A DNA stretch of 64,000 nt, taken from positions 1 to 64,000 of the forward strand of contig JABDBW010000003.1 of NCBI GenBank assembly GCA_013288485.1. The letters are read 5' to 3'. Source of the stretch: Bacteroidota bacterium (GTDB lineage: Bacteria > Bacteroidota > Bacteroidia > Sphingobacteriales > Sphingobacteriaceae). Shown here in pieces: positions 1 to 64,000 of this stretch. The translations under genes were made by a program, and so were the position numbers. The notes beneath the pieces are model-generated. The model made no database searches. It had not been told where the DNA came from and saw nothing but the letters and a program-made list of their open reading frames with translations. Every line of letters begins with the position of its first letter. Within the stretch, counting starts at the first letter, position 1.

Positions 1-430
1 CCTTAAAGCTATTTAATAACTTAATCAAGAGTGACTTATCTATGACTGTACTTTTGTCTATTTCTTTTAATGATGTTGTAGTTTTAATAATAGTAGTACT
101 TTTCGCTACTACCGCCGTTCCATAGGCTGAAACCATAAACATTTGTACATTCTTGCCACTAATTTGATGCACGTTGACTTTTAACCCGATAATGCAGTTA
201 GCGCCTATTTCAGATGCTTTAGATTGCAAAATTTGGAGTGCGCTATCATTCACAATTTGAAGTTTCTTTTCATAACTGTTAGAACGTCCACCGAATATAT
301 CAGTAAGTCCCGCACTAATATCGCTTAAGAATCCGGCGCCTATTACCACATTTGAAAAGATCGGCTTTAAATAGGTTTCTATATCCCATCCTTGTAATGA
401 TTCAGTTGTCGAAATTAAAATTTTCTTCAT
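1..430 (-). CDS. YbjQ/UPF0145-family protein (3' end outside window)
   Basis: Absent from the ORF track because it runs off the left edge. Read on the minus strand from the ATG at 428-430 it gives an open frame of at least 143 codons beginning MKKILISTTESLQGWDIE and containing GAGFLSDISAGLTDIFGG and IGANCIIGLKVN. These match the YbjQ (UPF0145, putative heavy-metal-binding) fold, small cytosolic proteins of unclear function that usually form pentamers. The family is normally about 105 residues, so this copy has a longer C-terminal tail, Ser/Thr/Lys-rich as far as visible. Function is not inferable beyond the family. Confidence 0.8.
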   Translation of the reverse strand, partial: MKKILISTTESLQGWDIETYLKPIFSNVVIGAGFLSDISAGLTDIFGGRSNSYEKKLQIVNDSALQILQSKASEIGANCIIGLKVNVHQISGKNVQMFMVSAYGTAVVAKSTTIIKTTTSLKEIDKSTVIDKSLLIKLLNSFK

Positions 431-718
431 TTGTAGATATGGTTTAAGTTTAGTAACGCTAATATAAACATCAAATCGAGATTTGAATATCTATTTATAA
501 ATCAATAATTTTTCTGTCCCTCCCCGCTGGCGCAAGTATGCAGCGCAAGCCAAAAGCGCGGTGTACTTGTGCCTATACCAACAAACAGGTAATAATATTG
601 GCACAAGTACGCTTGCCCACTTGCCGCCGCTGCATACTTGCGCCAGCGGTGGTGGTAGGATTTATAATATTGCAAATCCAACTAACTCGTGATTATATTT
701 GACCTGTAATAATTAAAT
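431..718. repeat. Intergenic region with a ~125-bp foldback (inverted repeat)
   Basis: A perfect 21-bp inverted repeat lies at 525-545 and 628-648 (left arm begins CGCTGGCGCAAGTATG). A second nested pair, GTACTTGTGCC at 563-573 and GGCACAAGTAC at 600-610, makes the whole segment a long imperfect hairpin. No ORF is inside. It is GC-rich compared with the flanking AT-rich DNA. It resembles a non-autonomous palindromic repeat (REP/MITE-like); I cannot show other copies in this window. The remaining bases are AT-rich promoter space for the divergent genes on either side. Confidence 0.75.
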
Positions 719-1057
719 ATGGCCTATAACGAACAACTTGCCGATAAAATAAGAGAAGCATTAGCTGACCGTGACTTACCCGACGTAGAAGAAAAGAAAA
801 TGTTTCGCGGAATATGCTTTATGGTAAATGGCAAAATGTGTGTTTGCGCCAGTGGCGATGAAATGCTTTGCCGTATAGGCCCTGCTTATAAAGACGCGCT
901 CGAAAAACCTGGTGTCCGTGGTATGATCCGCAATGGAAAGGCTTTAAAAGATTTTGTATTTGTAAGCGATGAAGCTATGAAAACAAAAACGGAATTTGAT
1001 AATTGGATAGCACAAGCCCTCGCGTTCAATAAATTTGCAAAGGCAACCAAAAAATAA
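719..1057 (+). CDS. TfoX N-terminal domain protein
   Basis: 112-residue protein with the TfoX-N signature: an N-terminal helix (NEQLADKIREAL), then EKKMFRGICFMVNGKMCVCASGD and a LCRIGP strand. Stand-alone TfoX-N proteins of this length are common in Bacteroidota, and their role is uncertain; in gamma-proteobacteria TfoX/Sxy controls competence, but that needs the C-terminal domain, which is missing here. The ATG at 719 directly follows an AT-rich stretch and matches the usual N-terminus (MAYNEQLA). Monocistronic. The family assignment is firm, the function is not. Confidence 0.85.
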   Translation: MAYNEQLADKIREALADRDLPDVEEKKMFRGICFMVNGKMCVCASGDEMLCRIGPAYKDALEKPGVRGMIRNGKALKDFVFVSDEAMKTKTEFDNWIAQALAFNKFAKATKK

Positions 1058-1093
1058 TTTGGATGCTATCACAGAATCTGCGGGGACAGTATG

Positions 1094-1280
1094 TTATTTT
1101 TTAAGTACGAGGCTCAGAAATTCTTCTATGTCAATTACATTGACTTTGGGGAAGTCGATCGACTTTAGAATTTTAAAATGTTGATCATTACTAACAATAA
1201 AATCAGCGGCCCCCACTATAGCAGCATCCGCATACTTCTCGCCTTTGTTGGTGTTGTCACCAACAAAGATTCCTGGAGAA
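1094..1280 (-). pseudogene. C-terminal remnant of a PIN-domain toxin
   Basis: Minus-strand reading ending at the TAA at 1094-1096 gives GEKYADAAIVGAADFIVSND, then QHFKILKSIDFPKVNVIDIEEFLSLVLKK. This is the typical C-terminal half of a PIN-family toxin: a DxxxA helix, an ADFIVSND strand, and a terminal FPKVNVI-x-EEF strand. There is no start codon; the frame hits a stop just upstream, next to the end of the transposase gene, and the catalytic N-terminal half (LDTN motif) is missing. The first codons pass through the palindrome at 1243-1268. I interpret it as a gene truncated by arrival of the neighbouring RAYT element or by later deletion; no N-terminal half is recognisable beyond the element. 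Confidence 0.75.
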
Positions 1281-1284
1281 TAAA

Positions 1285-1812
1285 TTAATCATTAAGATGA
1301 GTTAATAATTCAAATTCATCATACCCGGTTGCATAAAAATTTGCGGAGGAGTATTTATAGTTTTCGGATAAATCTGCTAACTTCCATTTATCCTGCAATG
1401 GGTTATTGTGTATATAATCCAACTTTTGATCAAAAACCGCAGATGTCCATAAGTCAATACTTAATGAATTTCGCTCCCAAAACTGGTATTGCCTGTCTTT
1501 ATCATTTACCAAAAAGTTATTTAGCCTGATGTCAGCAGTATCTGCAAGCCTGAATTTCATTTGTTGTGCCGTGAATTTTAAAAATCGCATTTGTATGTTT
1601 TCCCGCTTAAACCCGTCCTGTATCTGCCAAATTAAATGGATGTGGTTGGGCATTATTACAAAGGCGTATACCACAATACTTTTTTCTTTTTTAAGAAATT
1701 GCAGGCTTTTAATAATAATATCTTTAAATACATCGTCTTTTAGCAAATGCTTCCACTCTAAAATAGTAGCGGTGAAGAATTGTGGATGATAGTCGAAATT
1801 AATTATTGGCAT
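1285..1812 (-). CDS. REP-associated tyrosine transposase (Y1_Tnp, IS200-like)
   Basis: 175 residues. The HUH metal-binding motif is seen as MPNHIHLIW (His57, His59) and the catalytic tyrosine as KLDYIHNNP (about Tyr133), with the FWERNSLSIDL stretch typical of TnpA-REP proteins between them. HUH transposases nick single-stranded DNA at hairpins and form a 5'-phosphotyrosine link. The ORF appears intact, so the enzyme could be active. It lies between REP-like palindromes and beside a PIN-toxin remnant. RAYTs are usually single-copy domesticated genes that spread REP sequences rather than insertion sequences with fixed ends, and no IS ends or target duplications are visible here. Confidence 0.9.
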   Translation of the reverse strand: MPIINFDYHPQFFTATILEWKHLLKDDVFKDIIIKSLQFLKKEKSIVVYAFVIMPNHIHLIWQIQDGFKRENIQMRFLKFTAQQMKFRLADTADIRLNNFLVNDKDRQYQFWERNSLSIDLWTSAVFDQKLDYIHNNPLQDKWKLADLSENYKYSSANFYATGYDEFELLTHLND

Positions 1813-1837
1813 TGTGCTAATTTATAAAATATTGCTG

Positions 1838-1905
1838 CTTGTTGGTGACAACACCAACAAGGGCGGGCAGAAATATTGGTGCTTGTTGGTGACAACACCA
1901 ACAAG
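1838..1905. repeat. Two direct copies of the REP-like palindrome
   Basis: Copies at 1838-1861 and 1882-1905, each 10-bp arms with loop ACAA, followed by the same AAGGGCG flank. They lie just upstream of the transposase start, so they could fold in its 5' leader or serve as transposase binding sites. The inverted partner is at 1243-1268. Confidence 0.85.
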
Positions 1906-2034
1906 GGCGATGACTCACCGCAAAAAACTTCTTCCCCTTATAGTTGTTCCCCTAAAATTTAACCGCTAAAATTGCGTTGTTACATAATTGTTAAACGGCT
2001 ATGATTTTGAGCCATAATTTTACATCTTTGCCGC

Positions 2035-4344
2035 ATGTTCAGACGTATAAAAAACAAATACCTTCGGTACCTCCTCATCTTTATTTACGCCGTAATTATC
2101 TTTTTTTGCTGTATTGAATTAAATTTTTTATGGCTGTTTGGCTATACGCCCGATATGCAGGATATAAAAAACCCAAAATTATCGGTGGGCTCACAAGTGT
2201 ATACGGCCGATGGTAAATTAATTGGCGAATATTACCGGGAGAACCGCTCCCCGGTATCTTATAAAGAGATCTCCCCCAGCCTCGTAAACGCGTTGGTTGC
2301 TACCGAGGATGTTCGTTTTTATAAACATGGCGCGGTTGATTTTTTCTCTTTCTTTACCAGCATTCTTTCAACCGCCAAAGGCGACAAGCGGGGCGGCAGT
2401 ACCATTACCCAGCAACTGGCGAAAAACCTGTATGAAACCCGTAAACGAACTTCGCAGGGCTTATTAAAGCATGTCCCGGTAATCCGCACATTGGTTTTTA
2501 AATGTAAAGAATGGCTAACCGCCTATAAACTGGAACATGTTTACAACAAGCAGGAAATACTTACCTTATACCTGAATACGGTTCCGTTTGGGAATAATTC
2601 GTTCGGTATAAAAACCGCTACTTTAAAGTTTTTTAATAAAACGCCCGATGCGGTTAATCCTGCCGAAGCGGCCACATTAATAGGTATGCTTAAAGCTACT
2701 TCAACTTATAATCCTATTAATAATCCCGATAAGTCTTTAGACCGCCGGAACACGGTATTGAGCCAAATGGAAAAATACAACTATTTAAGTGCGGCCGATT
2801 ATAATACCTATACTAAAATGCCCATCGGCCTCAATTTAAGTTATGTAGAGGACGATTCGCATGGCGACTCGTATATCCGCGAGGCTGTTGAACGCTGGCT
2901 GAAAAAATGGTGCCATGAAAATGATTATAACCTGTATGAAGACGGTTTGAAAATATATACCACCATTGATTCGCGCCTGCAGCAATATGCCGAAGAGGCC
3001 GTGGCTGAAAAAATGAAGATGCTTCAAAAACGTTTTGACGGTATTTGGGGCAAAACAAACCCCTGGCGCGACTCGAAAGGCAAGGAGATAAAGGATTTTT
3101 TACCCAAAGCCGAACAGCATTTGCCCATCTATAAGTTACTGGTAGCCAAATATCATGGCGACATTAACCAAATAAACCAATACTTTGAAAAACCTAAACG
3201 CATGACGGTGTTTACCTGGAACGGCGAAAAGGATACAACATTTTCGAGCGCGGATTCTATAAAATATTATACCCGCATTTTAAATACCGGCATGATGACC
3301 ATTGAACCATCCACCGGGAAAATAAAGGTTTGGGTAGGTGGCATTAATCATAAATATTTTAATTACGACCACGTAAATCAATCAAAACGACAAGCCGGTT
3401 CAACTTTTAAACCCTTTGCCTATTTAACCGCGCTGGATAACGGGTATTCTCCCTGCGATACTTTTATTGACAAGCCGGTATCTATCAAATATAATGATGG
3501 CGGTAAAGACCAGGTTTGGGCGCCAAACAATGCCGATTTTAAGTTCACGTACCAGAAAATGTCATTACGGTGGGCTATGGGGAAATCGGTAAATTCTATC
3601 ACCGCGCAGGTAACCGAGAAAGTTGGGTGGGATAAAATTGTTGATTACGCGCATAAGTGCGGTATTGAGAGTCCGTTAAAATCAGTTCCATCGGTTTCAT
3701 TGGGTTCTAATGATGTGTCGGTGTATGAAATGGTACGCGCCTACAGCACCTTTCTGAACAAAGGTGAACGGGTGGACCCGTTGCTGGTAACAAAAATAAC
3801 CGACCAGAACGGCAATATATTACAGGAGTTTGCCTTAAAAACCGAAAGGGTAATAAGCGAAGAGGTAGCATGGCTAATGTTGTACATGTTCAGGGGTGGA
3901 ATGGAAGAACCGGACGGTACATCGCTGGCTTTATGGGAATACCCCGGCCTGTGGAAAAAAGAGAACCAGATAGGCGGTAAAACAGGTACATCATCTGATT
4001 ATGTTGATGGGTGGTACATGGGTATTACCAAGGACCTGGTAACCGGTATATGGGTAGGCGCCGATGACCGCAGCGTACATTTCACAACATCCGAAAGCGG
4101 CGAGGGTTCGCATACCGCCCTGCCTATTTTTGGCAGTTTTATGCAAAGGGTTTATGCCGATCCGGAATCAGGCTATACTTATGGACTTTTCCCGAAACCG
4201 TGGACAACCATAACGAAAAACTACGATTGCCCTTCGCCAAGGCTCAAGGTTGATACGACTGCGACAGATAGCCTGGATATGCCGGCAGATACTTCCCGGG
4301 GAGAGCCGCTCCCTGAATTAAAACAAGCCGGTATTAACCAATAG
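2035..4344 (+). CDS. Class A penicillin-binding protein (PBP1A type)
   Basis: 769-residue bifunctional peptidoglycan synthase. It has an N-terminal membrane anchor (residues about 8-30), then a GT51 glycosyltransferase domain with EDVRFYKHGAVDF and GGSTITQQLAKN, which polymerises lipid II. The transpeptidase domain follows with the active-site SxxK as GSTFKP (about residue 455), SxN as KSVNS, and KTG as GGKTGTSSD (about 650), which crosslinks stem peptides in the periplasm. Length and motif order are standard and all catalytic motifs are intact. The ATG at 2035 lies a few bases after a ACATCTTTG stretch resembling the Bacteroidota -7 box. Monocistronic or loosely coupled to the next gene (62-bp gap). 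Confidence 0.95.
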   Translation: MFRRIKNKYLRYLLIFIYAVIIFFCCIELNFLWLFGYTPDMQDIKNPKLSVGSQVYTADGKLIGEYYRENRSPVSYKEISPSLVNALVATEDVRFYKHGAVDFFSFFTSILSTAKGDKRGGSTITQQLAKNLYETRKRTSQGLLKHVPVIRTLVFKCKEWLTAYKLEHVYNKQEILTLYLNTVPFGNNSFGIKTATLKFFNKTPDAVNPAEAATLIGMLKATSTYNPINNPDKSLDRRNTVLSQMEKYNYLSAADYNTYTKMPIGLNLSYVEDDSHGDSYIREAVERWLKKWCHENDYNLYEDGLKIYTTIDSRLQQYAEEAVAEKMKMLQKRFDGIWGKTNPWRDSKGKEIKDFLPKAEQHLPIYKLLVAKYHGDINQINQYFEKPKRMTVFTWNGEKDTTFSSADSIKYYTRILNTGMMTIEPSTGKIKVWVGGINHKYFNYDHVNQSKRQAGSTFKPFAYLTALDNGYSPCDTFIDKPVSIKYNDGGKDQVWAPNNADFKFTYQKMSLRWAMGKSVNSITAQVTEKVGWDKIVDYAHKCGIESPLKSVPSVSLGSNDVSVYEMVRAYSTFLNKGERVDPLLVTKITDQNGNILQEFALKTERVISEEVAWLMLYMFRGGMEEPDGTSLALWEYPGLWKKENQIGGKTGTSSDYVDGWYMGITKDLVTGIWVGADDRSVHFTTSESGEGSHTALPIFGSFMQRVYADPESGYTYGLFPKPWTTITKNYDCPSPRLKVDTTATDSLDMPADTSRGEPLPELKQAGINQ

Positions 4345-4405
4345 CAAATATTAAACTTTTTATACTGATGCATTTATTTAAATTAGCGGTGACATATTTT
4401 AATTT

Positions 4406-7400
4406 ATGGATAAAAACTACCCCCTTATAAATAAAACGAAAAAGTATTTATTGATCTTAATTTGTTTTGCGGGCCTGGTATTTTCAAGCCCTGCAGCACA
4501 GGCTCAATACTTCGGGCAAAATAAGGTTCGTTATAAAAATTTAAAGTTCCAGGTTTACCGTACCCCCCACTTCGAGATATACTATTATTTAAAAAATGAT
4601 AGTATGATCAAACGTTTTGCGCAGGAAAGTGAATTATGGTACACGCTGCACCAACAGGTTTTCAGGGATACGTTCAGAACGCCTAATCCTATTATTCTGT
4701 ATGCTAACCATCCCGATTTTCAACAAACTACGGCTATTGACGGGGAGATAGATGTGGGCACAGGCGGTGTTACCGAAGGTTTAAAAAACAGGGTGGTTAT
4801 GCCTGTTATGGAAAACAACGAAATGACGAGGCACGTTATCGGCCACGAGCTGGTACATGCTTTTCAGTATCATTTGCTGTTGGGTAAGGAAGATGTAAAT
4901 TATGAAAACATAAATAATTTGCCCTTGTGGATGATAGAGGGCATGGCCGAGTACCTTTCCCTGGGTAAAAGAGATTCGTACACGGCAATGTGGATACGGG
5001 ATGCCTATTTAAACCACGACATACCAACAGTAAGGGACCTTACCGAAAGCACCAAGTATTTCCCTTACCGCTACGGCGAAGCGTTCTGGAGTTTCATTGG
5101 GTCGACGTATGGAGATACAATAATTACGCCCTTTTTTAAAAACACGGCTCGTTTTGGTTTGAATTATGGCATCAGGCGAACCTTTGGATATGATGATAAA
5201 ACACTATCCAAACTTTGGAAAAACGCTATAGAAGCCACCTATAAACCTTATTTAAAAGATACTGTACAAAAACCTGTAGGCCAGTTAATTATAAGTGATA
5301 AAAACTCGGGCAAGATGAACATTGCCCCCGCTATAAGCCCTGATGGCAAGTACCTTGCATTTTTATCGGAAAAAAACCTGTTTACTATTGATCTTTTCCT
5401 CGCTGATGCAAAAACCGGGGCGATCATAAAAAAACTCACCAGCAAGGTATCAAATACACACATTGATGAGTTCAATTTTATAGAATCAGCCGGTACCTGG
5501 TCGCCTGATGGTAAAAAGTTTGCCTTTAGCGTATTTAACAAGGGGAGAAATCGTATGCTGGTTGTTGAGGTGCCAAGCGGGCGCGTATTGGAAGATATTT
5601 CAATGGGCAAGGCCGAACAGTTTAGTAACCTGTCATGGTCGCCTAAAGGAGATGAGATGGTTTTCCAGGGATTAGCTGAAGGGCAGAGTGATCTGTATCT
5701 GTATAATTTTAAATCAAAAAAGATCACACAACTAACCAATGATAAGTATTCAGATAATCAGCCAAGTTTTTCAAGAGATGGCAAAAAAATTGTTTTCGCC
5801 AGTGACCGGACTACTTATGATCAGTCTCTTTCGCAGGATATAACTTTCAATTTGGCGGAATATGACCTTGCTACAGGGAAGGTCAGGGATATTAAATTAT
5901 TTAACGGCGCAAATAATTTAAACCCGCAATATTCGTCGGACGATACACAGATATACTTTTTATCAAACCGCGACGGTTTCCGCAATATGTACCGCTACAC
6001 CATAAGTACCGGTAAGGTAGAACAAATGACCGATCTGTTCACCGGCATTTGCGGAATAACAGAGTTTTCTCCGGCATTAAGCCTGTCGGCAAATAATGAC
6101 ATTGTTTACTCCTATTACCGCTCGCAAAAATATTCCATTTACAATGCCAAAGCATCAGACTTTGCAGCTAAACCCGTTGATGGAAATGATATTAATTTTG
6201 ACGCTGCCATGCTTCCGCCCGCCCGCGCTGTGGGTGTCGATCTGATCAACTCAAACCTTAACAATTACCTGGCTTATCAAAAAATGGCTGTTGATTCTAT
6301 AAAAGATCAGCCATATAAACCAAAATTTAAACTGGATTATTTGGCCAGCAGCGGTATTGGTGCGTCGGTAAGTTCATTTGGTACCGGGTTGGCAAGCGGC
6401 GTTCAGGGTGTTTTTAGCGATATTTTGGGGCGAAATCAAATTTACGTGGGCGCTGCCATAAATGGGGAGATATATGATTTTGGCGCCCAGGCTATATATA
6501 TTAACCAGGAAGGCCGCTGGAACATTGGCGGCGGCATATCACATATCCCCTACCAGTTTGCTAATTATAATGTGGTAAATACCACTTATCCGGTAAACGG
6601 GAAAAATATACCGGCCACCGAAGAACGATATGATATTATCCGTATTTTCCAGGACCAGGTATCTTTGTTTACCTCCTATCCTATTGCAAAAACAAGCCGG
6701 GTTGAATTTGGCGGCGGCGCTTCGCAATACTATTACAGGGTTGACCGTTACAGCACTTTTTACGATACAACGGGTAATATAATAGATTATCAAAAAAATC
6801 ATATATCAAATTCAGCTTATAATGCCGACCCATTAAACGGCGGCGCGCTTTTAAATCCGTTTACTGTTTTCCAGGTAAATACGGCATTGGTTGGTGATAA
6901 CTCATTTTTCGGTGTAGCTTCCCCCCTTAACGGGTTCCGCTACCGGCTGGAAGCTGAGTACGATTTTGGTACCTACAAGTTTTTTGCACCTACTATCGAT
7001 CTGCGCAAATATGTGCGCGTTGCGCCGGTAACCTTTGCCGCCCGGCTATATGGTTATGGCCGTTTCGGTAATTCAAACGGGTTATATCCTTTATATGTTG
7101 GGTATCCTTTTTTAATACGGGGGTATGAAGCACAAACATTTTATAATGGCAATGGCAAACCAAGCAATGGGTTTACTATTGATCAACTATCCGGTACCCG
7201 TACTGCAGTAGCTAATTTTGAAGTACGTTTACCATTTACGGGCCCTGAAAGGCTTTCGGAGATTAAATCAAAATTCTTTTTCTCAGAGCTTAATTTCTTT
7301 TTTGATGCAGGTTTAGCATGGAATGCCGGTAACCAGGTAAAATTCCAGATGACGCCCGACAAGATAGGCACGGATGCAGCCGGCAACGCTGTTTATAATA

Positions 7401-7552
7401 CCAATGAGCGTGTTCCGGCGTTGAGCAGCGGTATATCATTACGGGTAAATGTTTTTGGTTATTTTGTATTAGAGCCTTACCTGGCTGTACCATTTAACCG
7501 TAACGACGTTGATAAACCGGTATTTGGCTTAGGGTTTACACCCGGATGGTAG
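4406..7552 (+). CDS. Secreted metalloprotease-like / TolB-propeller / BamA-type barrel protein
   Basis: 1048 residues with a signal peptide ending near QAQ (about residue 34). N-terminal part: a gluzincin-like zinc site, HELVHAFQ with a downstream Glu in EGMAEYLS. Middle: repeated PD40/TolB-like blades (ISPDGKYLAFLSE, WSPDGKKFAFS, WSPKGDEMVFQG, FSRDGKKIVFASD). C-terminal about 400 residues: beta-strand-rich with FEVRLPFTGPE and a terminal aromatic strand, resembling the D15/BamA surface-antigen barrel. Proteins of this architecture are frequent in Bacteroidota and unnamed; an outer-membrane-anchored peptidase is the best reading. Substrate unknown. Confidence 0.8.
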   Translation: MDKNYPLINKTKKYLLILICFAGLVFSSPAAQAQYFGQNKVRYKNLKFQVYRTPHFEIYYYLKNDSMIKRFAQESELWYTLHQQVFRDTFRTPNPIILYANHPDFQQTTAIDGEIDVGTGGVTEGLKNRVVMPVMENNEMTRHVIGHELVHAFQYHLLLGKEDVNYENINNLPLWMIEGMAEYLSLGKRDSYTAMWIRDAYLNHDIPTVRDLTESTKYFPYRYGEAFWSFIGSTYGDTIITPFFKNTARFGLNYGIRRTFGYDDKTLSKLWKNAIEATYKPYLKDTVQKPVGQLIISDKNSGKMNIAPAISPDGKYLAFLSEKNLFTIDLFLADAKTGAIIKKLTSKVSNTHIDEFNFIESAGTWSPDGKKFAFSVFNKGRNRMLVVEVPSGRVLEDISMGKAEQFSNLSWSPKGDEMVFQGLAEGQSDLYLYNFKSKKITQLTNDKYSDNQPSFSRDGKKIVFASDRTTYDQSLSQDITFNLAEYDLATGKVRDIKLFNGANNLNPQYSSDDTQIYFLSNRDGFRNMYRYTISTGKVEQMTDLFTGICGITEFSPALSLSANNDIVYSYYRSQKYSIYNAKASDFAAKPVDGNDINFDAAMLPPARAVGVDLINSNLNNYLAYQKMAVDSIKDQPYKPKFKLDYLASSGIGASVSSFGTGLASGVQGVFSDILGRNQIYVGAAINGEIYDFGAQAIYINQEGRWNIGGGISHIPYQFANYNVVNTTYPVNGKNIPATEERYDIIRIFQDQVSLFTSYPIAKTSRVEFGGGASQYYYRVDRYSTFYDTTGNIIDYQKNHISNSAYNADPLNGGALLNPFTVFQVNTALVGDNSFFGVASPLNGFRYRLEAEYDFGTYKFFAPTIDLRKYVRVAPVTFAARLYGYGRFGNSNGLYPLYVGYPFLIRGYEAQTFYNGNGKPSNGFTIDQLSGTRTAVANFEVRLPFTGPERLSEIKSKFFFSELNFFFDAGLAWNAGNQVKFQMTPDKIGTDAAGNAVYNTNERVPALSSGISLRVNVFGYFVLEPYLAVPFNRNDVDKPVFGLGFTPGW

Positions 7553-7570
7553 TTAAAGCGCTTAAACATA

Positions 7571-7590
7571 ATAACCGTTTTGGGGTTATG
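7571..7590. terminator. Weak hairpin between two plus-strand genes
   Basis: ATAACC and GGTTAT arms around a T-rich loop follow the stop codon at 7552. There is no clear T-tract, so it is weak as an intrinsic terminator. Confidence 0.35.
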
Positions 7591-7603
7591 TAATTATTTA
7601 ATC

Positions 7604-8227
7604 ATGAGAAAAACTGTCTTTATTGTTTGCATTATTTTAAACCCCTGCCTATTATTTGCCCAAACCCCTGCTCTAAAAACACCCGATCCGACAGTTGCCG
7701 TAGCACAGCCAGCCAAACCATCAAAATCATCCTTGAAAATAATAGCAGGCACAAATATGCTGGCAGCAAATGATATTGTTACCAACCTTTCCCGCTCAAA
7801 AGAACTGAGTACATTTTATCGGATCGTAGAGGCTGCAGGGCTGAATGAAACGTTTAACAGTAAAGGGCCTATTACCGTTTTTGTACCCAACGACCAGGCA
7901 TTTGCAAACCTTCCACCGGGCAAATTAGACACTTTGTTAAAAACGGAACATAAATATGACCTGATCGCATTAATTACCTATCATGTTCTTCCCGGAAAAA
8001 TTACAGCAAAGGAGATTGGCAGACAAATTAATTCAAATAAGGGACAAGCAACTTTTATTACACTTACGGGCAGTAAACTAACCGCTAAACTTAACGCTGA
8101 CCGGAATATTATTTTAATTGATGAAAATGGCGGCCAAAGTGTTATCAGCCGGTTTGATATTAGTCAGAACAATGGTTTGATAGATATTATTGCGTCGGTG
8201 TTGGTTCCTAAATTTAAAAACCTGTAA
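7604..8227 (+). CDS. Secreted fasciclin (FAS1) domain protein
   Basis: The ORF track starts at a TTG (7580); the ATG at 7604 gives MRKTVFIVCIILNPCLLFAQ, a clean signal peptide, and 207 residues. A single FAS1 domain spans about residues 50-205, with the H1/H2 motifs GPITVFVPNDQAF and YHVLPGKITA and the terminal DIIASVLVP strand. FAS1 proteins are periplasmic or surface adhesion-type proteins; no ligand can be named. A Pro/Lys-rich spacer precedes the domain. Stand-alone gene between the large barrel protein and msrB. Confidence 0.9.
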   Translation: MRKTVFIVCIILNPCLLFAQTPALKTPDPTVAVAQPAKPSKSSLKIIAGTNMLAANDIVTNLSRSKELSTFYRIVEAAGLNETFNSKGPITVFVPNDQAFANLPPGKLDTLLKTEHKYDLIALITYHVLPGKITAKEIGRQINSNKGQATFITLTGSKLTAKLNADRNIILIDENGGQSVISRFDISQNNGLIDIIASVLVPKFKNL

Positions 8228-8278
8228 ACAAACCGCGTTAAATACATTTACGTATTTAGTTTAAAAGCAATAATAGAT

Positions 8279-8761
8279 ATGAAAATGAAAAAATTAGTTT
8301 TAGCAATGGTTACCATAGGTATGGTTACAGCATTTGGCTGCCAGAATAGTAATGGGCAGGATAATTCAAAAAGATTAAGCAAACCCGCCGCCGAATGGAA
8401 AAAGCAGCTTACCCCGAACCAATATTATATAATGGTTGAAAGCGGGACCGAGCCGCCTTTTCACAATGCCTACTATAACAACCACGAAAAAGGGGTTTAT
8501 GTGAGTGCCGCCACCGGCGAGGTATTATTCAGTTCGGACGATAAGTACGATAGCGGCACAGGGTGGCCAAGCTTTGTTAAACCGGTTGACCCAAAAAAGA
8601 TAAAAGTAGTTACCGACAATAGCGATGGCATGACCCGCGATGAAGTTATAGAACGAAGCACGGGCCTTCACCTGGGCCATGTTTTTGACGACGGCCCTGC
8701 CGACAGGGGCGGAAAAAGATATTGCATGAATTCGGGCGCGCTTAAATTCATTAAAAAATAG
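8279..8761 (+). CDS. msrB: Lipoprotein peptide-methionine (R)-S-oxide reductase, zinc-less
   Basis: 160 residues. The N-terminus has a lipobox (AFGC, Cys21), so it is probably a membrane-anchored periplasmic protein. The MsrB core is complete: SGTEPPF, KYDSGTGWPSF, GLHLGHVFDDGP and the catalytic Cys in RYCMNS. It reduces methionine-R-sulfoxide in proteins. Oddity: both zinc CxxC motifs of classical MsrB are gone (YVSAATG and VIERSTG replace them), and the GCGWPSF resolving cysteine of the Neisseria type is Thr. Only two cysteines exist in the whole protein, so regeneration probably needs an external thiol reductant. Convergent 11-bp overlap with the next gene. Confidence 0.93.
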   Translation: MKMKKLVLAMVTIGMVTAFGCQNSNGQDNSKRLSKPAAEWKKQLTPNQYYIMVESGTEPPFHNAYYNNHEKGVYVSAATGEVLFSSDDKYDSGTGWPSFVKPVDPKKIKVVTDNSDGMTRDEVIERSTGLHLGHVFDDGPADRGGKRYCMNSGALKFIKK

Positions 8762-9113
8762 CCGGTACGCGGCCGGCATTTAAATTAATAGAAGGGCGCA
8801 GCTGCGGCCTGGAACGTAAGCCGCTTTCAAAGTTTAATCCAATGGTCAGGTCTACCCAGTCAGGGTTTACGGGCCTGATCATTTTTTCTTTTTGGGGCCT
8901 GGTATAAGTGCTAACTGTTTTAAAACGTTGCATGGCCTGCTCTTCTGTATTTATCTCTTCAAAATAAACCAGCCTGTTCAATTGCTGCGCGCCATCAAAA
9001 AACAAAGTGGGCATTTCGCCGTAAAATTTAAGGGTTTTTAAAAGATCTGAACATAGGCCCACATGCAGGTTATTCCGGTTTCTGTCTGTAATAATGTAAA
9101 TAAAGCGTTTCAT
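8751..9113 (-). CDS. GIY-YIG-like protein (degenerate)
   Basis: 120 residues. The N-terminus FIYIITDRNRNNLHVGLCSDL resembles the GIY-YIG strand pair of small UvrC-type endonucleases (YVYIITN...LYTGVTNDL), followed by a LVYFEEINTEEQAMQRFKTVSTY segment that matches the conserved Glu helix of the family. The second strand reads HVG instead of Y-x-G, so activity is doubtful. The Arg/Asn-rich tail is unusual. Overlaps msrB tail to tail. It is a different subtype from the GIY-YIG gene at 45983. Confidence 0.7.
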   Translation of the reverse strand: MKRFIYIITDRNRNNLHVGLCSDLLKTLKFYGEMPTLFFDGAQQLNRLVYFEEINTEEQAMQRFKTVSTYTRPQKEKMIRPVNPDWVDLTIGLNFESGLRSRPQLRPSINLNAGRVPAIF

Positions 9114-9150
9114 TTTAAATAAAATTTCTTTGGTTAAAAAATAATTACTA

Positions 9151-9188
9151 ATTTTATGAGCATAAAAATACTAATTATTTTAGCAAAT
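9151..9188 (+). promoter_or_regulatory. Probable autoregulatory operator of the XRE-S24 regulator
   Basis: Perfect inverted repeat TTTTATG-AG-CATAAAA at 9152-9167, followed by a second small dyad CTAA-TTATT-TTAG at 9171-9183, both just upstream of the chosen start at 9198. The repeated ACTAATT word suggests paired half-sites. Inference: a binding site for the encoded helix-turn-helix protein. Confidence 0.45.
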
Positions 9189-9197
9189 CCAAATTTT

Positions 9198-9971
9198 ATG
9201 GCAAAAATTTCATCAAATATTAAATTTCTAAGGAAAAAGAAAGGCCTCACCCAGCAGCAGTTTGCTGACCAGGTAGGTATAAAAAGATCATTAGTAGGCG
9301 CATACGAAGAAGAAAGAGCCGAGCCTAAATACGAATTGCTAAAAAAAATAGCATCGTTTTTTGAAATCACGGTTGATGACTTTATTAAAGAAACCATTGA
9401 TGATAAATGGATGGCCAAACCAAAAGCCACCCAGGGCAATCTGCGGATACTAAGTATATCGGTTGACAAGGAAGATAACGAAAATATTGAAATGGTACCT
9501 TTAAAAGCCAGTGCGGGGTATATGAATGGCTATGCCGATCCGGAATATGTAGCGCAGCTGCCCAAATTATATTTACCCATGTTTAAGCAGGGCACCTACC
9601 GGGGATTTGAAATAAAGGGCGACTCTATGCTTCCGCTGGTATCGGGCACAACTATTATAGGTGAATATGTAGAAAACTGGGCCGATATAAAGCCTGCCGA
9701 AACCTATGTTATTATATCAAAAAGCGACGGGGTTGTATATAAACGTATAGGCGGTAAATTTAAGGATAACAAAAAACTGAAGCTGGTATCAGACAACCCG
9801 GTATACGACCCTTACGAGATAAACGGGGAAGATATATTAGAGGTATGGAAAGCGAAGGCCTATATATCAACCCATTTTCCGTTACCTGCGCCCGAACCAA
9901 CTATGGAAAGCTTAACCGGCATGATGGCGCAGATGCAGCGCTCTATAGCTAAATTACAAGGCAACAATTAA
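9198..9971 (+). CDS. XRE-family regulator with S24/LexA-like peptidase domain
   Basis: The track start (9156) lies inside a palindrome; the ATG at 9198 gives MAKISSNIKFLRKKKGLTQQ, the normal XRE N-terminus, and 257 residues. The helix-turn-helix (about 8-60) reads LTQQQFADQVGIKRSLVGAYEEERAEP. The C-terminal half is S24-like, with GDSMLPLVSGT (Ser nucleophile) and a downstream TYVIISKSDGVVYKRI containing the Lys. It resembles CI/LexA-type repressors that self-cleave in the DNA-damage response, but the family also includes non-cleaving regulators in Bacteroidota. No phage genes surround it. Target genes unknown; self-regulation is likely from the palindromes upstream. Confidence 0.9.
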   Translation: MAKISSNIKFLRKKKGLTQQQFADQVGIKRSLVGAYEEERAEPKYELLKKIASFFEITVDDFIKETIDDKWMAKPKATQGNLRILSISVDKEDNENIEMVPLKASAGYMNGYADPEYVAQLPKLYLPMFKQGTYRGFEIKGDSMLPLVSGTTIIGEYVENWADIKPAETYVIISKSDGVVYKRIGGKFKDNKKLKLVSDNPVYDPYEINGEDILEVWKAKAYISTHFPLPAPEPTMESLTGMMAQMQRSIAKLQGNN

Positions 9972-10039
9972 GTTACATAGCGAATATTAAACCTTAACCC
10001 AATATCTTTATCATACTGAAACAAGTAAAAACCGAAAAG

Positions 10040-10402
10040 ATGAAAAAATTATTTTTAATGTGCGCTTTTGTAATGGGAGTTAGCGCGGTGAGCTTTGCCC
10101 AGGGCAGAGGTGGCCAAAGAACTCCTGAACAACAGTTAGCCCAGGTTAAAACAATGATAGCCCCTTTAACGCTTACAGACGACCAGGCTGCTAAACTTAC
10201 AGTTGTTTATACAGCTTCTTCTAAAAGCATGGATAGTTTAAGAGCTGCTGTGCCCGACAGGGCTACCCGCCAGCCGGTACAAACTTCAATACAGACAGCA
10301 ACTGCTGCTAAAGTTAACGCTATTTTAACGCTGGAACAGTCTGCTGCTTTGAAAAAAGCACAGGATGCAAGGCGCGCCCAAATGCAGGGTGGCGGTAATT
10401 AA
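10040..10402 (+). CDS. Small secreted LTDDQ-type protein, paralogue 1
   Basis: 120 residues: signal peptide MKKLFLMCAFVMGVSAVSFAQ, a Gly/Arg-rich mature N-terminus (GRGGQRTPEQ), then a helical region with LTLTDDQAAKL and a second LTLEQSAALKKAQ segment, ending Gly-rich. It recalls the LTxxQ motif of Spy/CpxP periplasmic proteins, but similarity is short. It is the first of three tandem paralogues sharing almost the same signal peptide and repeat layout. A TATCTTTA -7-like box lies just upstream, and a strong terminator follows, so it is probably its own transcription unit. Periplasmic role unknown. Confidence 0.8.
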   Translation: MKKLFLMCAFVMGVSAVSFAQGRGGQRTPEQQLAQVKTMIAPLTLTDDQAAKLTVVYTASSKSMDSLRAAVPDRATRQPVQTSIQTATAAKVNAILTLEQSAALKKAQDARRAQMQGGGN

Positions 10403-10420
10403 CCACATTCTTATTTAAAT

Positions 10421-10465
10421 AAAAAGAGCGTATGTCTAATTTTGGCAGGCGCTCTTTTTATTTTT
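10421..10465 (+). terminator. Intrinsic terminator after paralogue 1
   Basis: AAAAAGAGCG at 10421-10430 pairs with CGCTCTTTTT at 10450-10459, then a T-rich run. Confidence 0.85.
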
Positions 10466-10609
10466 AATGGTAAGAACTGGCGCAGGTACCTTCGCGATTA
10501 ATATTAATTGGTCTATAGAATATGGCTTTTGGTCGCATTTTATTTTAATTGGTACGATATATTTATACATTTAACCCAACAAAATTTAAATTATTAAAAA
10601 ACGAGAAAA

Positions 10610-10975
10610 ATGAAAAAATTATTTTTAGTATGTGCTTTCCTAATAGGTATAAGCGCGGTTAGCTTCGCGCAGGGCAGAGGACAAAGGCAAACTCCTGAAC
10701 AACGGGTTGCTACATTAAAAACATCATTATCCCTGACTGATGACCAGGTAGCTAAAGCTACAGTTATTTTTACGGCTGAGACTAAATCCAATGATAGCTT
10801 AAGAACTGCAATGGCTGGTGGCGACAGGGCTGCAATGAGGCCCGCACGGGCTGCAATAACCGCGGCTACCAACGCTAAGGTTATGGCTATTTTAACTCCT
10901 GACCAGGTTACAATTTACAAAAAACAATTGGCTGATCAGGCTGCCGCACAAGCTGCAAGGGCTGGTGGTAATTAA
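10610..10975 (+). CDS. Small secreted LTDDQ-type protein, paralogue 2
   Basis: 121 residues, signal peptide MKKLFLVCAFLIGISAVSFAQ, then GRGQRQTPEQRVATLK, LSLTDDQVAKATVIF, and a second ILTPDQVTIYKK segment near the C-terminus. Clearly homologous along its length to the genes before and after, with the same start context (GAGAAAAATGAAAAA). A TACATTTA box about 30 bp upstream could be its -7 element. The two LTxDQ segments flank a variable middle with TAMAGGDRAAMRPA. Function unknown; Spy/CpxP-like periplasmic binding is possible. Confidence 0.8.
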   Translation: MKKLFLVCAFLIGISAVSFAQGRGQRQTPEQRVATLKTSLSLTDDQVAKATVIFTAETKSNDSLRTAMAGGDRAAMRPARAAITAATNAKVMAILTPDQVTIYKKQLADQAAAQAARAGGN

Positions 10976-10992
10976 GATTTTACCAGTATTTA

Positions 10993-11027
10993 AAAAAAGC
11001 GCCACTAAAATTAGTTGGCGCTTTTTT
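10993..11027 (+). terminator. Intrinsic terminator after paralogue 2
   Basis: A 12-bp perfect stem: AAAAAAGCGCCA at 10993-11004 and TGGCGCTTTTTT at 11016-11027. Confidence 0.9.
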
Positions 11028-11095
11028 ATGATAATTAATATAATGAGACAGTTATATTAGCTTAACAAATTTCAATTATTTAAAACCGAGAAAAA

Positions 11096-11464
11096 ATGAA
11101 AAAATTATTATTAGTATGCGCTTTCCTAATAGGAATAAGCGCGGTTAGCTTCGCCCAGGGCAGGCAAAGACAAACTCCTGACGAGATGGTTGCCTCTTTA
11201 AAAACGTCATTATCCCTTAATGATGACCAGGCAGCTAAAGTTAAAGTTATTTATGCCGGCCAGGCTAAAGTTATGGATAGCTTAAGAACTGTAATGCAAA
11301 ATGGCGGCGATATGGCTGCTATGAGGCCTGCCTTTACAAAAATGAATGATGCAACCAATGCTAAAATTATGGCTGTTTTAACGCCAGATCAAGCTACTGC
11401 CTACAAAAAGATACTTGATGATCGCGCTGCAGCAATGAAAGCAAGAATGAATGGCGGTAATTAA
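11096..11464 (+). CDS. Small secreted LTDDQ-type protein, paralogue 3
   Basis: 122 residues with signal peptide MKKLLLVCAFLIGISAVSFAQ and the same layout as paralogues 1 and 2: QRQTPDEMVASLK, LSLNDDQAAKVKVIY, VLTPDQATAYKKIL. Closest to paralogue 2, including the inserted Met/Ala segment GGDMAAMRPA. Own terminator downstream. Three tandem copies with separate terminators argue for recent duplication and independent expression, perhaps dosage or divergent ligands. Confidence 0.8.
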   Translation: MKKLLLVCAFLIGISAVSFAQGRQRQTPDEMVASLKTSLSLNDDQAAKVKVIYAGQAKVMDSLRTVMQNGGDMAAMRPAFTKMNDATNAKIMAVLTPDQATAYKKILDDRAAAMKARMNGGN

Positions 11465-11483
11465 CCGTAAAAAATCACATCAA

Positions 11484-11525
11484 AAAGAAAAGCTCCGATA
11501 AACCGGGGCTTTTTTTATTTTTATC
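11484..11525 (+). terminator. Intrinsic terminator after paralogue 3
   Basis: AAAGCTCCG and CGGGGCTTT arms around ATAAAC, then a run of T interrupted by one A. It ends about a dozen bases before the bioF start. Confidence 0.8.
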
Positions 11526-11537
11526 GAAAATTACAGT

Positions 11538-12677
11538 TTGGGATCAGCAGAGCAATATATTGAAGGCAGGCTTGCCGAACGGCGGGCAAACGGCGCATAC
11601 AGAACTTTAAAACCTGGAAGCACTCTCATTGATTTTTGCTCGAACGATTACCTGGGATTCTCCCGATCGGCTATACTTAAAGAAAAAATTAATGAGGAAA
11701 TAACTAATAGCGGCCATATTTTAAATGGTTCAACCGGGTCAAGGTTAATATCGGGAAATTTGGCTTATACAGAAAATTTAGAACAGGAGATCGCGGATAT
11801 GTTTAAAAGCGAAGCCGCTTTACTGTTCAATTCTGGTTATGATGCCAACCTCGGTTTACTCTCTTCCCTACCCCAACGCGGTGATACTATAATAACAGAT
11901 GAACTGATACATGCCTCGGTTATTGACGGGGCCCGCCTAAGTCATGCTAACCGCTATACTTTTAAGCATAATGATCTAACAAGCCTGGAGGCCAAATTAC
12001 AGCACGCCAAAGGCAATTGCTATGTAGTTATTGAAAGCATATACTCCATGGATGGCGATACCCCGCCCATAATTGAATTGTTAACACTAACAGAAAAATA
12101 CGACGCGCATTTAATTGTTGATGAGGCCCATGCTGTTGGCCTGCATAAAACAGGGCTCGTTACAGAGCTTAAGCTCGAAAAAAGAATATTTGCCCGTGTA
12201 GTAACTTTCGGTAAGGCATTAGGGTGTCATGGCGCGATTATTTTGGGCAGTAACTTATTGCGTGAATACCTGGTTAACTTTGCGCGGCCGTTTATTTATA
12301 CTACAGCAGCCCCATTTCATCAGCTGGCTTCTATAAAAATGGCCTGCAGGTTATTGCAGGTAGCAGGTACAGAGATCGCGGCGCTTCAAAACAATGTTAG
12401 TTTATTTAAAGAAAAATTGCATTTATCAACAGCCTACAGTTTAATTAATAGTGAAAGCGCTATTCAATGTCTCCTTTTAAAAAGCAACGGGGCCGCGGTA
12501 AAAACAGCCGGACATTTGCAAAATAACGGCCTCGATGTTCGCGCTATACTTAGCCCCACAGTAGCTCAGGGAAGTGAGAGGATAAGAATATGCCTGCACT
12601 CATTCAATACAGCCAATGAAATTACCTTATTGACCAATACAATCAATAACCTAATAACCAATAATTTAATAACTTAA
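11538..12677 (+). CDS. bioF: 8-amino-7-oxononanoate synthase
   Basis: PLP enzyme of the alpha-oxoamine synthase family that condenses pimeloyl-ACP/CoA with L-alanine in biotin synthesis. 379 residues from a TTG start at 11538. No ATG is available: the frame is closed by a TAA about 40 bp upstream, inside the preceding terminator, so TTG (or an ATT further up) must be used. Seen motifs: LLFNSGYDANLG, DELIHASVIDGARLS, the PLP-ring DEAHAVG, and the Schiff-base lysine in TFGKALGCHG (about residue 225). bioD follows after 1 bp, which supports BioF over the related KBL. Other bio genes are not in the window. Confidence 0.9.
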   Translation: MGSAEQYIEGRLAERRANGAYRTLKPGSTLIDFCSNDYLGFSRSAILKEKINEEITNSGHILNGSTGSRLISGNLAYTENLEQEIADMFKSEAALLFNSGYDANLGLLSSLPQRGDTIITDELIHASVIDGARLSHANRYTFKHNDLTSLEAKLQHAKGNCYVVIESIYSMDGDTPPIIELLTLTEKYDAHLIVDEAHAVGLHKTGLVTELKLEKRIFARVVTFGKALGCHGAIILGSNLLREYLVNFARPFIYTTAAPFHQLASIKMACRLLQVAGTEIAALQNNVSLFKEKLHLSTAYSLINSESAIQCLLLKSNGAAVKTAGHLQNNGLDVRAILSPTVAQGSERIRICLHSFNTANEITLLTNTINNLITNNLIT

Positions 12678-12678
12678 T

Positions 12679-13287
12679 ATGCCCAATAAACCACTATTTG
12701 TTACCGGTATTGGTACCGGTATTGGTAAAACTATAGTATCGGCTATTTTAACAGAAAAATTAAAAGCGGATTACTGGAAACCCATACAAGCAGGCGACCT
12801 GGATAATAGTGATACGTTAAAAGTTGAAAGTTTAATAACCAACACCGTTTCTAAAATTCACCCGGAAGCGTACCGGTTAACAGAACCCTATTCGCCCCAT
12901 AAAGCAGCCGATATGGATGGTATTACGATAGATGAAAAAAATATCATGCTTCCTGTTACAGATAATCAATTAATTATTGAAGGGGCAGGCGGGCTGATGG
13001 TGCCTTTAAACAATAATTTTTTAATGATAGACCTTATACAGCAGTTAAACGCTGAGGTGGTTTTGGTGGTAAAGCATTATTTAGGCAGTATAAATCATAC
13101 ACTCCTTTCGTTGGCAGCATTATATAGCAGGGATATACCTGTTAAAGCCCTTATTTTTAATGGCAACAGCGATGAGTATTCCGAACAACTGATCGTTAAT
13201 TATTTTAAAGCAGGTACAGTAATATCAATTCCTGTAATTGATATCCTAAATAAAGAAAATATAGCCCGGCTGGAAATAGAACTATAA
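12679..13287 (+). CDS. bioD: Dethiobiotin synthetase
   Basis: 202 residues. ATP-dependent carboxylase forming the ureido ring of dethiobiotin from 7,8-diaminononanoate. The P-loop reads GIGTGIGKT at the N-terminus, then KPIQAGD (substrate and Mg contacts) and EGAGGLMVPL. Starts 1 bp after bioF stops, so it is translationally coupled. The stop overlaps by 6 bp the stop region of the convergent hypothetical gene, so no terminator lies between them. Confidence 0.95.
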   Translation: MPNKPLFVTGIGTGIGKTIVSAILTEKLKADYWKPIQAGDLDNSDTLKVESLITNTVSKIHPEAYRLTEPYSPHKAADMDGITIDEKNIMLPVTDNQLIIEGAGGLMVPLNNNFLMIDLIQQLNAEVVLVVKHYLGSINHTLLSLAALYSRDIPVKALIFNGNSDEYSEQLIVNYFKAGTVISIPVIDILNKENIARLEIEL

Positions 13288-13992
13288 AGTGTTGTATTGA
13301 GTGATCAGTTTAGCCAGGTCGGCATCGTTTTTTAAATTAAGGTTATTTGCCTTTATATAACTCTCCAATTCAGCTTGCTTGTTTCCTAACGCAGCCTCTA
13401 CCGCTTTTTTATCTTTTTTAATACGAACAGCTTTGCCATCAATTAAAAGGTAGTAATCAATATTATCAACTACTTCACGGGTAGTAATGGCGCTGCCCAT
13501 ATTGGCTTTGTATTCTGTTATGGTCTTTGCATTTTTTCTGAGTAATTTAACTTTCCCGTCGCTTAATACCTGGAAAAAAGCATTGTCCGAAGTTTTGCCA
13601 TTGCCCGGGAAAATACTAAAACTCGCCAATGTACCCTCAGGTGTAATAATTGTAAATGCTGTTGCAGGCTGATCAAATTCACCGGATTTCGTATTCCCCG
13701 CTATTTGGGTAAATAATTTATCTTTAAATTCATCATATTTTATTAATTTGTCTTTTACAACATTGCCATCTGCAAATGTAACATCTCCCTTTACCCAATC
13801 TGGGTTAAAAAAAGGGTTGCCCACCAAGCCGGTATATTCCGAAAATCCTACAGTCGTGCCCCCTTGTAAGGACATAACTCCGCTCCCTGAATTTAGACCT
13901 CCATTTGTTGGGCTGATCGTTTGTGATTTTACTATAGTAGCTGAGACACTAAATGCCACTACCGCGATAATTGTTTTTAAATTGAATTTCAT
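13282..13992 (-). CDS. Secreted protein of unknown function
   Basis: 236 residues with a probable signal peptide (MKFNLKTIIAVVAFSVSATIVKSQ). The mature N-terminus is Gly/Ser-rich (TNGGLNSGSGVMSLQGG), followed by a charged region with repeated Lys and a C-terminal helical KANNLNLKNDADLAKLI. I recognise no domain. Many short beta-like segments around Asp/Lys (DGKVKLLRK, YYLLIDGKAVRIKK) suggest a compact beta domain. Convergent with bioD. Expressed divergently from the 3-hydroxyacyl-CoA dehydrogenase gene. Confidence 0.7.
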   Translation of the reverse strand: MKFNLKTIIAVVAFSVSATIVKSQTISPTNGGLNSGSGVMSLQGGTTVGFSEYTGLVGNPFFNPDWVKGDVTFADGNVVKDKLIKYDEFKDKLFTQIAGNTKSGEFDQPATAFTIITPEGTLASFSIFPGNGKTSDNAFFQVLSDGKVKLLRKNAKTITEYKANMGSAITTREVVDNIDYYLLIDGKAVRIKKDKKAVEAALGNKQAELESYIKANNLNLKNDADLAKLITQYNTL

Positions 13993-14131
13993 AAGATTAT
14001 TTTTGATGCGTAGATTATTATTAGTATGTAAAGGTTATAAGTTGAGACTTGTAAATATACGTCATTTAATTATTAACTTAAAATATAGTTAACGAAAAAA
14101 TGAATACTTTAGTACATAAAAGTTAGTTTGT

Positions 14132-15025
14132 ATGAAGAATATTACGGTAATAGGTTCAGGAACAATGGGCAACGGCATCGCGCATACTTTTGCACAGCAT
14201 GGTTTTGAAGTATCGTTGGTTGATGTAAGTACCGGTGCCTTGCAACGTGCCATGCAAACTATAAACGGTAACCTGGACAAACAGGTAAACAAGGGCCTGA
14301 TTGATGAGCAGGCAAAGCTGGATACTTTAGCTAACATCAAGACTTTTACTGATATAAAAATGGGCGCTGCAAATGCCGGCCTTGTTGTTGAAGCTGCTAC
14401 TGAAGACATGGGTATTAAATTAAATTTATTTAAACAGCTAAGCGAAATTTGCTCCGAAAATACCATACTGGCTTCCAACACCTCTTCTATATCCATTACA
14501 AAAATAGCATCGGTAACAAAAAACCCCGGTAAGGTAATTGGTATGCATTTTATGAACCCGGTACCATTAATGAAACTGGTTGAGGTAATAAGAGGAAAAT
14601 ATACAAGTGATGAAGTTACCCGCACTATAATGAAGCTGTCGAAACAACTGGATAAAATCCCGGTAGAAGTAAATGACGCACCCGGCTTTGTGGCTAACCG
14701 TATTTTAATGCCGATGATAAATGAAGCCATATATACCCTGTATGAAGGTATTGCGGGTGTTGAAGAAATAGATACGGTAATGAAATTAGGTATGTCGCAC
14801 CCGATGGGCCCTTTGCAACTGGCCGATTTTATAGGCCTTGATGTATGCCTGGCCATAATAAATGTATTATATACCGGTTTTAATAATAAAAAATATACCC
14901 CTTGTCCGTTGCTTGTTGATTTGGTTTCGGCAGGAAACCTGGGTATAAAATCAGGGAGTGGGTTTTATACATACACAGTCGGAAACAAAGAATTGGTAGT
15001 GGCTGATAGATTTAAAAGGACTTAG
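14132..15025 (+). CDS. 3-hydroxybutyryl-CoA dehydrogenase family enzyme
   Basis: 297 residues, NAD(P)-dependent oxidation/reduction of 3-hydroxyacyl-CoA in butanoate and fatty-acid metabolism. N-terminal Rossmann motif VIGSGTMGNGIAHTF, then NTSSISITKIA, the catalytic-His region GMHFMNPVPLMKLVEVI, and DAPGFVANRILMPMINEA at the domain junction. Length and motifs fit Hbd/PaaH. No other beta-oxidation gene is adjacent, so the pathway cannot be fixed. TAGTTTG immediately before the ATG is a near -7 box, implying a very short leader. Confidence 0.92.
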   Translation: MKNITVIGSGTMGNGIAHTFAQHGFEVSLVDVSTGALQRAMQTINGNLDKQVNKGLIDEQAKLDTLANIKTFTDIKMGAANAGLVVEAATEDMGIKLNLFKQLSEICSENTILASNTSSISITKIASVTKNPGKVIGMHFMNPVPLMKLVEVIRGKYTSDEVTRTIMKLSKQLDKIPVEVNDAPGFVANRILMPMINEAIYTLYEGIAGVEEIDTVMKLGMSHPMGPLQLADFIGLDVCLAIINVLYTGFNNKKYTPCPLLVDLVSAGNLGIKSGSGFYTYTVGNKELVVADRFKRT

Positions 15026-15073
15026 TTTTAAACTTTCTTTGTTATTATTTGTCAATAAATAAAACATTGACCC

Positions 15074-15367
15074 ATGAAAAGAATAGCAAAAATTGGAATA
15101 TTATTAACCTTAGCCATCACTTTATTTTCCTCGTGTTATGGGGGTTATTATTATGTCTCCGCCCGACCGGCTGAACCTTATTATGTAAGGCCCGCATCTC
15201 CTTATTACGGAGCAGTTTGGATTGACGGCGAATGGGACTGGCAAAACGGAAGGTATGCCTATATAGGCGGCCACTGGGAAAAACCGCACCCCGGCCGCGT
15301 ATGGATCAGGGGCAGCTGGCAGCAGGGCTCTCGCGGCTATGCATGGCATAGAGGTTATTGGAAATAG
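15074..15367 (+). CDS. WXXGXW-repeat lipoprotein
   Basis: 97 residues. A lipobox (LFSSC) is followed by a Tyr/Pro-rich stretch and repeated W-x-x-G-x-W-like units: WIDGEWDWQNGRYAYIGGHW, WIRGSWQQGS, WHRGYWK. Such YXWGXW/WXXGXW proteins are small outer-membrane or cell-surface lipoproteins of unknown role, widespread in Bacteroidota and Proteobacteria. It shares a strong bidirectional terminator with the glycosidase gene facing it. Confidence 0.85.
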   Translation: MKRIAKIGILLTLAITLFSSCYGGYYYVSARPAEPYYVRPASPYYGAVWIDGEWDWQNGRYAYIGGHWEKPHPGRVWIRGSWQQGSRGYAWHRGYWK

Positions 15368-15374
15368 CACCTAT

Positions 15375-15413
15375 AAAAAGGTCGGCCTATTGTTTTATAA
15401 GCCGACCTTTTTT
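15375..15413. terminator. Bidirectional terminator
   Basis: AAAAAGGTCGGC at 15375-15386 and GCCGACCTTTTT at 15401-15412 form a 12-bp stem with A and T runs on both sides, between two convergent genes. Confidence 0.9.
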
Positions 15414-15416
15414 AGC

Positions 15417-18400
15417 TTACCGGGTCAGATCAATCAACATATTGACCAATAGCTTTGCAGCAATGGGGTCAGTTCGGCTTTTTTCTGTTAATACTTCCGA
15501 TAATATGATCGTCCCGTTATCTTTTATTTTTATTATCGGGTATCCCCTTATGCCGTCTAAATGAGCCATTCTTTCCTCAATTTGCCCCTGCAAATAGCCA
15601 TGTACCTTAGTGAACGATGCCGGTGCCTCAACTTTGGGATCGCGGGTAATACGGAAAGCGTCAGCAATTACTGAAGGCATCTCCCTTTTATTATTGGTAA
15701 ATAAACGGGTATCTAAAGGTTCTATACCGTTAAATATTGCTGATTCGGGAATATCCATACTCATAACCTCGCCGGCGCTTTTTATAATTCCGCGTACATA
15801 TTCAGGGTAAAGCTGGTGCGCGTAGTTGCCACACCGGGTTAATAATATCTTTGCCCCCCGCCCTATTAATTCCCTGATCTGCCTGGTTTCTGTGGCATTC
15901 GTGTTTACAGAATCTAAACCCGACAAAATATATACATCAGCTTTTTGTTTAAGCAGATCAGCCAATGACGCCGAAGATGTGTATTTGATACCCAGGAAAT
16001 CAAGTGATGGGGAAACCATTTTATTAAGGTCAAGTACTGCAATCTTTTTTCCGGATAATTTATTGGCATTTTCAAAGTCTTTCTTCACCAACAAAACATC
16101 ATAACTATTTTCTGAAACTGTTTTGCCATTTTCAACTAATTTTAATATCAATTTGCCTTCTATTCTTGAGGTGGGTAAATTTTGTGGGACTATAATTTGA
16201 GGATCAACCCAGTACCGGGTATAATGTTCAACAGCCGGTATAGCTAAACTACCCTGGGTTATTTTATTACCGGTATTATTTACCAATTGCCATTGTAAAG
16301 TGGAAGCCTGCAAAACTGAACCATCCTCTTTATCATTTATAATACATATACGGGTTGATAGCGGAGCGCCCGCATAAAAATGCCTTCCCCATAATTCAGC
16401 TGAGATCAGCACCGGTTGCAAAGCATTTTTCATCGCATAATATACCGGAAATGACTTTATTTTATTGGTGAGATAAGAATTAGTGAACCAGGTTACCAAT
16501 GAAAAATGAAGTTCTCCGGCAGCTTTGTCATTACTTCTGCGAAGCGCTTCGGCAAGCTCTTTAGTATTAAAGGCTTCTATCTTTGAAAAATAATAAGGAT
16601 CATTATATTCATAACCATATTTACCAACCAACGCTGAAGAGGTTTGATGAACATAATTATAAAAACGGGTAGGGTGCCCGGTTTCGTCTGTATAACCTGT
16701 TGAAAGTTCCTGGCTTATTAATGGTCGCCCCGGATTTTTGAACCTTTTTTGCCATTCGCCGTTAAAATATTCGAACAATGAATTATCATACCAGTTGATG
16801 TAAGAGTGTATATCATCAATATCACCATCATCAATGTCGGTATAAAAATCTGCACCGAATCTTTTAGTATTACGCCTGTAGTTAGAGTCGAAAACGATAG
16901 ATCGTGTAGGATCAATAACCCGCATTTGTTTTACTACGTCTGATATGATCTTCATTTTTACTTTTGCACGCGCTATATCCGGATCATTATCATAAAATTT
17001 CATTTCGTTATTTACCGTCCACAGTAGTAACGACGGGTGATTTCGGTACTTTTTCAGCAGGCCAAAAAATTCATCTTTCCAGAGATCGACAAGCTTTTGA
17101 TCGGGCATACTGCTTTGCAAAAACAGCCAGGTCCAGGTACCCTCATAGCTTACGCCAATGCCATTCTCGTCCGAAGCATTTAACCAGGTCTCATTATAAG
17201 GTACAGTATGGCTTCGTGTCACCATAACATTACCGGCTTTCATCAGCTTGCAAAATTTATCAGCGAGCGCCGAATCATTGGGCGCCAGCGGCATGGCGGT
17301 TTGATTAGCGCCCCGCAACCAGTATTTTTTACCATTTAAATAAAAGTAATCGCCAATTGCTTTAAAGGTTCGGAAGCCCGAACGTATATTTTTTTTATCT
17401 ATCGCTTTACTATCTTTTGCAAGCAGAGAAAATTTGAAATTATATAAATTGGGGTGCTCGGGCGACCATAGTTTTGGCTTTAACCCGGTTATGGTATAAG
17501 TAAATGTTTTTTCTTCGCCCGGCTGCAGTTCTAATTGTTTAAATGATATGTCTTTATATAAAGCCTCTTTTAATTTAGCGCCGTTGATAGCAGTTGAAAG
17601 TGAAAATGCCTGCCTTGTTTTGTTGTAATTTTTTATGGTAACATCAATATCAGCGCCGTTAAGGTTAGGTTTAATAAACACATCCTCAATTCTAACCGGA
17701 TCGGTAATTATTAATGATACCGGCTGCCATATTCCTCCCGGGTCGTCACCAAACATACCGTGGGCCAGGTCTTTCAGCATTTTTTCTGTTACTTCTACAC
17801 TCACAGCAACGTCAACTATTTTATTGGCATCCTTTATATTTTTAATATAGTTTTTGCCAACTTTTACAGCGACAAGGTTCTTGCCCGGCTTTAACAGCCC
17901 GGTAACATCCAGCTTAATATCACCGAACATGCCTATATGTGTACCCGCTTTTATGCCATTTACCCACACTTCGGCTACTTTTGATATGGCATCAAAAGTT
18001 AATTGCAGGTGTTTACCTTTTATATTTTCGGGTAATTGTACCCATTGCCGGTACCAGCCCGAATTTGTTTTTTTATAATCAAAAGTATAGGCTTCGCAGC
18101 GATCTGTTTCCTTTTGATAATAGTTGTCTGCCACACCCTTGCTGCCCGAATTATATCGTTCGCCATGCAGCCAAACCCTTATCGGGTTCCAAAAATCAGG
18201 CACATGCATTACGTGCCAGTTATTGTCGGCATGGCCGGGTGATACGGCCTGCGCATCATCTTCTGTTTCATAGTCGGGCGAAAAAAGCCATTTGCCATCC
18301 AACGATATTGTTGTGCGCTTACTATTAACAGTTGGGATAGTTATGGGTTTATAGGTTGCCCGTTGCTGTTTACGCAAGGTCTCTTTATCCAACGGGGGTA

Positions 18401-19043
18401 CGGCATATTCCTTTACGGGTAAGGATAATATTTCATTTTTATTGAGCGATTGTATTGACATGTTACCAAACTCATTGGTTATCCAGCTGCCGCCTAATGT
18501 AACTTTGCCGGCAGGTGCCAGGTTTGATGATTTATCAACAACATCAATACGGGGCAGGCTTTCATTATTCATAAAAACACGTATCCGGCTACCGGCAAGC
18601 TGTATCCTGAAATTATACCATTTGCCGGGAGTCGGCTGAAAATCCAACTCCCGCAAAGCCAGAAAATCATCTCCGCCCATATAACCAAGTCTTGCCAGGT
18701 ATAAAAATTTTTGCATCCCCCCCTTTAGCATTAACAGGTAACGGTCGTCACGGTTGGCGGCCCGAAATCCCGCACATATCTGCACCTGGTTTGCTGCATC
18801 AGGTACCCTGGCCCTGAATTTCACTTCGTAGTCGGCCCAGTTATTTTCACCAAAACACAGGTAGGCATCCTTTGTGGTTAAAACCGAGTTTTCAATCTTA
18901 CTTATCCCCCGCCCCACTTTATCATATTTCGAAGTTTGCGTGTCAAACTTTTCTGTAAGTTTAAATTCAGATTGCGCCTGAACATTTGATATGATGAACA
19001 GGAATAAAAGCGAATTGGATAAGCGATAAATATGTTTTTTCAT
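15417..19043 (-). CDS. Large secreted glycoside hydrolase family 2 enzyme
   Basis: 1208 residues from the ATG at 19041-19043; the track adds 14 residues before this MKKHIYRLSNS signal peptide. Order: signal peptide, a concanavalin-like domain (about 25-200, ENNWADYEVKFRARVPD, as in DUF1080/LamG), the GH2 sugar-binding jelly roll (about 245-420), an immunoglobulin-like domain, and the GH2 TIM barrel with acid/base Glu in WTVNNEMKF (about 678) and nucleophile Glu in ISQELSTGY (about 776). The C-terminal part has a GATase-like segment (VYILSGLDSVN). Probably hydrolyses beta-galactosides, glucuronides or mannosides in the periplasm; substrate undetermined. No SusC/SusD pair is adjacent, so it is not in an obvious utilisation locus. 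Confidence 0.9.
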   Translation of the reverse strand: MKKHIYRLSNSLLFLFIISNVQAQSEFKLTEKFDTQTSKYDKVGRGISKIENSVLTTKDAYLCFGENNWADYEVKFRARVPDAANQVQICAGFRAANRDDRYLLMLKGGMQKFLYLARLGYMGGDDFLALRELDFQPTPGKWYNFRIQLAGSRIRVFMNNESLPRIDVVDKSSNLAPAGKVTLGGSWITNEFGNMSIQSLNKNEILSLPVKEYAVPPLDKETLRKQQRATYKPITIPTVNSKRTTISLDGKWLFSPDYETEDDAQAVSPGHADNNWHVMHVPDFWNPIRVWLHGERYNSGSKGVADNYYQKETDRCEAYTFDYKKTNSGWYRQWVQLPENIKGKHLQLTFDAISKVAEVWVNGIKAGTHIGMFGDIKLDVTGLLKPGKNLVAVKVGKNYIKNIKDANKIVDVAVSVEVTEKMLKDLAHGMFGDDPGGIWQPVSLIITDPVRIEDVFIKPNLNGADIDVTIKNYNKTRQAFSLSTAINGAKLKEALYKDISFKQLELQPGEEKTFTYTITGLKPKLWSPEHPNLYNFKFSLLAKDSKAIDKKNIRSGFRTFKAIGDYFYLNGKKYWLRGANQTAMPLAPNDSALADKFCKLMKAGNVMVTRSHTVPYNETWLNASDENGIGVSYEGTWTWLFLQSSMPDQKLVDLWKDEFFGLLKKYRNHPSLLLWTVNNEMKFYDNDPDIARAKVKMKIISDVVKQMRVIDPTRSIVFDSNYRRNTKRFGADFYTDIDDGDIDDIHSYINWYDNSLFEYFNGEWQKRFKNPGRPLISQELSTGYTDETGHPTRFYNYVHQTSSALVGKYGYEYNDPYYFSKIEAFNTKELAEALRRSNDKAAGELHFSLVTWFTNSYLTNKIKSFPVYYAMKNALQPVLISAELWGRHFYAGAPLSTRICIINDKEDGSVLQASTLQWQLVNNTGNKITQGSLAIPAVEHYTRYWVDPQIIVPQNLPTSRIEGKLILKLVENGKTVSENSYDVLLVKKDFENANKLSGKKIAVLDLNKMVSPSLDFLGIKYTSSASLADLLKQKADVYILSGLDSVNTNATETRQIRELIGRGAKILLTRCGNYAHQLYPEYVRGIIKSAGEVMSMDIPESAIFNGIEPLDTRLFTNNKREMPSVIADAFRITRDPKVEAPASFTKVHGYLQGQIEERMAHLDGIRGYPIIKIKDNGTIILSEVLTEKSRTDPIAAKLLVNMLIDLTR

Positions 19044-19397
19044 TTTAATTATAGGTATTATGTTCTGATTTGCAGAATGCAGCAAACAAACTTAGAAATA
19101 ATATGCTAACGTTGTTATCAATATATTCAACCTTATCTGTTTCGGTTTCGTATAAGGAAAATATCAAAGCTAATAGCTGGCGTGTCGGCAACCTTTCTTC
19201 TATGTATAAATTATGTTGAATTCATGATTTTAACATAATTGAGACTTAATTGATTAGACAATATTGTAAAACCATATTATAAATATTAACAGGTAATTAA
19301 TTATAATTGAAGATAATTTAATAAATACAGGCAAGTGTAAATTAACCTTCTGTGTTTTTTAATTATATTCAAACATTAATTGCAAGCCGTTAAACCT
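19044..19397. other. AT-rich divergent intergenic region with one inverted repeat
   Basis: No gene is visible. An inverted repeat AATTATGTT / AACATAATT lies at 19209-19217 and 19232-19240, roughly midway between the GH2 gene and the T9SS locus, and may be a regulator site. The rest is AT-rich promoter-like DNA. I cannot place a confident -7 box. Confidence 0.5.
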
Positions 19398-21893
19398 ATG
19401 CTACAACTTCTATTTCGGGGTAAATACGTTAAATGGCTGTTGAACTACTACACCGTATTATTTTTATTAAGCGTTCCAATAACCATTTTTGCCGAAGGAA
19501 GTAAAGAGTTATCGTCAAACGGCGGCAACAGGGCCTTTCTTTTATCAAGCACTACAAGTAACCTTTCGTTCCCGTTCCCAACACTTGGTACCATGAAGGT
19601 TTATGTAAAGGCAGGCGAAACCATTTATGTGGGTTCAAGCGCCCAGGGCATGGGCGCAGGAACTATTAATTTAAGGGCCCCTGATGGCAGTACTTATACC
19701 AGCGGTACATCTGCAACCGTGGGGCTTATCGCTAACCGCAGCCAGGAACTTGCGGGTCCGCAACCTAATGCAGGTGGATATACCCCTTATACACGTACAG
19801 CTTCGGCCAACCAGCAGGGCGTTTGGGAAATTGATTTTATTTCACCAAGCAATGGAATTGACCAGGAATCGACCCCTTCCCCTACCGCTGCTAATAGCAG
19901 CTGGATACAGCCTGTAGGCCAATATATTGCGGCATTTGATGTATCGGTAAGAGATGTGAGTAATTCGTTTTTTTTAACCGGAAGGGTGTATACCAATGTT
20001 TTCTCAGGTATAATAAGCGCTTTTAATGCGGGCTTTAATGGAATTATGCATATACTAACCAAGGACGGTTACCAATATATACTTGATAACAACGGGCAGG
20101 CTGGCAATGGTTTTACATTTTTTGTTAATAATAAAGGTTTCAGGGCCGGCGCAGCTGCCAGTTACCAGAGCGTTAACAGTACCAGTAACCCAAATGTGCA
20201 GGATCCCAGGCTGCCCGATACGCAATCAGATATCACTCATAAAATATTTTTTAATACGCCCGCCGCTGATCTTCCGGCAACCGCTAATGTGCCGGGCGGC
20301 GGTACTACCTGGCTGGTGAACCCACCGTTTGTACCCAGTATGAACGGGATGATCTTTATCGGAACTGAGGGTACAATAGGAAAAGCAGGCACCTCACCTT
20401 TAGGCGGCTCCATAAGCTTTACTGCAACAGCAAACGGAAGCTATACTATAGCTATTGATGTTAATAATAATGGTGTTTTTAACGACCCTATTGACCGTAT
20501 ATTAACAGGATCGGTTAAAACAGGAGGCAACCAGATAAGCTGGGATGGCTTAGACGGATTAGGCAATAAAGTACCGGCAAGTACAACCAGCTATGCGGTA
20601 AATGTTACTTTAGTATTGTATAGTGCGGAGGTGCACTTTCCGTTTTTTGATGTGGAACGTAATGTTAACGGCATTTTATTAACCCGGGTTAACGGCACTA
20701 ACTCACCCGATTATACCATGTATTGGGACGACAGCCCTATTACGGTAGTGGGAACCCCTTCCAATCCAATAAAAAACTTAACCGGCATTAATAGCCTGGT
20801 TAATGGCCATAAATGGGGAAGCCCGACTACCGATCCTTTTAATGAAAATGATTTCGGGAACAATACAAGCCTGGATAGCTGGGCGTATGTGATCAGTCCC
20901 CCCATAAACGCGTCTCTTACTTTCCAGATACGTGAGGCTGATCTGGAAGTGGTAAGTGTGGCGTCAAATTCCGGTTGCGTGGGCCAAAAGGTAAATTATA
21001 CCGTAGTTGTAAGAAATAACGGGCCCAGCGATGTTACCGGCAGCATATTTTCGTTCAGTTATCCGAATGAGATATCGGGTCTTGCGGTTACAAATGTGCA
21101 AACCACGGCTACAGCTACAGTAACGGCTGAAACAAAAGCTAATAATCTATACAAGGCCACGCTTAATATGACCAATGGCGCGGCAAGTACCTTTACCTTA
21201 ACAGGGACAGTTACCGGTGTACCTTCAAGCGGCACCATTGATATATCTGCAGGAATTTTACGTCCTGCGGATGTTACTGATCCTGATGCTACTGACCCCG
21301 ATAGTGCCCCTCCCAGCGACCCGCTGGATGAATGTAACGCCGCACCGTCAGGGCCTGGTTGCAACAATATTAAAACCAATAGCACAATATTTACGATGGC
21401 TCCAAATGCCGGGGCCGATACCCTGGTTATGCAAAACACAGTAGCTACACTTATGGCCAATATGAGCGGAACATGGGCGCAAATAGGCAATACGCCTTCT
21501 ATTGCTAATATCAATTCACCTGTAACCGCCACCACTACTATAACCGGTTTAACAACTTTAGGCCAATACAATTTTTCGTTCACCAATGCGAATGGCTGTG
21601 CGGATACAGTTGCTATTGTGGTTGCACCTTCTGATTTAAGTATTCCTAATATTATTACACCAAACGGTGATGGGAAAAATGACACTTTCGAAGTTCCGGG
21701 ATTATTATTTTACCCGAGCAGTGAATTGCTGATATTTAACCGCTGGGGCAATGAAGTTTACCGTTCAGAAAGTTATGCCAATTCATGGAACGGCAGCGGC
21801 CTGGCAGGGGGCACTTATTATTACATACTGAACAGGAAGGATAAAAAGGGCAAAATTATCACATTTAAGGGCTGGATCTATTTAAAGCGATAA
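19398..21893 (+). CDS. T9SS-exported protein with CHU_C (type B) sorting domain
   Basis: The track begins at a TTG (19380); the ATG at 19398 gives MLQLLFRGKYVKWLLNYYTVLFLL, a plausible signal peptide, and 831 residues. The middle holds beta-sandwich regions, including a DUF11-like repeat (LEVVSVASNSGCVGQKVNYT). The C-terminal about 85 residues, IPNIITPNGDGKNDTFEVPG then FNRWGNEVYRSE and GGTYYYIL, are the gliding-motility-associated CHU_C domain, the export signal for the type IX secretion system. It is followed 1 bp later by a PorP/SprF gene, the usual partner for type B cargo. Probably a large cell-surface adhesin-type protein. Confidence 0.9.
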   Translation: MLQLLFRGKYVKWLLNYYTVLFLLSVPITIFAEGSKELSSNGGNRAFLLSSTTSNLSFPFPTLGTMKVYVKAGETIYVGSSAQGMGAGTINLRAPDGSTYTSGTSATVGLIANRSQELAGPQPNAGGYTPYTRTASANQQGVWEIDFISPSNGIDQESTPSPTAANSSWIQPVGQYIAAFDVSVRDVSNSFFLTGRVYTNVFSGIISAFNAGFNGIMHILTKDGYQYILDNNGQAGNGFTFFVNNKGFRAGAAASYQSVNSTSNPNVQDPRLPDTQSDITHKIFFNTPAADLPATANVPGGGTTWLVNPPFVPSMNGMIFIGTEGTIGKAGTSPLGGSISFTATANGSYTIAIDVNNNGVFNDPIDRILTGSVKTGGNQISWDGLDGLGNKVPASTTSYAVNVTLVLYSAEVHFPFFDVERNVNGILLTRVNGTNSPDYTMYWDDSPITVVGTPSNPIKNLTGINSLVNGHKWGSPTTDPFNENDFGNNTSLDSWAYVISPPINASLTFQIREADLEVVSVASNSGCVGQKVNYTVVVRNNGPSDVTGSIFSFSYPNEISGLAVTNVQTTATATVTAETKANNLYKATLNMTNGAASTFTLTGTVTGVPSSGTIDISAGILRPADVTDPDATDPDSAPPSDPLDECNAAPSGPGCNNIKTNSTIFTMAPNAGADTLVMQNTVATLMANMSGTWAQIGNTPSIANINSPVTATTTITGLTTLGQYNFSFTNANGCADTVAIVVAPSDLSIPNIITPNGDGKNDTFEVPGLLFYPSSELLIFNRWGNEVYRSESYANSWNGSGLAGGTYYYILNRKDKKGKIITFKGWIYLKR

Positions 21894-21894
21894 G

Positions 21895-22875
21895 ATGAAG
21901 TTTTTGATAAAATATATCCTGCCTGTTATTATGGTTTTTGGTTTTACCAAAGGCTATGCCCAGCAAACCATGCAATTTAGCGAGTATATGTTTAACGGGA
22001 TGTCAGTTAACCCCGCATACGCCGGGTATAAAGAGGATTGGACGTTAAATTTAAGCGGCCGCCTTCAATGGACAGGTGTTGACGGTGCGCCCAAAACCAG
22101 TACCTTATCTGTTGATGGCGTAACAGACGGCTATAAAAAAAATGTTGGTATTGGCTTTTTAGTTACCAATGACCGCCTGGGACCTGAAAATAATTCGGCG
22201 GCCTATATTAATTATGCTTACCGGATACGTTTGGACGCGGCCGACACCAAACGTTTATGTTTTGGTATTGCCGCCGGGGGCATAGAGTACACCATTAATG
22301 GTTCACTTTTTAACGCGGCCGATATTACCGACGGCAGTATACAGTCGGGCGCACAAAGTAATTTTACACCCGATTTTAGGGCAGGAGCTTATTATTATTC
22401 ACCTTTTTTTTATATGGGAGCCTCGGTACTTAATCTTCTCCCTCAAACTAATTTAAACCCTAATTCGGCAATTGTACCGCAGGTAAGGACTTTATATGTA
22501 ACCACAGGTTTCATGGTTCCCATATCGCCGGCCATAAGCTGGAAACCTGCGGTAATGTTTAAAGAAGATTTTAAGGGGCCTACCAACATGGATGTGTCCA
22601 GCTTTTTTTTAATTGGTAAGGTATTATGGCTGGGCGCAGCGTATAGTTCAAGCGTAACGTTATGGAACAAACCCAACCTGCAAAGTGACTTAAATAAAAA
22701 CGACGCGTTTACCGGAATGATAGACATCAGTGTAAACTCGCGGATACGTGTAGGATATGCTTATGATATTGTAACAAGCCAGTTGCCGGGTTTTCAGAAC
22801 GGGTCGCATGAAGTTTCTATTAGCATTGGCTTCGGAAGAAGAAATGGAAGAATATTAAGCCCACGTTATTTTTAA
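21895..22875 (+). CDS. PorP/SprF family T9SS outer-membrane protein
   Basis: 326 residues with a signal peptide (FTKGYAQQ). It begins with the family hallmark QTMQFSEYMFNGMSVNPAYAGYKEDW, then beta-strand-rich segments ending GFGRRNGRILSPRYF. PorP/SprF proteins form outer-membrane barrels that work with type B CHU_C cargo in surface attachment. One base separates it from the cargo gene and 6 bp from the OmpA gene, so the three form an operon. Confidence 0.93.
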   Translation: MKFLIKYILPVIMVFGFTKGYAQQTMQFSEYMFNGMSVNPAYAGYKEDWTLNLSGRLQWTGVDGAPKTSTLSVDGVTDGYKKNVGIGFLVTNDRLGPENNSAAYINYAYRIRLDAADTKRLCFGIAAGGIEYTINGSLFNAADITDGSIQSGAQSNFTPDFRAGAYYYSPFFYMGASVLNLLPQTNLNPNSAIVPQVRTLYVTTGFMVPISPAISWKPAVMFKEDFKGPTNMDVSSFFLIGKVLWLGAAYSSSVTLWNKPNLQSDLNKNDAFTGMIDISVNSRIRVGYAYDIVTSQLPGFQNGSHEVSISIGFGRRNGRILSPRYF

Positions 22876-22881
22876 AATAAT

Positions 22882-24642
22882 ATGAAAAAAATAGCTGTAC
22901 TTATTCTATTAATAATTAATGTTATAGCACTGGCCAACGCGCAGGAACAGCCCACTAAAAAAAATATTGCCGATAATTTTTTTGAACGGTACGAGTACGC
23001 TAAGGCGGTAGTTATTTATTTAGAACTGGCCGCCCAAAATAACCCCAAAATACATGCTGTTGAGCGCATTGCAGATTGTTACCGCCTGATGGAAGATTAT
23101 GACAACGCTGAAACATGGTACCAAAAAGCAACAGCCTATCCTGACGCGGCAATTATAGATTATTATTATTATGCCGAGATTTTATTACGTAACAAAAAAT
23201 TTAAAGAAGCTAAGGAACAGTATAAGGAATATTATGATAAAGCAGAAAACGCCGATCAGCTTCAATTTAAATTAGCGGCATGTGATTCGGCTGCTGCATG
23301 GGTAAAATTAACCAGCCATTATACCATAAAAAACGAACAGCGGTTTAATTCCAAATACTCCGACTGGGGCCTGAACTATTTTGGAAAAACAGGGTTTATT
23401 TTTACATCCGACCGTAAAGTAACCGACAAGAAAACTGCAGTTTATGAGCGTAACGGTAACGGCTATTTCAAATTATACCAATCGGATGGCGATACAATTA
23501 TTCCATTTCTGTTGAATACAAAAAATAAGGCATTTTTTGATGGCCAATACAACATCGGGCCAATGGTTGTTAACACCGCCCAGGATACGGCCTATATTAC
23601 TATTACCACCACCGTTCCTAAGCACTCGTTGCCCACTGACAAAAAGGAGAAAGGCAGCACACAAATTTTATATACCCGCCGCCTGCAATTGATAATGGCA
23701 ACAAAAACTAATGGGCAATGGGGTAATTTTGTGGGCTTTCCGTATAATAATATAAATAAGTATTCGGTTGGTAATGCAACGCTGTCAAAAGCCGGGGATG
23801 TGATCTATTTTACATCGGATATGCCGGGGGGCGAAGGAAAAACTGATATATGGTACTGCGTTAAACAAAGCAATGGTAGTTGGGACAAACCGGTTAATTG
23901 CGGTAAAATCATTAACACCAAACAAGATGAGTCTTTCCCTGTCATCAATAGTGATGGCGCTTTATATTTTTCATCAAATGGTTTGCCCGGAATGGGCGGC
24001 CTTGATATTTTCAGGGCCAAAGGCGCCAAAGACAACTGGGACAAACCCGAAAATTTAAAATATCCTATAAACAGCACCAGTGATGATTTTTATTACGTGA
24101 AACAGGATAACTTAAGCGGGTTCTTTTCCTCGAACCGTGAAAGCGGGCAGGGAAGCGATGATATTTATAGTTTTAGTTACAAACCTCCTGTCGTGATTGT
24201 AGCAGCACCGAAAATAGTTGTGCAACCAATACAACCCATACAACAACCGGTAATAAAAAACCCAATATTGAATTTAAAAAAGGGTGAAAGTTTAGTTTTA
24301 AAGAATATTTACTATGATCTTAACAAATCAGACATACGCCCGGATGCTGCGGTTGAACTGGATAAGCTGGCAGCAATATTAAAAGATCACCCTACTATAC
24401 GTTTGGAACTATCCTCTCATACCGATTCGAGGGCGCCTGCTGCTTATAACATGGCCCTATCAAACCGCAGGGCAGCATCGGCAGTCGCTTATTTAGTAAA
24501 GCAAGGTATTTCGGCAGGCAGGTTGGTGCCCAAAGGCTATGGCGAGACCCGTTTGCTTAATCAATGCGTTAAGGGCGTACACTGTACCGAAGCGGAGCAC
24601 CAATTAAACCGGCGAACTGAAGTTAAAATATTAAGCGAGTAA
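22882..24642 (+). CDS. OmpA-family protein with TPR and PD40 repeats (PorE-like)
   Basis: 586 residues with signal peptide. N-terminal TPR-like helices (about 25-150, FFERYEYAKAVVIYLELAAQ), a PD40/TolB-like propeller (GDVIYFTSDMPGGEGKTDIW, ALYFSSNGLPGMGGLDIF, GFFSSNRESGQGSDDIYSF), a Pro/Gln linker, and a C-terminal OmpA domain (about 470-586, YYDLNKSDIRPDAAVELDKL, ELSSHTDSRA, LSNRRAASAVAYL). The OmpA domain binds peptidoglycan and anchors the complex. The same architecture occurs in PorE-type T9SS components and in accessory PorP-OmpA pairs; the latter fits this cargo-linked locus better. Confidence 0.9.
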   Translation: MKKIAVLILLIINVIALANAQEQPTKKNIADNFFERYEYAKAVVIYLELAAQNNPKIHAVERIADCYRLMEDYDNAETWYQKATAYPDAAIIDYYYYAEILLRNKKFKEAKEQYKEYYDKAENADQLQFKLAACDSAAAWVKLTSHYTIKNEQRFNSKYSDWGLNYFGKTGFIFTSDRKVTDKKTAVYERNGNGYFKLYQSDGDTIIPFLLNTKNKAFFDGQYNIGPMVVNTAQDTAYITITTTVPKHSLPTDKKEKGSTQILYTRRLQLIMATKTNGQWGNFVGFPYNNINKYSVGNATLSKAGDVIYFTSDMPGGEGKTDIWYCVKQSNGSWDKPVNCGKIINTKQDESFPVINSDGALYFSSNGLPGMGGLDIFRAKGAKDNWDKPENLKYPINSTSDDFYYVKQDNLSGFFSSNRESGQGSDDIYSFSYKPPVVIVAAPKIVVQPIQPIQQPVIKNPILNLKKGESLVLKNIYYDLNKSDIRPDAAVELDKLAAILKDHPTIRLELSSHTDSRAPAAYNMALSNRRAASAVAYLVKQGISAGRLVPKGYGETRLLNQCVKGVHCTEAEHQLNRRTEVKILSE

Positions 24643-24755
24643 CCCCCTTCTATTTTATTAACTAACCCATGTATTTCAAACATGAACAGAACAAAACCAC
24701 TGTTGTCGGGTTATGCCTTTGCAGCAATGTTGTTGTAATGTAAATTTTAGCGTTG

Positions 24756-24790
24756 AATAGATGTTTAAACATCTATTTGTATTACATTTG
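24756..24790 (+). promoter_or_regulatory. Palindromic operator and -7 box of yceI
   Basis: A 22-bp perfect palindrome at 24756-24777, core TAGATGTTTAAACATCTA, sits 5 bp upstream of TACATTTG (24783-24790), an exact Bacteroidota -7 element. The size and symmetry suit a dimeric winged-helix regulator such as MarR; a repressor bound here would block RNA polymerase. The regulator is not in the window. Confidence 0.75.
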
Positions 24791-24812
24791 TTCTAAATAA
24801 AACAATCAAATC

Positions 24813-25349
24813 ATGGCAACAGCAACAAAATGGGTACTTGACCCAATGCACTCAGAAGTACAGTTTAAGGTAAAACACCTGGTTATATCAACTGTAAGCG
24901 GCTTTTTTAAAAGTTTTGAAGGATCATTAACAAATGACAATGACGACTTTGAAGGCGCAGCAATTGAATTTACATTAGATATTAACAGCATCGACACTAA
25001 TCAAACCCAGCGCGATGAGCATTTAAAATCAGCTGAGTTTTTTGACGCGGCAAAATATCCGCATATTAAATTCAAATCCTCTTCATTTACAAAAACTGAT
25101 GATGATAATTATAAATTAGCCGGCGACCTTACCATTAAAGATGTAACCAAACCGGTTACGCTTGATGTTGAATACGGCGGCTCGGCAGCTGATTTTTACG
25201 GAAACATAAAAGCCGGTTTTGAAGTTAGCGGTAAAATAAACCGTAAAGACTTTGGCTTAACCTGGGATGGCGTTACCGAAGCAGGCGCAATTGTAGTTGG
25301 TGAAGATATTAAGATCACTATAAACGCTCAATTTGCAAAACAAGCGTAA
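24813..25349 (+). CDS. YceI family protein
   Basis: 178 residues. Lipocalin-like barrel that binds polyisoprenoid or other amphiphilic molecules. Seen: WVLDPMHSEVQFKVKHLVIS, FTLDINSIDTNQTQRDEHL, SAEFFDAAKYPHIKFKSSSF, LTIKDVTKPVTLDVEY, NRKDFGLTW. There is no signal peptide, so this is the cytoplasmic form common in Bacteroidota. Driven from an exact -7 box overlooked by a 22-bp palindrome, so expression is probably regulated by a dimeric repressor, perhaps under stress. Confidence 0.95.
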   Translation: MATATKWVLDPMHSEVQFKVKHLVISTVSGFFKSFEGSLTNDNDDFEGAAIEFTLDINSIDTNQTQRDEHLKSAEFFDAAKYPHIKFKSSSFTKTDDDNYKLAGDLTIKDVTKPVTLDVEYGGSAADFYGNIKAGFEVSGKINRKDFGLTWDGVTEAGAIVVGEDIKITINAQFAKQA

Positions 25350-25358
25350 TTGATTTCG

Positions 25359-25376
25359 TCCCGATAGCAATCGGGA
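25359..25376. repeat. Short palindrome TCCCGAT-AGCA-ATCGGGA
   Basis: A 7-bp-arm palindrome just after the yceI stop. The same arm occurs at 45752-45767 and, without the outer T/A, at 45779-45796 and 46250-46267. It looks like an interspersed palindromic repeat; no T-tract follows, so it is a weak terminator. Confidence 0.7.
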
Positions 25377-25418
25377 TCGGATGTTCAATTTCGAAATTAT
25401 ATGATTTACTGGTATATT

Positions 25419-25450
25419 ATAAATGCAATCCGATATTGGATTGCATTTAT
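25419..25450. repeat. 13-bp stem inverted repeat
   Basis: ATAAATGCAATCC at 25419-25431 and GGATTGCATTTAT at 25438-25450 with a 6-nt loop, upstream of the antitoxin promoter. GGTATAT also recurs on both sides. It could be a regulatory hairpin or an operator for the toxin-antitoxin pair. Confidence 0.65.
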
Positions 25451-25492
25451 GGTATATAAGGATTTTAACTTCACAATTCAAAGTAAATATGT

Positions 25493-25500
25493 TAATTTTG
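25493..25500 (+). promoter_or_regulatory. -7 box for the antitoxin-toxin operon
   Basis: TAATTTTG, an exact match to TAnnTTTG, ends 18 bp before the chosen antitoxin ATG. No convincing -33 TTG is seen at the expected distance. Confidence 0.55.
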
Positions 25501-25518
25501 ATGTAACATTAATTGGCA

Positions 25519-25755
25519 ATGAAAACATTAAACATTTCTATATCAGATATTGAGTATAAAAAATTTGGTTTACAGAACGATCGGCTTACTTTTACAGATT
25601 TCGTTGACCTGATTAGTAATGAGTTATCGCGTCAAAACCTTAACAGGTGCATTGAACTTGCAGAAAAATATGGATTGTCGAAATTGACAATGGACGATAT
25701 TAGCAAAGAAGTAAAAGCTGTAAGAAAAAATGCAAAAAATAATACTCGATACTAA
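25519..25755 (+). CDS. Antitoxin of a PIN-type toxin-antitoxin pair
   Basis: 78 residues from the ATG at 25519; the track's TTG adds two. Begins MKTLNISISDIEYKKFGLQND, a short beta strand then helices resembling small ribbon-helix-helix antitoxins, with a basic C-terminus (KAVRKNAKNNTRY). It overlaps the downstream PIN gene by 26 bp, a typical TA arrangement that couples translation. The exact antitoxin family is not recognised; identity rests mainly on position and size. Confidence 0.8.
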   Translation: MKTLNISISDIEYKKFGLQNDRLTFTDFVDLISNELSRQNLNRCIELAEKYGLSKLTMDDISKEVKAVRKNAKNNTRY

Positions 25756-26149
25756 TGTCTTAGTCTCAGGCTTAATTCAAAAAAACTATCCTTACCTAAT
25801 TATCTACGAGGTTTTTAATAGTAATCAAATTGAGCTTTGTATTTCAGATATACTAATGTTTGAATATTATGAAGTATTAAATCGTAAAAAGTTTTCAAAA
25901 TATCCCGATTTTCTTATCAAAGCTGAAGCATTACTTGTTGATATTGAAAAAAAGGCGATACTATTCAAACCCACTACAATTCTTAATATAATTGATGATT
26001 CAGCAGATAACCGGCTTTTAGAACTTGCAGAAGAATGCGAGGCTAATTTTCTGATAACAGGCAATACAAACGATTTTAAAATTACAAATTACAAAAAAAC
26101 TCAAATAATATCACCCAAAGAATATTACGAAAATCACTGTCCATATTAA
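25730..26149 (+). CDS. PIN-domain toxin (putative RNase)
   Basis: 139 residues. Acidic PIN-site residues are visible: Asp in IILDTNVLVSGL, Glu in SDILMFEYYEVLNRKKF, and a C-terminal IDDSADNRLLELAEECEANF then LITGN. It matches the putative toxin component, PIN family, about 135-140 residues, which cleaves RNA when free of antitoxin. Starts inside the antitoxin gene. All catalytic positions appear present, so it is likely functional, unlike the PIN remnant at 1094. Confidence 0.88.
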   Translation: MQKIILDTNVLVSGLIQKNYPYLIIYEVFNSNQIELCISDILMFEYYEVLNRKKFSKYPDFLIKAEALLVDIEKKAILFKPTTILNIIDDSADNRLLELAEECEANFLITGNTNDFKITNYKKTQIISPKEYYENHCPY

Positions 26150-26228
26150 ATTAGTAATAAGGCATAAATATTGTAAAGCTAAAATGCGAAACGTCCGGTA
26201 GTAATGGGATGAAATCTGAAATTAAGAC

Positions 26229-26849
26229 ATGCTAATCAAGATATATCCCGAAAATCCAAATCCAAAATCTATTGAACAGATAGTTGATGTATTACGCAAA
26301 GGGGGGCTAATCATCTATCCTACTGATACGGTTTATGGTTTGGGATGTGACATTACGAATCACAAGGCTATTGAAGCTATTTGCAGGATAAGGAACATAC
26401 TGCCCGATAAGGCCAACTTCTCGTTTATATGCTATGATCTGAGCCATATATCAGATTATATTAAGCCTATAGACAATACCACGTTCAGGGTGTTAAAAAA
26501 GGCCTTACCCGGGCCATTTACCTTTATTTTTAATGCCAACCACAATGTACCCAAACTATTAAGCTCCAATAAAAAAACAGTAGGCATAAGGGTTCCTGAT
26601 AATGATATAGCGCGCTGTATAGTGAAAGAGCTGGGGAATCCTATTCTTTCAACCTCTATTAAAGATGATGACGAGATCATTGAGTACTCTACCGATCCTG
26701 AACTGATCCATGAAAAATACCAGGACCTGGTTGATATGGTGATAGATGGCGGCTATGGTGATAATATTGCGTCCACTGTGGTTGACTGCACATCGGGCAA
26801 CTTTGATATTATACGAGAAGGTAAAGGGGAATTAGAGTTGTATTTATAA
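26229..26849 (+). CDS. Sua5/YciO/YrdC family protein (threonylcarbamoyl-AMP synthase type)
   Basis: 206 residues. Forms threonylcarbamoyl-adenylate for the tRNA t6A modification, or is a YciO-type paralogue. Seen: [55 protein letters not shown]. The usual KxR of YrdC reads [18 protein letters not shown], nearer to the YciO subgroup, so I leave the symbol open. Overlaps the end of trpA tail to tail by 6 bp. Confidence 0.88.
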
Positions 26850-27620
26850 TGACGGCTTAATTGAACTAATAAACGCCGGTATCTTATTTAAATAATTTTC
26901 CTGTTCCAAAAGTTTCACAAATTTACTGCCTACTATTGCGCCGTTGGCATATTCGCAGGCTTTTTTAAATGTAGCGTTATCAGCTATGCCAAACCCGATA
27001 ATGGTCGGGTTCTTCAATTGCATGGCTTTAATACGCTTGTAATAATCCTCAATACTGTCTGATACATCTAAATTTCCCCCGGTTATAGATGAAGATGAAA
27101 GCAGGTAGATAAAACTATTGCTTAACTCATCAATTTTGCGGATGCGATCAGCCGATGTTTGCGGGGTTACTAAAAAAATATTGCTCAGGTTATTATCCTT
27201 AAAAAAACCGGCGTACAGGGTTTCATACTCGTACATAGGCAAATCGGGTACAATAACGCCGTCTATACCTGCTTCGGCTGCTTTTTTGCAGAATCGCTCC
27301 ACACCAAATTGTACTATAGGGTTAACATAACCCATTAACAATATAGGGATGGTTACCCGTTTACGCAGGTCTTTTAATTGCTCAAACAGTAAATTAAGGG
27401 TCATCCCGTTATCCAGCGCTTGTTGCGAGCTATGCTGAATGGTTGGCCCGTCGGCTACAGGATCAGAATAAGGAAAGCCTATCTCCAAAAAATCGGCTCC
27501 GGCTTTTTCCAGCGCTAGGGCAATATCAACTGTAGTATCCAGTTCCGGATAACCGGCTGTGTAGTAAATGGATAATAGATTGTTATTCTTAGTAGCAAAA
27601 AGCTTATTCAGACGGTTCAT
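26844..27620 (-). CDS. trpA: Tryptophan synthase alpha subunit
   Basis: 258 residues. Splits indole-3-glycerol phosphate to indole and G3P and passes indole to TrpB. Family motifs: [21 protein letters not shown] with the catalytic Glu and Asp region, [11 protein letters not shown], and [12 protein letters not shown]. Last gene of trpD-F-B-A; the 75-bp gap to trpB contains a hairpin-forming repeat that also occurs at 31846. Confidence 0.95.
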
Positions 27621-27631
27621 TTGCAGTTTTT

Positions 27632-27692
27632 AGTTGATGGTTCATAGTTCATGGTGATTGTTACTATGAACTATCAACCATGATCCATGAAC
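27632..27692. repeat. Inverted-repeat element between trpB and trpA
   Basis: TTGATGGTTCATAGTTCATGG is followed by ACTATGAAC-TATCAACCATG, giving a hairpin. Nearly the same sequence and arrangement occurs at 31846-31923, so this is a dispersed repeat inserted within the trp operon. It may alter trpA expression relative to trpB. Confidence 0.75.
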
Positions 27693-27695
27693 TAT

Positions 27696-28877
27696 TTAAA
27701 AGCCAAAGTATTTTATATATGTATCCAGGTCTTTATCGCCCCTACCCGAAAGACAGATAATCACGTTATCATCTTTCTTAAATTTCATTTTCTCTAACTG
27801 CGCCAGCGCGTGCGCCGATTCAATAGCCGGGATGATGCCTTCCAACTGGCAGCATAATAAGCCTGCCTGCAGGGCTTCATCATCGGTAACACTCGCATAT
27901 TGAGCTCGGTTTATTTTGTACAGGTGCGCGTGCTGCGGGCCTATACCGGGATAATCTAATCCCGCTGATATAGAATAGGGCTCAACCACCTGCCCGTCGT
28001 CGGTTTGCATGAGTATGGTACGGCTACCATGCAAAACCCCTTCCCTGCCCAAAAAGGTAGTCGCTGCCGAATGACCGCTGTTTACACCTTTTCCGGCCGC
28101 CTCAACCGCGATGAGTTTAACGCTTTCATCATCTAAAAAATGATAAAACATACCCATAGCGTTGCTGCCGCCCCCAACGCAGGCCATCACATATTCGGGC
28201 AACTCTTTACCGGTATGTTCCAATAATTGCTTTTTAGCTTCGAGGGATATAATAGACTGGAACCGCGCCACCATATCAGGGTAAGGATATGGCCCAACAA
28301 CTGATCCGATTATATAATGCGTATCAACCGGGTTGGCTATCCAGTCGCGCAGGGCCTCATTGGTGGCGTCCTTCAATGTTTTACTGCCCGACCTTGCCGG
28401 AACTACCTTTGCGCCCAGCATCTTCATACGCGACACGTTAGGGGCCTGCCTCGCCATATCAACCTCGCCCATATAAACCACGCATTCAATACCTTTTAAC
28501 GCGCAAACGGTCGCCGTTGCAACGCCATGCTGACCCGCGCCTGTTTCGGCTATGATACGTTTTTTACCCAGGCGTTGGGCAAGCAATATCTGGCCGATAG
28601 CATTATTAATTTTATGCGATCCGGTATGGTTAAGGTCCTCTCGTTTTAAAAATATGTTGGCCCCGTATTTTTCTGAATACCTTTTAGCATAATACAGCGG
28701 AGAGGGCCTGCCCACATAATCTTTTAAAAGCAGGTCAAATTCAGCCTTAAAATCAGCATCATTTATAATACTTAAATATTTTTGCCGCAATTCTTCCACA
28801 TTGGGGTACAGCATTTCCGGCACATACGCGCCTCCAAAATCGCCGTAATATCCTTGATCGTTAACTCCGTATTTCAT
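27696..28877 (-). CDS. trpB: Tryptophan synthase beta subunit
   Basis: 393 residues. PLP enzyme joining indole and serine. The Schiff-base lysine lies in [15 protein letters not shown] (about residue 88), with [12 protein letters not shown] and the glycine-rich phosphate loop [10 protein letters not shown]. Its ATG lies within the last 17 bp of trpF, so the two are translationally coupled. Confidence 0.97.
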
Positions 28878-29502
28878 GCGCGGTATATTGTTTTAACAGG
28901 TTAAATGCCTGTTTTAATTTTTCTATATCTTTCATACCCGGCGCTGTTTCAAAACGGCTGTTTAGGTCAACGCCATAAAATTGGGGATGTGTAATTTTTT
29001 TTATTTCTTCTAAATTATCCAAACTTACCCCACCACTTAAAAAAAACGGCAAGTTTAACTTATATTTATCTAAAATGTTCCAGTTAAATGTTTGGCCCGA
29101 GCCGCCGTGTATAGCTGTCTTTGTATCAAACAGTATGTAATCAACTTTATCGGCATAAGCGTTCAGTTGGTTGAAATCAAAATCATTATCCAAGCCAAAC
29201 GCTTTTATAACAGTAACCTTATTTCTGAATGAGTCGGCAAATTCAGGACTTTCCTTACCATGCAATTGTATGGCATTAAAGCCATAATTATCAATAAGCG
29301 TGTTAATATTTTCCTTTATTTCATCAACCAAAACAGCGGTTTTGTAAACAGGTGCCGGGATATCATTTAATACTTCGGCAGACATATCGCCAATAAACCT
29401 GGGCGAATGTTCATAACTGATAAAGCCCATGTAATCGGGGCCCAAACCTGCCACTGCTTTAATATTTTCAGGATCTATTAATCCGCAAACCTTTATTTTC
29501 AT
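28861..29502 (-). CDS. trpF: Phosphoribosylanthranilate isomerase
   Basis: 213 residues. Isomerises N-(5'-phosphoribosyl)anthranilate. Motifs: [21 protein letters not shown] with the catalytic Cys, [41 protein letters not shown]. Begins 1 bp after trpD ends, the place where trpC is expected in many Bacteroidota operons, but no trpC is present. Confidence 0.95.
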
Positions 29503-29503
29503 T

Positions 29504-30493
29504 TTAGTTATCCAACAGGTTTTTAAAACTTGCTAATGCCTTTTTACTTAACAAGGAGTTTTCTGCTTCATAAAAACAATCGCCAAAGCTGTTTTGCGGA
29601 TTTATTGTTTTAATGGCCAATGCCGCGTTCGCTAAAACCACATTGCTTTGCGCGGTAGTGCAATCTCCCATTAACACCTGCATAAAAATAGCTGCCGATT
29701 CGCTAACGGTGTTTCCGCCTGTAATTGCCGAGGGATCGATCCTTTCAAATCCAATGCTTTTTAAGGTATTTATCTTTTCTCCATCAACCGAAAAAGTTTT
29801 AAAATCGCAGGTTAACGAAATTTCATCATAACCGTCAAGCGCGTTCAATATGGTATATTTTCTGTCAGACCGCTGATAAAGATAAGCATACATCCGCGCC
29901 AGTTCTAAATTATACACCCCCACCAGTTGATTTTTTGGCATAGCCGGGTTAACCATTGGGCCGAGCATATTAAAAAATGTTTTAACACCCAGTTCTTTTC
30001 GTATAGGCGCCACCGTTTTCATTGCCGGGTGAAATAAAGGAGCGTGCAAAAAACAAATATTAGCAGTATCAATGCTGCGCCTGAGTGCATCGGCATTATT
30101 GGTGAATTGGTAGCCCAGGTATTCCATCACATTCGAGGAGCCGCAGCCGGAAGAAACCCCATAATTGCCATGTTTGGCTACTTTATAGCCTGCACCCGCA
30201 ACCACGAACGAAGCAAGGGTAGATATATTAAACGTGTCCTTTCCATCACCACCGGTTCCGCAAAGATCGATAAGGTCGCCCGACTCCAGGTCAATAGCAA
30301 GGCAAAGCTCCAGCATGGCATCCCTGAAACCCTCTAATTCGTTAACGGTAATATTGCGCATACAATAAGCCGTCATAAACGCGGCCATTTGTGAGTTATT
30401 ATATAACCCCTGCGATATCAATGTTAAAATATCACGCGCCTGTTCGCGGGTAAGTGTTTTATTTTCAAAAAGATGGTTTAAAATAGGTTTCAT
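29504..30493 (-). CDS. trpD: Anthranilate phosphoribosyltransferase
   Basis: 329 residues. Transfers phosphoribose to anthranilate. Motifs: LIDLCGTGGDGKDTFNIST (PRPP binding), VAKHGNYGVSSGCGSSNVME, FLHAPLFHPAMKTVAPIRKELG, and FFNMLGPMVNPA. First structural gene of the operon; its ATG is about 39 nt downstream of an attenuator terminator preceded by a Trp-rich leader peptide. trpE and trpG are not upstream. Confidence 0.96.
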   Translation of the reverse strand: MKPILNHLFENKTLTREQARDILTLISQGLYNNSQMAAFMTAYCMRNITVNELEGFRDAMLELCLAIDLESGDLIDLCGTGGDGKDTFNISTLASFVVAGAGYKVAKHGNYGVSSGCGSSNVMEYLGYQFTNNADALRRSIDTANICFLHAPLFHPAMKTVAPIRKELGVKTFFNMLGPMVNPAMPKNQLVGVYNLELARMYAYLYQRSDRKYTILNALDGYDEISLTCDFKTFSVDGEKINTLKSIGFERIDPSAITGGNTVSESAAIFMQVLMGDCTTAQSNVVLANAALAIKTINPQNSFGDCFYEAENSLLSKKALASFKNLLDN

Positions 30494-30531
30494 ATAGGGG
30501 TTCAGTTAAAAAGATCATTAAACGTTTAAAC

Positions 30532-30560
30532 AAAAAAAGGCTACCCAACGGCAACCCTTT
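30532..30560 (-). terminator. Attenuator terminator of the trp operon
   Basis: On the minus strand GGTTGCC-GTTG-GGTAGCC (two G-U pairs) is flanked by AAA and followed by seven T's. Its 5' arm can instead pair with GGCAAACC at 30582-30589, giving the alternative antiterminator. Confidence 0.85.
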
Positions 30561-30581
30561 AACTATAATTTAAATAACATA

Positions 30582-30589
30582 GGTTTGCC
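30582..30589 (-). promoter_or_regulatory. Antiterminator arm (region 2) of the trp attenuator
   Basis: GGCAAACC directly after the leader stop codon pairs with GGTTGCC (5' arm of the terminator) leaving one bulged A. A ribosome stalled on the Trp codons leaves it free; a ribosome at the stop codon would cover it. Confidence 0.75.
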
Positions 30590-30643
30590 TTACGATTTCC
30601 CGTTAAGCCACCACCAATTATTGTTTAAACTTTTAATTATCAT
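30590..30643 (-). CDS. trpL: trp leader peptide with three consecutive Trp codons
   Basis: A 17-residue reading frame too short for the ORF track: MIIKSLNNNWWWLNGKS, with TGG TGG TGG at 30608-30616 and the TAA at 30590-30592 abutting the antiterminator arm. A CATATTTG box at 30651-30658 with TTG 20 bp further upstream predicts a start site within a few bases of the leader ATG, so the transcript would be nearly leaderless. The Trp run, the stop position, and the two mutually exclusive hairpins together fit ribosome-mediated attenuation: low charged tRNA-Trp stalls the ribosome and lets trpDFBA be read. Inferred from sequence only. Confidence 0.88.
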   Translation of the reverse strand: MIIKSLNNNWWWLNGKS

Positions 30644-30650
30644 TTATGCA

Positions 30651-30681
30651 CAAATATGGAAATAGTTTTTTCTAAAAGCAA
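30651..30681 (-). promoter_or_regulatory. trp operon promoter
   Basis: Minus strand: TTG (30679-30681), 20 bp, then CATATTTG (30651-30658), close to the Bacteroidota TTG / TAnnTTTG pattern. Confidence 0.6.
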
Positions 30682-30792
30682 GTATAATGATAAATTTACG
30701 GTGATGTTGGATTAGTTATTGGGTTATTAAGTTATTAGTTACTTGGCCCAGTACGACTTATAAACTTAATAATTAACTTGATCAACTATATA

Positions 30793-30896
30793 CTCAATAA
30801 CTCAATAACTCAATAACTCAATAACTCAATAACTCAATAACTCAATAACTCAATAACTCAATAACTCAATAACTCAATAATTCAATAACTCAATAA
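30793..30896. repeat. Tandem repeat, 13 copies of CTCAATAA
   Basis: Thirteen head-to-tail 8-bp units fill 30793-30896, all identical except unit 12 (TTCAATAA). The array ends 6 bp before the Kir channel ATG. Upstream, 30715-30760 carries the degenerate inverse word (TTATTGGGTTATTAAG). The number of units may change by slippage; because the array is outside the frame it would alter spacing or expression rather than the reading frame. Confidence 0.95.
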
Positions 30897-30902
30897 CCCC
30901 CC

Positions 30903-31853
30903 ATGGCCATACATAAACGAAAATTTAATCCCGAAGATGACCTGGGGTTCGGTACACAGCCGGTTATTAAAAGCCAGCGTTTAATAAACCAGGACGGATC
31001 TGTAAATGTAAAGCGCAAAGGGCTGTCTTTTTTTAACACTTCAAACAGTTATCACACACTAATTACAATGGGTTGGAGCAAATTCTGGCTGCTGGTGTTT
31101 ACCTGTTACTTAACCGCTAATATAATTTTTGCTTTTATTTATGTATTTATCGGAAACGATTCGATGTATGGCGCTACCACGGGTGCTGATTTTTTCCATC
31201 ATTTTATGGATGCTTTCTTTTTTTCGGCTCAAACCATATCAACGGTGGGTTACGGCCATATCAGCCCCAAAGGAATGCTGGCTAATAGCGTGGCGGCGTT
31301 AGAGTCGATGACGGGCCTTTTGGCCTTCGCTTTAGCTACGGGCTTGCTATATGGACGTTTTTCAAGGCCATCGGCAAAAATTAAATACAGTAAACACCTT
31401 ATTGTTGCCCCTTACAGGGAAAATAGCAGGGGCATTATGTTCCGGCTGGCCAACGTGCGCAGAAACACGCTTATTGACCTGCAAATGGAAGTAATATTCT
31501 CGTATAATGAGGATGTTGACGGAAAAAAGATAAGAAGGTTTATATCGCTCGAACTGGAAAGAAAGCGGGTAAGCATACTCACACTAAGCTGGACTGTTGT
31601 ACATCCGCTTGACGATGATAGCCCGTTAAAAGATATAACACCCGAAGAAATGGCAAGCACAGAAGCCGGCTTTGCTGTATTATTGAAAGCATTTGACGAT
31701 ACTTTTTCACAAACGGTGCATTCACGCACCTCTTACCAATATAACGAAATAGTATGGGGGGCGAAATTTAAACCTGCTTTCGACAGAGATGAAGAGGGAC
31801 GCTTCGTTTTAAATTTGAGTAAGATTGATGACCATGAGGTTGTTAATAGTTGA
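30903..31853 (+). CDS. Inward-rectifier K+ channel (KirBac type)
   Basis: 316 residues. Two membrane helices (about 58-83 and 125-150) flank a pore helix and the selectivity filter TVGYGH (about 114-119). The C-terminal cytoplasmic IRK domain begins around KYSKHLIVAPYRENSRGIMFRLAN and includes LDLQMEV-like and TVVHPLDDDSPL strands. Forms tetrameric K+ channels in the inner membrane; gating ligand unknown. The ATG directly follows an 8-bp tandem array, and its stop (TGA) lies inside a dispersed inverted repeat. Confidence 0.95.
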   Translation: MAIHKRKFNPEDDLGFGTQPVIKSQRLINQDGSVNVKRKGLSFFNTSNSYHTLITMGWSKFWLLVFTCYLTANIIFAFIYVFIGNDSMYGATTGADFFHHFMDAFFFSAQTISTVGYGHISPKGMLANSVAALESMTGLLAFALATGLLYGRFSRPSAKIKYSKHLIVAPYRENSRGIMFRLANVRRNTLIDLQMEVIFSYNEDVDGKKIRRFISLELERKRVSILTLSWTVVHPLDDDSPLKDITPEEMASTEAGFAVLLKAFDDTFSQTVHSRTSYQYNEIVWGAKFKPAFDRDEEGRFVLNLSKIDDHEVVNS

Positions 31854-31923
31854 TGGTTCATAGTTCATGGCTTGTTTGTTTTTATTAGGAATAATTTCCA
31901 TGAACTATCAACTATTAACCATG
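31846..31923. repeat. Dispersed inverted repeat, second copy
   Basis: TTAATAGTTGAT, a 7-nt bulge, then AGTTCATGG pair with CCATGAACT-ATCAACTATTAA downstream. It shares GTTGATGGTTCATAGTTCATGG-type sequence with 27632-27692 and lies between convergent genes, including the last codons of the Kir gene. Confidence 0.8.
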
Positions 31924-31929
31924 ATCTGT

Positions 31930-32745
31930 TTATTTCAACAACGAATCCTTCTCTTTAGCAAACACATTATAAACCAGTTTATCAAGCCAGCCCGGTAAAA
32001 ACTTGCTTAAAAATACGGTAAGCTTTCCCTGCCCGGTCATGATGAGCATGCGTTCGCGATTTTCCACGCCGTCGGCAATGATCTTGGCCACCTCATCTGA
32101 CGTCATCATTTTTTGTTCTTCCAAGGTGCTTTCTCCTTGTTGACCACCATCCTTATTTAAAGCCGTATTACGGATGTTTGACGCTGTAAAACCCGGACAG
32201 GCAGTCATAACATGTACACCTGTTTTTAAATTCTCTACCCGTAAAGCATCAAGGAAACCGTTCATGGCAAATTTGGAGGCCGAATAACCGGTCCGCCCGG
32301 GCAAGCCTTTATAGCCGGCTATGGATGATATGCCAACTATGGAGCCTTTTGTTTTCAGTATCTCGGGCAAGGCGTATTTAGTGCAGTATACCGTACCCCA
32401 AAAGTTTACCTCCATCACTGTTTTTAAAACCTTTACATCGGTATCTTTAAACAGAGCCCGCATGGATATACCCGCGTTATTTATTAATATATCAATTTTA
32501 CCAAATGTTAGGGTGGCTTGTTTTATTAAATTTTCGCAATCTTCTGCTTTGGTTACATCGCATTCAACAGCTATTGCTTTAATGTTGTATTGCTGACTAA
32601 GTGATTGCGCTATTTCGCATAAAGTAACGTATTGCCGTGCACCTAAAACCAGGTTAGCGCCCCGGCGGGCAAATTCTGCCGCTAATGATTTACCGATGCC
32701 TGATGAGCCGCCGGTTATAATTACAGTTTTATCGTTCAACTTCAT
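31930..32745 (-). CDS. Short-chain dehydrogenase/reductase
   Basis: 271 residues. Classical SDR: cofactor motif TGGSSGIGKS, NNAGIS, and catalytic YSASKFA with upstream Ser (GISSIAG). The C-terminal extension (LPGWLDKLVYNVFAKEK) suggests a membrane-associated lipid or sterol-like substrate, as in DHRS-type SDRs, but this is a guess. Its ATG overlaps the end of the glycosyltransferase gene by 17 bp, so they are co-translated. Confidence 0.93.
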   Translation of the reverse strand: MKLNDKTVIITGGSSGIGKSLAAEFARRGANLVLGARQYVTLCEIAQSLSQQYNIKAIAVECDVTKAEDCENLIKQATLTFGKIDILINNAGISMRALFKDTDVKVLKTVMEVNFWGTVYCTKYALPEILKTKGSIVGISSIAGYKGLPGRTGYSASKFAMNGFLDALRVENLKTGVHVMTACPGFTASNIRNTALNKDGGQQGESTLEEQKMMTSDEVAKIIADGVENRERMLIMTGQGKLTVFLSKFLPGWLDKLVYNVFAKEKDSLLK

Positions 32746-33562
32746 AATTTGCCGGGTACAACTGTATACTTCCCATTCTTACTTCGGGCAATTTAAACAG
32801 GTACTTGGCAGCGAATATAAGCATAGCTCCATAAAAATTCTTTAGGTATTGCCAGCTAAATTTTTGCAGGCTATTGCTTTTAAAGTTGATAATATAGGTT
32901 TTGGGGAAGTAATAATTTTTAAACCCGGCCAATCTCATGCGATATGAAAGGTCGATATTATGGCCGTACATGAAAAAACGTTCGTCGAATAAGCCGGTTT
33001 CATTTAAAACAGATTTCCGCACCAGCATAAAACCATCATTCAATATGTCAATTTCTGATGTTTGAAACTCCTCAACCCAGGCTTTATGATTACGGTTGGT
33101 TAAGCGTGATTTTGGAAGATTTTTACCAAAACCTATCATTTTAACAAACGCTACCCATTGTTTGGTTAATCCCCGGTTTGATTCGGGCAAAAAACTGCCT
33201 TGCGGGCCCAGCATACGTACACTCAAACCACTTGCATCACGATGATCATCCATAAAATCAATAACTTTACCCAATGTCTCATTGCCGCAAATAGTATCCG
33301 CACTGACCAATAAAATATACTCTCCTTTGGACGCTTCGATAGCCTGGTTACTTGCCCGGGCAACACCTTCGTTAATTGAATTTGCAACTAAGCGGATTTC
33401 GGGGTATTCCGTTGAAAGCATTTCAACTGAATTATCTGTTGACGCATTGTCAACTATAATCAACTCATAATCAATAGCATTACCGGCCTTAATTAAAGAG
33501 TTTAGGGCGAGTTTTATTAAATCACAACGATTGTGATTAACAATAATAACCGATAGTTTCAT
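32729..33562 (-). CDS. Family 2 glycosyltransferase
   Basis: 277 residues. GT-A fold beginning LSVIIVNHNRCDLIKLALNSL, with VDNASTDNSVEML and a GEYILLVSADTIC segment in place of the DxD site. MFYGHNID-like sequence MYGHNIDLSYRMRLAGFK is the acceptor-side motif typical of rhamnosyl- and other cell-surface transferases. A C-terminal amphipathic segment (YLKNFYGAMLIFAAKYLF) may sit on the membrane. Grouped with recR and SDR; sugar unknown. Confidence 0.92.
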   Translation of the reverse strand: MKLSVIIVNHNRCDLIKLALNSLIKAGNAIDYELIIVDNASTDNSVEMLSTEYPEIRLVANSINEGVARASNQAIEASKGEYILLVSADTICGNETLGKVIDFMDDHRDASGLSVRMLGPQGSFLPESNRGLTKQWVAFVKMIGFGKNLPKSRLTNRNHKAWVEEFQTSEIDILNDGFMLVRKSVLNETGLFDERFFMYGHNIDLSYRMRLAGFKNYYFPKTYIINFKSNSLQKFSWQYLKNFYGAMLIFAAKYLFKLPEVRMGSIQLYPANYEVER

Positions 33563-33564
33563 AC

Positions 33565-34182
33565 TTACCTGGATAAAGAATTTTCATACGGAACACGTGT
33601 AGCGATAGAGCGACCTAAAGTGATCTCGTCTACGTACTCCAATTCTCCTCCAAATGCTATGCCACGGGCAATTGTTGAGATACTGATATTAAAATGTTTT
33701 AAACGTTTATGTAAATAAAACAGGGTAGTATCCCCTTCCATGGTAGCGCTTAACGCGAAAATAACCTCTTTTACTTCATCGTTATTCAGCCGCTCAACAA
33801 GCGTATCTACTTCGAGGTCGGTAGGGCCAATACCATCCATCGGCGAAATTAACCCGCCTAATACATGGTACACGCCATTATACTGGCTGGTGTTTTCAAT
33901 GGCCATTACATCGCGGGTATCCTCAACCACACAGATCATGCTGCGGTCGCGTTTGGGAGCGGCGCATATTTCGCAAACCGGCTGATCGGATATATTATGG
34001 CAAACCTTACAAAATTGAATCTCGTTACGGAGCTTACTTATAGCAGCGCTAAATTTTTCCACATCATCCTTATCCCGGTTAAGCAAGTGCAATACGAGGC
34101 GTAAAGCTGTTTTTTGCCCTACCCCGGGCAATTTGGCAAATTCGGCGACAGCATTCTCAAGTAACTTCGATGAAAAGTTCAT
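33565..34182 (-). CDS. recR: Recombination protein RecR
   Basis: The track begins 25 codons too early inside repeat DNA; the ATG at 34180-34182 gives MNFSSKLLENAVAEFAKLPG, the normal start, and 205 residues. Helix-hairpin-helix (LPGVGQKTALRLVLHLL), a four-cysteine zinc finger (CKVCHN...CEIC), and a Toprim domain (ICVVEDTRDVMAIENT, LGGLISPMDGIGP) are all intact. Acts with RecO/RecF in loading RecA at gaps. Confidence 0.96.
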   Translation of the reverse strand: MNFSSKLLENAVAEFAKLPGVGQKTALRLVLHLLNRDKDDVEKFSAAISKLRNEIQFCKVCHNISDQPVCEICAAPKRDRSMICVVEDTRDVMAIENTSQYNGVYHVLGGLISPMDGIGPTDLEVDTLVERLNNDEVKEVIFALSATMEGDTTLFYLHKRLKHFNISISTIARGIAFGGELEYVDEITLGRSIATRVPYENSLSR

Positions 34183-34234
34183 GTTGCGAAGATAGTGAAT
34201 AGTCCGAAAGTCGGGAAGTCCGAAAGGTCTTTTC

Positions 34235-34263
34235 ATAGCGATGGGTTTAAAACCCATCGCTAT
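34235..34263. repeat. Perfect 29-bp palindrome
   Basis: ATAGCGATGGGTTT-A-AAACCCATCGCTAT, arms of 14 bp, upstream of recR. A related GCGAT / ATCGC hairpin ends the gene at 36603-37265. Flanked on the left by AGTCCGAAAG words occurring twice. Probably a dispersed palindromic repeat. Confidence 0.8.
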
Positions 34264-34339
34264 AGAGGTTATTATCTCAAAATTGCTTTTTTTGTATATA
34301 CAAACTAGTATGTATAAATTGCCTTCTTAATAACACGCT

Positions 34340-35821
34340 ATGTCACCAGCAATCTTACTCTCATTTATTATAGGCTACTTTCTGGTGTTATTAGTAATAT
34401 CCTGGCTTACATCAAGAAAATCATCCGATAATGATACCTTTTTTGTAGCCAACCGAAACTCAAAATGGTATTTGGTTGCATTTGGAATGATCGGTACCGC
34501 GTTAAGCGGCGTAACCTTTATATCCGTACCCGGTAAAGTTGGCGCGGTTACGGGCGATCAGTTTGAATATTTCCAGTTTGTATTGGGCAACGCGGCAGGG
34601 TTTATTATTATCGCTACGGTTTTATTGCCGCTATATTATCGTTTAAAGCTAACCTCTATATACAGCTATATTGAAGGCGCTTTAGGTATATGGAGCTATA
34701 AAACCGCCGCAGGTATATTTTTAATAAGCCGAATAATCGGCTCATCATTCAGGTTGTACCTGGTGGTTATAGTTTTGCAGAAATTTATTTTTGATAGTTA
34801 TCATATCCCCTTTGCGATAACTGTGCTGATATGTTTATTGCTGATATGGGCATATACTTTCCGAGGCGGCTTAAAAACCATTATTATTACCGATAGCCTG
34901 CAAACGCTATTTTTAGTATCATCGGTCTTCCTGTCGATATTCTTTATTTGCAGGGCCATGAATTTAAATATTTTTGAAGCTGCTGATGCGATTAAGAACA
35001 GCAGTTACTCAAAAATATTCTTCTTTAATAACTTTTTAAGCAGCCACTTTCACTTCAGCAAGCAGTTTATTGGCGGCTTGTTTATTACCGTTGGCATGAC
35101 CGGGCTCGACCAGGACCTGATGCAAAAAAACCTGAGCCTTAAAAACATCCACGAAGCGCAAAAAAACATGTTTAGCTTTACGGCTGTATTTGTGGTTATT
35201 AATATTTTCTTTTTAAGCGTTGGCGCTTTGCTGTACTTATATGCCGCTCGATACGGAATAAAAGTTGAAAAAACCGATTACCTCTTCCCTACTATCGCAT
35301 TGCAATATTTACGGGGAATACCTGCAACTGTATTTATGCTGGGACTTACCGCCGCCACATTTGCCACAACCGATTCGGCCCTTACCGCCCTAACCACTTC
35401 GTTTTGTGTTGATTTTTTAGGTTTTAATAAGAGCGGCGACAACAATAGTAAGAAAAGGATTAATACCCGCCATTATGTGCATATTGTCTTTTCGGGATTG
35501 ATTTTTTTAACCATTATAATTTTTAATGCCATTAATAATAAGGCGGTTGTAACGGCAATTTTTTCGGTAGCGTCATATACTTACGGCCCGCTGCTGGGTT
35601 TATATGCCTTTGGCTTGTTTGTTGGCGGCAGACAGGTTAAGGATAAGCTGGTGCCATTTATATGTTTATTATCGCCCGCTATATGTTATTACCTAAGCAC
35701 ACACTCGGCAAAACTATTTGGCTATACTTTTGATAATGAGCTTATCCTCGTCAACGGATTTATTACATTTGCAGGGTTGCTGTTGAGTTCATCGGCGAAA
35801 ACAAAAGCGGCGGTGGTGTAA
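34340..35821 (+). CDS. Sodium:solute symporter family transporter
   Basis: 493 residues, about 13 hydrophobic helices. Family signatures: FFVANRNSKWYLVAFGMIGTALSG (TM1/2), AYTFRGGLKTIIITDSLQTLFL, and TGLDQDLMQKNLS with FATTDSALTALTTSF near TM8/9. These SSS proteins import solutes with Na+; the substrate cannot be read from the sequence. Divergent from recR, followed after 22 bp by the LOG gene. Confidence 0.93.
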   Translation: MSPAILLSFIIGYFLVLLVISWLTSRKSSDNDTFFVANRNSKWYLVAFGMIGTALSGVTFISVPGKVGAVTGDQFEYFQFVLGNAAGFIIIATVLLPLYYRLKLTSIYSYIEGALGIWSYKTAAGIFLISRIIGSSFRLYLVVIVLQKFIFDSYHIPFAITVLICLLLIWAYTFRGGLKTIIITDSLQTLFLVSSVFLSIFFICRAMNLNIFEAADAIKNSSYSKIFFFNNFLSSHFHFSKQFIGGLFITVGMTGLDQDLMQKNLSLKNIHEAQKNMFSFTAVFVVINIFFLSVGALLYLYAARYGIKVEKTDYLFPTIALQYLRGIPATVFMLGLTAATFATTDSALTALTTSFCVDFLGFNKSGDNNSKKRINTRHYVHIVFSGLIFLTIIIFNAINNKAVVTAIFSVASYTYGPLLGLYAFGLFVGGRQVKDKLVPFICLLSPAICYYLSTHSAKLFGYTFDNELILVNGFITFAGLLLSSSAKTKAAVV

Positions 35822-35843
35822 TTATACTACATTTAACATAAAT

Positions 35844-36551
35844 ATGACCGGAGAAGAAAAAATAAGACAAGCATTCGAAAACAAGAACTGGCAAGAAATT
35901 AAGGTAACTGATTCCTGGCAGATATTTAAAATAATGGCCGAGTTTGTTGACGGCTTTGAAAAATTAGCTAAAATAGGCCCTTGCGTATCCATATTTGGCT
36001 CGGCGCGCACGCATAACGATAACCCCTACTACAAACTGGCTGAAGACACCGCCCGCCTGCTTACAGAGCGCGGCTATGGTGTAATATCAGGCGGCGGCCC
36101 CGGCGTAATGGAAGCTGCCAATAAAGGAGCTTACGAGGCAGGAGGTAAATCGGTAGGATTGAATATTGAACTACCCTTTGAGCAATTTCACAACAAATAT
36201 ATTGACCGGGATAAGATACTGGAGTTCGATTATTTCTTTATCCGCAAGGTAATGTTCATGAAATACTCGCAGGGGTTTATTATACTGCCGGGCGGGTTTG
36301 GTACCCTGGATGAATCGTTCGAGGCGATAACCTTGATACAAACAGGTAAAATTGCCCGTTTCCCCATTGTATTTGTTGGCGTTGAATACTGGGGTGGCTT
36401 ATTTAACTGGATAAAAGAAAAAATGCTCGACCAGGAACACAACATCCACCCGGATGACTTGAACTTATACCGTGTAGTTGATACTGCACAGGAAGCTGTT
36501 GAGCATATCTTCCGTTTCTACGATAAATATGTGCTGAAACCGAATTTTTAA
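35844..36551 (+). CDS. LOG-family (TIGR00730) protein
   Basis: 235 residues, Rossmann-like LOG protein. Contains VSIFGSARTH, YGVISGGGPGVMEAANKGAYEAGG, the nucleotide-binding LPGGFGTLDESFEAITLIQTGK and a KYSQGFIILPGG strand. Family members cleave cytokinin ribotides or related nucleotide 5'-monophosphates at the N-glycosidic bond; the bacterial role is generally unknown. Length slightly above the 190-aa LOG core. Confidence 0.92.
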   Translation: MTGEEKIRQAFENKNWQEIKVTDSWQIFKIMAEFVDGFEKLAKIGPCVSIFGSARTHNDNPYYKLAEDTARLLTERGYGVISGGGPGVMEAANKGAYEAGGKSVGLNIELPFEQFHNKYIDRDKILEFDYFFIRKVMFMKYSQGFIILPGGFGTLDESFEAITLIQTGKIARFPIVFVGVEYWGGLFNWIKEKMLDQEHNIHPDDLNLYRVVDTAQEAVEHIFRFYDKYVLKPNF

Positions 36552-36602
36552 AAAGAAAACAGTATTACGATATGTAATTTCGTGATTATAACTTATTTTC
36601 TC

Positions 36603-37265
36603 ATGAAAAGACCAATTATTATATTGCTAATTGTAGGATGCTTTTTATTCTTTGCCTGGGTAATAGCCGGGGCCACTCATATCCTGAGTATTTACCATCT
36701 CCCAACTACGTCAAACCAGCCTACCTATAACCCGGGCGATATTATAATAGCATCGGCGTTAAAAAAGCCAAATAATAACTCGCTTATTCTTTTTAAAAGA
36801 CCTGATAACAGTACCTGGGTATTCAGATGTATCGGAAAAGAGGGTGATGTAATAGAAATTAGGAATGCCACAGTTTATTTAAATGGCAAATTGTTGAACG
36901 AGCCATTTGCATGGAATGAGTATTACATTACAAAAGACCAGTTGCAAAGGATAATGGGATATGTGGACAAAAACAAAAATACGGTAAAACCCATAAATGA
37001 CAGTTTATTTTCAATTGCTTTAACAAGTGCCGAATTAAAGGAATACAATCTTAATTTAAAGCTTTATACTGCATCAAAAGACAGTATAAATCCAAGTATT
37101 TTTCCGGAGTTTAAAAAATTAGGATACAATGAAGATAACCTGGGTCCTGTAAAAGTTCCAAAAAACTGTTATTTTGTTTTAGGGGACAGCAGGCATGATG
37201 CAATGGATTCGCGCTATATTGGATTTGTAAAAGAAGACGAAATAATTTCAACAGTAATAAAATAG
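36603..37265 (+). CDS. S26 signal-peptidase-I homologue with altered active site
   Basis: 220 residues from the ATG at 36603 (the track uses GTG at 36582). N-terminal membrane helix (IIILLIVGCFLFFAWVIAG), box B TSNQPTYNPGDII with the nucleophile-position Ser, box D WVFRCIGKEGDVIEI, and box E GDSRHDAMDSRYIGFV. Classical SPase I has Lys directly before the Arg of box D (KRxxGxPGD); here it is Phe and Pro is Glu, so the Ser/Lys dyad is incomplete. It may be inactive, use another base, or be a specialised maturation enzyme. A terminator follows. Confidence 0.8.
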   Translation: MKRPIIILLIVGCFLFFAWVIAGATHILSIYHLPTTSNQPTYNPGDIIIASALKKPNNNSLILFKRPDNSTWVFRCIGKEGDVIEIRNATVYLNGKLLNEPFAWNEYYITKDQLQRIMGYVDKNKNTVKPINDSLFSIALTSAELKEYNLNLKLYTASKDSINPSIFPEFKKLGYNEDNLGPVKVPKNCYFVLGDSRHDAMDSRYIGFVKEDEIISTVIK

Positions 37266-37267
37266 CA

Positions 37268-37305
37268 ATAAAAAAAGCGATAAGATTAACCCATCGCTTT
37301 TGTAT
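37268..37305 (+). terminator. Terminator after the signal-peptidase homologue
   Basis: AAAAAGCGAT / ATCGCTTTT around an 11-nt loop. Confidence 0.75.
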
Positions 37306-37323
37306 ATAAATAAAGTCTCCCGT

Positions 37324-39333
37324 TTACTTTACAGTTGCAACATACGGATTGCTTGCCAATTCGATCATGTTAATTACCTCACTATATACTTTCACTGAAG
37401 AGCCGGAATAGCCAGTATATTTAAAACGTATATTTCCATTTTTGTCAATAATAAATTTTGTAGGTATGCCGCTCACATCAAAAGCGCTAACCACTTTTCC
37501 CTGTTTTCCGTCGGCATTTTTTTCGTCCATTAGCACATGGAAAGTATATATATTGTTAGTGATAAACTTTTTAACCTGGCTAACGTAATCATTGCCCGTT
37601 TCCCAGGTATCAACAAACAAAAACACCACATTAGGATCATCCTTATATTTATTCACAGCCATTTGCATACCCGGAAAAGACATCTTGCAGGGGCCGCACC
37701 AGGTAGCCCAAAAATCAACAACTACTGTTTTTCCTTTCAGGTCATTTAATGATACAACCTTTCCATCCATGCCCTTTAAAGTAAAAGCAGGCGCTGGTGT
37801 GTTTATCATATCTTTTGAAAAATCAACAACTGTATTTGCAGCCTCTTTTTTTACATTTTCTTCTTCTTTATTAAATTCTTCCTGTAGTTTTTGTCGTTGT
37901 TTTTGTATTCTCTCATCATTTAGTTTTTGTAATGAAGCAATGTACTGGTCATATCCTTTATCGCTCCCGTTAATTTTAATGTAGCATTCTTTTAACATTG
38001 CTTCCCATTCGTCTGATGCCCCGGGAGACTTCATAGCCGTTTCAGCCACTTCTTTAGCTTGAGCATAGTCCTTACCGGCCATCACTATTTGTGCATAATG
38101 AAGCGTTACGGGGCCACCGCCTTTGGTAATTTGCTTATCATACAGCGGTTTCTGTACTTTTAATGCTTCGTCGTATTTGCCCTCTTTGTACAATATATAG
38201 GCATAAGTGTCGCCAACCATATAAGTAAAACCCTGTATATTGCTCTTTGCCTGCTCTGGTGTCATATATGAGCCAACTACCGGATTACTTACCAGTGCAT
38301 TAACGATATCCACTGATTGTTTAGACAATCTTTCTGCCATCTCTAAATTCTCGCCTTTTTCCGCCTCTTGCCAGGCAACACTATTCAGTGTTTGAAATAA
38401 CATTGTCTTGTCATTAATTAAAGCTATATATTTTTCACACGATGCAATATCATTAATTTTAAGGTACCCTAATACAAGTTGTCTTCTTATCAATTCATAT
38501 ATACTACCTGGTTGATCCAAAGCATTTTCAGGGAATTTATGCAAGAATGCCTGGTATAATGAATCCTGTTTCTTTACATCTTTTTCTCTAAGAATATTAT
38601 TTATTATTTCGTTCTTTGTTACGTTTCCATCAGGGTATCTCCGCTTTATCATTGCCAGCAATGAGTCGGCTTCCGGTTTCTTCTTTTGCATGGTTAATAT
38701 GGAAACCGCCATGGTCATATCTTTTTCGTTATTGCTATTTTTAAGTTCCCCCACTTTATCCTTTAGCAAAGCCATATCCTCCTGATCTGTTGACATTGAT
38801 AAAGCCCTGTAATAACCCATACCATATTCTTTTTCGCTTTCGGGGAATGTGGCTATTTCCTGTTTATAAAGTTTAAGAACCTGTGCTTTGTCGGCCGGTA
38901 CTTTGGCAAACGCGTTACCCATACCCATGTAAAATAACGCTTCCGACGCGTACGCACCCTGTATTGGTTGTTTTTCATTATACACCATATAGAAATAACC
39001 TTTGCCATTGTTATTATCTACCATAGTATCTTTATGGATTTTAAAAAAGAAGCCTTTTGCCGCCACCGAAATAGTTAAATATCCTTTTAATAATTTACCC
39101 TCAAGTTTTAGTTCGATATCTGCAGCGGGGTTTTTTTTGCCATCTACATAATAAACCGTGGCCTTAATATCCTGCTTACCATCGAGTTTTGTTCCCACAG
39201 GGTCATACGTGACACTGATGGGTTGCCCCTGCGACGGATATTGTTCCGAAATGGTTAAATGACTGTTTTGCGCGAATAAAGTTTGACATACCAGCATTGC
39301 CGGTAATACCAATAAGTAATTTAGGTTTTTCAT
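37324..39333 (-). CDS. TlpA-like thioredoxin with long N-terminal repeat region
   Basis: 669 residues with signal peptide [21 protein letters not shown]. The first about 480 residues are helical, TPR-like ([32 protein letters not shown]), followed by a charged coiled-coil stretch ([22 protein letters not shown]). The C-terminal about 150 residues form a redoxin domain with [15 protein letters not shown] (about residue 545). Periplasmic disulfide reductase of the TlpA/ResA type, very frequent in Bacteroidota with such N-terminal extensions. The partner is unknown. Confidence 0.92.
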
Positions 39334-39429
39334 TTTTAAAAGTGTGGTTTTAGAGTTTAAACTAAATTATTAGTCAAGGTAAGAAATATTTAATTAATTT
39401 TTCCAAATTTCTTTATTTATTTTGCGCTC

Positions 39430-40653
39430 ATGCACCGACCTAAAAAACAGGCTGCCTTAGGCTTTATTTTCGCAACACTCCTTATCGACGTTATGGGCCT
39501 GGCGATCATCATTCCCGTCTTTCCCAAATTATTGATGCACCTGATACATGGTAGTGTAAGCGATGTTTCGATCTATGGCGGATGGTTAACCGCGGCATAC
39601 GCCATTATGCAATTTCTTTGCTCACCCCTGATAGGCAACTTGAGCGATAAATATGGCCGCAGGCCGGTGTTGCTATGCTCATTGGTAGGTTTTGGCATCG
39701 ACTATTTATTTTTAGCCTTCGCACCTACTATTGGCTTATTGTTTATTGGACGGATCATTGCGGGTTTTACCGGGGCAAGTTTTACTACGGCCAACGCTTA
39801 TATTGCTGATATAAGCACACCCGAAAAGAGGGCGGCCAACTTTGGCCTGGTGGGCGTAGCCTTTGGCCTGGGGTTTATTATAGGGCCGGTTATTGGTGGT
39901 ATATTAGGTAAATACAACGTACACTACCCTTTCCTGGCAGCAGCCGGTTTGGCTTTTCTCAATGCTATCTACGGCTACTTTATTTTGCCGGAATCATTGG
40001 CTCCCGAAAACCGGAGGCCGCTTGAGTTAAAAAAGATCAACCCGTTTACCTCATTAATTCAATTGAAAAAATATAAATCAGTTATCGGCCTGGCTGTATC
40101 TTTATTCCTTATTTACTTTGCCGTACAGGCTGTGCAAAGCGTATGGACCTATTATACCATGTATAAATTTAACTGGAGCGAGACTATGGTGGGTATTTCG
40201 TTGGGTGTGGTTGGATTTTTAGTGGCGCTGGTGCAGGGTGGCCTGATCAGGTTTATCAACCCAAAATTGGGCAACGAACGAAGTATATGGGTAGGCTTGG
40301 TGCTTTATAGTATTGGCTTACTGTTATTTGCGTTTGCTTCAGAGGGATGGATGATGTTCGCTTTCCTGGTACCCTATTGTTTGGGCGGAATAGCTGGCCC
40401 CGCTTTACAGGGATATATGAGCAACAGCGTACCCGCCAATGAGCAAGGCAACCTGCAAGGCGGATTAACGGGATTAATGAGTTTGAGCGCTGTTTTCGGT
40501 CCCTGGTTGATGACATTGGCGTTTCATTATTTTACAAGTAAGGCCGCCCCTTTTCAATTTCCCGGCGCCCCTTTTGCCATTGGCTCAATTTTAATGCTTT
40601 TAAGTGCTATATTGGCAATATTATCATTTAAGAAAAATAAACAGGTGCTTTAA
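39430..40653 (+). CDS. MFS transporter, TetA-like, copy 1
   Basis: 407 residues, twelve-helix major facilitator of the TCR/tetracycline-type subfamily. Starts [24 protein letters not shown], then the motif A loop [14 protein letters not shown] and [23 protein letters not shown]. The gene immediately downstream is a homologue, so this is a tandem duplication. Drug versus metabolite export cannot be decided from sequence. An AT-rich leader with TATTTTGC immediately before the ATG may hold the -7 box. Confidence 0.93.
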
Positions 40654-40689
40654 ACATCCTGCTATTTCGGGTGTTGTGTATTATCCTTT

Positions 40690-41937
40690 ATGAATATAAA
40701 AGACAAAACTAAAACATCTGCCGCGCTCGGTTTTATTTTCATCACCATTTTTATTGATGTATTAGGGTTGGGTATTATTATCCCGGTATTGCCTAAACTG
40801 CTCCAAACGCTGGGTCATATTAATGTAAACAGGGCTTCTGAGTATATAGGCTGGCTTACTTTTGTTTATGCTTCCATGCAGTTAATTTTTGCCAGTATAA
40901 TGGGCAATCTTAGCGACAGGTATGGCCGGCGGCCTATTTTGCTGATCTCTTTATTTGGTTTCGGCCTCGATTACGCTGTTATGGCCTTTGCGCCAACAAT
41001 AGCGTGGCTGTTTGTAGGCCGTACGATAGCGGGCATTTGCGGTGCAAGCACATCTACTGCAACAGCCTACATTGCCGATGTAAGTACCGGCAATAAAAGA
41101 TCGGCTAATTTCGGCCTGATTGGCGCGGCATCAGCTATCGGCTTAATATTTGGGATTGCTTTGGGCGCGTACCTTTTCGCTATCAATATAAGATTGCCTT
41201 TTATAGCCGCCGCCGCCTTTGCACTCGGAAATGCCTTGTATGGGTTGTTTGTACTGCCCGAATCATTGGCAAAAGAGCACCGGAGAAAGTTTGAATGGAG
41301 TCGGGCAAATCCGTTGTTGTCATTACAACGAATTTATAAAAAACAACCCGCGCTTGCCAGTTTACTAACTGCAACCGCCATAATTTATATTGCTCAAAAA
41401 GCTGTGGAGTATTTATTATCAACTTTTATTTACGAAAAATTTGACTGGACGCCTGCGAGTGTAGGTACGCTCGGTCTGTTTGTCGGTTTGGTTTTATTCG
41501 GAATACAGGCAGGCTTGATACGTTATACGGTACCCAAATTCGGCCAGAAAAAAAATATAATAGCCGGGTTGATATTTTACGCCGTTGGTTTAGCGCTCAT
41601 TGCAATTGCCGGCAAAGGATGGATGCTTTATTTATGTATGATACCCTATTGCCTCGGTGGATTATCAGGACCAACATTACAAAGCATGGCAAGTGAAGAA
41701 GTGGCCAAAAATGAGCAGGGGGAGCTGCAGGGCGCATTTTCTATCCTGAACAGCTTCAGTCTTATTATCGGGCCGCTTGTGTTTAGCTACGTATTTTTCT
41801 TCTTTACGAAAAAGGGCTCGGCTGATTATTTTCCGGGGGCGCCTTATGTACTGGCGGCTGTTTTAATGCTCATCAGTGTGTTTCTTGCTATAAAAAGTTT
41901 TAAAAAACCGGTTAAAAAAGTTAGGGTTAATAGCTAA
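40690..41937 (+). CDS. MFS transporter, TetA-like, copy 2
   Basis: 415 residues, homologous throughout to copy 1: ALGFIFITIFIDVLGLGIIIPVLP, GNLSDRYGRRPILL, GRTIAGICGASTSTATAYIADVS, and near-identical ends of repeat units (YLPGAPY-like YFPGAPYVLAAVLML). 36 bp after copy 1, so probably co-transcribed. The cytoplasmic loop and the C-terminal half have diverged, suggesting different substrates. It ends 4 bp before the DUF502 gene's stop. Confidence 0.93.
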   Translation: MNIKDKTKTSAALGFIFITIFIDVLGLGIIIPVLPKLLQTLGHINVNRASEYIGWLTFVYASMQLIFASIMGNLSDRYGRRPILLISLFGFGLDYAVMAFAPTIAWLFVGRTIAGICGASTSTATAYIADVSTGNKRSANFGLIGAASAIGLIFGIALGAYLFAINIRLPFIAAAAFALGNALYGLFVLPESLAKEHRRKFEWSRANPLLSLQRIYKKQPALASLLTATAIIYIAQKAVEYLLSTFIYEKFDWTPASVGTLGLFVGLVLFGIQAGLIRYTVPKFGQKKNIIAGLIFYAVGLALIAIAGKGWMLYLCMIPYCLGGLSGPTLQSMASEEVAKNEQGELQGAFSILNSFSLIIGPLVFSYVFFFFTKKGSADYFPGAPYVLAAVLMLISVFLAIKSFKKPVKKVRVNS

Positions 41938-41941
41938 TTGC

Positions 41942-42535
41942 TTAATCCAGCCCGCTCACACCGCCTGATATGACAAACTTCATCATATCGGCCGCATTTT
42001 TATTGATCGGTTTTACCTTATCGGCCGATATAATAATTACCTGACCGGCAAATGAATACGAATAGGGAAAGTAAACCGCTACTTCGCCCGGCAAATTTAG
42101 CTTGGCGAGGTCCTTTTGTACAAGGAAGCCTATTTTTTTTAAACCGAACTCATTAACTTCCACAATAACCGCTTCATTAAACTTCTTCTCATCTCCAACA
42201 AATGCTTCGGTAAGGTCCTTTATTGATGAGTACAGGAAATTAAAAAACGGCAAACGGTTTATCCACCTATTAAACCAGCGTTTAATAGGATCGGTTATTA
42301 CGCTGGTCACCAATATCCCTGCTATCATGATGATCACAAAAACATTTAATATACCCAAACCAGGTATGTACATAGGTTTACCCTTACTGTCTGTCCATAA
42401 AAAGTCGCTCAAATTTAAGGCGCTGTCAATACTTGAAACAGCCCAGAATATTAGAAACGCGGCAGCGCCGAGCGGCACAACCACTATAAGCCCCTTAAAA
42501 AAATAGTTCAATAAAGCTTTAGCTATGTTTTTCAT
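41942..42535 (-). CDS. DUF502 family membrane protein
   Basis: 197 residues. Two N-terminal membrane helices (GLIVVVPLGAAAFLIFWAVSS and ILNVFVIIMIAGILVTSVI) and a soluble C-terminal part with PFFNFLYSSIKDLTEAFVGDEKKFNEAVIVEV, the DUF502 signature. Function unknown; plant homologues are COV-like. It follows the murF-alr gene 13 bp downstream on the same strand, so co-transcription is likely. Confidence 0.88.
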   Translation of the reverse strand: MKNIAKALLNYFFKGLIVVVPLGAAAFLIFWAVSSIDSALNLSDFLWTDSKGKPMYIPGLGILNVFVIIMIAGILVTSVITDPIKRWFNRWINRLPFFNFLYSSIKDLTEAFVGDEKKFNEAVIVEVNEFGLKKIGFLVQKDLAKLNLPGEVAVYFPYSYSFAGQVIIISADKVKPINKNAADMMKFVISGGVSGLD

Positions 42536-42548
42536 TCCCCTTTATTTT

Positions 42549-45011
42549 CTACTCATAAAAATACACTCTTTTTACCCTTTGCGAAATATTAGTTAAAATC
42601 TCATACGGAATAGTACCTATTTGGGTTGCAAGTTCTTCTATCCTATGCTGTTCATTAAAAATGATCACTTCGTCACCTTCTTTAACCTCCACGTTGCTTA
42701 CATCTATCATACACAGATCCATAGAAACATTACCGATGGTTGGTACCAGGACGCCATTTACCAGCATTTTGCCTACGCCGTTACCAAACGCACGCAGGTA
42801 ACCGTCGGCATAGCCTATGCGCACGGTGGCTATGCGGCCATCTTTTATCATTACACCATTCCGCCCATAGCCTACCGTATCGCCTGCAGGCACTTTTTTT
42901 ACTTGTGATATACTGGTTTTCAAACTGGTAATGGGCTGCAAGGCATTATCAGAAGCCGCCACCGCGGCGTCTATACCGTATAGGCCAATACCCAGCCGCA
43001 CCATATCAAACTGGGCCGAGGGCCAACGGGTAATAGCCGATGTATTAGACAGGTGTTTCATTATTTTATAACCCAAACACTTCTCTATTTTTTTGGCTGC
43101 TTTTTCAAACCTGCTGATCTGTTTAGCGGTAAACTCATCATGTTCCGCAGCCTCACTGGCAGCCAGGTGTGAGAAAACAGAACAAATACGCACGTACTTA
43201 TTTACTTCCAGCATATCGCATAATACTTCTACATCAAAAGGCTCAAAACCCAGGCGATGCATACCCGTATCAATTTTTAAGTGTGCAGGGTAGTTTACCA
43301 AGTCGTTTTGCCGCACATATTTTATAAAATCATCAAACAACCCGAAACTAAAAATCACGGGCTCCAGTTTATATTCTGTTAGTTTATCAAATGCCGATTG
43401 CTCGGCATTAAGCACCATAATAGGCAGGTTAATGCCGGCCTGCCGCAAAGAGACACCTTCGTCGGTGTAGGCAACCGCCAAATAATCAACTTTATTGTAT
43501 TGCAGCATATTTGCTAATTCAAACGTCCCGCTGCCATAGCTGAAAGCCTTGACCATAGCCATTACCTTTACGCCCGGCTTTAGTTTTGATTTGTAATAGT
43601 TCAAATTGCCCAGCAAAGCGTTCAGGTTGATCTCCATTACCGTTTCGTGCGTTTTTTGGCTTAAAGCCCGGCTCACCCGCTCAAATTCAAAACTGCGGGA
43701 GCCTTTAATCAATATGGCTTCTTCTTTAAAATTAAGCGCAAATAATTGGTTAAGCAATGTGGCAGTATCTGCATAAAAATGCTTTTCGGGCATATCAAAA
43801 TATGCTTCATATTTTTCCAGCGCAGCGCCTACCCCAATAAATTTGTTAATGTTTTTTGATTTTATCAGTTCGGCAACCTGTTTATACAAAACATCTTCCT
43901 GCAAGCCCGATTGAAATATATCCGATAGTATCACCGTCTTTTTTTGATGCTGATTTTGCTGGTTCAAAAAATTAAGCGCGATTTCTAACGATTGTATATC
44001 CGAATTATAAGAATCATCAATAACCGAGCAATCATTTATCCCCATTTTAAGCTCCAGGCGCATACTTACCGGGTTAAGGCGCTCCATGCGTTTATCTGTT
44101 TCAGCGGGCGAATAATCTAAAGCTAACAGTGTTGCCCAGCAAACTATAGCATTTTCTATTGATGCCTGGTCAAGAAACGGAATAAGGCACTCAATCTCGT
44201 TTTCTTTAAACCTGGCGCGCAGGTAATAATTTTTCTTTATTACAGTTTCGCTAAAAACATACAGATCAGCCTGTTTGAAATTCCTGCTCCAGGTAAAACA
44301 TTTCCCCTCGGGCATATCCTTTTTATAATCGAGCAACTGGTCGTAATTGTGAATAAGCAAACTGCAGTTTTTAAACAGCTTTAATTTTTCAAGCACTTTT
44401 TCGCGGGTATTTTCAAAACCCTCGTCATGGGCTGTACCCAGGTGGGTTAACACACCGATGGAGGGTTTTATAATGGCTTCCAACTTATCCATTTCGCCCG
44501 GCAGGGAGATACCCGCTTCAAATATTCCCAGGTTGTTATTATCATTGATCTGCCATACAGAAAGCGGTACGCCAATTTGCGAATTATAACTTTTGGGGTT
44601 ACGCACAATATTTTTATCTATTGCCATTAACTGGTACAGCCATTCTTTAACAATAGTTTTACCGTTGCTGCCTGTTATACCTATAACTTCGAGGTTAAAC
44701 CGGGCCCGATGGTATGCAGCCAGCATTTGCAGGGCTGCAAGTACATCAATTACAATTAAAAAATTGGCATCGGGCAGTTTGAGTTCAGGGCCCTCCTTTA
44801 CCACAAAGTTGCGTACACCGGCAGCATAAGCCCCGGCAATAAACTCATGGCCGTTGCGCCTGCCGCTCAGGGCAAAAAATAAACCTTCGGCAGCAGTATT
44901 AATTCGGCGACTATCGGTAAGTAATACACTAATGGTATCATCGTTCACCAAATCGCCCCCGGCATTAATAATTTGCTTAACTTCTTTTATGGAATACTGG
45001 TTGCTTAGCAT
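42549..45011 (-). CDS. Bifunctional MurF ligase / alanine racemase
   Basis: 820 residues. N-terminal MurF half (about 1-450): Mur ligase P-loop GITGSNGKT at 111-119, then FEAGISLPGEM and DSYNSDIQSLEIAL. It adds D-Ala-D-Ala to UDP-MurNAc-tripeptide. C-terminal alanine racemase half: PLP lysine in MAMVKAFSYGSGTFELA (about 485), the RIGYADGYLRAF loop, and the second-base Tyr region DTVGYGRNG. Supplies D-alanine for the same pathway. This fusion is typical of Bacteroidota. The single start and continuous frame show a true fusion. Confidence 0.97.
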   Translation of the reverse strand: MLSNQYSIKEVKQIINAGGDLVNDDTISVLLTDSRRINTAAEGLFFALSGRRNGHEFIAGAYAAGVRNFVVKEGPELKLPDANFLIVIDVLAALQMLAAYHRARFNLEVIGITGSNGKTIVKEWLYQLMAIDKNIVRNPKSYNSQIGVPLSVWQINDNNNLGIFEAGISLPGEMDKLEAIIKPSIGVLTHLGTAHDEGFENTREKVLEKLKLFKNCSLLIHNYDQLLDYKKDMPEGKCFTWSRNFKQADLYVFSETVIKKNYYLRARFKENEIECLIPFLDQASIENAIVCWATLLALDYSPAETDKRMERLNPVSMRLELKMGINDCSVIDDSYNSDIQSLEIALNFLNQQNQHQKKTVILSDIFQSGLQEDVLYKQVAELIKSKNINKFIGVGAALEKYEAYFDMPEKHFYADTATLLNQLFALNFKEEAILIKGSRSFEFERVSRALSQKTHETVMEINLNALLGNLNYYKSKLKPGVKVMAMVKAFSYGSGTFELANMLQYNKVDYLAVAYTDEGVSLRQAGINLPIMVLNAEQSAFDKLTEYKLEPVIFSFGLFDDFIKYVRQNDLVNYPAHLKIDTGMHRLGFEPFDVEVLCDMLEVNKYVRICSVFSHLAASEAAEHDEFTAKQISRFEKAAKKIEKCLGYKIMKHLSNTSAITRWPSAQFDMVRLGIGLYGIDAAVAASDNALQPITSLKTSISQVKKVPAGDTVGYGRNGVMIKDGRIATVRIGYADGYLRAFGNGVGKMLVNGVLVPTIGNVSMDLCMIDVSNVEVKEGDEVIIFNEQHRIEELATQIGTIPYEILTNISQRVKRVYFYE

Positions 45012-45071
45012 GATGCCACTAATTTGCTTATATTTCTGTGAATAGAAGAATTTTTAACAACTTTGGTTTTA

Positions 45072-45554
45072 ATGGATATCCCCCAAAAGCAAAAAATAAC
45101 GGACGAGAAGAGCGCCTTAACTAAAGCCGAACATTATTGTGCCTACCAGGAACGCTCGCAGCAGGAAGTGAGGGATAAACTATTTGAATGGGGTTTGCGG
45201 CCGCAGGTTGCCGAGGGTATTATTTCGCAGTTAATTACAAGTGGCTTTCTGAACGAGGAACGCTTTGCAAAAGCTTATACTGCGGGCAAGTTTAACCAGA
45301 AAGCATGGGGACGCCTAAAAATAAAACAGGGTTTAAAATTAAAAAAGGTGTCTGATGTTTTGATAAAAAAAGCATTGGAAACCCTTAACCCCGATGCCTA
45401 TCTGCAAACCCTGGAAAAGGTGATACAAAAGAAAAGTGCTTTGATCGCCGAAAAAGATCCCTACAAACGCCGGTATAAACTGCAACAATATGCCCGTGGG
45501 CGTGGCTTTGAAACCGACCTGGTAATGGATGTTTTGAAAGACAATGGTTTATAG
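45072..45554 (+). CDS. recX: RecX regulatory protein
   Basis: 160 residues from the ATG at 45072 (the track uses TTG at 45063). Three-helix RecX repeats: YCAYQERSQQEVRDKLFEWGL, LITSGFLNEERFAKAYTAGK, WGRLKIKQGLKLKKV, and C-terminal YKLQQYARGRGFETDLV. Binds RecA filaments and modulates their activity. Divergent from murF-alr with a 60-bp gap; AACTTTGG immediately upstream may be its -7 box. Confidence 0.92.
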   Translation: MDIPQKQKITDEKSALTKAEHYCAYQERSQQEVRDKLFEWGLRPQVAEGIISQLITSGFLNEERFAKAYTAGKFNQKAWGRLKIKQGLKLKKVSDVLIKKALETLNPDAYLQTLEKVIQKKSALIAEKDPYKRRYKLQQYARGRGFETDLVMDVLKDNGL

Positions 45555-45620
45555 TTTTTCAAAAAAATTAAAGGTTTTACTTGTAGAATATGCATTTCTA
45601 TCTATATTTGCACTCCCAAT

Positions 45621-45693
<73 letters not shown>

Positions 45694-45732
45694 CAAAATC
45701 CCTTCTGACCAGCAGAGGGGTTTTATTTTTAA
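45694..45732 (+). terminator. Terminator after tRNA-Gly
   Basis: AAAATCCCTTCT / AGAGGGGTTTT stem, then T-rich sequence. Confidence 0.75.
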
Positions 45733-45751
45733 AAGGTTAACGCCTGCCCAG

Positions 45752-45767
45752 TCCCGATGCATCGGGA
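45752..45767. repeat. Palindrome TCCCGATGCATCGGGA
   Basis: A 16-bp perfect palindrome with the same arms as the one at 25359, immediately before a tRNA-Leu fragment. Confidence 0.8.
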
Positions 45768-45817
45768 TGGTAGACACGCCCCGATTTAAATCGGGGTTCC
45801 CGTCAAAGGAGTGCGGG
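45768..45817 (+). pseudogene. tRNA-Leu fragment 1
   Basis: Matches the neighbouring tRNA-Leu from GGTAGACACG (D-loop) through CCCGTCAAAGG (variable arm) to GCGGG, but the anticodon arm is replaced by the perfect palindrome CCCCGATTTAAATCGGGG and both acceptor halves are missing. Not a functional tRNA. Apart from one base, identical to fragment 2 over about 48 bp. Confidence 0.85.
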
Positions 45818-45843
45818 ATTGGTTAGGTTAAAAATTATCACCT

Positions 45844-45928
45844 GCTCGGGTGGTGGAACTGGTAGACACGCAGGACTTAAAATCCTGTGCCCGTCAAAGG
45901 CGTGCGGGTTCGATTCCCGCCCCGAGTA
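45844..45928 (+). tRNA. tRNA-Leu (TAA)
   Basis: 85 nt: acceptor GCTCGGG / CCCGAGT (one G-U), D-loop GGTAGACACG, anticodon stem CAGGA / TCCTG with loop CTTAAAA (anticodon TAA), long variable arm TGCCCGTCAAAGGCGT, T-arm GCGGG-TTCGATT-CCCGC, discriminator A. The class II shape fits leucine. Confidence 0.93.
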
Positions 45929-45929
45929 C

Positions 45930-45967
45930 AACAAAAGCCGCTCATCTGGCGATGGGTGGCTTTTGTT
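45930..45967 (+). terminator. Terminator after tRNA-Leu
   Basis: AACAAAAGCC / GGCTTTTGTT with an inner CTCATC / GATGGG helix; it ends about 16 nt before the GIY-YIG start codon. Confidence 0.85.
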
Positions 45968-45982
45968 ATTTTATATTTATTT

Positions 45983-46237
45983 ATGTTTTATACTTACATA
46001 TTACAATCCACGAAAAGTGGCCGTTATTATGTCGGCCACACTTCAAACATTGAAGAAAGATTAGGAAGACATAATACAGGAAAAGTAACTGCCACTAAAA
46101 ATAAAGGCCCTTGGATAGTTATGTGTTATGAAGTATATGAAACAAAAGGCGAAGCTAATTCAAGGGAACTTTATATTAAATCTATGAAAAACCGGGCTTT
46201 CATTGAAAATTTAATTAAGAATTTTAAAAATAACTAA
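45983..46237 (+). CDS. Small GIY-YIG endonuclease within a tRNA-Leu module
   Basis: 84 residues from the ATG at 45983; longer frames in the track read through the tRNA. Compact UvrC-type GIY-YIG domain: FYTYILQSTKSGRYYVGHTSNIEERLGRHN (split motif here, Y-x-Y and Y-V-G), a catalytic Arg after it, and the Glu helix ANSRELYIKSMKNR, with LIKNF at the end. It is directly downstream of an intact tRNA-Leu and its stop is 2 bp before a partial tRNA-Leu copy. The placement suggests a tRNA-targeting homing-type element. Family members may also act in DNA repair. Confidence 0.88.
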   Translation: MFYTYILQSTKSGRYYVGHTSNIEERLGRHNTGKVTATKNKGPWIVMCYEVYETKGEANSRELYIKSMKNRAFIENLIKNFKNN

Positions 46238-46238
46238 C

Positions 46239-46307
46239 TGGTAGACACGCCCCGATTTAAATCGGGGTTCCCGTCAAAGGAATGCGGGTTCGATTCCCGC
46301 CCTGGGT
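46239..46307 (+). pseudogene. tRNA-Leu fragment 2
   Basis: Begins TGGTAGACACG right after the GIY-YIG stop codon and continues through the same palindromic false anticodon arm as fragment 1, the variable arm, a complete T-arm GCGGG-TTCGATT-CCCGC and a 3' acceptor-like CCTGGGTA. The 5' acceptor and D-stem are missing. It keeps its own terminator, so it looks like the 3' part of a second tRNA-Leu gene. Confidence 0.85.
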
Positions 46308-46350
46308 AAAAAGCCTTTCGGATAAATCCGGAGGGCTTTGTTTTTTTTGC
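46308..46350 (+). terminator. Terminator after tRNA-Leu fragment 2
   Basis: AAAGCC-TT-CGGAT / ATCCG-AGGGCTTT stem followed by a run of T. Confidence 0.8.
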
Positions 46351-46440
46351 AGGGTCAACTGTTCAAAAAACAAAAAACAGCCATATTAATTTTACCATCT
46401 ACCCTATTTTTTATACCTTGAAATTTATAAACCAAATATC

Positions 46441-47373
46441 ATGACCTTAAATAGAATGGCCTTGTTTTTTACAGGTATTTTAATCTTGTTTACCAGCCTG
46501 GCATGGTCACAAATACCCGCAGATACCAATTCATTACATGGGGTAATTGATTTCCATGCGCATACGGGGCCTGATGCTACACCGCGCTCAATAAACGACC
46601 TGCAGTTAGTTCGCCTTGCCAAACAGGCGGGCATGAGGGGGCTTGTCCTCAAAAATCATTATTTCATGACTGCCGACAGGGCTGAATTGGCTATGGAAGA
46701 GGTGGGTGGTATAGAGGTTTTTGGTGGTATTGTTTTGAACCGATCCGCAGGCGGCATTAATGCCGAAGCCGTGCGCCGTATGGTGCAGTTTGAGGGACAT
46801 CGCGGCAAAGTTATATGGCTGCCCACCATTGACGCGGAAAACGCCGTCGGTCACGCGCCGGGGCACCAGCCGTATGTTTCGGTGGTGAAAGACGGTAAGC
46901 CGGTACCTGAACTCGCCGAAGTATTTCTATTAGCGGCACAAAACAACCTGGTGCTGGAAACGGGCCATTCATCGCCTGAAGAATCGCTGACCCTAATAGC
47001 GGCAGCAAAACAAGCCGGCGTAAAAAATATTGTGGTAACACATGTTCTGTTACAAGGCGCGAACATTGATCAAATGAAACAAATGGCCGCTATGGGCGCT
47101 GTTATGGAGTGCTGCTTTCAACCCGGTGGCTTGCCCGGCGCGCCGGTTAACAGCCCGGTATCGGTATCTGCCTGCGCGCGGGCTATTAAAGCTATAGGCG
47201 CCGAACATTTCATTATTGATTCTGACCTCGGCCAAAAAGGTAATCCGCTGCACCCTGATGGATTGCGGGCATTTATATCGGCGCTTAAAGCTGATGGATT
47301 AAGCGAACATGAGATCGATTTGGTTGCCCGTAAAAACCCTGCAAAGCTATTGGGCCTAGATGTTGGCAAATAA
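46441..47373 (+). CDS. Secreted DUF6282-type amidohydrolase-fold protein
   Basis: 310 residues with a signal peptide ending SLAWSQ. A TIM-barrel metal site is suggested by GVIDFHAHTGPD (HxH), KNHYF, ETGHSSPEE, VVTHVLLQGAN, and IIDSDLGQKGNPLHPDG with the terminal Asp. Fits DUF6282/metal-dependent hydrolase; substrate unknown. Convergent with the PAP2 gene. Confidence 0.82.
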   Translation: MTLNRMALFFTGILILFTSLAWSQIPADTNSLHGVIDFHAHTGPDATPRSINDLQLVRLAKQAGMRGLVLKNHYFMTADRAELAMEEVGGIEVFGGIVLNRSAGGINAEAVRRMVQFEGHRGKVIWLPTIDAENAVGHAPGHQPYVSVVKDGKPVPELAEVFLLAAQNNLVLETGHSSPEESLTLIAAAKQAGVKNIVVTHVLLQGANIDQMKQMAAMGAVMECCFQPGGLPGAPVNSPVSVSACARAIKAIGAEHFIIDSDLGQKGNPLHPDGLRAFISALKADGLSEHEIDLVARKNPAKLLGLDVGK

Positions 47374-47401
47374 AAATATTCGGGATGTGCCTTCAGTATT
47401 T

Positions 47402-48169
47402 TCACAATTGCATGGCAAATGCTAAACCGGGTGCGCCATCCTGGTAAGTGGGCATAAGCATAGAACTTCTTCCCTGTTTATCTTTATGAGTTAGCAAATT
47501 ACGTATAGAAGGGTAAACCAGGTAGGCCGCTTTGGTAGAAAGTATACCAAAACCGGCACCCGCAACTACATCGCTAAACCAATGCGCACGGTCATATAAC
47601 CTCAAAACAGCGGTAGTTGTGGCAATGCTGTAGCCCAGCACACCATATAAGGGAGATTTCTCACTATACTCCTGCGCCAAGTATTCGGCCGCAAGGAAGG
47701 CGGCGCCGGAGTGGCCTGAGGGAAAAGAAAGCGGATCGGTACTGTAGGGACGCTGGCGGTGCGCTACGTATTTTAAGCCATCGGTAATGGTTAGTATCCC
47801 TCCTGATAAAATGGCCAACGCGGTGCGGTCAACAAACCTGTTTTTACCTTCAACACCGGCAAGGTTTAAGCCATATACCAACACAATGGGAGACAACTGG
47901 AGATAATCATCAACAGTTGTATTAAAAGTAGGTGAACTTCGTTCTATGCGCCCTTTAACATAATAATCAATGTTGCGCACTGGTTTTACCACAAATGACA
48001 AAACCCCATACCCTACCAATATCACAGGTGGAAGGTAGGATCCCGGTTTATTGTATAACCTCTTTACGGTATCGGGCGCGGTTGTAAGGTCTTTTTTTAC
48101 ACTATCCGCCATTTGTGCATTTGCCCCGGAAGCTACTATACAGAACAATGCAAATATGATCTTTTTCAT
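47402..48169 (-). CDS. PAP2-family phosphatase
   Basis: 255 residues with signal peptide. The three phosphatase motifs are seen: KYVAHRQRP, SFPSGHSGAAF, and LRLYDRAHWFSDVVAGAGFG. It is membrane-linked or periplasmic and dephosphorylates lipid phosphates such as undecaprenyl-PP or phosphatidate; the exact lipid is unknown. Upstream lies a small secreted ORF on the same strand. Confidence 0.92.
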   Translation of the reverse strand: MKKIIFALFCIVASGANAQMADSVKKDLTTAPDTVKRLYNKPGSYLPPVILVGYGVLSFVVKPVRNIDYYVKGRIERSSPTFNTTVDDYLQLSPIVLVYGLNLAGVEGKNRFVDRTALAILSGGILTITDGLKYVAHRQRPYSTDPLSFPSGHSGAAFLAAEYLAQEYSEKSPLYGVLGYSIATTTAVLRLYDRAHWFSDVVAGAGFGILSTKAAYLVYPSIRNLLTHKDKQGRSSMLMPTYQDGAPGLAFAMQL

Positions 48170-48238
48170 AAGTTGCCTTTAGACGTTTAACAATGTACAA
48201 TCAGGTTTATTTTCTACCCAACCCGCCGGGCTTAAAGA

Positions 48239-48445
48239 TCAATGATCGGATAAACTGGTACGGTTAATTCTTTCGAGCGTTCCGTTTTCATTAATTGCAT
48301 ATCTCGCATTTGTGGTATCGGTATCTATCCTGAATTTTATATTTTCTTTGAATTTTGGACCATCAGTTGCCTGGGTTTTTTGGGCGCCCAACGGAATTAT
48401 AATTCCTCCTAATAATAACACAGCCTTTATAGTAATATATAACAT
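48239..48445 (-). CDS. Small secreted hypothetical protein
   Basis: 68 residues: hydrophobic N-terminus MLYITIKAVLLLGGIIIPLGAQ resembling a signal peptide, then a polar FKENIKFRIDTDTTNARYAINENG segment. No recognisable domain. Same strand and upstream of PAP2, 69 bp away. The 244-bp region to the kelch gene (48446-48689) shows no further gene; it is AT-rich with only short, weak repeats. Confidence 0.5.
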   Translation of the reverse strand: MLYITIKAVLLLGGIIIPLGAQKTQATDGPKFKENIKFRIDTDTTNARYAINENGTLERINRTSLSDH

Positions 48446-48689
48446 CTTAATAATTTTTTAATTTATACAGATGTTTATCCAAAAAGAGTGCCGAAAACAT
48501 GCCGGTAAACCTGAACCGTGTTTTACCACTGGTAAATGACATTTTTATTATTTTACTGTTCGATCTATACTATCAAAATGAGTGGTTTTTTTCAATTTGA
48601 TAAACAACTTTTAACAAAATGGATGTTTTTCTGAACACTATCCAGCGAGGAGCACCCCGGGTGGGTATAATTAATCCCCTGTTTGTCAA

Positions 48690-49673
48690 TTATTTATTGC
48701 TAAAATATTCAATGGAATTTAATAACGGCGAGCCTCCGCTGTTGCCTACACCTGCAGTGATATATATTTTTTTATCAAAATAAATGGCCCCTGTGGCATG
48801 TCTGCCTGCAACAAGCGGGGGCAGCCTGGTAAATTCGTCGGTTTTAACGTTGTACGCTTCCACTTCATTATGTGATATTTTTTGCGCCGTACTTTCTCCG
48901 GCAATAACCAATATTTCGTTTTTTACAACTACCAGGGCGTTTCCCGCCCGTAGTGTAGGCAGTTTGGCATTGGCTGTACCCCATTGGCCGGTTTTAAAAT
49001 CATAGACATCAACTTCGGCAATTGTATTATTCAACAGCTTTTTTTCCATCGCGTTTGATTGTACGCCTGCTATGCAGTATAACTTATGGCCAACAACCGC
49101 TGCCCTGAAATGGTCGCGCGCAATTGGCGCGTCGGGCAATTGTTTCCATTGGCCGGTTTTCGGGTCGTATTCATCAAACCAGGAAACGTTTCCGGTCCAG
49201 TGGCCATCCAGAATACCGCAAACCAGGTAAAATTTATTTTTATAAACCACTACCCCACCCGAACCACGCTGCCGCTCTTTAGGTATCTCTGCCCCTATTC
49301 GCCAGCTATCTGCCGCAGGATTATAGATATAAATATTGGCCACAGGTTTTTCGTGCGGAAAGCCACCGGTCATGGCGCCGCAAATGTAAATTTCATCTTT
49401 ATATACAATGGCTTGAAAATGGTTCAGTTCAATGGGCGGCTTTGTGGCACTTGTCCAGGCAGATGTTGCAGGGTCAAATACATTTACGTTTTTTAACCCC
49501 CGCCCGCCTACCAGGTAAAACTTTCCTTTTACGTTAACAAAATCACATTCTTCCCTGGGTATAAATGCGCCGTTTGTATTGAGTATTTTCCAGGCATATC
49601 CTTTAAATTGTGCCTGGGCGGCACCTGTGATCAATAAAACTATAGTTAAAATAAGCAGGTTGATCTTTTTCAT
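48690..49673 (-). CDS. Secreted kelch-repeat protein
   Basis: 327 residues from the ATG at 49671-49673, where a signal peptide (MKKINLLILTIVLLITGAAQA) begins; the track extends 19 codons further. Six or so kelch blades: GKFYLVGGRGLKNVNVFDP, DEIYICGAMTGGFPHEKP, NKFYLVCGILDGHW, HKLYCIAGVQSNA, NEILVIAGEST, KKIYITAGVGNSGGSP. A periplasmic or surface beta-propeller, function not inferable. Located next to a SulP transporter in the same direction. Confidence 0.9.
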   Translation of the reverse strand: MKKINLLILTIVLLITGAAQAQFKGYAWKILNTNGAFIPREECDFVNVKGKFYLVGGRGLKNVNVFDPATSAWTSATKPPIELNHFQAIVYKDEIYICGAMTGGFPHEKPVANIYIYNPAADSWRIGAEIPKERQRGSGGVVVYKNKFYLVCGILDGHWTGNVSWFDEYDPKTGQWKQLPDAPIARDHFRAAVVGHKLYCIAGVQSNAMEKKLLNNTIAEVDVYDFKTGQWGTANAKLPTLRAGNALVVVKNEILVIAGESTAQKISHNEVEAYNVKTDEFTRLPPLVAGRHATGAIYFDKKIYITAGVGNSGGSPLLNSIEYFSNK

Positions 49674-49761
49674 AATTAAGGTTTTGATGAACGAACGGCT
49701 AAAGGTAGCAGAATAAACAGGTTCATTCAAACAGGATAACGGGGCGAAAGAGACAAATTCC

Positions 49762-51429
49762 CTATTTTCTTTTCACGGATTGCAGCGAGAGAATTTCCTT
49801 TGTTCTTTTCAGGGCGTTTTCAAAAGTGAGGGTAACGTTCGCCTTGCCTATTTGAAATAATAAGCGCGATTTTTTTAGTTCGTTCCTCACCTGTTCGTTT
49901 ACTACTTCGGCGAGGATCAGTTTACTGCCCTTTCTTTTTATTTCGTTGTTTACTTCTTTCAGTATCCTGATACCTGTAGCATCAATCACCGGTACGTTCT
50001 TCATCCTGATAATGAGTATGGCGGCCGGCTCTTCAATTATTTTCATGGTATCCCTGAATTTGTAGGCCGCTCCAAAGAACAACGGGCCGTTTATTTCAAA
50101 AACATCCACACCTTCAGGCAATTCGTATGATTGGAGTGTATCTTCAGACGAATCGTCTGCCTGGAAAACAGATTGCTGTACCGAACTTGTTTGCATCATT
50201 TTTCGCATAAACATAAACGCGGCCAGGATCATCCCTATTTCAATAGCGACGGTAAGGTCTACTAAAACGGTCAATAGAAAAGTCATGAGTAAAACGACAG
50301 CATCACTTCTTGATCCTTTAAGTATCGCTATGAAATTTTCCGCCTCGCTCATATTCCAGGCCACAACAACTAATATGCCGCCTAATGCAGCCATAGGTAT
50401 CAGCGCCGCCCATTTACCCACAAATAGCATAATTATCAACAGCGTAAACGCGTGAATGATGCCTGCAACAGGCGTTCTTCCTCCATTTTTTACATTTGTG
50501 GCGGTACGGGCAATGGCCCCGGTTGCAGGGATACCCCCAAAAACAGAAGAGCAGATATTGGCAACGCCCTGCGCTATCAATTCTGTATTTGAGCGATGGT
50601 TCCCTCCAGTCATTCCATCAGCCACCACAGCCGATAGCAGCGATTCAATACTTCCCAGCAAAGCAATAGTAAACGCTGGCCTGATCAGCTGTTGAAAAGC
50701 GGCGAAGCTTACTGCCGGTATAACAGGGCGCGGTAACGACGAAGCTATGGGCCCAAAGCGGCTGCCTATAGTTTCTACGGGGAGATTAAAATAACGGACA
50801 GCCAACGTGGTGACTATAATAGCTATTAATGATCCGGGTACTTTGTGGGTGATTTTTGACCAAAACAGGGTTACAATCAGCGTGAACAAACCTATACCTG
50901 CCGCGTATACATTTACGGAAGATACATGATGGCCATAACTCCCCCATTTACTGATAAAATCAGCCGGGACACTTCCCATTTTTAATCCCAAAAAATCCTT
51001 GACTTGTGAGGAAAATATAATTACCGCTATGCCCGTGGTAAAACCAACTATGAGCGGATAAGGGATAAATTTAATTACATTACCCAATTTGGCAATGCCC
51101 ATAATGATTAGGAATATGCCCGCCATAAATGTGGCTACCACTAAGCCGTTTACCCCAAACTGCTGTACAATTCCATACACCACAACTATAAAGGCGCCCG
51201 TTGGGCCGCCGATCTGGACACGGCTTCCCCCTAATGCAGATATGATAAACCCTGCAATAATGGCTGTAAAAATCCCTTTTTCGGGCGATACGCCCGAAGC
51301 GATAGCAAAGGCTATAGCCAAAGGTAAAGCCACTATGCCTACAATTATACCGGCAACCGCGTCCTTATAAAATTGCGCTCTCGTATAATTCTTTAGCGTG
51401 TCGATAATTTTGGGCCTGAAAAGGTTCAT
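49762..51429 (-). CDS. SulP-family anion transporter with STAS domain
   Basis: 555 residues. N-terminal transmembrane core (DAVAGIIVGIVALPLAIAFAIASGVSPEKGIFTAI, GGSRVQIGGPTGAF, the hallmark motif), then a C-terminal STAS domain (EGVDVFEINGPLFFGAAYKFRDTM ... VPVIDATGIRILKEV). Probably carries bicarbonate, sulfate or dicarboxylate. Ends the operon with the methyltransferase, whose stop is 4 bp upstream of its start. Confidence 0.94.
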   Translation of the reverse strand: MNLFRPKIIDTLKNYTRAQFYKDAVAGIIVGIVALPLAIAFAIASGVSPEKGIFTAIIAGFIISALGGSRVQIGGPTGAFIVVVYGIVQQFGVNGLVVATFMAGIFLIIMGIAKLGNVIKFIPYPLIVGFTTGIAVIIFSSQVKDFLGLKMGSVPADFISKWGSYGHHVSSVNVYAAGIGLFTLIVTLFWSKITHKVPGSLIAIIVTTLAVRYFNLPVETIGSRFGPIASSLPRPVIPAVSFAAFQQLIRPAFTIALLGSIESLLSAVVADGMTGGNHRSNTELIAQGVANICSSVFGGIPATGAIARTATNVKNGGRTPVAGIIHAFTLLIIMLFVGKWAALIPMAALGGILVVVAWNMSEAENFIAILKGSRSDAVVLLMTFLLTVLVDLTVAIEIGMILAAFMFMRKMMQTSSVQQSVFQADDSSEDTLQSYELPEGVDVFEINGPLFFGAAYKFRDTMKIIEEPAAILIIRMKNVPVIDATGIRILKEVNNEIKRKGSKLILAEVVNEQVRNELKKSRLLFQIGKANVTLTFENALKRTKEILSLQSVKRK

Positions 51430-51433
51430 CTCT

Positions 51434-52102
51434 TTATCTTTTAATCCACATTTTTAACAGGGTGTCATAAGAAACATCAACCAGGCAATAGCCTGGCGGT
51501 ATTTCATCTTCTGTGCTGTGGAAGGTAACAAGGCGGGTGCCCGAAGGTTTCTCATCAAGCGCGGCAAACAAGTATTGTGTATAATAAGTGTATAAGCTAA
51601 AAGAAGTTTCTATAGTATCGTCAATACGATTATCGGGGTCAAGATTTTCATAAAATGAATTATAAAAATAAAAATGGTCAAACTCTTTTAAGTTTACACG
51701 GGTGACGTTGCCATGTGAAAACCAGGCGTTATTAAGCCCGGTATATTTCCTGGCCTCCTCTGCAAAATAAACCAATTCCTGTCGTTGTTCAATGCCATAA
51801 AAAAACGTTTCCGGATAATAATGGGCGGCTGCCAGGCAAAACTTGCCTACGCCGCTGCCTATATCCAGTACCCTGGCATCGGGTCCGGCCAAAAACTCAG
51901 CGGCTTTACGTGCAACGGCCAGGGGTGTAAATTGCTTGAGCGACATTAATTGAAAGTGTTCCGGGTAAACCCAGTCGAAGGCGGCATCGTTATAAAATAA
52001 AGCAGCGCCTGTATCTTTTTGTTTTATAGGAGATAGTAACCGGTTGTAGCGAATGGAATCAGCATCCGGAGGGAAATTTGAATAAGGGTATACTTTGAGC
52101 AT
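51434..52102 (-). CDS. SAM-dependent methyltransferase
   Basis: 222 residues from the ATG at 52100-52102; the track uses GTG at 52129. Rossmann fold with motif I VLDIGSGVGKFCLAAA and FYGIEQRQELV (motif II), then a DHFYFYNSFYENLDP segment where the motif IV is expected. The chain resembles small DOT1/protein-methyltransferase-like proteins but the substrate is unknown. Directly precedes the SulP gene in the same operon. Confidence 0.85.
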   Translation of the reverse strand: MLKVYPYSNFPPDADSIRYNRLLSPIKQKDTGAALFYNDAAFDWVYPEHFQLMSLKQFTPLAVARKAAEFLAGPDARVLDIGSGVGKFCLAAAHYYPETFFYGIEQRQELVYFAEEARKYTGLNNAWFSHGNVTRVNLKEFDHFYFYNSFYENLDPDNRIDDTIETSFSLYTYYTQYLFAALDEKPSGTRLVTFHSTEDEIPPGYCLVDVSYDTLLKMWIKR

Positions 52103-52238
52103 CTGCAAATTTATTACCAAACGCTGCACGCTTTATGGTGCTAAATCACTCCAAAAAATGATCTTTATCACTTTTTTATAAACTCTTATCTTTTTGACAT
52201 GGGTTTATCGGGGATTTACATGTAGAAACGCAAAATTT

Positions 52239-52946
52239 TTACAAATTCTTGCTGCTGATATAACTTTGCAAAGATTGGCGATACCTATCGCCGATAGGTA
52301 TTTCGTGGCCCTGAATAGTTAGCTGCGTTTTTTGAACAGAATCGATCTTATTTAAGGCTATAATATAAGATTTATGTACCCTCATAAATTTTCCGGCATC
52401 CAGTTTATCTTCAATAACTTTCAGGCCCAGGCGGGTAACTACCATATTTCCGTTGGTCATATTAATACGCGCGTAATCTTTTAACCCCTCAATATAGGCT
52501 ATCTCGTGCAGCATTATTTTAACCAGCGAGTAATTGGCATTAACAAATACATGGTCAGTTTCGATAACGGGAGCTTTGCCGGCCAGTGTTATCATCCTGA
52601 ACATAGTATGCGCCTTTTGTACCGCTTTTAAAAACCGGGAGAAAGCGACAGGTTTTAACACGTAATCTACCACATCCAGGTTAAAGCCATCAATAGCATG
52701 TTCTTCGTAAGCCGTAACCAGTATGACAAGCGGAAGAGGTTTAATTAAGCGCAGAAATTCGAGGCCGTTCACACCCGGCATTTGTATATCTAAAAAAATC
52801 AGGTCGATAGTACGCTCACTAAGCACTACCATCGCTTCGGCAGCGCTGCGGCAGGCAGCCACCAGGTTTAAGATCGGGACTTGCCTGATATTGTCTTCCA
52901 GCAGATCAAGCGCAAGGGGCTCGTCATCTACAATTAAACAGTTCAT
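52239..52946 (-). CDS. LytTR-family response regulator (orphan)
   Basis: 235 residues. Receiver domain with the phospho-acceptor Asp53 in LIFLDIQMPGVNGLEF and the TAYEEHAIDGFNLDVVDYVLKP switch region, then a LytTR DNA-binding domain (about 135-235, HEIAYIEGLKDYARINM, GKFMRVHKSYIIALNKID). No histidine kinase neighbours it, so its partner is elsewhere. Divergent from the TonB receptor with 191 bp between them, so it could control that operon. Confidence 0.93.
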   Translation of the reverse strand: MNCLIVDDEPLALDLLEDNIRQVPILNLVAACRSAAEAMVVLSERTIDLIFLDIQMPGVNGLEFLRLIKPLPLVILVTAYEEHAIDGFNLDVVDYVLKPVAFSRFLKAVQKAHTMFRMITLAGKAPVIETDHVFVNANYSLVKIMLHEIAYIEGLKDYARINMTNGNMVVTRLGLKVIEDKLDAGKFMRVHKSYIIALNKIDSVQKTQLTIQGHEIPIGDRYRQSLQSYISSKNL

Positions 52947-53137
52947 TTTTCGTGAGGTTTAGGGGCATAATGACGTTAGATGATTTCCCATGTAAATGGT
53001 TTAATCTTTCGGTAAATAATTTTATGATTTAAGCCCGTTTCGTCGCAAAAAACCGCATGTTGATAATAAAAAATCAAGCATACGTCTCATTTAACATTTG
53101 TTAACACTAATCTTTTTCAACTTAGCTGCATAATTCT

Positions 53138-55951
53138 ATGAAAAAACTTATCCCTATCTTTCTTTTTTTATGTACAATTGCCTTTACCGCAAGTGCCCAA
53201 CGGGCGCTTAAAACAAAGGCGCGCGTAAGTGGCTTATATACCACAACGCTTGATATTACCTTAGATAGCCTGGCTCATCAATATCACGTACGCTTTATTT
53301 TTAACCGCGACTTTATAGGCCGGTTTGATGTGGTGGAACGGTTTTCTAACGAACCCCTGAAAAATGTAATAATCCAATTATGCAAGGATAACGACCTCCA
53401 TTATTACGTTGATGAGGATCAAAGCATCTATATTGTTAAAGACCCGCAAGATGTGGCCGTTTTAAAAAGAGAACGCGCAAACGTCCCGGAAGCATCAGAT
53501 GATAAAAAAAGTACGACGAATGAAGTAACACCAACGGTTACCAAAAAAGTTGAAAAGGCCGTGAAAACCGTGAAACCAAAGCCACAGGCTACAAACTTTA
53601 CCATATCAGGAAGAGTGATAGACCAGGGTACGGGCGAATCGCTGCCGGCATCGATCATTTCGGTGCGTAATACCAATATAAGCACTACGGCCAATGTGGA
53701 TGGTTATTTCACCATTTTAAATGTCCCGGCTGATACTTGTCAATTAACCGTTACCTATATGGGTTATAAGGAAGATACCTTTGTCCTTACGCCCGATAAT
53801 ATTAAAGCGCCAATAATTATCGGCCTGTTTGCTACCAACAAGGACCTGGACGAAGTTATTATTAACGATAAAAGAACAGAGTCGCTGATGAGCACCGATA
53901 AGCGCCTGGTAAGTGTGCTCCAAATTTCGCCTATAAAACTGGATGAGTTGCCCAATATTGGCGAAAAGGATATTTTACGCTCATTCCAGCTAATGCCGGG
54001 AATAAGTGCCAGTAATGAGTCGTCATCGGGGGTTTATGTACGCGGCGGTACGCCCGACCAAAACCTGGTGCTTTTTGATGGTTTTACAGTTTACCAGGTC
54101 GACCACCTGTATGGGTTTTTCAGTGCTTTTAACAGTAACGCTGTAAAGGACGTTACTTTATATAAAGGCGGTTTCCCGGCTAAATATGGCGGCCGCCTCT
54201 CGAGCGTTACGGATATGGTGGGTAAAGAGGGTAATAAAAAAGAGGCCGATTTTGGCGTCGACCTGAGTTTATTGAGCACGAACGCATTTGCCGAATTGCC
54301 AATTGGCGATAAATCTACCCTGTTATTGGCTTTACGCCGGTCGTACCAGGGCCCGTTATATGATAAAATATTCAAAAAATTTACCAGTTCGCAAATATCC
54401 GGCAATGGTGGCGGCGGCACAGGCGGCCCGCCAAGAGGTGGTGGTTTCCGTGGCGGCGGCGGCAGATTTGGTACTGTTAGCGTACCCACGTCCTACTTTT
54501 ATGACCTGAATGCCAAATACACCTATGCGGCTGATAAAAAAGACCTTTTTTCATGGAGTTTGTACCAGGGTGATGATGACCTGGATAATAGCAGGAGCTT
54601 TAATTTCCCCTCTTTATTTTTAACTAACGGCAGCGCGAGCAATGTCGATAAAACCACCTATGGTAATTTAGGGTCGAGCTTAAAATGGTCAAGGCAATGG
54701 AACTCAAAACTGTATTCAAACACCCTGGTTAGTTACTCTAATTATCATAGTAAAACCGTTAACAGTTCGCAATTAACTACAACGGATAGCTCGGCCGTTG
54801 CGCATACGGTTAGTACCGGTACATTCGAATCAAACAATGTGAAAGATGTGAGCTTTAAATCGGACTGGGAATTGCAGGTGACAAATAATACTAAATTATT
54901 GTTTGGCGCCTTTGCTTCGCGCCAGGCTGTGGATTACAATTATAGCCAGAATGATACCAGCGTATTAATAAATCAGCAGCGTACGGCAATAACCGGCGGG
55001 GGCTATGCTGAAATAGACCTTAACCCGACGGATAAGCTGCAAATTAAACCCGGGCTGCGAACAACCTATTATGACCAAACGGGTAAGGTTTACATCGAAC
55101 CGCGCCTATCGGCAACTTATACTGTTACAGACAATCTTACCTTAAAAGCTTCGACAGGAAGATTTAATCAATTTACTGATAAAGTGATCAGGGAGGATGT
55201 ATTATCGGGCAACAGGGATTTCTGGGTGCTGGCCAATGGCAATACGATACCGGTAAGTTCAGCGAACCATTTTATTGGAGGCTTCAGCTACGAAACAAAG
55301 CAGTTTCTTTTTGATGTGGAAGGTTATTATAAACAACTGGATGGCATTACCGAATATTCTGAACGGGAAACCGGCAACCGGCGTACGGCAATTACGCTCG
55401 AACAGCATTTTTATACGGGTTCGGGATATAGCCGGGGTATAGAATTTCTGCTGCAAAAAACGCATGGTAATTATACCGGATGGATAAGCTATACGCTTGC
55501 ACAGGCTACCAATCATTTTGATGTGTATGGCGGCGATTTCCCGGCCAACCAGGATGTAAGGGATGAATTTAAAATGGTACATGTATACCGGTACCAGCGA
55601 TGGGCGTTTTCTGCTTCCTGGATATTCGCGACGGGGCGCCCTTATACCGCCCCGTTAAGCAGTTTCACTGTTAACGATTTTACAGGCAGCAGCCGAAACT
55701 TTTTAACCATCAGCGCCGAAAATGGCGAGCGGCTGCCTAACTATAGCCGACTGGATGCCGCTGTTACTTATGATATTATTAAACTGGATAGCCGCAAAGC
55801 CGGCAGTATTGGTTTTTCGCTATTCAATTTATACAACCGTGCCAATGTATGGTATAAACAATATACCATAATTAATAACCAGGTGATCACTTCGGATGTT
55901 GATTACCTGGGTTTTACACCTAATATTACACTTAGTTTACGATGGAAATAA
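53138..55951 (+). CDS. TonB-dependent receptor with STN and carboxypeptidase-like domains
   Basis: 937 residues. Signal peptide to SAQ, an STN-like secretin/TonB short domain (about 27-110, DITLDSLAHQYHVRFIFNRDF), a Lys/Thr-rich linker, a carboxypeptidase-like repeat (NFTISGRVIDQGTGESLPASI), plug (SPIKLDELPNIGEKDILRSFQLMPGI) and beta barrel ending NITLSLRWK. A Gly-rich segment (about 425-448) is inserted near the start of the barrel. Imports an unknown ligand across the outer membrane. Overlaps the DUF4249 lipoprotein by 10 bp. Confidence 0.93.
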   Translation: MKKLIPIFLFLCTIAFTASAQRALKTKARVSGLYTTTLDITLDSLAHQYHVRFIFNRDFIGRFDVVERFSNEPLKNVIIQLCKDNDLHYYVDEDQSIYIVKDPQDVAVLKRERANVPEASDDKKSTTNEVTPTVTKKVEKAVKTVKPKPQATNFTISGRVIDQGTGESLPASIISVRNTNISTTANVDGYFTILNVPADTCQLTVTYMGYKEDTFVLTPDNIKAPIIIGLFATNKDLDEVIINDKRTESLMSTDKRLVSVLQISPIKLDELPNIGEKDILRSFQLMPGISASNESSSGVYVRGGTPDQNLVLFDGFTVYQVDHLYGFFSAFNSNAVKDVTLYKGGFPAKYGGRLSSVTDMVGKEGNKKEADFGVDLSLLSTNAFAELPIGDKSTLLLALRRSYQGPLYDKIFKKFTSSQISGNGGGGTGGPPRGGGFRGGGGRFGTVSVPTSYFYDLNAKYTYAADKKDLFSWSLYQGDDDLDNSRSFNFPSLFLTNGSASNVDKTTYGNLGSSLKWSRQWNSKLYSNTLVSYSNYHSKTVNSSQLTTTDSSAVAHTVSTGTFESNNVKDVSFKSDWELQVTNNTKLLFGAFASRQAVDYNYSQNDTSVLINQQRTAITGGGYAEIDLNPTDKLQIKPGLRTTYYDQTGKVYIEPRLSATYTVTDNLTLKASTGRFNQFTDKVIREDVLSGNRDFWVLANGNTIPVSSANHFIGGFSYETKQFLFDVEGYYKQLDGITEYSERETGNRRTAITLEQHFYTGSGYSRGIEFLLQKTHGNYTGWISYTLAQATNHFDVYGGDFPANQDVRDEFKMVHVYRYQRWAFSASWIFATGRPYTAPLSSFTVNDFTGSSRNFLTISAENGERLPNYSRLDAAVTYDIIKLDSRKAGSIGFSLFNLYNRANVWYKQYTIINNQVITSDVDYLGFTPNITLSLRWK

Positions 55952-56757
55952 AAAAATTAACGCCCTGGTTTATTATCGCCGCATTATTTTTGGCGGCAGG
56001 CGGGTTTTTATCCTCCTGCCAAAAAACAAATACCGGTGTATCGGGTATTAACAGGCCCGTTGTTGAAGCCTATCTTGTGCCCGGAACCAAAACATTGGTC
56101 AGGGTTTATTATCAAAAATACCTGGATGATACCATTACTTATGGTTACCCCATACCGGGGCTTAAATTAAGTATCTCTGACGGAACAAATACCGTACAAT
56201 TAGCAGAAACCACACCCGGCAATTATAGCTGGAACGATACTACTTTTGTAAAATTTAAAAAAACATATTCGCTCAACTTTATCTACCAGGGAAATACTAT
56301 TTCGGCACAAACCACCGTGCCCGACAGGCCTACGGGGTTCAGGGCATCTGATACGCTGCAGCTGGTCACTTTTCGTGGAGCGGGAATAACACCAACAAAT
56401 ATATTTACACCTGTCGTCTTTAGCTGGGATAATTCGGCGGCGTGGCTTTATTTGATCGCATTTAAAGATGTAAGCGCGGTACAATACCCCCTTAGTTCAA
56501 ATTCAAGGCCCTATCATGATTCCGAGGTGCTGTTGGGGCAAACGGCTACTTATCAAACCCAGCCCTTTAGTTTTACTTACACCGGGAATTATAAAGTACT
56601 GCTTTTTCATATTAACCAGGAATATAGCGATGCTATTACCTCCAGCGGTGGGTCGTCGCTTAGTTTAACCAATCCATCAACCAATGTGGTGAACGGGTTG
56701 GGCATTTTTACATCAATGAGTGCCGACACGCTTAATTTGGATGTAAAACTTCATTAG
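55942..56757 (+). CDS. DUF4249 lipoprotein
   Basis: 271 residues. Lipobox LSSC after a membrane segment, then beta-rich DUF4249 features (GINRPVVEAYLVPG, YPIPGLKLSISDG, NTISAQTTVPDRP). These lipoproteins almost always follow a TonB receptor of this type in Bacteroidota and may assist it at the cell surface. Its start overlaps the receptor gene, so the pair is translated together. Function unknown. Confidence 0.87.
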   Translation: MEIKKLTPWFIIAALFLAAGGFLSSCQKTNTGVSGINRPVVEAYLVPGTKTLVRVYYQKYLDDTITYGYPIPGLKLSISDGTNTVQLAETTPGNYSWNDTTFVKFKKTYSLNFIYQGNTISAQTTVPDRPTGFRASDTLQLVTFRGAGITPTNIFTPVVFSWDNSAAWLYLIAFKDVSAVQYPLSSNSRPYHDSEVLLGQTATYQTQPFSFTYTGNYKVLLFHINQEYSDAITSSGGSSLSLTNPSTNVVNGLGIFTSMSADTLNLDVKLH

Positions 56758-56763
56758 CCCCCT

Positions 56764-56800
56764 CTAAATCTCCTCCGCCTAAAGGCGGAGAGACTTTAGA
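56764..56800. repeat. Palindromic element after DUF4249
   Basis: CTCCGCCT-AA-AGGCGGAG with outer CTAAA / TTTAG arms. It is placed as a terminator but has no T-tract, and its shape suggests a dispersed repeat. Confidence 0.65.
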
Positions 56801-56868
56801 TTGATCACTATTTTTTACTACGCTTAAATACCATTTTTCGTATTTTAGCTTTACTTAATACCTATCCT

Positions 56869-58047
56869 ATGCATAAACTTAAAGCCATATTCAGTAATCA
56901 ATATTTTATTATTTTTTTATGGTTTGGCTTGAGTTTTTTTGCTGTTGCAAAAGGCCTTTTATTGGCGCCCGGCATAACGAGTTATGAAAATTATATAATT
57001 TACAAGTATAATTTTTTAAATCTTATACACCAGCATAGCCTGTTTGGCCTCCGGCCGGGGTGGAATATCGACCTTAACCATTACGGGCCTGTATTTGGGT
57101 TGATAATTGCACCTTTCGCTTGTTTTCCTGATAAACCAGGGGTTATACTATGGGTTTTATTTAATGCATGGATATTGTATAAAGCCATTAGGATGCTTCC
57201 TTTAAAGCAGGCACAGCAGCTGGCGATATTGTTGATATGCGCAAACAGTATGATGGGTTCATCAGGCAACGTACAGGTTAACGCGCTTGTAGCGGCGCTT
57301 ATTTTATTCAGTTTTATATTTATAAGGCGCAAACAGGATTTTTGGGCCGCCTTTGCCATCATGCTGGGCGCTTTTATAAAACTTTACGGAATTGTGGGTC
57401 TTGCTTTCTTTTTCTTTTCGGATAATAAGATCAAATTTATGTTGAGCATACTATTTTGGTCGGTTGTGTTATTTATTATGCCTATGCTTGTTTCGTCGCC
57501 GGCCTTTATTATTATTACCTATCACGACTGGTACTATGACCTGCTCGTTAAAAACGCCTATAATGAAACCGCTGTACGCACTTACGTATGCGTAATGGGT
57601 ATGATCAGCACTATATTTCATTATAAACATTTGCCAAATATGCCGGTGCTTATTCCCGCATTATTTTTATTCGGGCTATCGTACATAAGAACAAAATATT
57701 GGACCGATCTGCAATACCAGCTATTAATAGTGGCTTCAACCCTCATCTTTACCGTAATATTCAGCACCGGCTCTGAGCCGCCAACCTATATTATCGGATT
57801 TATAGGTGTAGCCATCTGGTTCGTCAATATAAACGGGCCGGCCAGTAAATTTGAATGGTTTTTATTGGTGTTTGCATTGGCCGTAACCAGTTTTTCGAAC
57901 TCAGATATTATGCCACGATACATCAGGGATACTTACATTTTACCTTACAAACTAATCGCCCTGCCCTGCCTGCTGGTATGGCTCAAAATTATCTATGAAT
58001 TGTTAACCCGTAAATTCGAGAATAAGCCGTCCGCAACAAGCGCTTAA
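56869..58047 (+). CDS. GT87/DUF2029-type membrane glycosyltransferase
   Basis: 392 residues with about ten hydrophobic helices. Early acidic loop SYENYIIYKYNFLNLIHQHSLF and the GT87 signature WNIDLNHYGPVFGLIIAPFA, then GAFIKLYGIVGLAFFFF. GT87 enzymes are polyprenyl-phosphate-dependent mannosyl-type transferases (GT-C fold). Donor and acceptor are unknown. Convergent with alanine dehydrogenase. Confidence 0.88.
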   Translation: MHKLKAIFSNQYFIIFLWFGLSFFAVAKGLLLAPGITSYENYIIYKYNFLNLIHQHSLFGLRPGWNIDLNHYGPVFGLIIAPFACFPDKPGVILWVLFNAWILYKAIRMLPLKQAQQLAILLICANSMMGSSGNVQVNALVAALILFSFIFIRRKQDFWAAFAIMLGAFIKLYGIVGLAFFFFSDNKIKFMLSILFWSVVLFIMPMLVSSPAFIIITYHDWYYDLLVKNAYNETAVRTYVCVMGMISTIFHYKHLPNMPVLIPALFLFGLSYIRTKYWTDLQYQLLIVASTLIFTVIFSTGSEPPTYIIGFIGVAIWFVNINGPASKFEWFLLVFALAVTSFSNSDIMPRYIRDTYILPYKLIALPCLLVWLKIIYELLTRKFENKPSATSA

Positions 58048-58067
58048 CTATTCGCATTAAAGAAAGA

Positions 58068-59183
58068 TCAATTACTCTTAAACCTCGGCTCCATAAAAGG
58101 ATATTGATAAACATCGGCCACTGCTTTACAGGTTACCGAACCATCAAATGTATTTAATCCTTTTAACAGTGCGGGGTTATCAATAAACGCTTTATTGTAC
58201 CCTTTGTTAGCAATTTGCAGGGCATACCCTAAGGTGGCATTGGTAAGCGCTATGGTAGAGGTATTGGGCACGGCGCCAGGCATATTACCTACCGAATAAT
58301 GCAATACATTATGTTTTATATATACAGGGTCGTCATGTGTTGTTACCCGGTCGGCAGTTTCAAACATCCCGCCCTGGTCAATAGCCACATCCACAATAAC
58401 CGAACCCGGCTCCATTGAAGCGATCATAGCCGCAGTAATCAGTTTAGGCGATTTAGCTCCCGGAATTAATACCGCCCCTATTACCAAATCTGAGTTTTTT
58501 ACAGCCTTCGCGATATTGCTCGCGTTTGATGCCAGCGTTGATACCTGGTAACCAAATATATCATCCAGCTGGCGCAGCCTGTCGAGGTTATTATCAATAA
58601 TGGTTACATCGGCCCCTAACCCTATGGCTATCCTGGCAGCGTTTGTACCTGCTACCCCCCCGCCTATAATAGTTACTTTGCCGCGGCGCACGCCCGGTAC
58701 GCCGCTTAGTAAAACACCTTTACCACCGTTTGGTTTTTCGAGATAACTTGCGCCCACCTGTACCGCCATACGGCCTGCAACTTCGCTCATGGGGGTAAGC
58801 AGCGGCAGCGTTCCGTTGGTTAATTGTATAGTTTCGTAAGCTATTGCGGTAACCTTATTATCCAGCAAGGCGGTTGTTAAACCCGGTTCGGCCGCCAGGT
58901 GCAGGTAGGTGAACAGGATCAATTTATCGCGAAAATATTGAAACTCGCTTTCAACAGGCTCTTTTACTTTCATTACCATATCAGCGGCCCATGCTTCCGC
59001 AGCAGTATCAACCAGTGTTGCCCCTGCTTTTTTATAGGTGGCATCGGTAAAGCCCGAACCTTCGCCTGCTGTTTTTTGAATAGTTACGGGGTGCCCAGCT
59101 GCGGTTAACGCTTCAACTCCTGCGGGGGTAACCGCGACACGATTTTCGTTGTTTTTAATTTCTGTTGGAATGCCGATCGTCAT
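58068..59183 (-). CDS. ald: Alanine dehydrogenase
   Basis: 371 residues. NAD-dependent interconversion of L-alanine and pyruvate plus ammonia. Seen: [30 protein letters not shown] (catalytic Lys), [10 protein letters not shown] (His), [27 protein letters not shown] (Rossmann), and [21 protein letters not shown]. All key residues present and standard length. Confidence 0.96.
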
Positions 59184-59540
59184 TTCAAATTGTTATTTAT
59201 GAGATAAACCAAACCATTAAAATTGAACCCAAAAAAAAAGAGAGTGCCCCTTTTTTTGAGTACAAAATTGATTTAGCGTTAATTCTATGAGTCAGTTATT
59301 ACTGGCGGCAAAAATAAGGAATAAATTCGCTATGGAAGATTTTACGTTCAATTTTATTAAAACAGAGTTGTTTGTTGAAATAACATGACAAAATCGGGGA
59401 GCAATTAAATTCTTTTAAATGTTTTTTAAAAACTTAACATTCAATGGGTTGTTAACATAAATATAATATTAAACTCACATTATATTAACCTAACTTTGCG
59501 CAAATAATCACAACCTTTATAAGAATTTCGAGATTTCCCC
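59184..59540. promoter_or_regulatory. Intergenic region with -7 box for the H1-like gene
   Basis: AT-rich, without a gene. TAACTTTG at 59491-59498 is an exact TAnnTTTG box about 43 bp before the H1-like ATG; no -33 TTG is seen at the usual spacing. A run of A, then GAGAGTGCCCC and a T-run, occurs near 59230 (possible ald-side hairpin). Nothing else is recognised. Confidence 0.6.
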
Positions 59541-59939
59541 ATGAAAAAAGATAAAACTAATGCCTTAGCAAAAAAAGCAAAGAAGGCTGTTAAAAAAGAA
59601 TTAAGTGATAAATTGGCTGCAAAGATCAAAACTATAATCAGCGAATTTGAGCCCGATCTGAAAAAAGCAGAAAAAACGGTTAAAAAAGCTGCTAAATACC
59701 TGGCGAAAAAATTATCAAAAGCTACAACGGCTAAACCGGCTGCTGCTAAAGCGAAAGTGACTCCATCAGTAGCTAAAGCACCTACGGTTCCGGCGGCTAA
59801 AAAACCTGTAGCAGCAAGCCCTGCCAGGCCCGCAGTAAAAGCGCCTGCAAAAGTTGCTGTTAAACCAAGCCCGGCCATTCCTGCAAAGGCGGCCCCTGCA
59901 AAAGTAGCTGCTAAACCAGCCTCTCCTGCTAAAAAGTAA
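59541..59939 (+). CDS. Histone H1-like Lys/Ala/Pro-rich protein
   Basis: 132 residues. The N-terminal third is a charged helix (KKDKTNALAKKAKKAVKKELSD, then KIKTIISEFEPDLKKAEKTVKKAAKYLAKK). The rest is a Lys/Ala/Pro low-complexity tail with repeats such as AKAPAKVAVKP and AAPAKVAAKP. It resembles bacterial H1/Hc1-type DNA-binding proteins of Bacteroidota, probably compacting or coating DNA. The opposite-strand ORF (59480..59953) is its Ala/Gly-rich shadow. A hairpin terminator follows. Confidence 0.85.
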   Translation: MKKDKTNALAKKAKKAVKKELSDKLAAKIKTIISEFEPDLKKAEKTVKKAAKYLAKKLSKATTAKPAAAKAKVTPSVAKAPTVPAAKKPVAASPARPAVKAPAKVAVKPSPAIPAKAAPAKVAAKPASPAKK

Positions 59940-59943
59940 TATA

Positions 59944-59980
59944 CTCCTGTCATTCCGTATTTAATCCGTTATGACAGGAG
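59944..59980. terminator. Bidirectional terminator
   Basis: CTCCTGTCAT and ATGACAGGAG arms with an AT loop between two convergent genes, followed by a T-rich run on the plus side. Confidence 0.75.
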
Positions 59981-59987
59981 ACTATTT

Positions 59988-60350
59988 TTATCCCATACTA
60001 TAGAAAAACTGTTCCCCAACAATTTTTCCATTTTTAACTTCAAATACGGCAATTTCATTCATTGGCATACGACCGTGCTCTTTATAGGTAACATCCATCT
60101 CCATAGTAACTGTAAAATGATTACCTGTAACTAAGGGATCGGATATTTTGCCGCTGTGTATCTCTTCAACCATTTCCAGCCAGCCGTGTGTTTTTGCCAA
60201 AACATTGGCTTTACCTGTAACTAAGGCCCTCGGCGCGCCCTCCGGCTCCTTGCTTACAATGTTTTCATCGTACAACTCGTTTATAGCGTCAACATTTTTG
60301 CCTTCGCGGCAATATTGAACTAATTTGTCTGCAACTTCCTGTGTATTCAT
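59988..60350 (-). CDS. SnoaL/NTF2-like protein
   Basis: 120 residues with the cone-shaped SnoaL-like fold: VADKLVQYCREGKNVDAINELYDENIVSKEPEG, GKANVLAKTHGWLEMVEEIH and MNEIAVFEVKNGKIVGEQFFY. Members bind small hydrophobic ligands or act as isomerases/hydratases; no substrate is suggested by the context. Confidence 0.85.
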   Translation of the reverse strand: MNTQEVADKLVQYCREGKNVDAINELYDENIVSKEPEGAPRALVTGKANVLAKTHGWLEMVEEIHSGKISDPLVTGNHFTVTMEMDVTYKEHGRMPMNEIAVFEVKNGKIVGEQFFYSMG

Positions 60351-60431
60351 ACTATTTATTTTTAGGTGATAATTTTAGTTAAATCTATAACTTTTTTAAT
60401 GTGCCGCTCTTATTTCCCGGTTAAATTTAGG

Positions 60432-61370
60432 TTAATTTTTTTTGCCGATAACGTTCAATATAACGGCGCTGTTATGGGTGATGCCCAATGTTTTGCCCGG
60501 TATTGCCTGCACATATACTTTAAGGTATCCATCAACTATCCCTTTTATGATCCGGTTGGTTGATTCTTTGAACTCGTCAAAAACCGTTATCAGCGATTTC
60601 TGAAAATGCAGCCGGCCCTGTGTATCAACAGTCACATAAAACGAATAATAAAAATCCTGGTAGGCTTTATGGATGGTGATATCATATTCCGGCGACATAT
60701 ATTCGTCCGAATTATCATACCTGTTCATGACATTTATTTCCACTTTCTTTTTTACCACGGTTACCAGCGGGCTTTTACTTTTTAAAATTACAGGCTCGCG
60801 CGCGGCAAAAAAACTGTCGGCATGAGCGTTAACCTCGTTAACCCGCTTTATAATGTACAAGCTGTCTATCTTTCGCGTTTTTTGTAATTCGCCAGGGGTT
60901 TTATGCAGCACATTTTTCATATAATCAGCCGAATAAAACAGCATATAATTTCTTGAACTATCATAGTAAATAGTATCAGTTACAACATTCAGCACCCTGA
61001 ACACTAAGCTGTCTTTTGTAACTTTTAACGCCTTTAGCCAGGTATTGGCTACGCTGAATATGGAATCATGATCTAACGTAACTGTAAAGGTTAAAAAGCG
61101 CTTTTCAAAGGGGTCATATATGCTTGCTTTATTATTGGGCAGGAATGATAATTTCCATTCGGGGTATAGCTGATAGCCGTCTTTATTAAAAGAAAGACCT
61201 GTATCAAAATACCGGTGCACCTCGGTAAAATTTATACCTGTTACCCGCTTAAAGGAAACTTGTTTTTTATCTTTATCAAATTTAGATACACATGATGAAA
61301 GAGCAGCAAAGGCCAGGATAAACGTGAAAATATAATAAAGCCGGGGTGGTGAAAGTGAAGCGGGTAGCAT
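60432..61370 (-). CDS. Lipoprotein of unknown function
   Basis: 312 residues with a membrane segment and lipobox (FAALSSC). The mature part is rich in beta-type strands and Lys/Asp (YDSSRNYMLFYSADYM, HKAYQDFYYSFYVTVDTQGRLH). I recognise no domain. It lies downstream of the ACP-KS-FabZ genes on the same strand, 168 bp from the ACP, so linkage to that cluster is possible but not shown. Confidence 0.75.
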   Translation of the reverse strand: MLPASLSPPRLYYIFTFILAFAALSSCVSKFDKDKKQVSFKRVTGINFTEVHRYFDTGLSFNKDGYQLYPEWKLSFLPNNKASIYDPFEKRFLTFTVTLDHDSIFSVANTWLKALKVTKDSLVFRVLNVVTDTIYYDSSRNYMLFYSADYMKNVLHKTPGELQKTRKIDSLYIIKRVNEVNAHADSFFAAREPVILKSKSPLVTVVKKKVEINVMNRYDNSDEYMSPEYDITIHKAYQDFYYSFYVTVDTQGRLHFQKSLITVFDEFKESTNRIIKGIVDGYLKVYVQAIPGKTLGITHNSAVILNVIGKKN

Positions 61371-61538
61371 GATGTAAAAATGCAGATTTATATTTTAATC
61401 CGAAACCCTGTATAAAACCTAATCAAGTTTAATTGTCAAAATAGACTGACTGGTCAATATCAATTTTATCTTCCTCAAATCCAGAAGAAATATTACTTAC
61501 CTGAAAAACAATTTTTGATGGAGAAAAGCCGGCATTTT

Positions 61539-61796
61539 TTACGCAGGCTTATTGATCTTTTCAGAAATTACATCAATGCAGTTTCCTACGTTGTACATTT
61601 TTTCGGCAGCGTCAAAATCAATTTCAATATTGTATTGCGCTTCCGCGTCTATAATAATATCAACCAGGTTGGCCGAGTTAATATTTAAATCTTTTATAAG
61701 GTCGGTTTGTTCATTGATCCCATCTAACATGGCTTTGCTTTCGGTATATGGGGCCAGTACTTTTTTTAGTTCAATTAAAATTTCTTTTCTGTTCAT
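61539..61796 (-). CDS. Acyl carrier protein
   Basis: 85 residues. The phosphopantetheine Ser is probably Ser41 in DLNINSANLVDIIID, in place of the canonical D-S-L; flanking helices are LIELKKVLAPYTES and YNVGNCIDVISEK. Variation around the Ser suggests a dedicated rather than housekeeping ACP. Its ATG overlaps the KS stop by one base. Confidence 0.9.
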   Translation of the reverse strand: MNRKEILIELKKVLAPYTESKAMLDGINEQTDLIKDLNINSANLVDIIIDAEAQYNIEIDFDAAEKMYNVGNCIDVISEKINKPA

Positions 61797-63070
61797 TAGT
61801 TGTTCTTATATTTTGAAATAATTAAACAGCTGTTAACATCGCCAAAACCAAAATTAGCTTTCGCAACTGTGTTAATCACCTTGTCTACCTTTGCAGTTGG
61901 CAAATTGTTTGCCCCAATTATATCTAAAATTTCCGGTATTGGGTCTTCTAAGTTCAAATTAGGGTGAACAAAGTTATATTTTAACTGCAATACTGCTGCA
62001 ACTGTTTCAATTGACCCTGCCGCGCTTAACGAATGCCCTATCATTGATTTTAATGAATTAACAAACGGAAAATCACCCCCCGTGCGGTTTAATGCCCGCG
62101 ACCAGTTTTCAATTTCAAGTTTATCAGCTATTGTAGCGGTTAAATGGCCGCTTATCAAATCTATATCGGCAGCCGTAACAGTCGAATCAGCCATTGCTTC
62201 CCTGATGCACCGGATCACACCCTCCGGGCCGGGCGCCGTCATGCTGCCGCCGTTCCGTTGTCCGCCTGAATTCGTCGATCCCCCTAATATTTCACCGTAA
62301 ATTTTAGCGCCGCGCGCTAAAGCAAAATCAAGGTCCTCCAACACCAACGCGCCGGCGCCCGATCCCGGTACAAAGCCACCCGCCGATAAACTCATGGGGC
62401 GTGATGCTTTCTCGGGCTCATCATTAAACTTGCGCGATAGTACCCGCATAGAATCAAAACCGCCAAAAACATAACGGTCAACATATTCGCTGCTGCCAAC
62501 TACCATACGTTTGGCCATGCCGTACTTAATATACTCATATCCCATTAAAATAGACTGCGTACCCGTAGCGCAGGCGGCAGAGTTGTTAATGATCTTATTG
62601 CCCAGGCCCAGCCTGCCCGAAATATAAGCGGTGATCCCGCTGTTCATTATCTGCTCAACAACGCGCGAACCCAGTTTCTTCGACTCTTTGGCATCAACCC
62701 GGGTTATGGCAATTTTTATCACATCCGTATCGGCAACGCTGCTGCCAAATACACAGCCGGTTTCCCAAAGGGTTTCTTCGCTTACAATTTCATTGCCGGC
62801 ATCTGTCCACGCGTCAAGGGCGGCTTTTATTCCATAGGCAATACCTTTACCTTTTAAGCCATACAGGCTGGTTTCGGTAATATAGTTATGCAGCTGTTCC
62901 CATTCAAATTCAGGAATACCGCTTACCTGGCAATTAAATTTAAGGTCGGCGTATTCAGGAACAAAGCGGATACCGGAAATACCGTTTTGTATGGCATGCA
63001 AAAAATCGGGGATGGTTAACCCATTTGGCGCAACAACACCCAGGCCCGTAATTACAACTCGGTTATTCAT
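61796..63070 (-). CDS. Beta-ketoacyl-ACP synthase (FabF-like)
   Basis: 424 residues. Thiolase-fold ketosynthase: active-site Cys167 in INNSAACATGTQ, the His of LISGHLTATIADKLE (HGT motif altered to GHLTAT) and the second His in KSMIGHSLSAAGS. VFGSSVADTDV and GFVPGSGAGALVLED are typical. It extends acyl-ACP chains. Next to a dedicated ACP and FabZ-like dehydratase, so probably a specialised pathway (aryl-polyene, flexirubin or hydroxy-fatty acid) rather than housekeeping FabF. The altered HGT motif supports this. Confidence 0.93.
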   Translation of the reverse strand: MNNRVVITGLGVVAPNGLTIPDFLHAIQNGISGIRFVPEYADLKFNCQVSGIPEFEWEQLHNYITETSLYGLKGKGIAYGIKAALDAWTDAGNEIVSEETLWETGCVFGSSVADTDVIKIAITRVDAKESKKLGSRVVEQIMNSGITAYISGRLGLGNKIINNSAACATGTQSILMGYEYIKYGMAKRMVVGSSEYVDRYVFGGFDSMRVLSRKFNDEPEKASRPMSLSAGGFVPGSGAGALVLEDLDFALARGAKIYGEILGGSTNSGGQRNGGSMTAPGPEGVIRCIREAMADSTVTAADIDLISGHLTATIADKLEIENWSRALNRTGGDFPFVNSLKSMIGHSLSAAGSIETVAAVLQLKYNFVHPNLNLEDPIPEILDIIGANNLPTAKVDKVINTVAKANFGFGDVNSCLIISKYKNN

Positions 63071-63535
63071 TTATTGATCTTTTTTAACAGCATTTTTTAT
63101 AATACCCGAAAACACTCCTTTTGCAACCGGTTCACCGCTTTCATTGTGCATTGCTATCAAACATTTCAGTTTGCCAAACCGAAAATATTGTTTTTTTGAA
63201 GTTACTGTAACTTTTTCGCCGGGCAATACCATTTTAAAAAAGGAAACATCGGTTGAGGTTAGCAAAGGGAATGAGCCTTCATCCATAATAATATCTTTTT
63301 GCGCCCCGCTAAGCATTAAGTGTATGCCCAATACTACCAGGCCTATCTGTGCCATTATCTCGGTAATAATAACACCAGGCGTTACCGGGTTACCAGGAAA
63401 ATGATCTTCATAAAAATAGGAGTTACTTTTCAATGTGTAATCGCCCACAACGCCATTTTCATCCAGGGAGGATATATTATCCACGAATAAAAAGGATGAT
63501 TTATAGGGAAGGTATTTTAAAATGTCATTGGTCAT
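63071..63535 (-). CDS. FabZ-like 3-hydroxyacyl-ACP dehydratase
   Basis: 154 residues, hotdog fold: ILKYLPYKSSFLFVDNISSL, the catalytic His45 in HFPGNPVTPGVIITE with Glu59, and a LPGEKVTVTSKKQYFRFGKLKC strand. Ends 1 bp before the KS gene, so the two are co-transcribed. The start ATG lies inside four copies of a 7-bp repeat; this ATG is the one in frame with MTNDILKYLP. Confidence 0.92.
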   Translation of the reverse strand: MTNDILKYLPYKSSFLFVDNISSLDENGVVGDYTLKSNSYFYEDHFPGNPVTPGVIITEIMAQIGLVVLGIHLMLSGAQKDIIMDEGSFPLLTSTDVSFFKMVLPGEKVTVTSKKQYFRFGKLKCLIAMHNESGEPVAKGVFSGIIKNAVKKDQ

Positions 63536-63552
63536 TGGTCATTGGTCATTGG
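63525..63552. repeat. Four tandem copies of TCATTGG at a start codon
   Basis: Four exact 7-bp units; on the minus strand they read CCAATGA repeated and supply the FabZ start codon and the end of the four-helix-bundle frame. A 7-bp unit shifts the frame on expansion or contraction. Confidence 0.95.
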
Positions 63553-63911
63553 TCTTTTCTGCCAATGAATTTGATGTATGCGTTAAGTTTTATATGGATT
63601 GTTTCCAATTTATTTAATAACACTTGATATTAGTCATCTGTTATCAGACTCCTTGTGTTTGATTTTTTTATCCAACTCTTGGTTTCAATTACCGAACCCC
63701 GGCTGAAATAGCAAAAATTCTTATTTTCTTTATGGTGATATCGTCCAAATCCCTCTGCGATATTAGCGCTAATTGAATCGGCCGATCTCGTCAGTTGTTT
63801 ACCAACTGTATCCTTTGTAAAATAATCCCATGTAGCCACTATGAACCATATCTCATCAGCAAATGCTTCTGATAATGTATATATTTCTAAATCTTCTAAT
63901 CTATTACTCAT
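63546..63911 (-). pseudogene. Four-helix-bundle (S23-type) gene with premature stop
   Basis: The track ends this ORF at 93 residues, but the same frame continues past a TAA (63630-63632) with YQVLLNKLETIHIKLNAYIK to a TGA at 63546-63548, giving about 121 residues, the normal family length. A single G-to-T change from GAA would restore the usual Glu. N-terminal EDLEIYTLSEAFADEIW, TRSADSISANIAEGFGRYHHK and CYFSRGSVIETKSWIKK are diagnostic of the family, also found as intervening-sequence proteins in 23S rRNA genes. Probably inactivated recently. Confidence 0.88.
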
Positions 63912-63967
63912 TTAATTAGTAAATAACACAACTAATGACAAGTGACTAATGACCTATGACAGCCTTA

Positions 63968-64000
63968 CTACCTGCAATGTTCTCCCCCATCCACATGAAT
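63968..64000 (-). CDS. C-terminal end of an SDR reductase (FabG-like)
   Basis: Only the last ten codons are inside the window: IHVDGGEHCR and a TAG at 63968-63970. The HVDGG motif is the typical C-terminus of SDR/3-ketoacyl-ACP reductases. Its place upstream of FabZ-KS-ACP is that of the ketoreductase in the same cluster. Confidence in the family is moderate because so little is visible. Confidence 0.6.
   Translation of the reverse strand: MHVDGGEHCR

Follow-up and report, generated by a model that had tools for sequence, protein, structure and literature searches.

The locus near the start of this stretch raises the question of whether a transposase gene and the hairpins on either side of it belong together, as a REP family with its own REP-associated tyrosine transposase (RAYT). 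The window, which is the whole 64,000-nt stretch analysed, comes from a soil bacterium of the genus Mucilaginibacter, as identified by way of homologous contigs. It contains three hairpins of the pattern TTGTTGGTG-TTGT-CACCAACAA, with the same arms and with stems of 10-11 bp, distributed on either side of the RAYT reading frame (Table 1). The original prediction described three same-armed palindromes with 4-nt loops around an intact HUH transposase, the left one inverted relative to the right two, and the coordinates, the ORF and the strand reading confirm this. The sequence GCC-TTTGTTGGTG-TTGT lies on the plus strand in the left hairpin and on the minus strand in the right two, so that the GCC foot points outward at both sides of the gene.

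Table 1. Features of the RAYT locus, in window coordinates
Feature	Position	Strand	Description
PIN-domain (VapC-like) gene, C-terminal 49 codons	1097..1243	-	Cut exactly at the left REP; intact homologues in G014 and G005
REP copy 1	1241..1268	+	Downstream of RAYT; GCC foot 1241-1243, hairpin 1243-1268, loop TTGT 1254-1257
RAYT (TnpA_REP-like HUH/Y1 transposase), 175 aa	1285..1812	-	Intact ORF; based on ORF, NCBIfam, AF2 fold and homologue alignment
39-nt direct repeat with REP copies 2 and 3	1827..1909 (1827-1865, 1871-1909)	.	97% identical, 44-nt period
REP copy 2	1838..1864	-	Upstream of RAYT; hairpin 1838-1861, GCC foot (minus strand) 1862-1864
REP copy 3	1882..1908	-	Upstream of RAYT; hairpin 1882-1905, GCC foot (minus strand) 1906-1908

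REP copy 1 has a hairpin of 26 nt with an 11-bp stem and a 4-nt loop, where C1243 can be counted either as part of the foot or as the 11th base pair. REP copies 2 and 3 are 24 nt each, with 10-bp stems and 4-nt loops, and copy 3 is a tandem duplicate of copy 2. Folded as single-stranded DNA, each of the three hairpins is better than 200/200 dinucleotide shuffles (z -4.3 to -7.3). The common flank had been read as CGCC; the GCC part stands as a conserved foot, but the position separating GCC from TTGTTGG belongs to the stem, as its variable bottom pair.

The protein encoded between the hairpins is a RAYT. Its HUH motif is H57-I-H59 and the predicted catalytic residue, Tyr133, lies within YIHNNP; H57, H59 and Y133 are invariant among 26 homologues. 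The NCBIfam model for REP-associated tyrosine transposases, NF047646, scores 67 bits (E 1.4e-18), which is below its curated cut-off of 80, and a Pfam search with the protein gave no match. The AlphaFold (AF2) model from 26 homologues has a pLDDT of 92. Among PDB folds the model is closest to 4er8, the complex of TnpA_REP with a REP hairpin (E 7e-9, at a protein identity of about 16%), and the next matches are the IS608 and ISDra2 transposases. The NF047646 score, the match to 4er8 and the three invariant residues together identify the protein, in agreement with the earlier reading of the HUH transposase as a RAYT.

In the original prediction, a genome without any additional hairpin copies was named as a result that would speak against it, and this is what the source assembly gives. 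A genome-wide search of the source assembly (≤2 mismatches) found exactly three, all of them those of the window, and the reversed-pattern control gave 0 matches. This assembly is a MAG of 2.5 Mb and is 62% complete, and dispersal was therefore examined in relatives. For the same reason the missing copies do not refute a family, since Mucilaginibacter genomes with a close RAYT all have 3-42 hairpin copies (18/18, median 18.5). Across 60 congeners the number per genome is 0-42, and the median is only 3.5 in the 42 congeners that lack a close RAYT (MWU p=1.8e-5 against the 18 RAYT-bearing genomes). Hairpins of the window type flank each of 18 close homologues within the genus, although at L020 on one side only. 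The close RAYT is usually single in a genome; G033 has two. With just three copies in its own assembly, the pattern might be put down to chance palindromes beside a transposase. This can for practical purposes be dismissed, as the reversed control is 0 here and 0-2 in relatives holding up to 42 copies, and the hairpins recur at homologues across genera.

Some of these loci have features of their own. At L137 in G019 (G019:C2:128700-132900) there is local amplification at the RAYT, with a nine-hairpin array of ~115-nt repeats, and the two RAYT copies of G033 (L228 and L010) are about 2.8 kb apart. Present-day presence of RAYT and repeats is not strictly coupled, since congeners such as G044 have many REPINs but no close RAYT. 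G044 has 34 copies (≤3 mismatches), many of them in clean REPINs (e.g. C9:373478-373690), and a close RAYT was looked for in this 99% complete genome and is absent. It is an orphan REPIN population that could serve to study decay or trans-mobilisation.

Many of the copies in the congeners are inverted pairs with the GCC feet outward (REPINs), often of 60-100 nt; measured arm to arm they span 67-109 nt. Neighbours within 130 nt in five genomes are feet-outward in 24 cases, feet-inward in 9 and in the same orientation in 8; G010 has mostly same-orientation arrays, which are not REPINs. Of 44 hairpin clusters in the congeners, none lies inside a stop-free frame of >450 bp, whereas 86% of control positions do, so the hairpins are intergenic. 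The 22-nt core contains no stop codon, so this result is not built in. Both the intergenic enrichment and the pairing that the original prediction proposed to look for are thus found in the congeners. Inverted REP doublets with a spacer are dispersed there as a unit; in the window, this arrangement occurs only around the RAYT gene itself.

The ends of the unit can be read from dispersed REPINs that have a common spacer. Identity among these is 93-100% for the first 4 positions on the outer side, comprising the stem base and GCC, and beyond them it falls to about 0.3-0.7. The drop just outside the foot shows that the spreading unit is GCC-hairpin-spacer-hairpin-GGC. The foot is conserved on one side of the hairpin only (G 80%, C 90%, C 95%; n=309 copies), and in 86% of the same copies the base beside it has a pairing partner on the opposite side. 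It is seen as CGCC or TGCC, and differs from the GT[AG]G foot of the GTAG REP superfamily. In a larger copy set the bottom stem pair is Watson-Crick in 84%, against 31% expected. Where two arm positions have changed, the changes are compensatory in 67 of 89 copies (chance, 2%), counted as copies and not as independent events. The hairpin itself is conserved, and not its sequence alone. In alignment A3 two-sided changes are seen in 9 of 10 pairs, but those hairpins were chosen for being palindromic, and the 67/89 comparison is the unbiased one.

The hairpins might by now serve the host, for example as transcript ends, in mRNA stability or as nucleoid sites, with the RAYT a relic or domesticated and mobility stopped. 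Their strictly intergenic location would suit such a role, as would the clean REPINs kept in G044 without a close RAYT and one REPIN that is common to the sister species G022 and G119 and absent from G123. We nevertheless consider this unlikely. Dispersed copies differ between sister species, and stems and feet remain matched to the RAYT clade. The flank logo has no T tract, which rules out an intrinsic terminator, and an Rfam scan of window positions 1-4400 found nothing; the hairpins are therefore not ordinary terminators.

A different possibility is that the locus is a plain insertion sequence of the IS200/IS605 type, with the hairpins as its ends and the whole element moving with its transposase. 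The HUH/Y1 fold agrees with this, and so does the position of the RAYT, whose locus changes between most species, with neighbours common to sister species only. The RAYT element also adjoins the truncated PIN gene. The ~85 N-terminal residues of that gene were not found elsewhere in the 62% complete assembly, and a simple insertion without loss is for that reason unproven. The comparisons between sister species weigh against the REP-family reading in one respect, the lack of a clean empty site. No base-exact empty site was recovered for the REPIN compared in G022, G119 and G123, where the intergenic DNA is too diverged, and no clean empty sites were recovered at the sister RAYT loci L150/L155 and L151/L154. 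G022 has copies lacking in G119 and G123 at two further sites, with junctions that are not clean. Autonomous multicopy elements with a TnpA_IS200 profile are not what is seen here: the IS200 model NF033573, whose cut-off is 55 bits, gives the RAYT 12.9, and there is usually one close RAYT per genome. The hairpins outnumber the gene and mostly occur without it, and the ends are inverted REPs with outward feet and not distinct left and right ends. The insertion-sequence explanation is thus very improbable.

The pairing of hairpin type and RAYT clade extends beyond close homologues. In Pontibacter, Roseivirga, Ekhidna and others, RAYTs with 48-60% identity have hairpins of the same kind beside them, and Ignavibacteria have a GGTC...GACC version of the hairpin with a CCCC foot. 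At some loci of this cross-genus flank scan (Pontibacter, Roseivirga, Ekhidna, Ignavibacteria and others) a repeated hairpin was not found. Several Mucilaginibacter genomes have a second RAYT of another clade with its own hairpin, which is GTTGCCGTG-TCCT in G013, G017 and G027, GTGGCTGTG-TCCC in G049 and TCGTCGGTG-TCCC in G050. Over the 13 sites compared, the hairpins of co-resident RAYTs show 4-8 differences. Compared with the hairpin of the closest RAYT from a different genome, there are 0-2 differences in 8 of 10 cases. Of 100 genomes, four contain GTTGCCGTG hairpins, and three of those four have the matching RAYT clade. Those of the TTGTCTGTG type are commonest in G002 and G046, both with the matching RAYT, and occur too in genomes where it was not seen. 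The Mantel correlation between RAYT and hairpin (rho 0.63-0.65) partly reflects shared descent and is not taken alone as proof. These comparisons support the view that hairpin type tracks RAYT clade, also inside single genomes, which is the co-variation anticipated in the original prediction. The wider proposal of a REP family with its own RAYT is supported at the level of the genus, by multicopy, intergenic, inverted pairs with clade-matched hairpins.

Other repeats of the same general kind are present in the source genome and genus. Window positions 524-649 hold a 126-nt inverted-repeat element with CCGCTGGCGCAAGTATGCAGCG arms, which is a lone REPIN-like member of a second repeat family. The same assembly has a second RAYT, broken and of another type (G000:C37:18574-18963), which is flanked by half-copies of the CCGCTGGCGCAAGTATGCAGCG repeat at 18368-18421 and 19021-19083; more pieces are on C69 and C12. 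A third hairpin type, TTGTCTGTG-TCCT-CACAGACAA, has 3 perfect copies in the assembly (C30:23637, C54:8588 and C62:12364). It is typical of another RAYT clade, and that RAYT was not seen in the assembly. A more distant RAYT group in the same genus (L032-L034, L229 and L230; about 35% identity) has 3-nt-loop hairpins of AAGCTGNAAGCTT or CAGTTGCAAACTG types at its flanks, which makes a further pairing of RAYT and hairpin.

TnpA_REP subclass 2.6 (Quentin et al. 2018, PMC6006769), which corresponds to RAYT group 5 of Bertels et al. 2017, is dominated by Bacteroidetes. Its proteins are about 179 aa with NH[LIV]H and YIH[QN]NP signatures, and their flanking hairpins lack GT[AG]G and have copies elsewhere in the host genomes. 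The main text of that paper terms these hairpins just 'atypical' and gives no consensus (PMC6006769). The window RAYT, from a Bacteroidota genus, has N56-H-I-H59 and Y133-IHNNP, and its hairpins also lack GT[AG]G, with genome copies seen in the congeners. By these signatures it appears to fit subclass 2.6/group 5, except for Trp-Glu in place of Trp-Gln: PMC6006769 lists WQ in its table, whereas the window protein has W112-E113 aligned to E. coli W94-Q95. The sister clade L028-L030 carries WQ. This kind of element is already published for Bacteroidetes. The GCC foot, the boundaries of the unit and the data on clade-specific covariation are new, and the 10-bp stem, TTNT loop and REPIN architecture also go beyond the subclass description. 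A literature search, with supplementary tables outside its coverage, found no paper describing the GCC foot, REPIN unit or hairpin code of this RAYT lineage.

REPINs were defined as two inverted REPs with a spacer that form a dispersed intergenic unit tied to a specific RAYT (Bertels & Rainey 2011, PMC3116915). The elements here agree in each of these respects, but copy number is low (tens, not hundreds), the spacer is variable and the foot is GCC and not GTAG or GTGG. In the GTAG REPs and REPtrons of Gammaproteobacteria a one-sided 4-base tag lies at the hairpin foot and the RAYT is flanked by its own REPs (PMC2817692, PMC3733652). The one-sided foot tag, the self-flanked RAYT and the best fold match to 4er8 are common ground with these, whereas the (C/T)GCC foot, AT-rich stem and 4-nt loop set the present elements apart. 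IS200/IS605 elements such as IS608 and ISDra2 resemble the locus in their HUH/Y1 fold and hairpin ends; unlike them, it is not multicopy, its ends are inverted and symmetrical, and it has many non-autonomous hairpin copies.

The locus is very probably a REPtron, in which a single-copy RAYT goes with cognate REP hairpins and the REPIN is copied as a unit to new intergenic sites, its GCC/GGC ends included. The mechanism is modelled on TnpA_REP and the IS200/IS605 transposases. What the RAYT binds is most likely the single-stranded form of the 10-bp, TTNT-looped hairpin. It would read the unpaired 5' GCC foot, which may act as the cleavage guide, and would nick at or near GCC via Tyr133. The REPs would act as inverted pairs with their feet outward (about 70-105 nt), so that a whole REPIN may be cut out or copied and then joined at a new intergenic site. 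Around the window RAYT, too, the REPs have their feet outward. By this analogy the movement would be driven by the RAYT, and the system may be active at present.

It is possible, though somewhat doubtful, that throughout Bacteroidota one RAYT lineage has kept the single GTTGTTGGTG-TTNT hairpin together with a GCC foot, that Ignavibacteria have a relative of it, and that another mode of foot reading here replaces the GTAG code. Sister RAYTs in the same genomes have hairpin codes of their own, and the specificity code could then be solved by covariation alone. REP and REPIN biology is founded on GTAG-type elements of Gammaproteobacteria. In the Bacteroidota counterpart the hairpin, the foot, the boundaries and several orthogonal RAYT-hairpin pairs are directly readable, often side by side in one genome. 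In these harmless soil bacteria, such pairs make the recognition of REPs by RAYTs, and the movement of REPINs in trans, directly testable.

Follow-up and report, generated by a model that had tools for sequence, protein, structure and literature searches.

The window examined here, meaning the whole 64-kb stretch of DNA, carries a trpD-trpF-trpB-trpA cluster on its minus strand, and direct reading of the sequence upstream of trpD located all the elements of a Trp attenuator on that strand (Table 1). The closest relatives of the window TrpD are from Mucilaginibacter, which places the DNA in the Sphingobacteriaceae, in a Mucilaginibacter-like bacterium; the source assembly is 62% complete. Elsewhere in the window, two tRNA genes lie on the plus strand (45621-45693 and 45844-45928), and two overlapping small ORFs (25513-26149) resemble, by eye, an antitoxin/PIN-domain toxin pair. 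Between the leader promoter and a divergent potassium-channel-like gene there are 13 copies of the 8-mer ACTCAATA (30792-30897), and short repeats similar to this array, TTAGTGAATTATTGATT, are found near the leader of another Mucilaginibacter (L004).

Table 1. Features of the trpDFBA leader and the genes downstream of it (positions in the window).
Feature	Position	Strand	Basis
-33 promoter element, TTG	30679..30681	-	Sequence reading; 20 nt 5′ of the -7 box
-7 promoter element, CATATTTG (Bacteroidota sigma-A; consensus TAnnTTTG)	30651..30658	-	Sequence reading; consensus from PMC9723704
Predicted transcription start (~30646) and 3-nt 5′ UTR	30644..30646	-	Position of the -7 box
Leader peptide ORF trpL, MIIKSLNNNWWWLNGKS + TAA, 17 codons	30590..30643	-	Sequence reading; conserved in Sphingobacteriaceae
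1:2 (protector/pause) hairpin, 30608-30600 with 30595-30587	30587..30608	-	Both-side changes in 6/9 pairs, 43 leaders
Segment 2, GGCAAACC, antiterminator 5′ strand	30582..30589	-	Pairs with 30557-30550
Segment 3, AAAGGGTTGCC, terminator 5′ arm/antiterminator 3′ strand	30550..30560	-	Sequence and pairing counts
Segment 4, GGTAGCCTTTT + T tail, intrinsic terminator	30532..30545	-	Both-side changes in 6/10 3:4 pairs, 43 leaders
trpD, anthranilate phosphoribosyltransferase, first gene downstream	29504..30493	-	TIGR01245, 303 bits (cut-off 199)
trpF, phosphoribosylanthranilate isomerase	28861..29502	-	Best NCBIfam matches are PRAI models, below equivalog cut-offs
trpB, tryptophan synthase beta	27696..28877	-	TIGR00263, 590 bits (cut-off 392)
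trpA, tryptophan synthase alpha	26844..27620	-	TIGR00262, 230 bits (cut-off 102)

The first-pass annotation had described, with no strand given, a complete Trp attenuator in which a 17-codon leader with three TGG codons ends exactly at GGCAAACC, and had proposed that this sequence pairs with the 5′ arm of a T-tailed terminator. Read on the minus strand, every one of these parts is present. The trpL ORF runs from an ATG at 30643 to a TAA stop codon at 30592-30590, with its three TGG (UGG) codons in tandem at 30616-30608. Directly 3′ of the stop codon lies GGCAAACC, which is complementary, with one mismatch or bulge, to GGGTTGCC in the terminator 5′ arm; the spacer between GGCAAACC and the terminator hairpin is A/T-rich. 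The hairpin itself, AAAGGGTTGCC-GTTG-GGTAGCCTTTT, occupies 30560-30535 and its T tail reaches 30532. A plus-strand reading of the same interval was discarded, its structure being unsupported (z -0.67).

Among the short ATG ORFs of the 64-kb window, trpL is the only one to contain WWW, and no such ORF occurred in 10 first-order Markov sequences. The fold of the whole leader has a z-score of -2.52, with 1 of 200 shuffles as good, and the duplex between segments 2 and 3, at -10.8 kcal/mol, was equalled by none of 200 spacer shuffles. A search of the window for leaders of other amino acids returned one unconvincing ORF only, at 8681. The whole-leader fold also contains a long-range GTTTAAAC/GTTTAAAC pairing, which we read as chance because it is absent in the five relatives checked.

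The region upstream of trpD was then compared in relatives, as the first-pass annotation had suggested. trpD is present in 105 of 121 Sphingobacteriaceae genomes and the upstream DNA was read for 90 of these (loci L002-L091). In 86/90, trpD is preceded by a short ORF in which two or three Trp codons are clustered, and a hairpin with a T tail follows this ORF; 68 of these 86 leaders have three Trp codons. The leader is therefore not a product of chance. Of the four regions that lack it, L082 is cut by a contig end; in the remaining three, all from one genus (L057, L059 and L070), a recognisable Trp leader was not found. L057 and L059 retain the TTTG box and a hairpin with a T run, the Trp ORF being absent, and from their sequence these leaders look decayed. 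A scan of 80 named loci reported 66 leaders, one of which (L220) is spurious. The remaining 65 are mostly from Mucilaginibacter, Pedobacter and Sphingobacterium, and most named members of these three genera have a Trp-rich leader before trpD; in the more distant Cytophagales and Flavobacteriia among the 80 loci a leader before trpD was not found. Within the NNNWWWLN core of 32 leaders of the genus, all variable sites are third codon positions, although these sequences were chosen by their peptide and the observation is partly circular. In leaders from several genera (L016, L020-L024, L032 and others) segment 2 (GGCAATC) lies inside the leader ORF, where it encodes LAI, and its distance from the Trp codons is unchanged.

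Pairing was counted in an alignment of 43 leaders, with slid partners as the control. Across the 1:2 hairpin and the terminator, 85.7% of cells hold standard pairs, compared with 27–50% when slid, and 12 pairs of the two helices have changed on both sides. In the 3:4 terminator alone, 93.7% of cells are standard. Compensatory pairs can be read directly, for example ACGA/UCGU, ACGC/GCGU and AUAAAG/CUUUAU. For the 2:3 antiterminator, 82% of cells are paired against 32–55% when slid; segments 2 and 3 vary little, and there is thus little covariation between them. Taken singly, only 42/86 leaders have a 2:3 pairing that beats 95% of composition shuffles. The spacing is held, in that the best 2:3 duplex starts 14–20 nt past the last Trp codon in 84/86, on whichever side of segment 2 the stop codon falls. 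A classical Trp attenuator has a short tandem-Trp leader ORF upstream of trp genes, and an intrinsic terminator together with 1:2, 2:3 and 3:4 pairings that exclude one another; all of these are found here.

We then folded the RNA left free just after synthesis of segment 3, the ribosome masking at most 12 nt counted from the first base of its A-site codon. A ribosome stalled at the first Trp codon of the window leader gives a fold of -10.2 kcal/mol, and one stalled at the last gives -8.2 kcal/mol, with 7 segment-3 bases paired with segment 2. Moving the ribosome to the stop codon reduces this to -0.1 kcal/mol and 2 segment-3 bases, and in ribosome-free RNA the 1:2 fold ties up segment 2. Thus, in the model, segment 2 of the window is free when the ribosome is at the Trp codons and covered when it is at the stop; the separation is weaker in some relatives. 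The antiterminator forms upon stalling in all 86 leaders. At the stop codon, fewer than 4 segment-3 bases are paired in 34/86 leaders and at least 4 in 52/86, usually at much weaker energy, and on account of this residual pairing the mask model should be taken as qualitative, not kinetic.

The promoter is conserved together with the leader. A TTTG-type -7 box lies 2–17 nt before the leader ATG in 85/86 relatives, the distance peaking at 10 nt; in the window, 7 nt separate the end of CATATTTG from the ATG. TTG occurs in the -33 region of 71/85 relatives, against ~15 expected from flanking windows. As is to be expected in Bacteroidota, the leader gave no match in a sigma-70 promoter scan. In Flavobacterium psychrophilum the -7 box occupies positions -12 to -5 (PMC9723704), and we therefore took the 5′ UTR as the distance from box to ATG minus 4, which gives ~3 nt for the window. 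Calculated in this way, the 5′ UTR is shorter than 10 nt in 78/85 relatives and 53/63 named loci. Such starts are scarce in the Bacteroidota studied, where leaderless mRNAs or those with a 5′ UTR below 10 nt make up less than 6% (5.5% leaderless in F. psychrophilum, PMC9723704; ~3.7% with a 5′ UTR below 10 nt in B. thetaiotaomicron, PMC7366714). The suggestion of the first-pass annotation that the mRNA is nearly leaderless thus agrees with the conservation of the promoter.

Taken together, these data indicate that a ribosome-mediated transcription attenuator responsive to Trp very probably controls trpDFBA. RNA polymerase would start ~3 nt 5′ of the leader AUG, and a ribosome would load on this near-leaderless end. 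When charged tRNA-Trp is ample, the ribosome would reach the UAA and cover segment 2, GGCAAACC, leaving GGGTTGCC of segment 3 to pair with segment 4, and transcription would terminate upstream of trpD. Under a shortage of charged tRNA-Trp, the ribosome would stall at any of the three UGG codons, with segment 2 exposed at least 18 nt downstream; segments 2 and 3 could then pair ahead of the synthesis of segment 4, allowing read-through into trpD. Were the leader not translated, the 1:2 hairpin would tie up segment 2 and termination would be favoured. The fit to classical attenuation proposed by the first-pass annotation is borne out by the parts and their spacing, by conservation in 86 relatives and by the compensatory changes in the hairpins.

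Besides attenuation, the attenuated RNA or the peptide might act in trans, as rnTrpL and peTrpL do in Sinorhizobium meliloti, whose trp leader is leaderless (PMC7298713). The predicted product here is a short terminated RNA, but the leader peptide is variable outside the WWW core and the hairpins, and we give this additional role only a slight chance. A second reading is that a constitutive intrinsic terminator merely follows a short ORF with incidental Trp codons, in which case there would be no Trp-dependent switch. The terminator alone is indeed strong; however, Trp leaders are conserved before trpD in Sphingobacteriaceae and before trpE in other families, the 1:2 helix is compensatory, the Trp codons stand at a fixed spacing from segment 2 and the Markov sequences hold no WWW short ORFs, all of which makes this reading very improbable. 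Sensing of Trp through the leader by something other than the translating ribosome, such as the T-box, TRAP-like protein or Trp riboswitch that control trp genes in Firmicutes, is scarcely credible given that the window holds no T-box or similar Rfam match and that conservation centres on the tandem-Trp ATG ORF and the pairing around its end.

The same genome holds a second candidate attenuator. trpE-trpG-trpC lie on another contig (genes named by sequence, trpE via TIGR00564 at a score below its cut-off), and a Trp leader, MIKNNKRNYWWHQLNLAAGPCF (WW), precedes trpE at G000:C20:12225-12157 (L125, L228), followed by a CCCGGC/GCCGGG terminator. A WW leader is present at 12/12 trpE loci of the genus; the terminator was detected automatically at 10/12, and at the remaining two it can be seen by reading the sequence. 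The segment-2 sequences differ, being GGCAA for trpDFBA and GCCGGG for trpEGC. Both halves of the pathway would therefore be under attenuators with different antiterminator sequences. Bacteroidota hardly use Shine-Dalgarno sequences. We propose, tentatively and with somewhat less than even confidence, that selection keeps the Sphingobacteriaceae Trp attenuator near-leaderless, with about 10 nt at most between the RNA 5′ end and the AUG, so that the ribosome loads without a Shine-Dalgarno sequence and is coupled to the polymerase from the first codons, and that the two attenuators tune the pathway halves in parallel. If true, the ribosome would load as soon as the RNA 5′ end leaves the polymerase. 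A near-leaderless leader, if confirmed, would be a simple natural system for ribosome loading and polymerase coupling.

By its anatomy, the window element is a conserved classical-type Trp attenuator, of a kind already known in the phylum. A comparative study of attenuation by Lopatovskaya et al. in 2010, cited in PMC4833913, may cover Bacteroidetes. The first-pass annotation had suspected earlier predictions in this phylum, and these do exist: Rfam RF01692, Bacteroid-trp, was described by Weinberg et al. in 2010 (PMC2864571), an attenuation role was suggested for it in F. psychrophilum (PMC6414381), and RNA-seq in that species gave clues of leader-peptide attenuation upstream of amino-acid operons (PMC9723704). 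Like the window leader, RF01692 has a Trp-rich leader peptide before Bacteroidetes trp genes. It differs in that its model ends at segment 3, has a longer 1:2 stem and is without the terminator 3′ arm. The window scores 36.1 bits, below the gathering score of 49 and thus formally outside the family, yet RF01692 is its best Rfam match and aligns end to end (positions 1-131), with the AUG, the UGG run and segment 3 in register. Since a same-genus relative (L003) reaches 48.0 bits and so bridges the gap, we regard the window element as of RF01692 type. RF01692 singles out the same trpD leaders of the family at scores below threshold; its cut-off is passed in 1/61 Sphingobacteriaceae genomes and in 27/296 of a draw from the phylum, nearly all from one other family. 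Therefore, RF01692 misses most Trp leaders of Sphingobacteriaceae, and the family-specific form is under-recognised.

A covariance model was built from the trpD leaders, with no trpE leaders of other families among them. In other families of the class it matches WWW leaders immediately upstream of trpE, and many of these pass the RF01692 cut-off. Most matches below ~41 bits are terminators without a Trp leader and were set aside as false positives, as was a second match in one genome (G036, C4:119644) of the same nature; the match at L115 was rejected for want of a Trp leader ORF.

The F. psychrophilum leader is from the same phylum and has a proposed role in Trp attenuation; it belongs to another family and precedes a trp operon, whereas the window leader precedes trpD and a separate attenuator precedes trpEGC. 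By the rule used above, a trpE leader from another family (L102) has a predicted 5′ UTR of ~12 nt, compared with ~3 nt in the window. The trp leader of E. coli and other proteobacteria follows a four-segment logic, with tandem UGG codons and 1:2, 2:3 and 3:4 pairings. The window leader shares this logic; it has WWW instead of WW, is located at trpD and, if the predicted start is right, has too few nucleotides before its AUG to fit a Shine-Dalgarno sequence. The corresponding model, RF00513 (Trp_leader; gathering score 41 bits), gave no match in the window at E-values up to 10. Leaderless trpL of S. meliloti and Streptomyces lividans has a Trp ORF at or adjoining the RNA 5′ end (PMC7298713, PMC8079986), as is predicted for the window leader, and trpL1 of S. 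lividans has WWW as in the window (PMC8079986). These are from other phyla and have other promoters, and in S. meliloti transcription begins with the AUG (PMC7298713), compared with ~3 nt predicted before it in the window. To these systems the present analysis adds the leader anatomy, the predicted ~3-nt 5′ UTR, the location at trpD and the paired attenuators, and of these the near-leaderless start and the pairing of attenuators are the parts worth pursuing.
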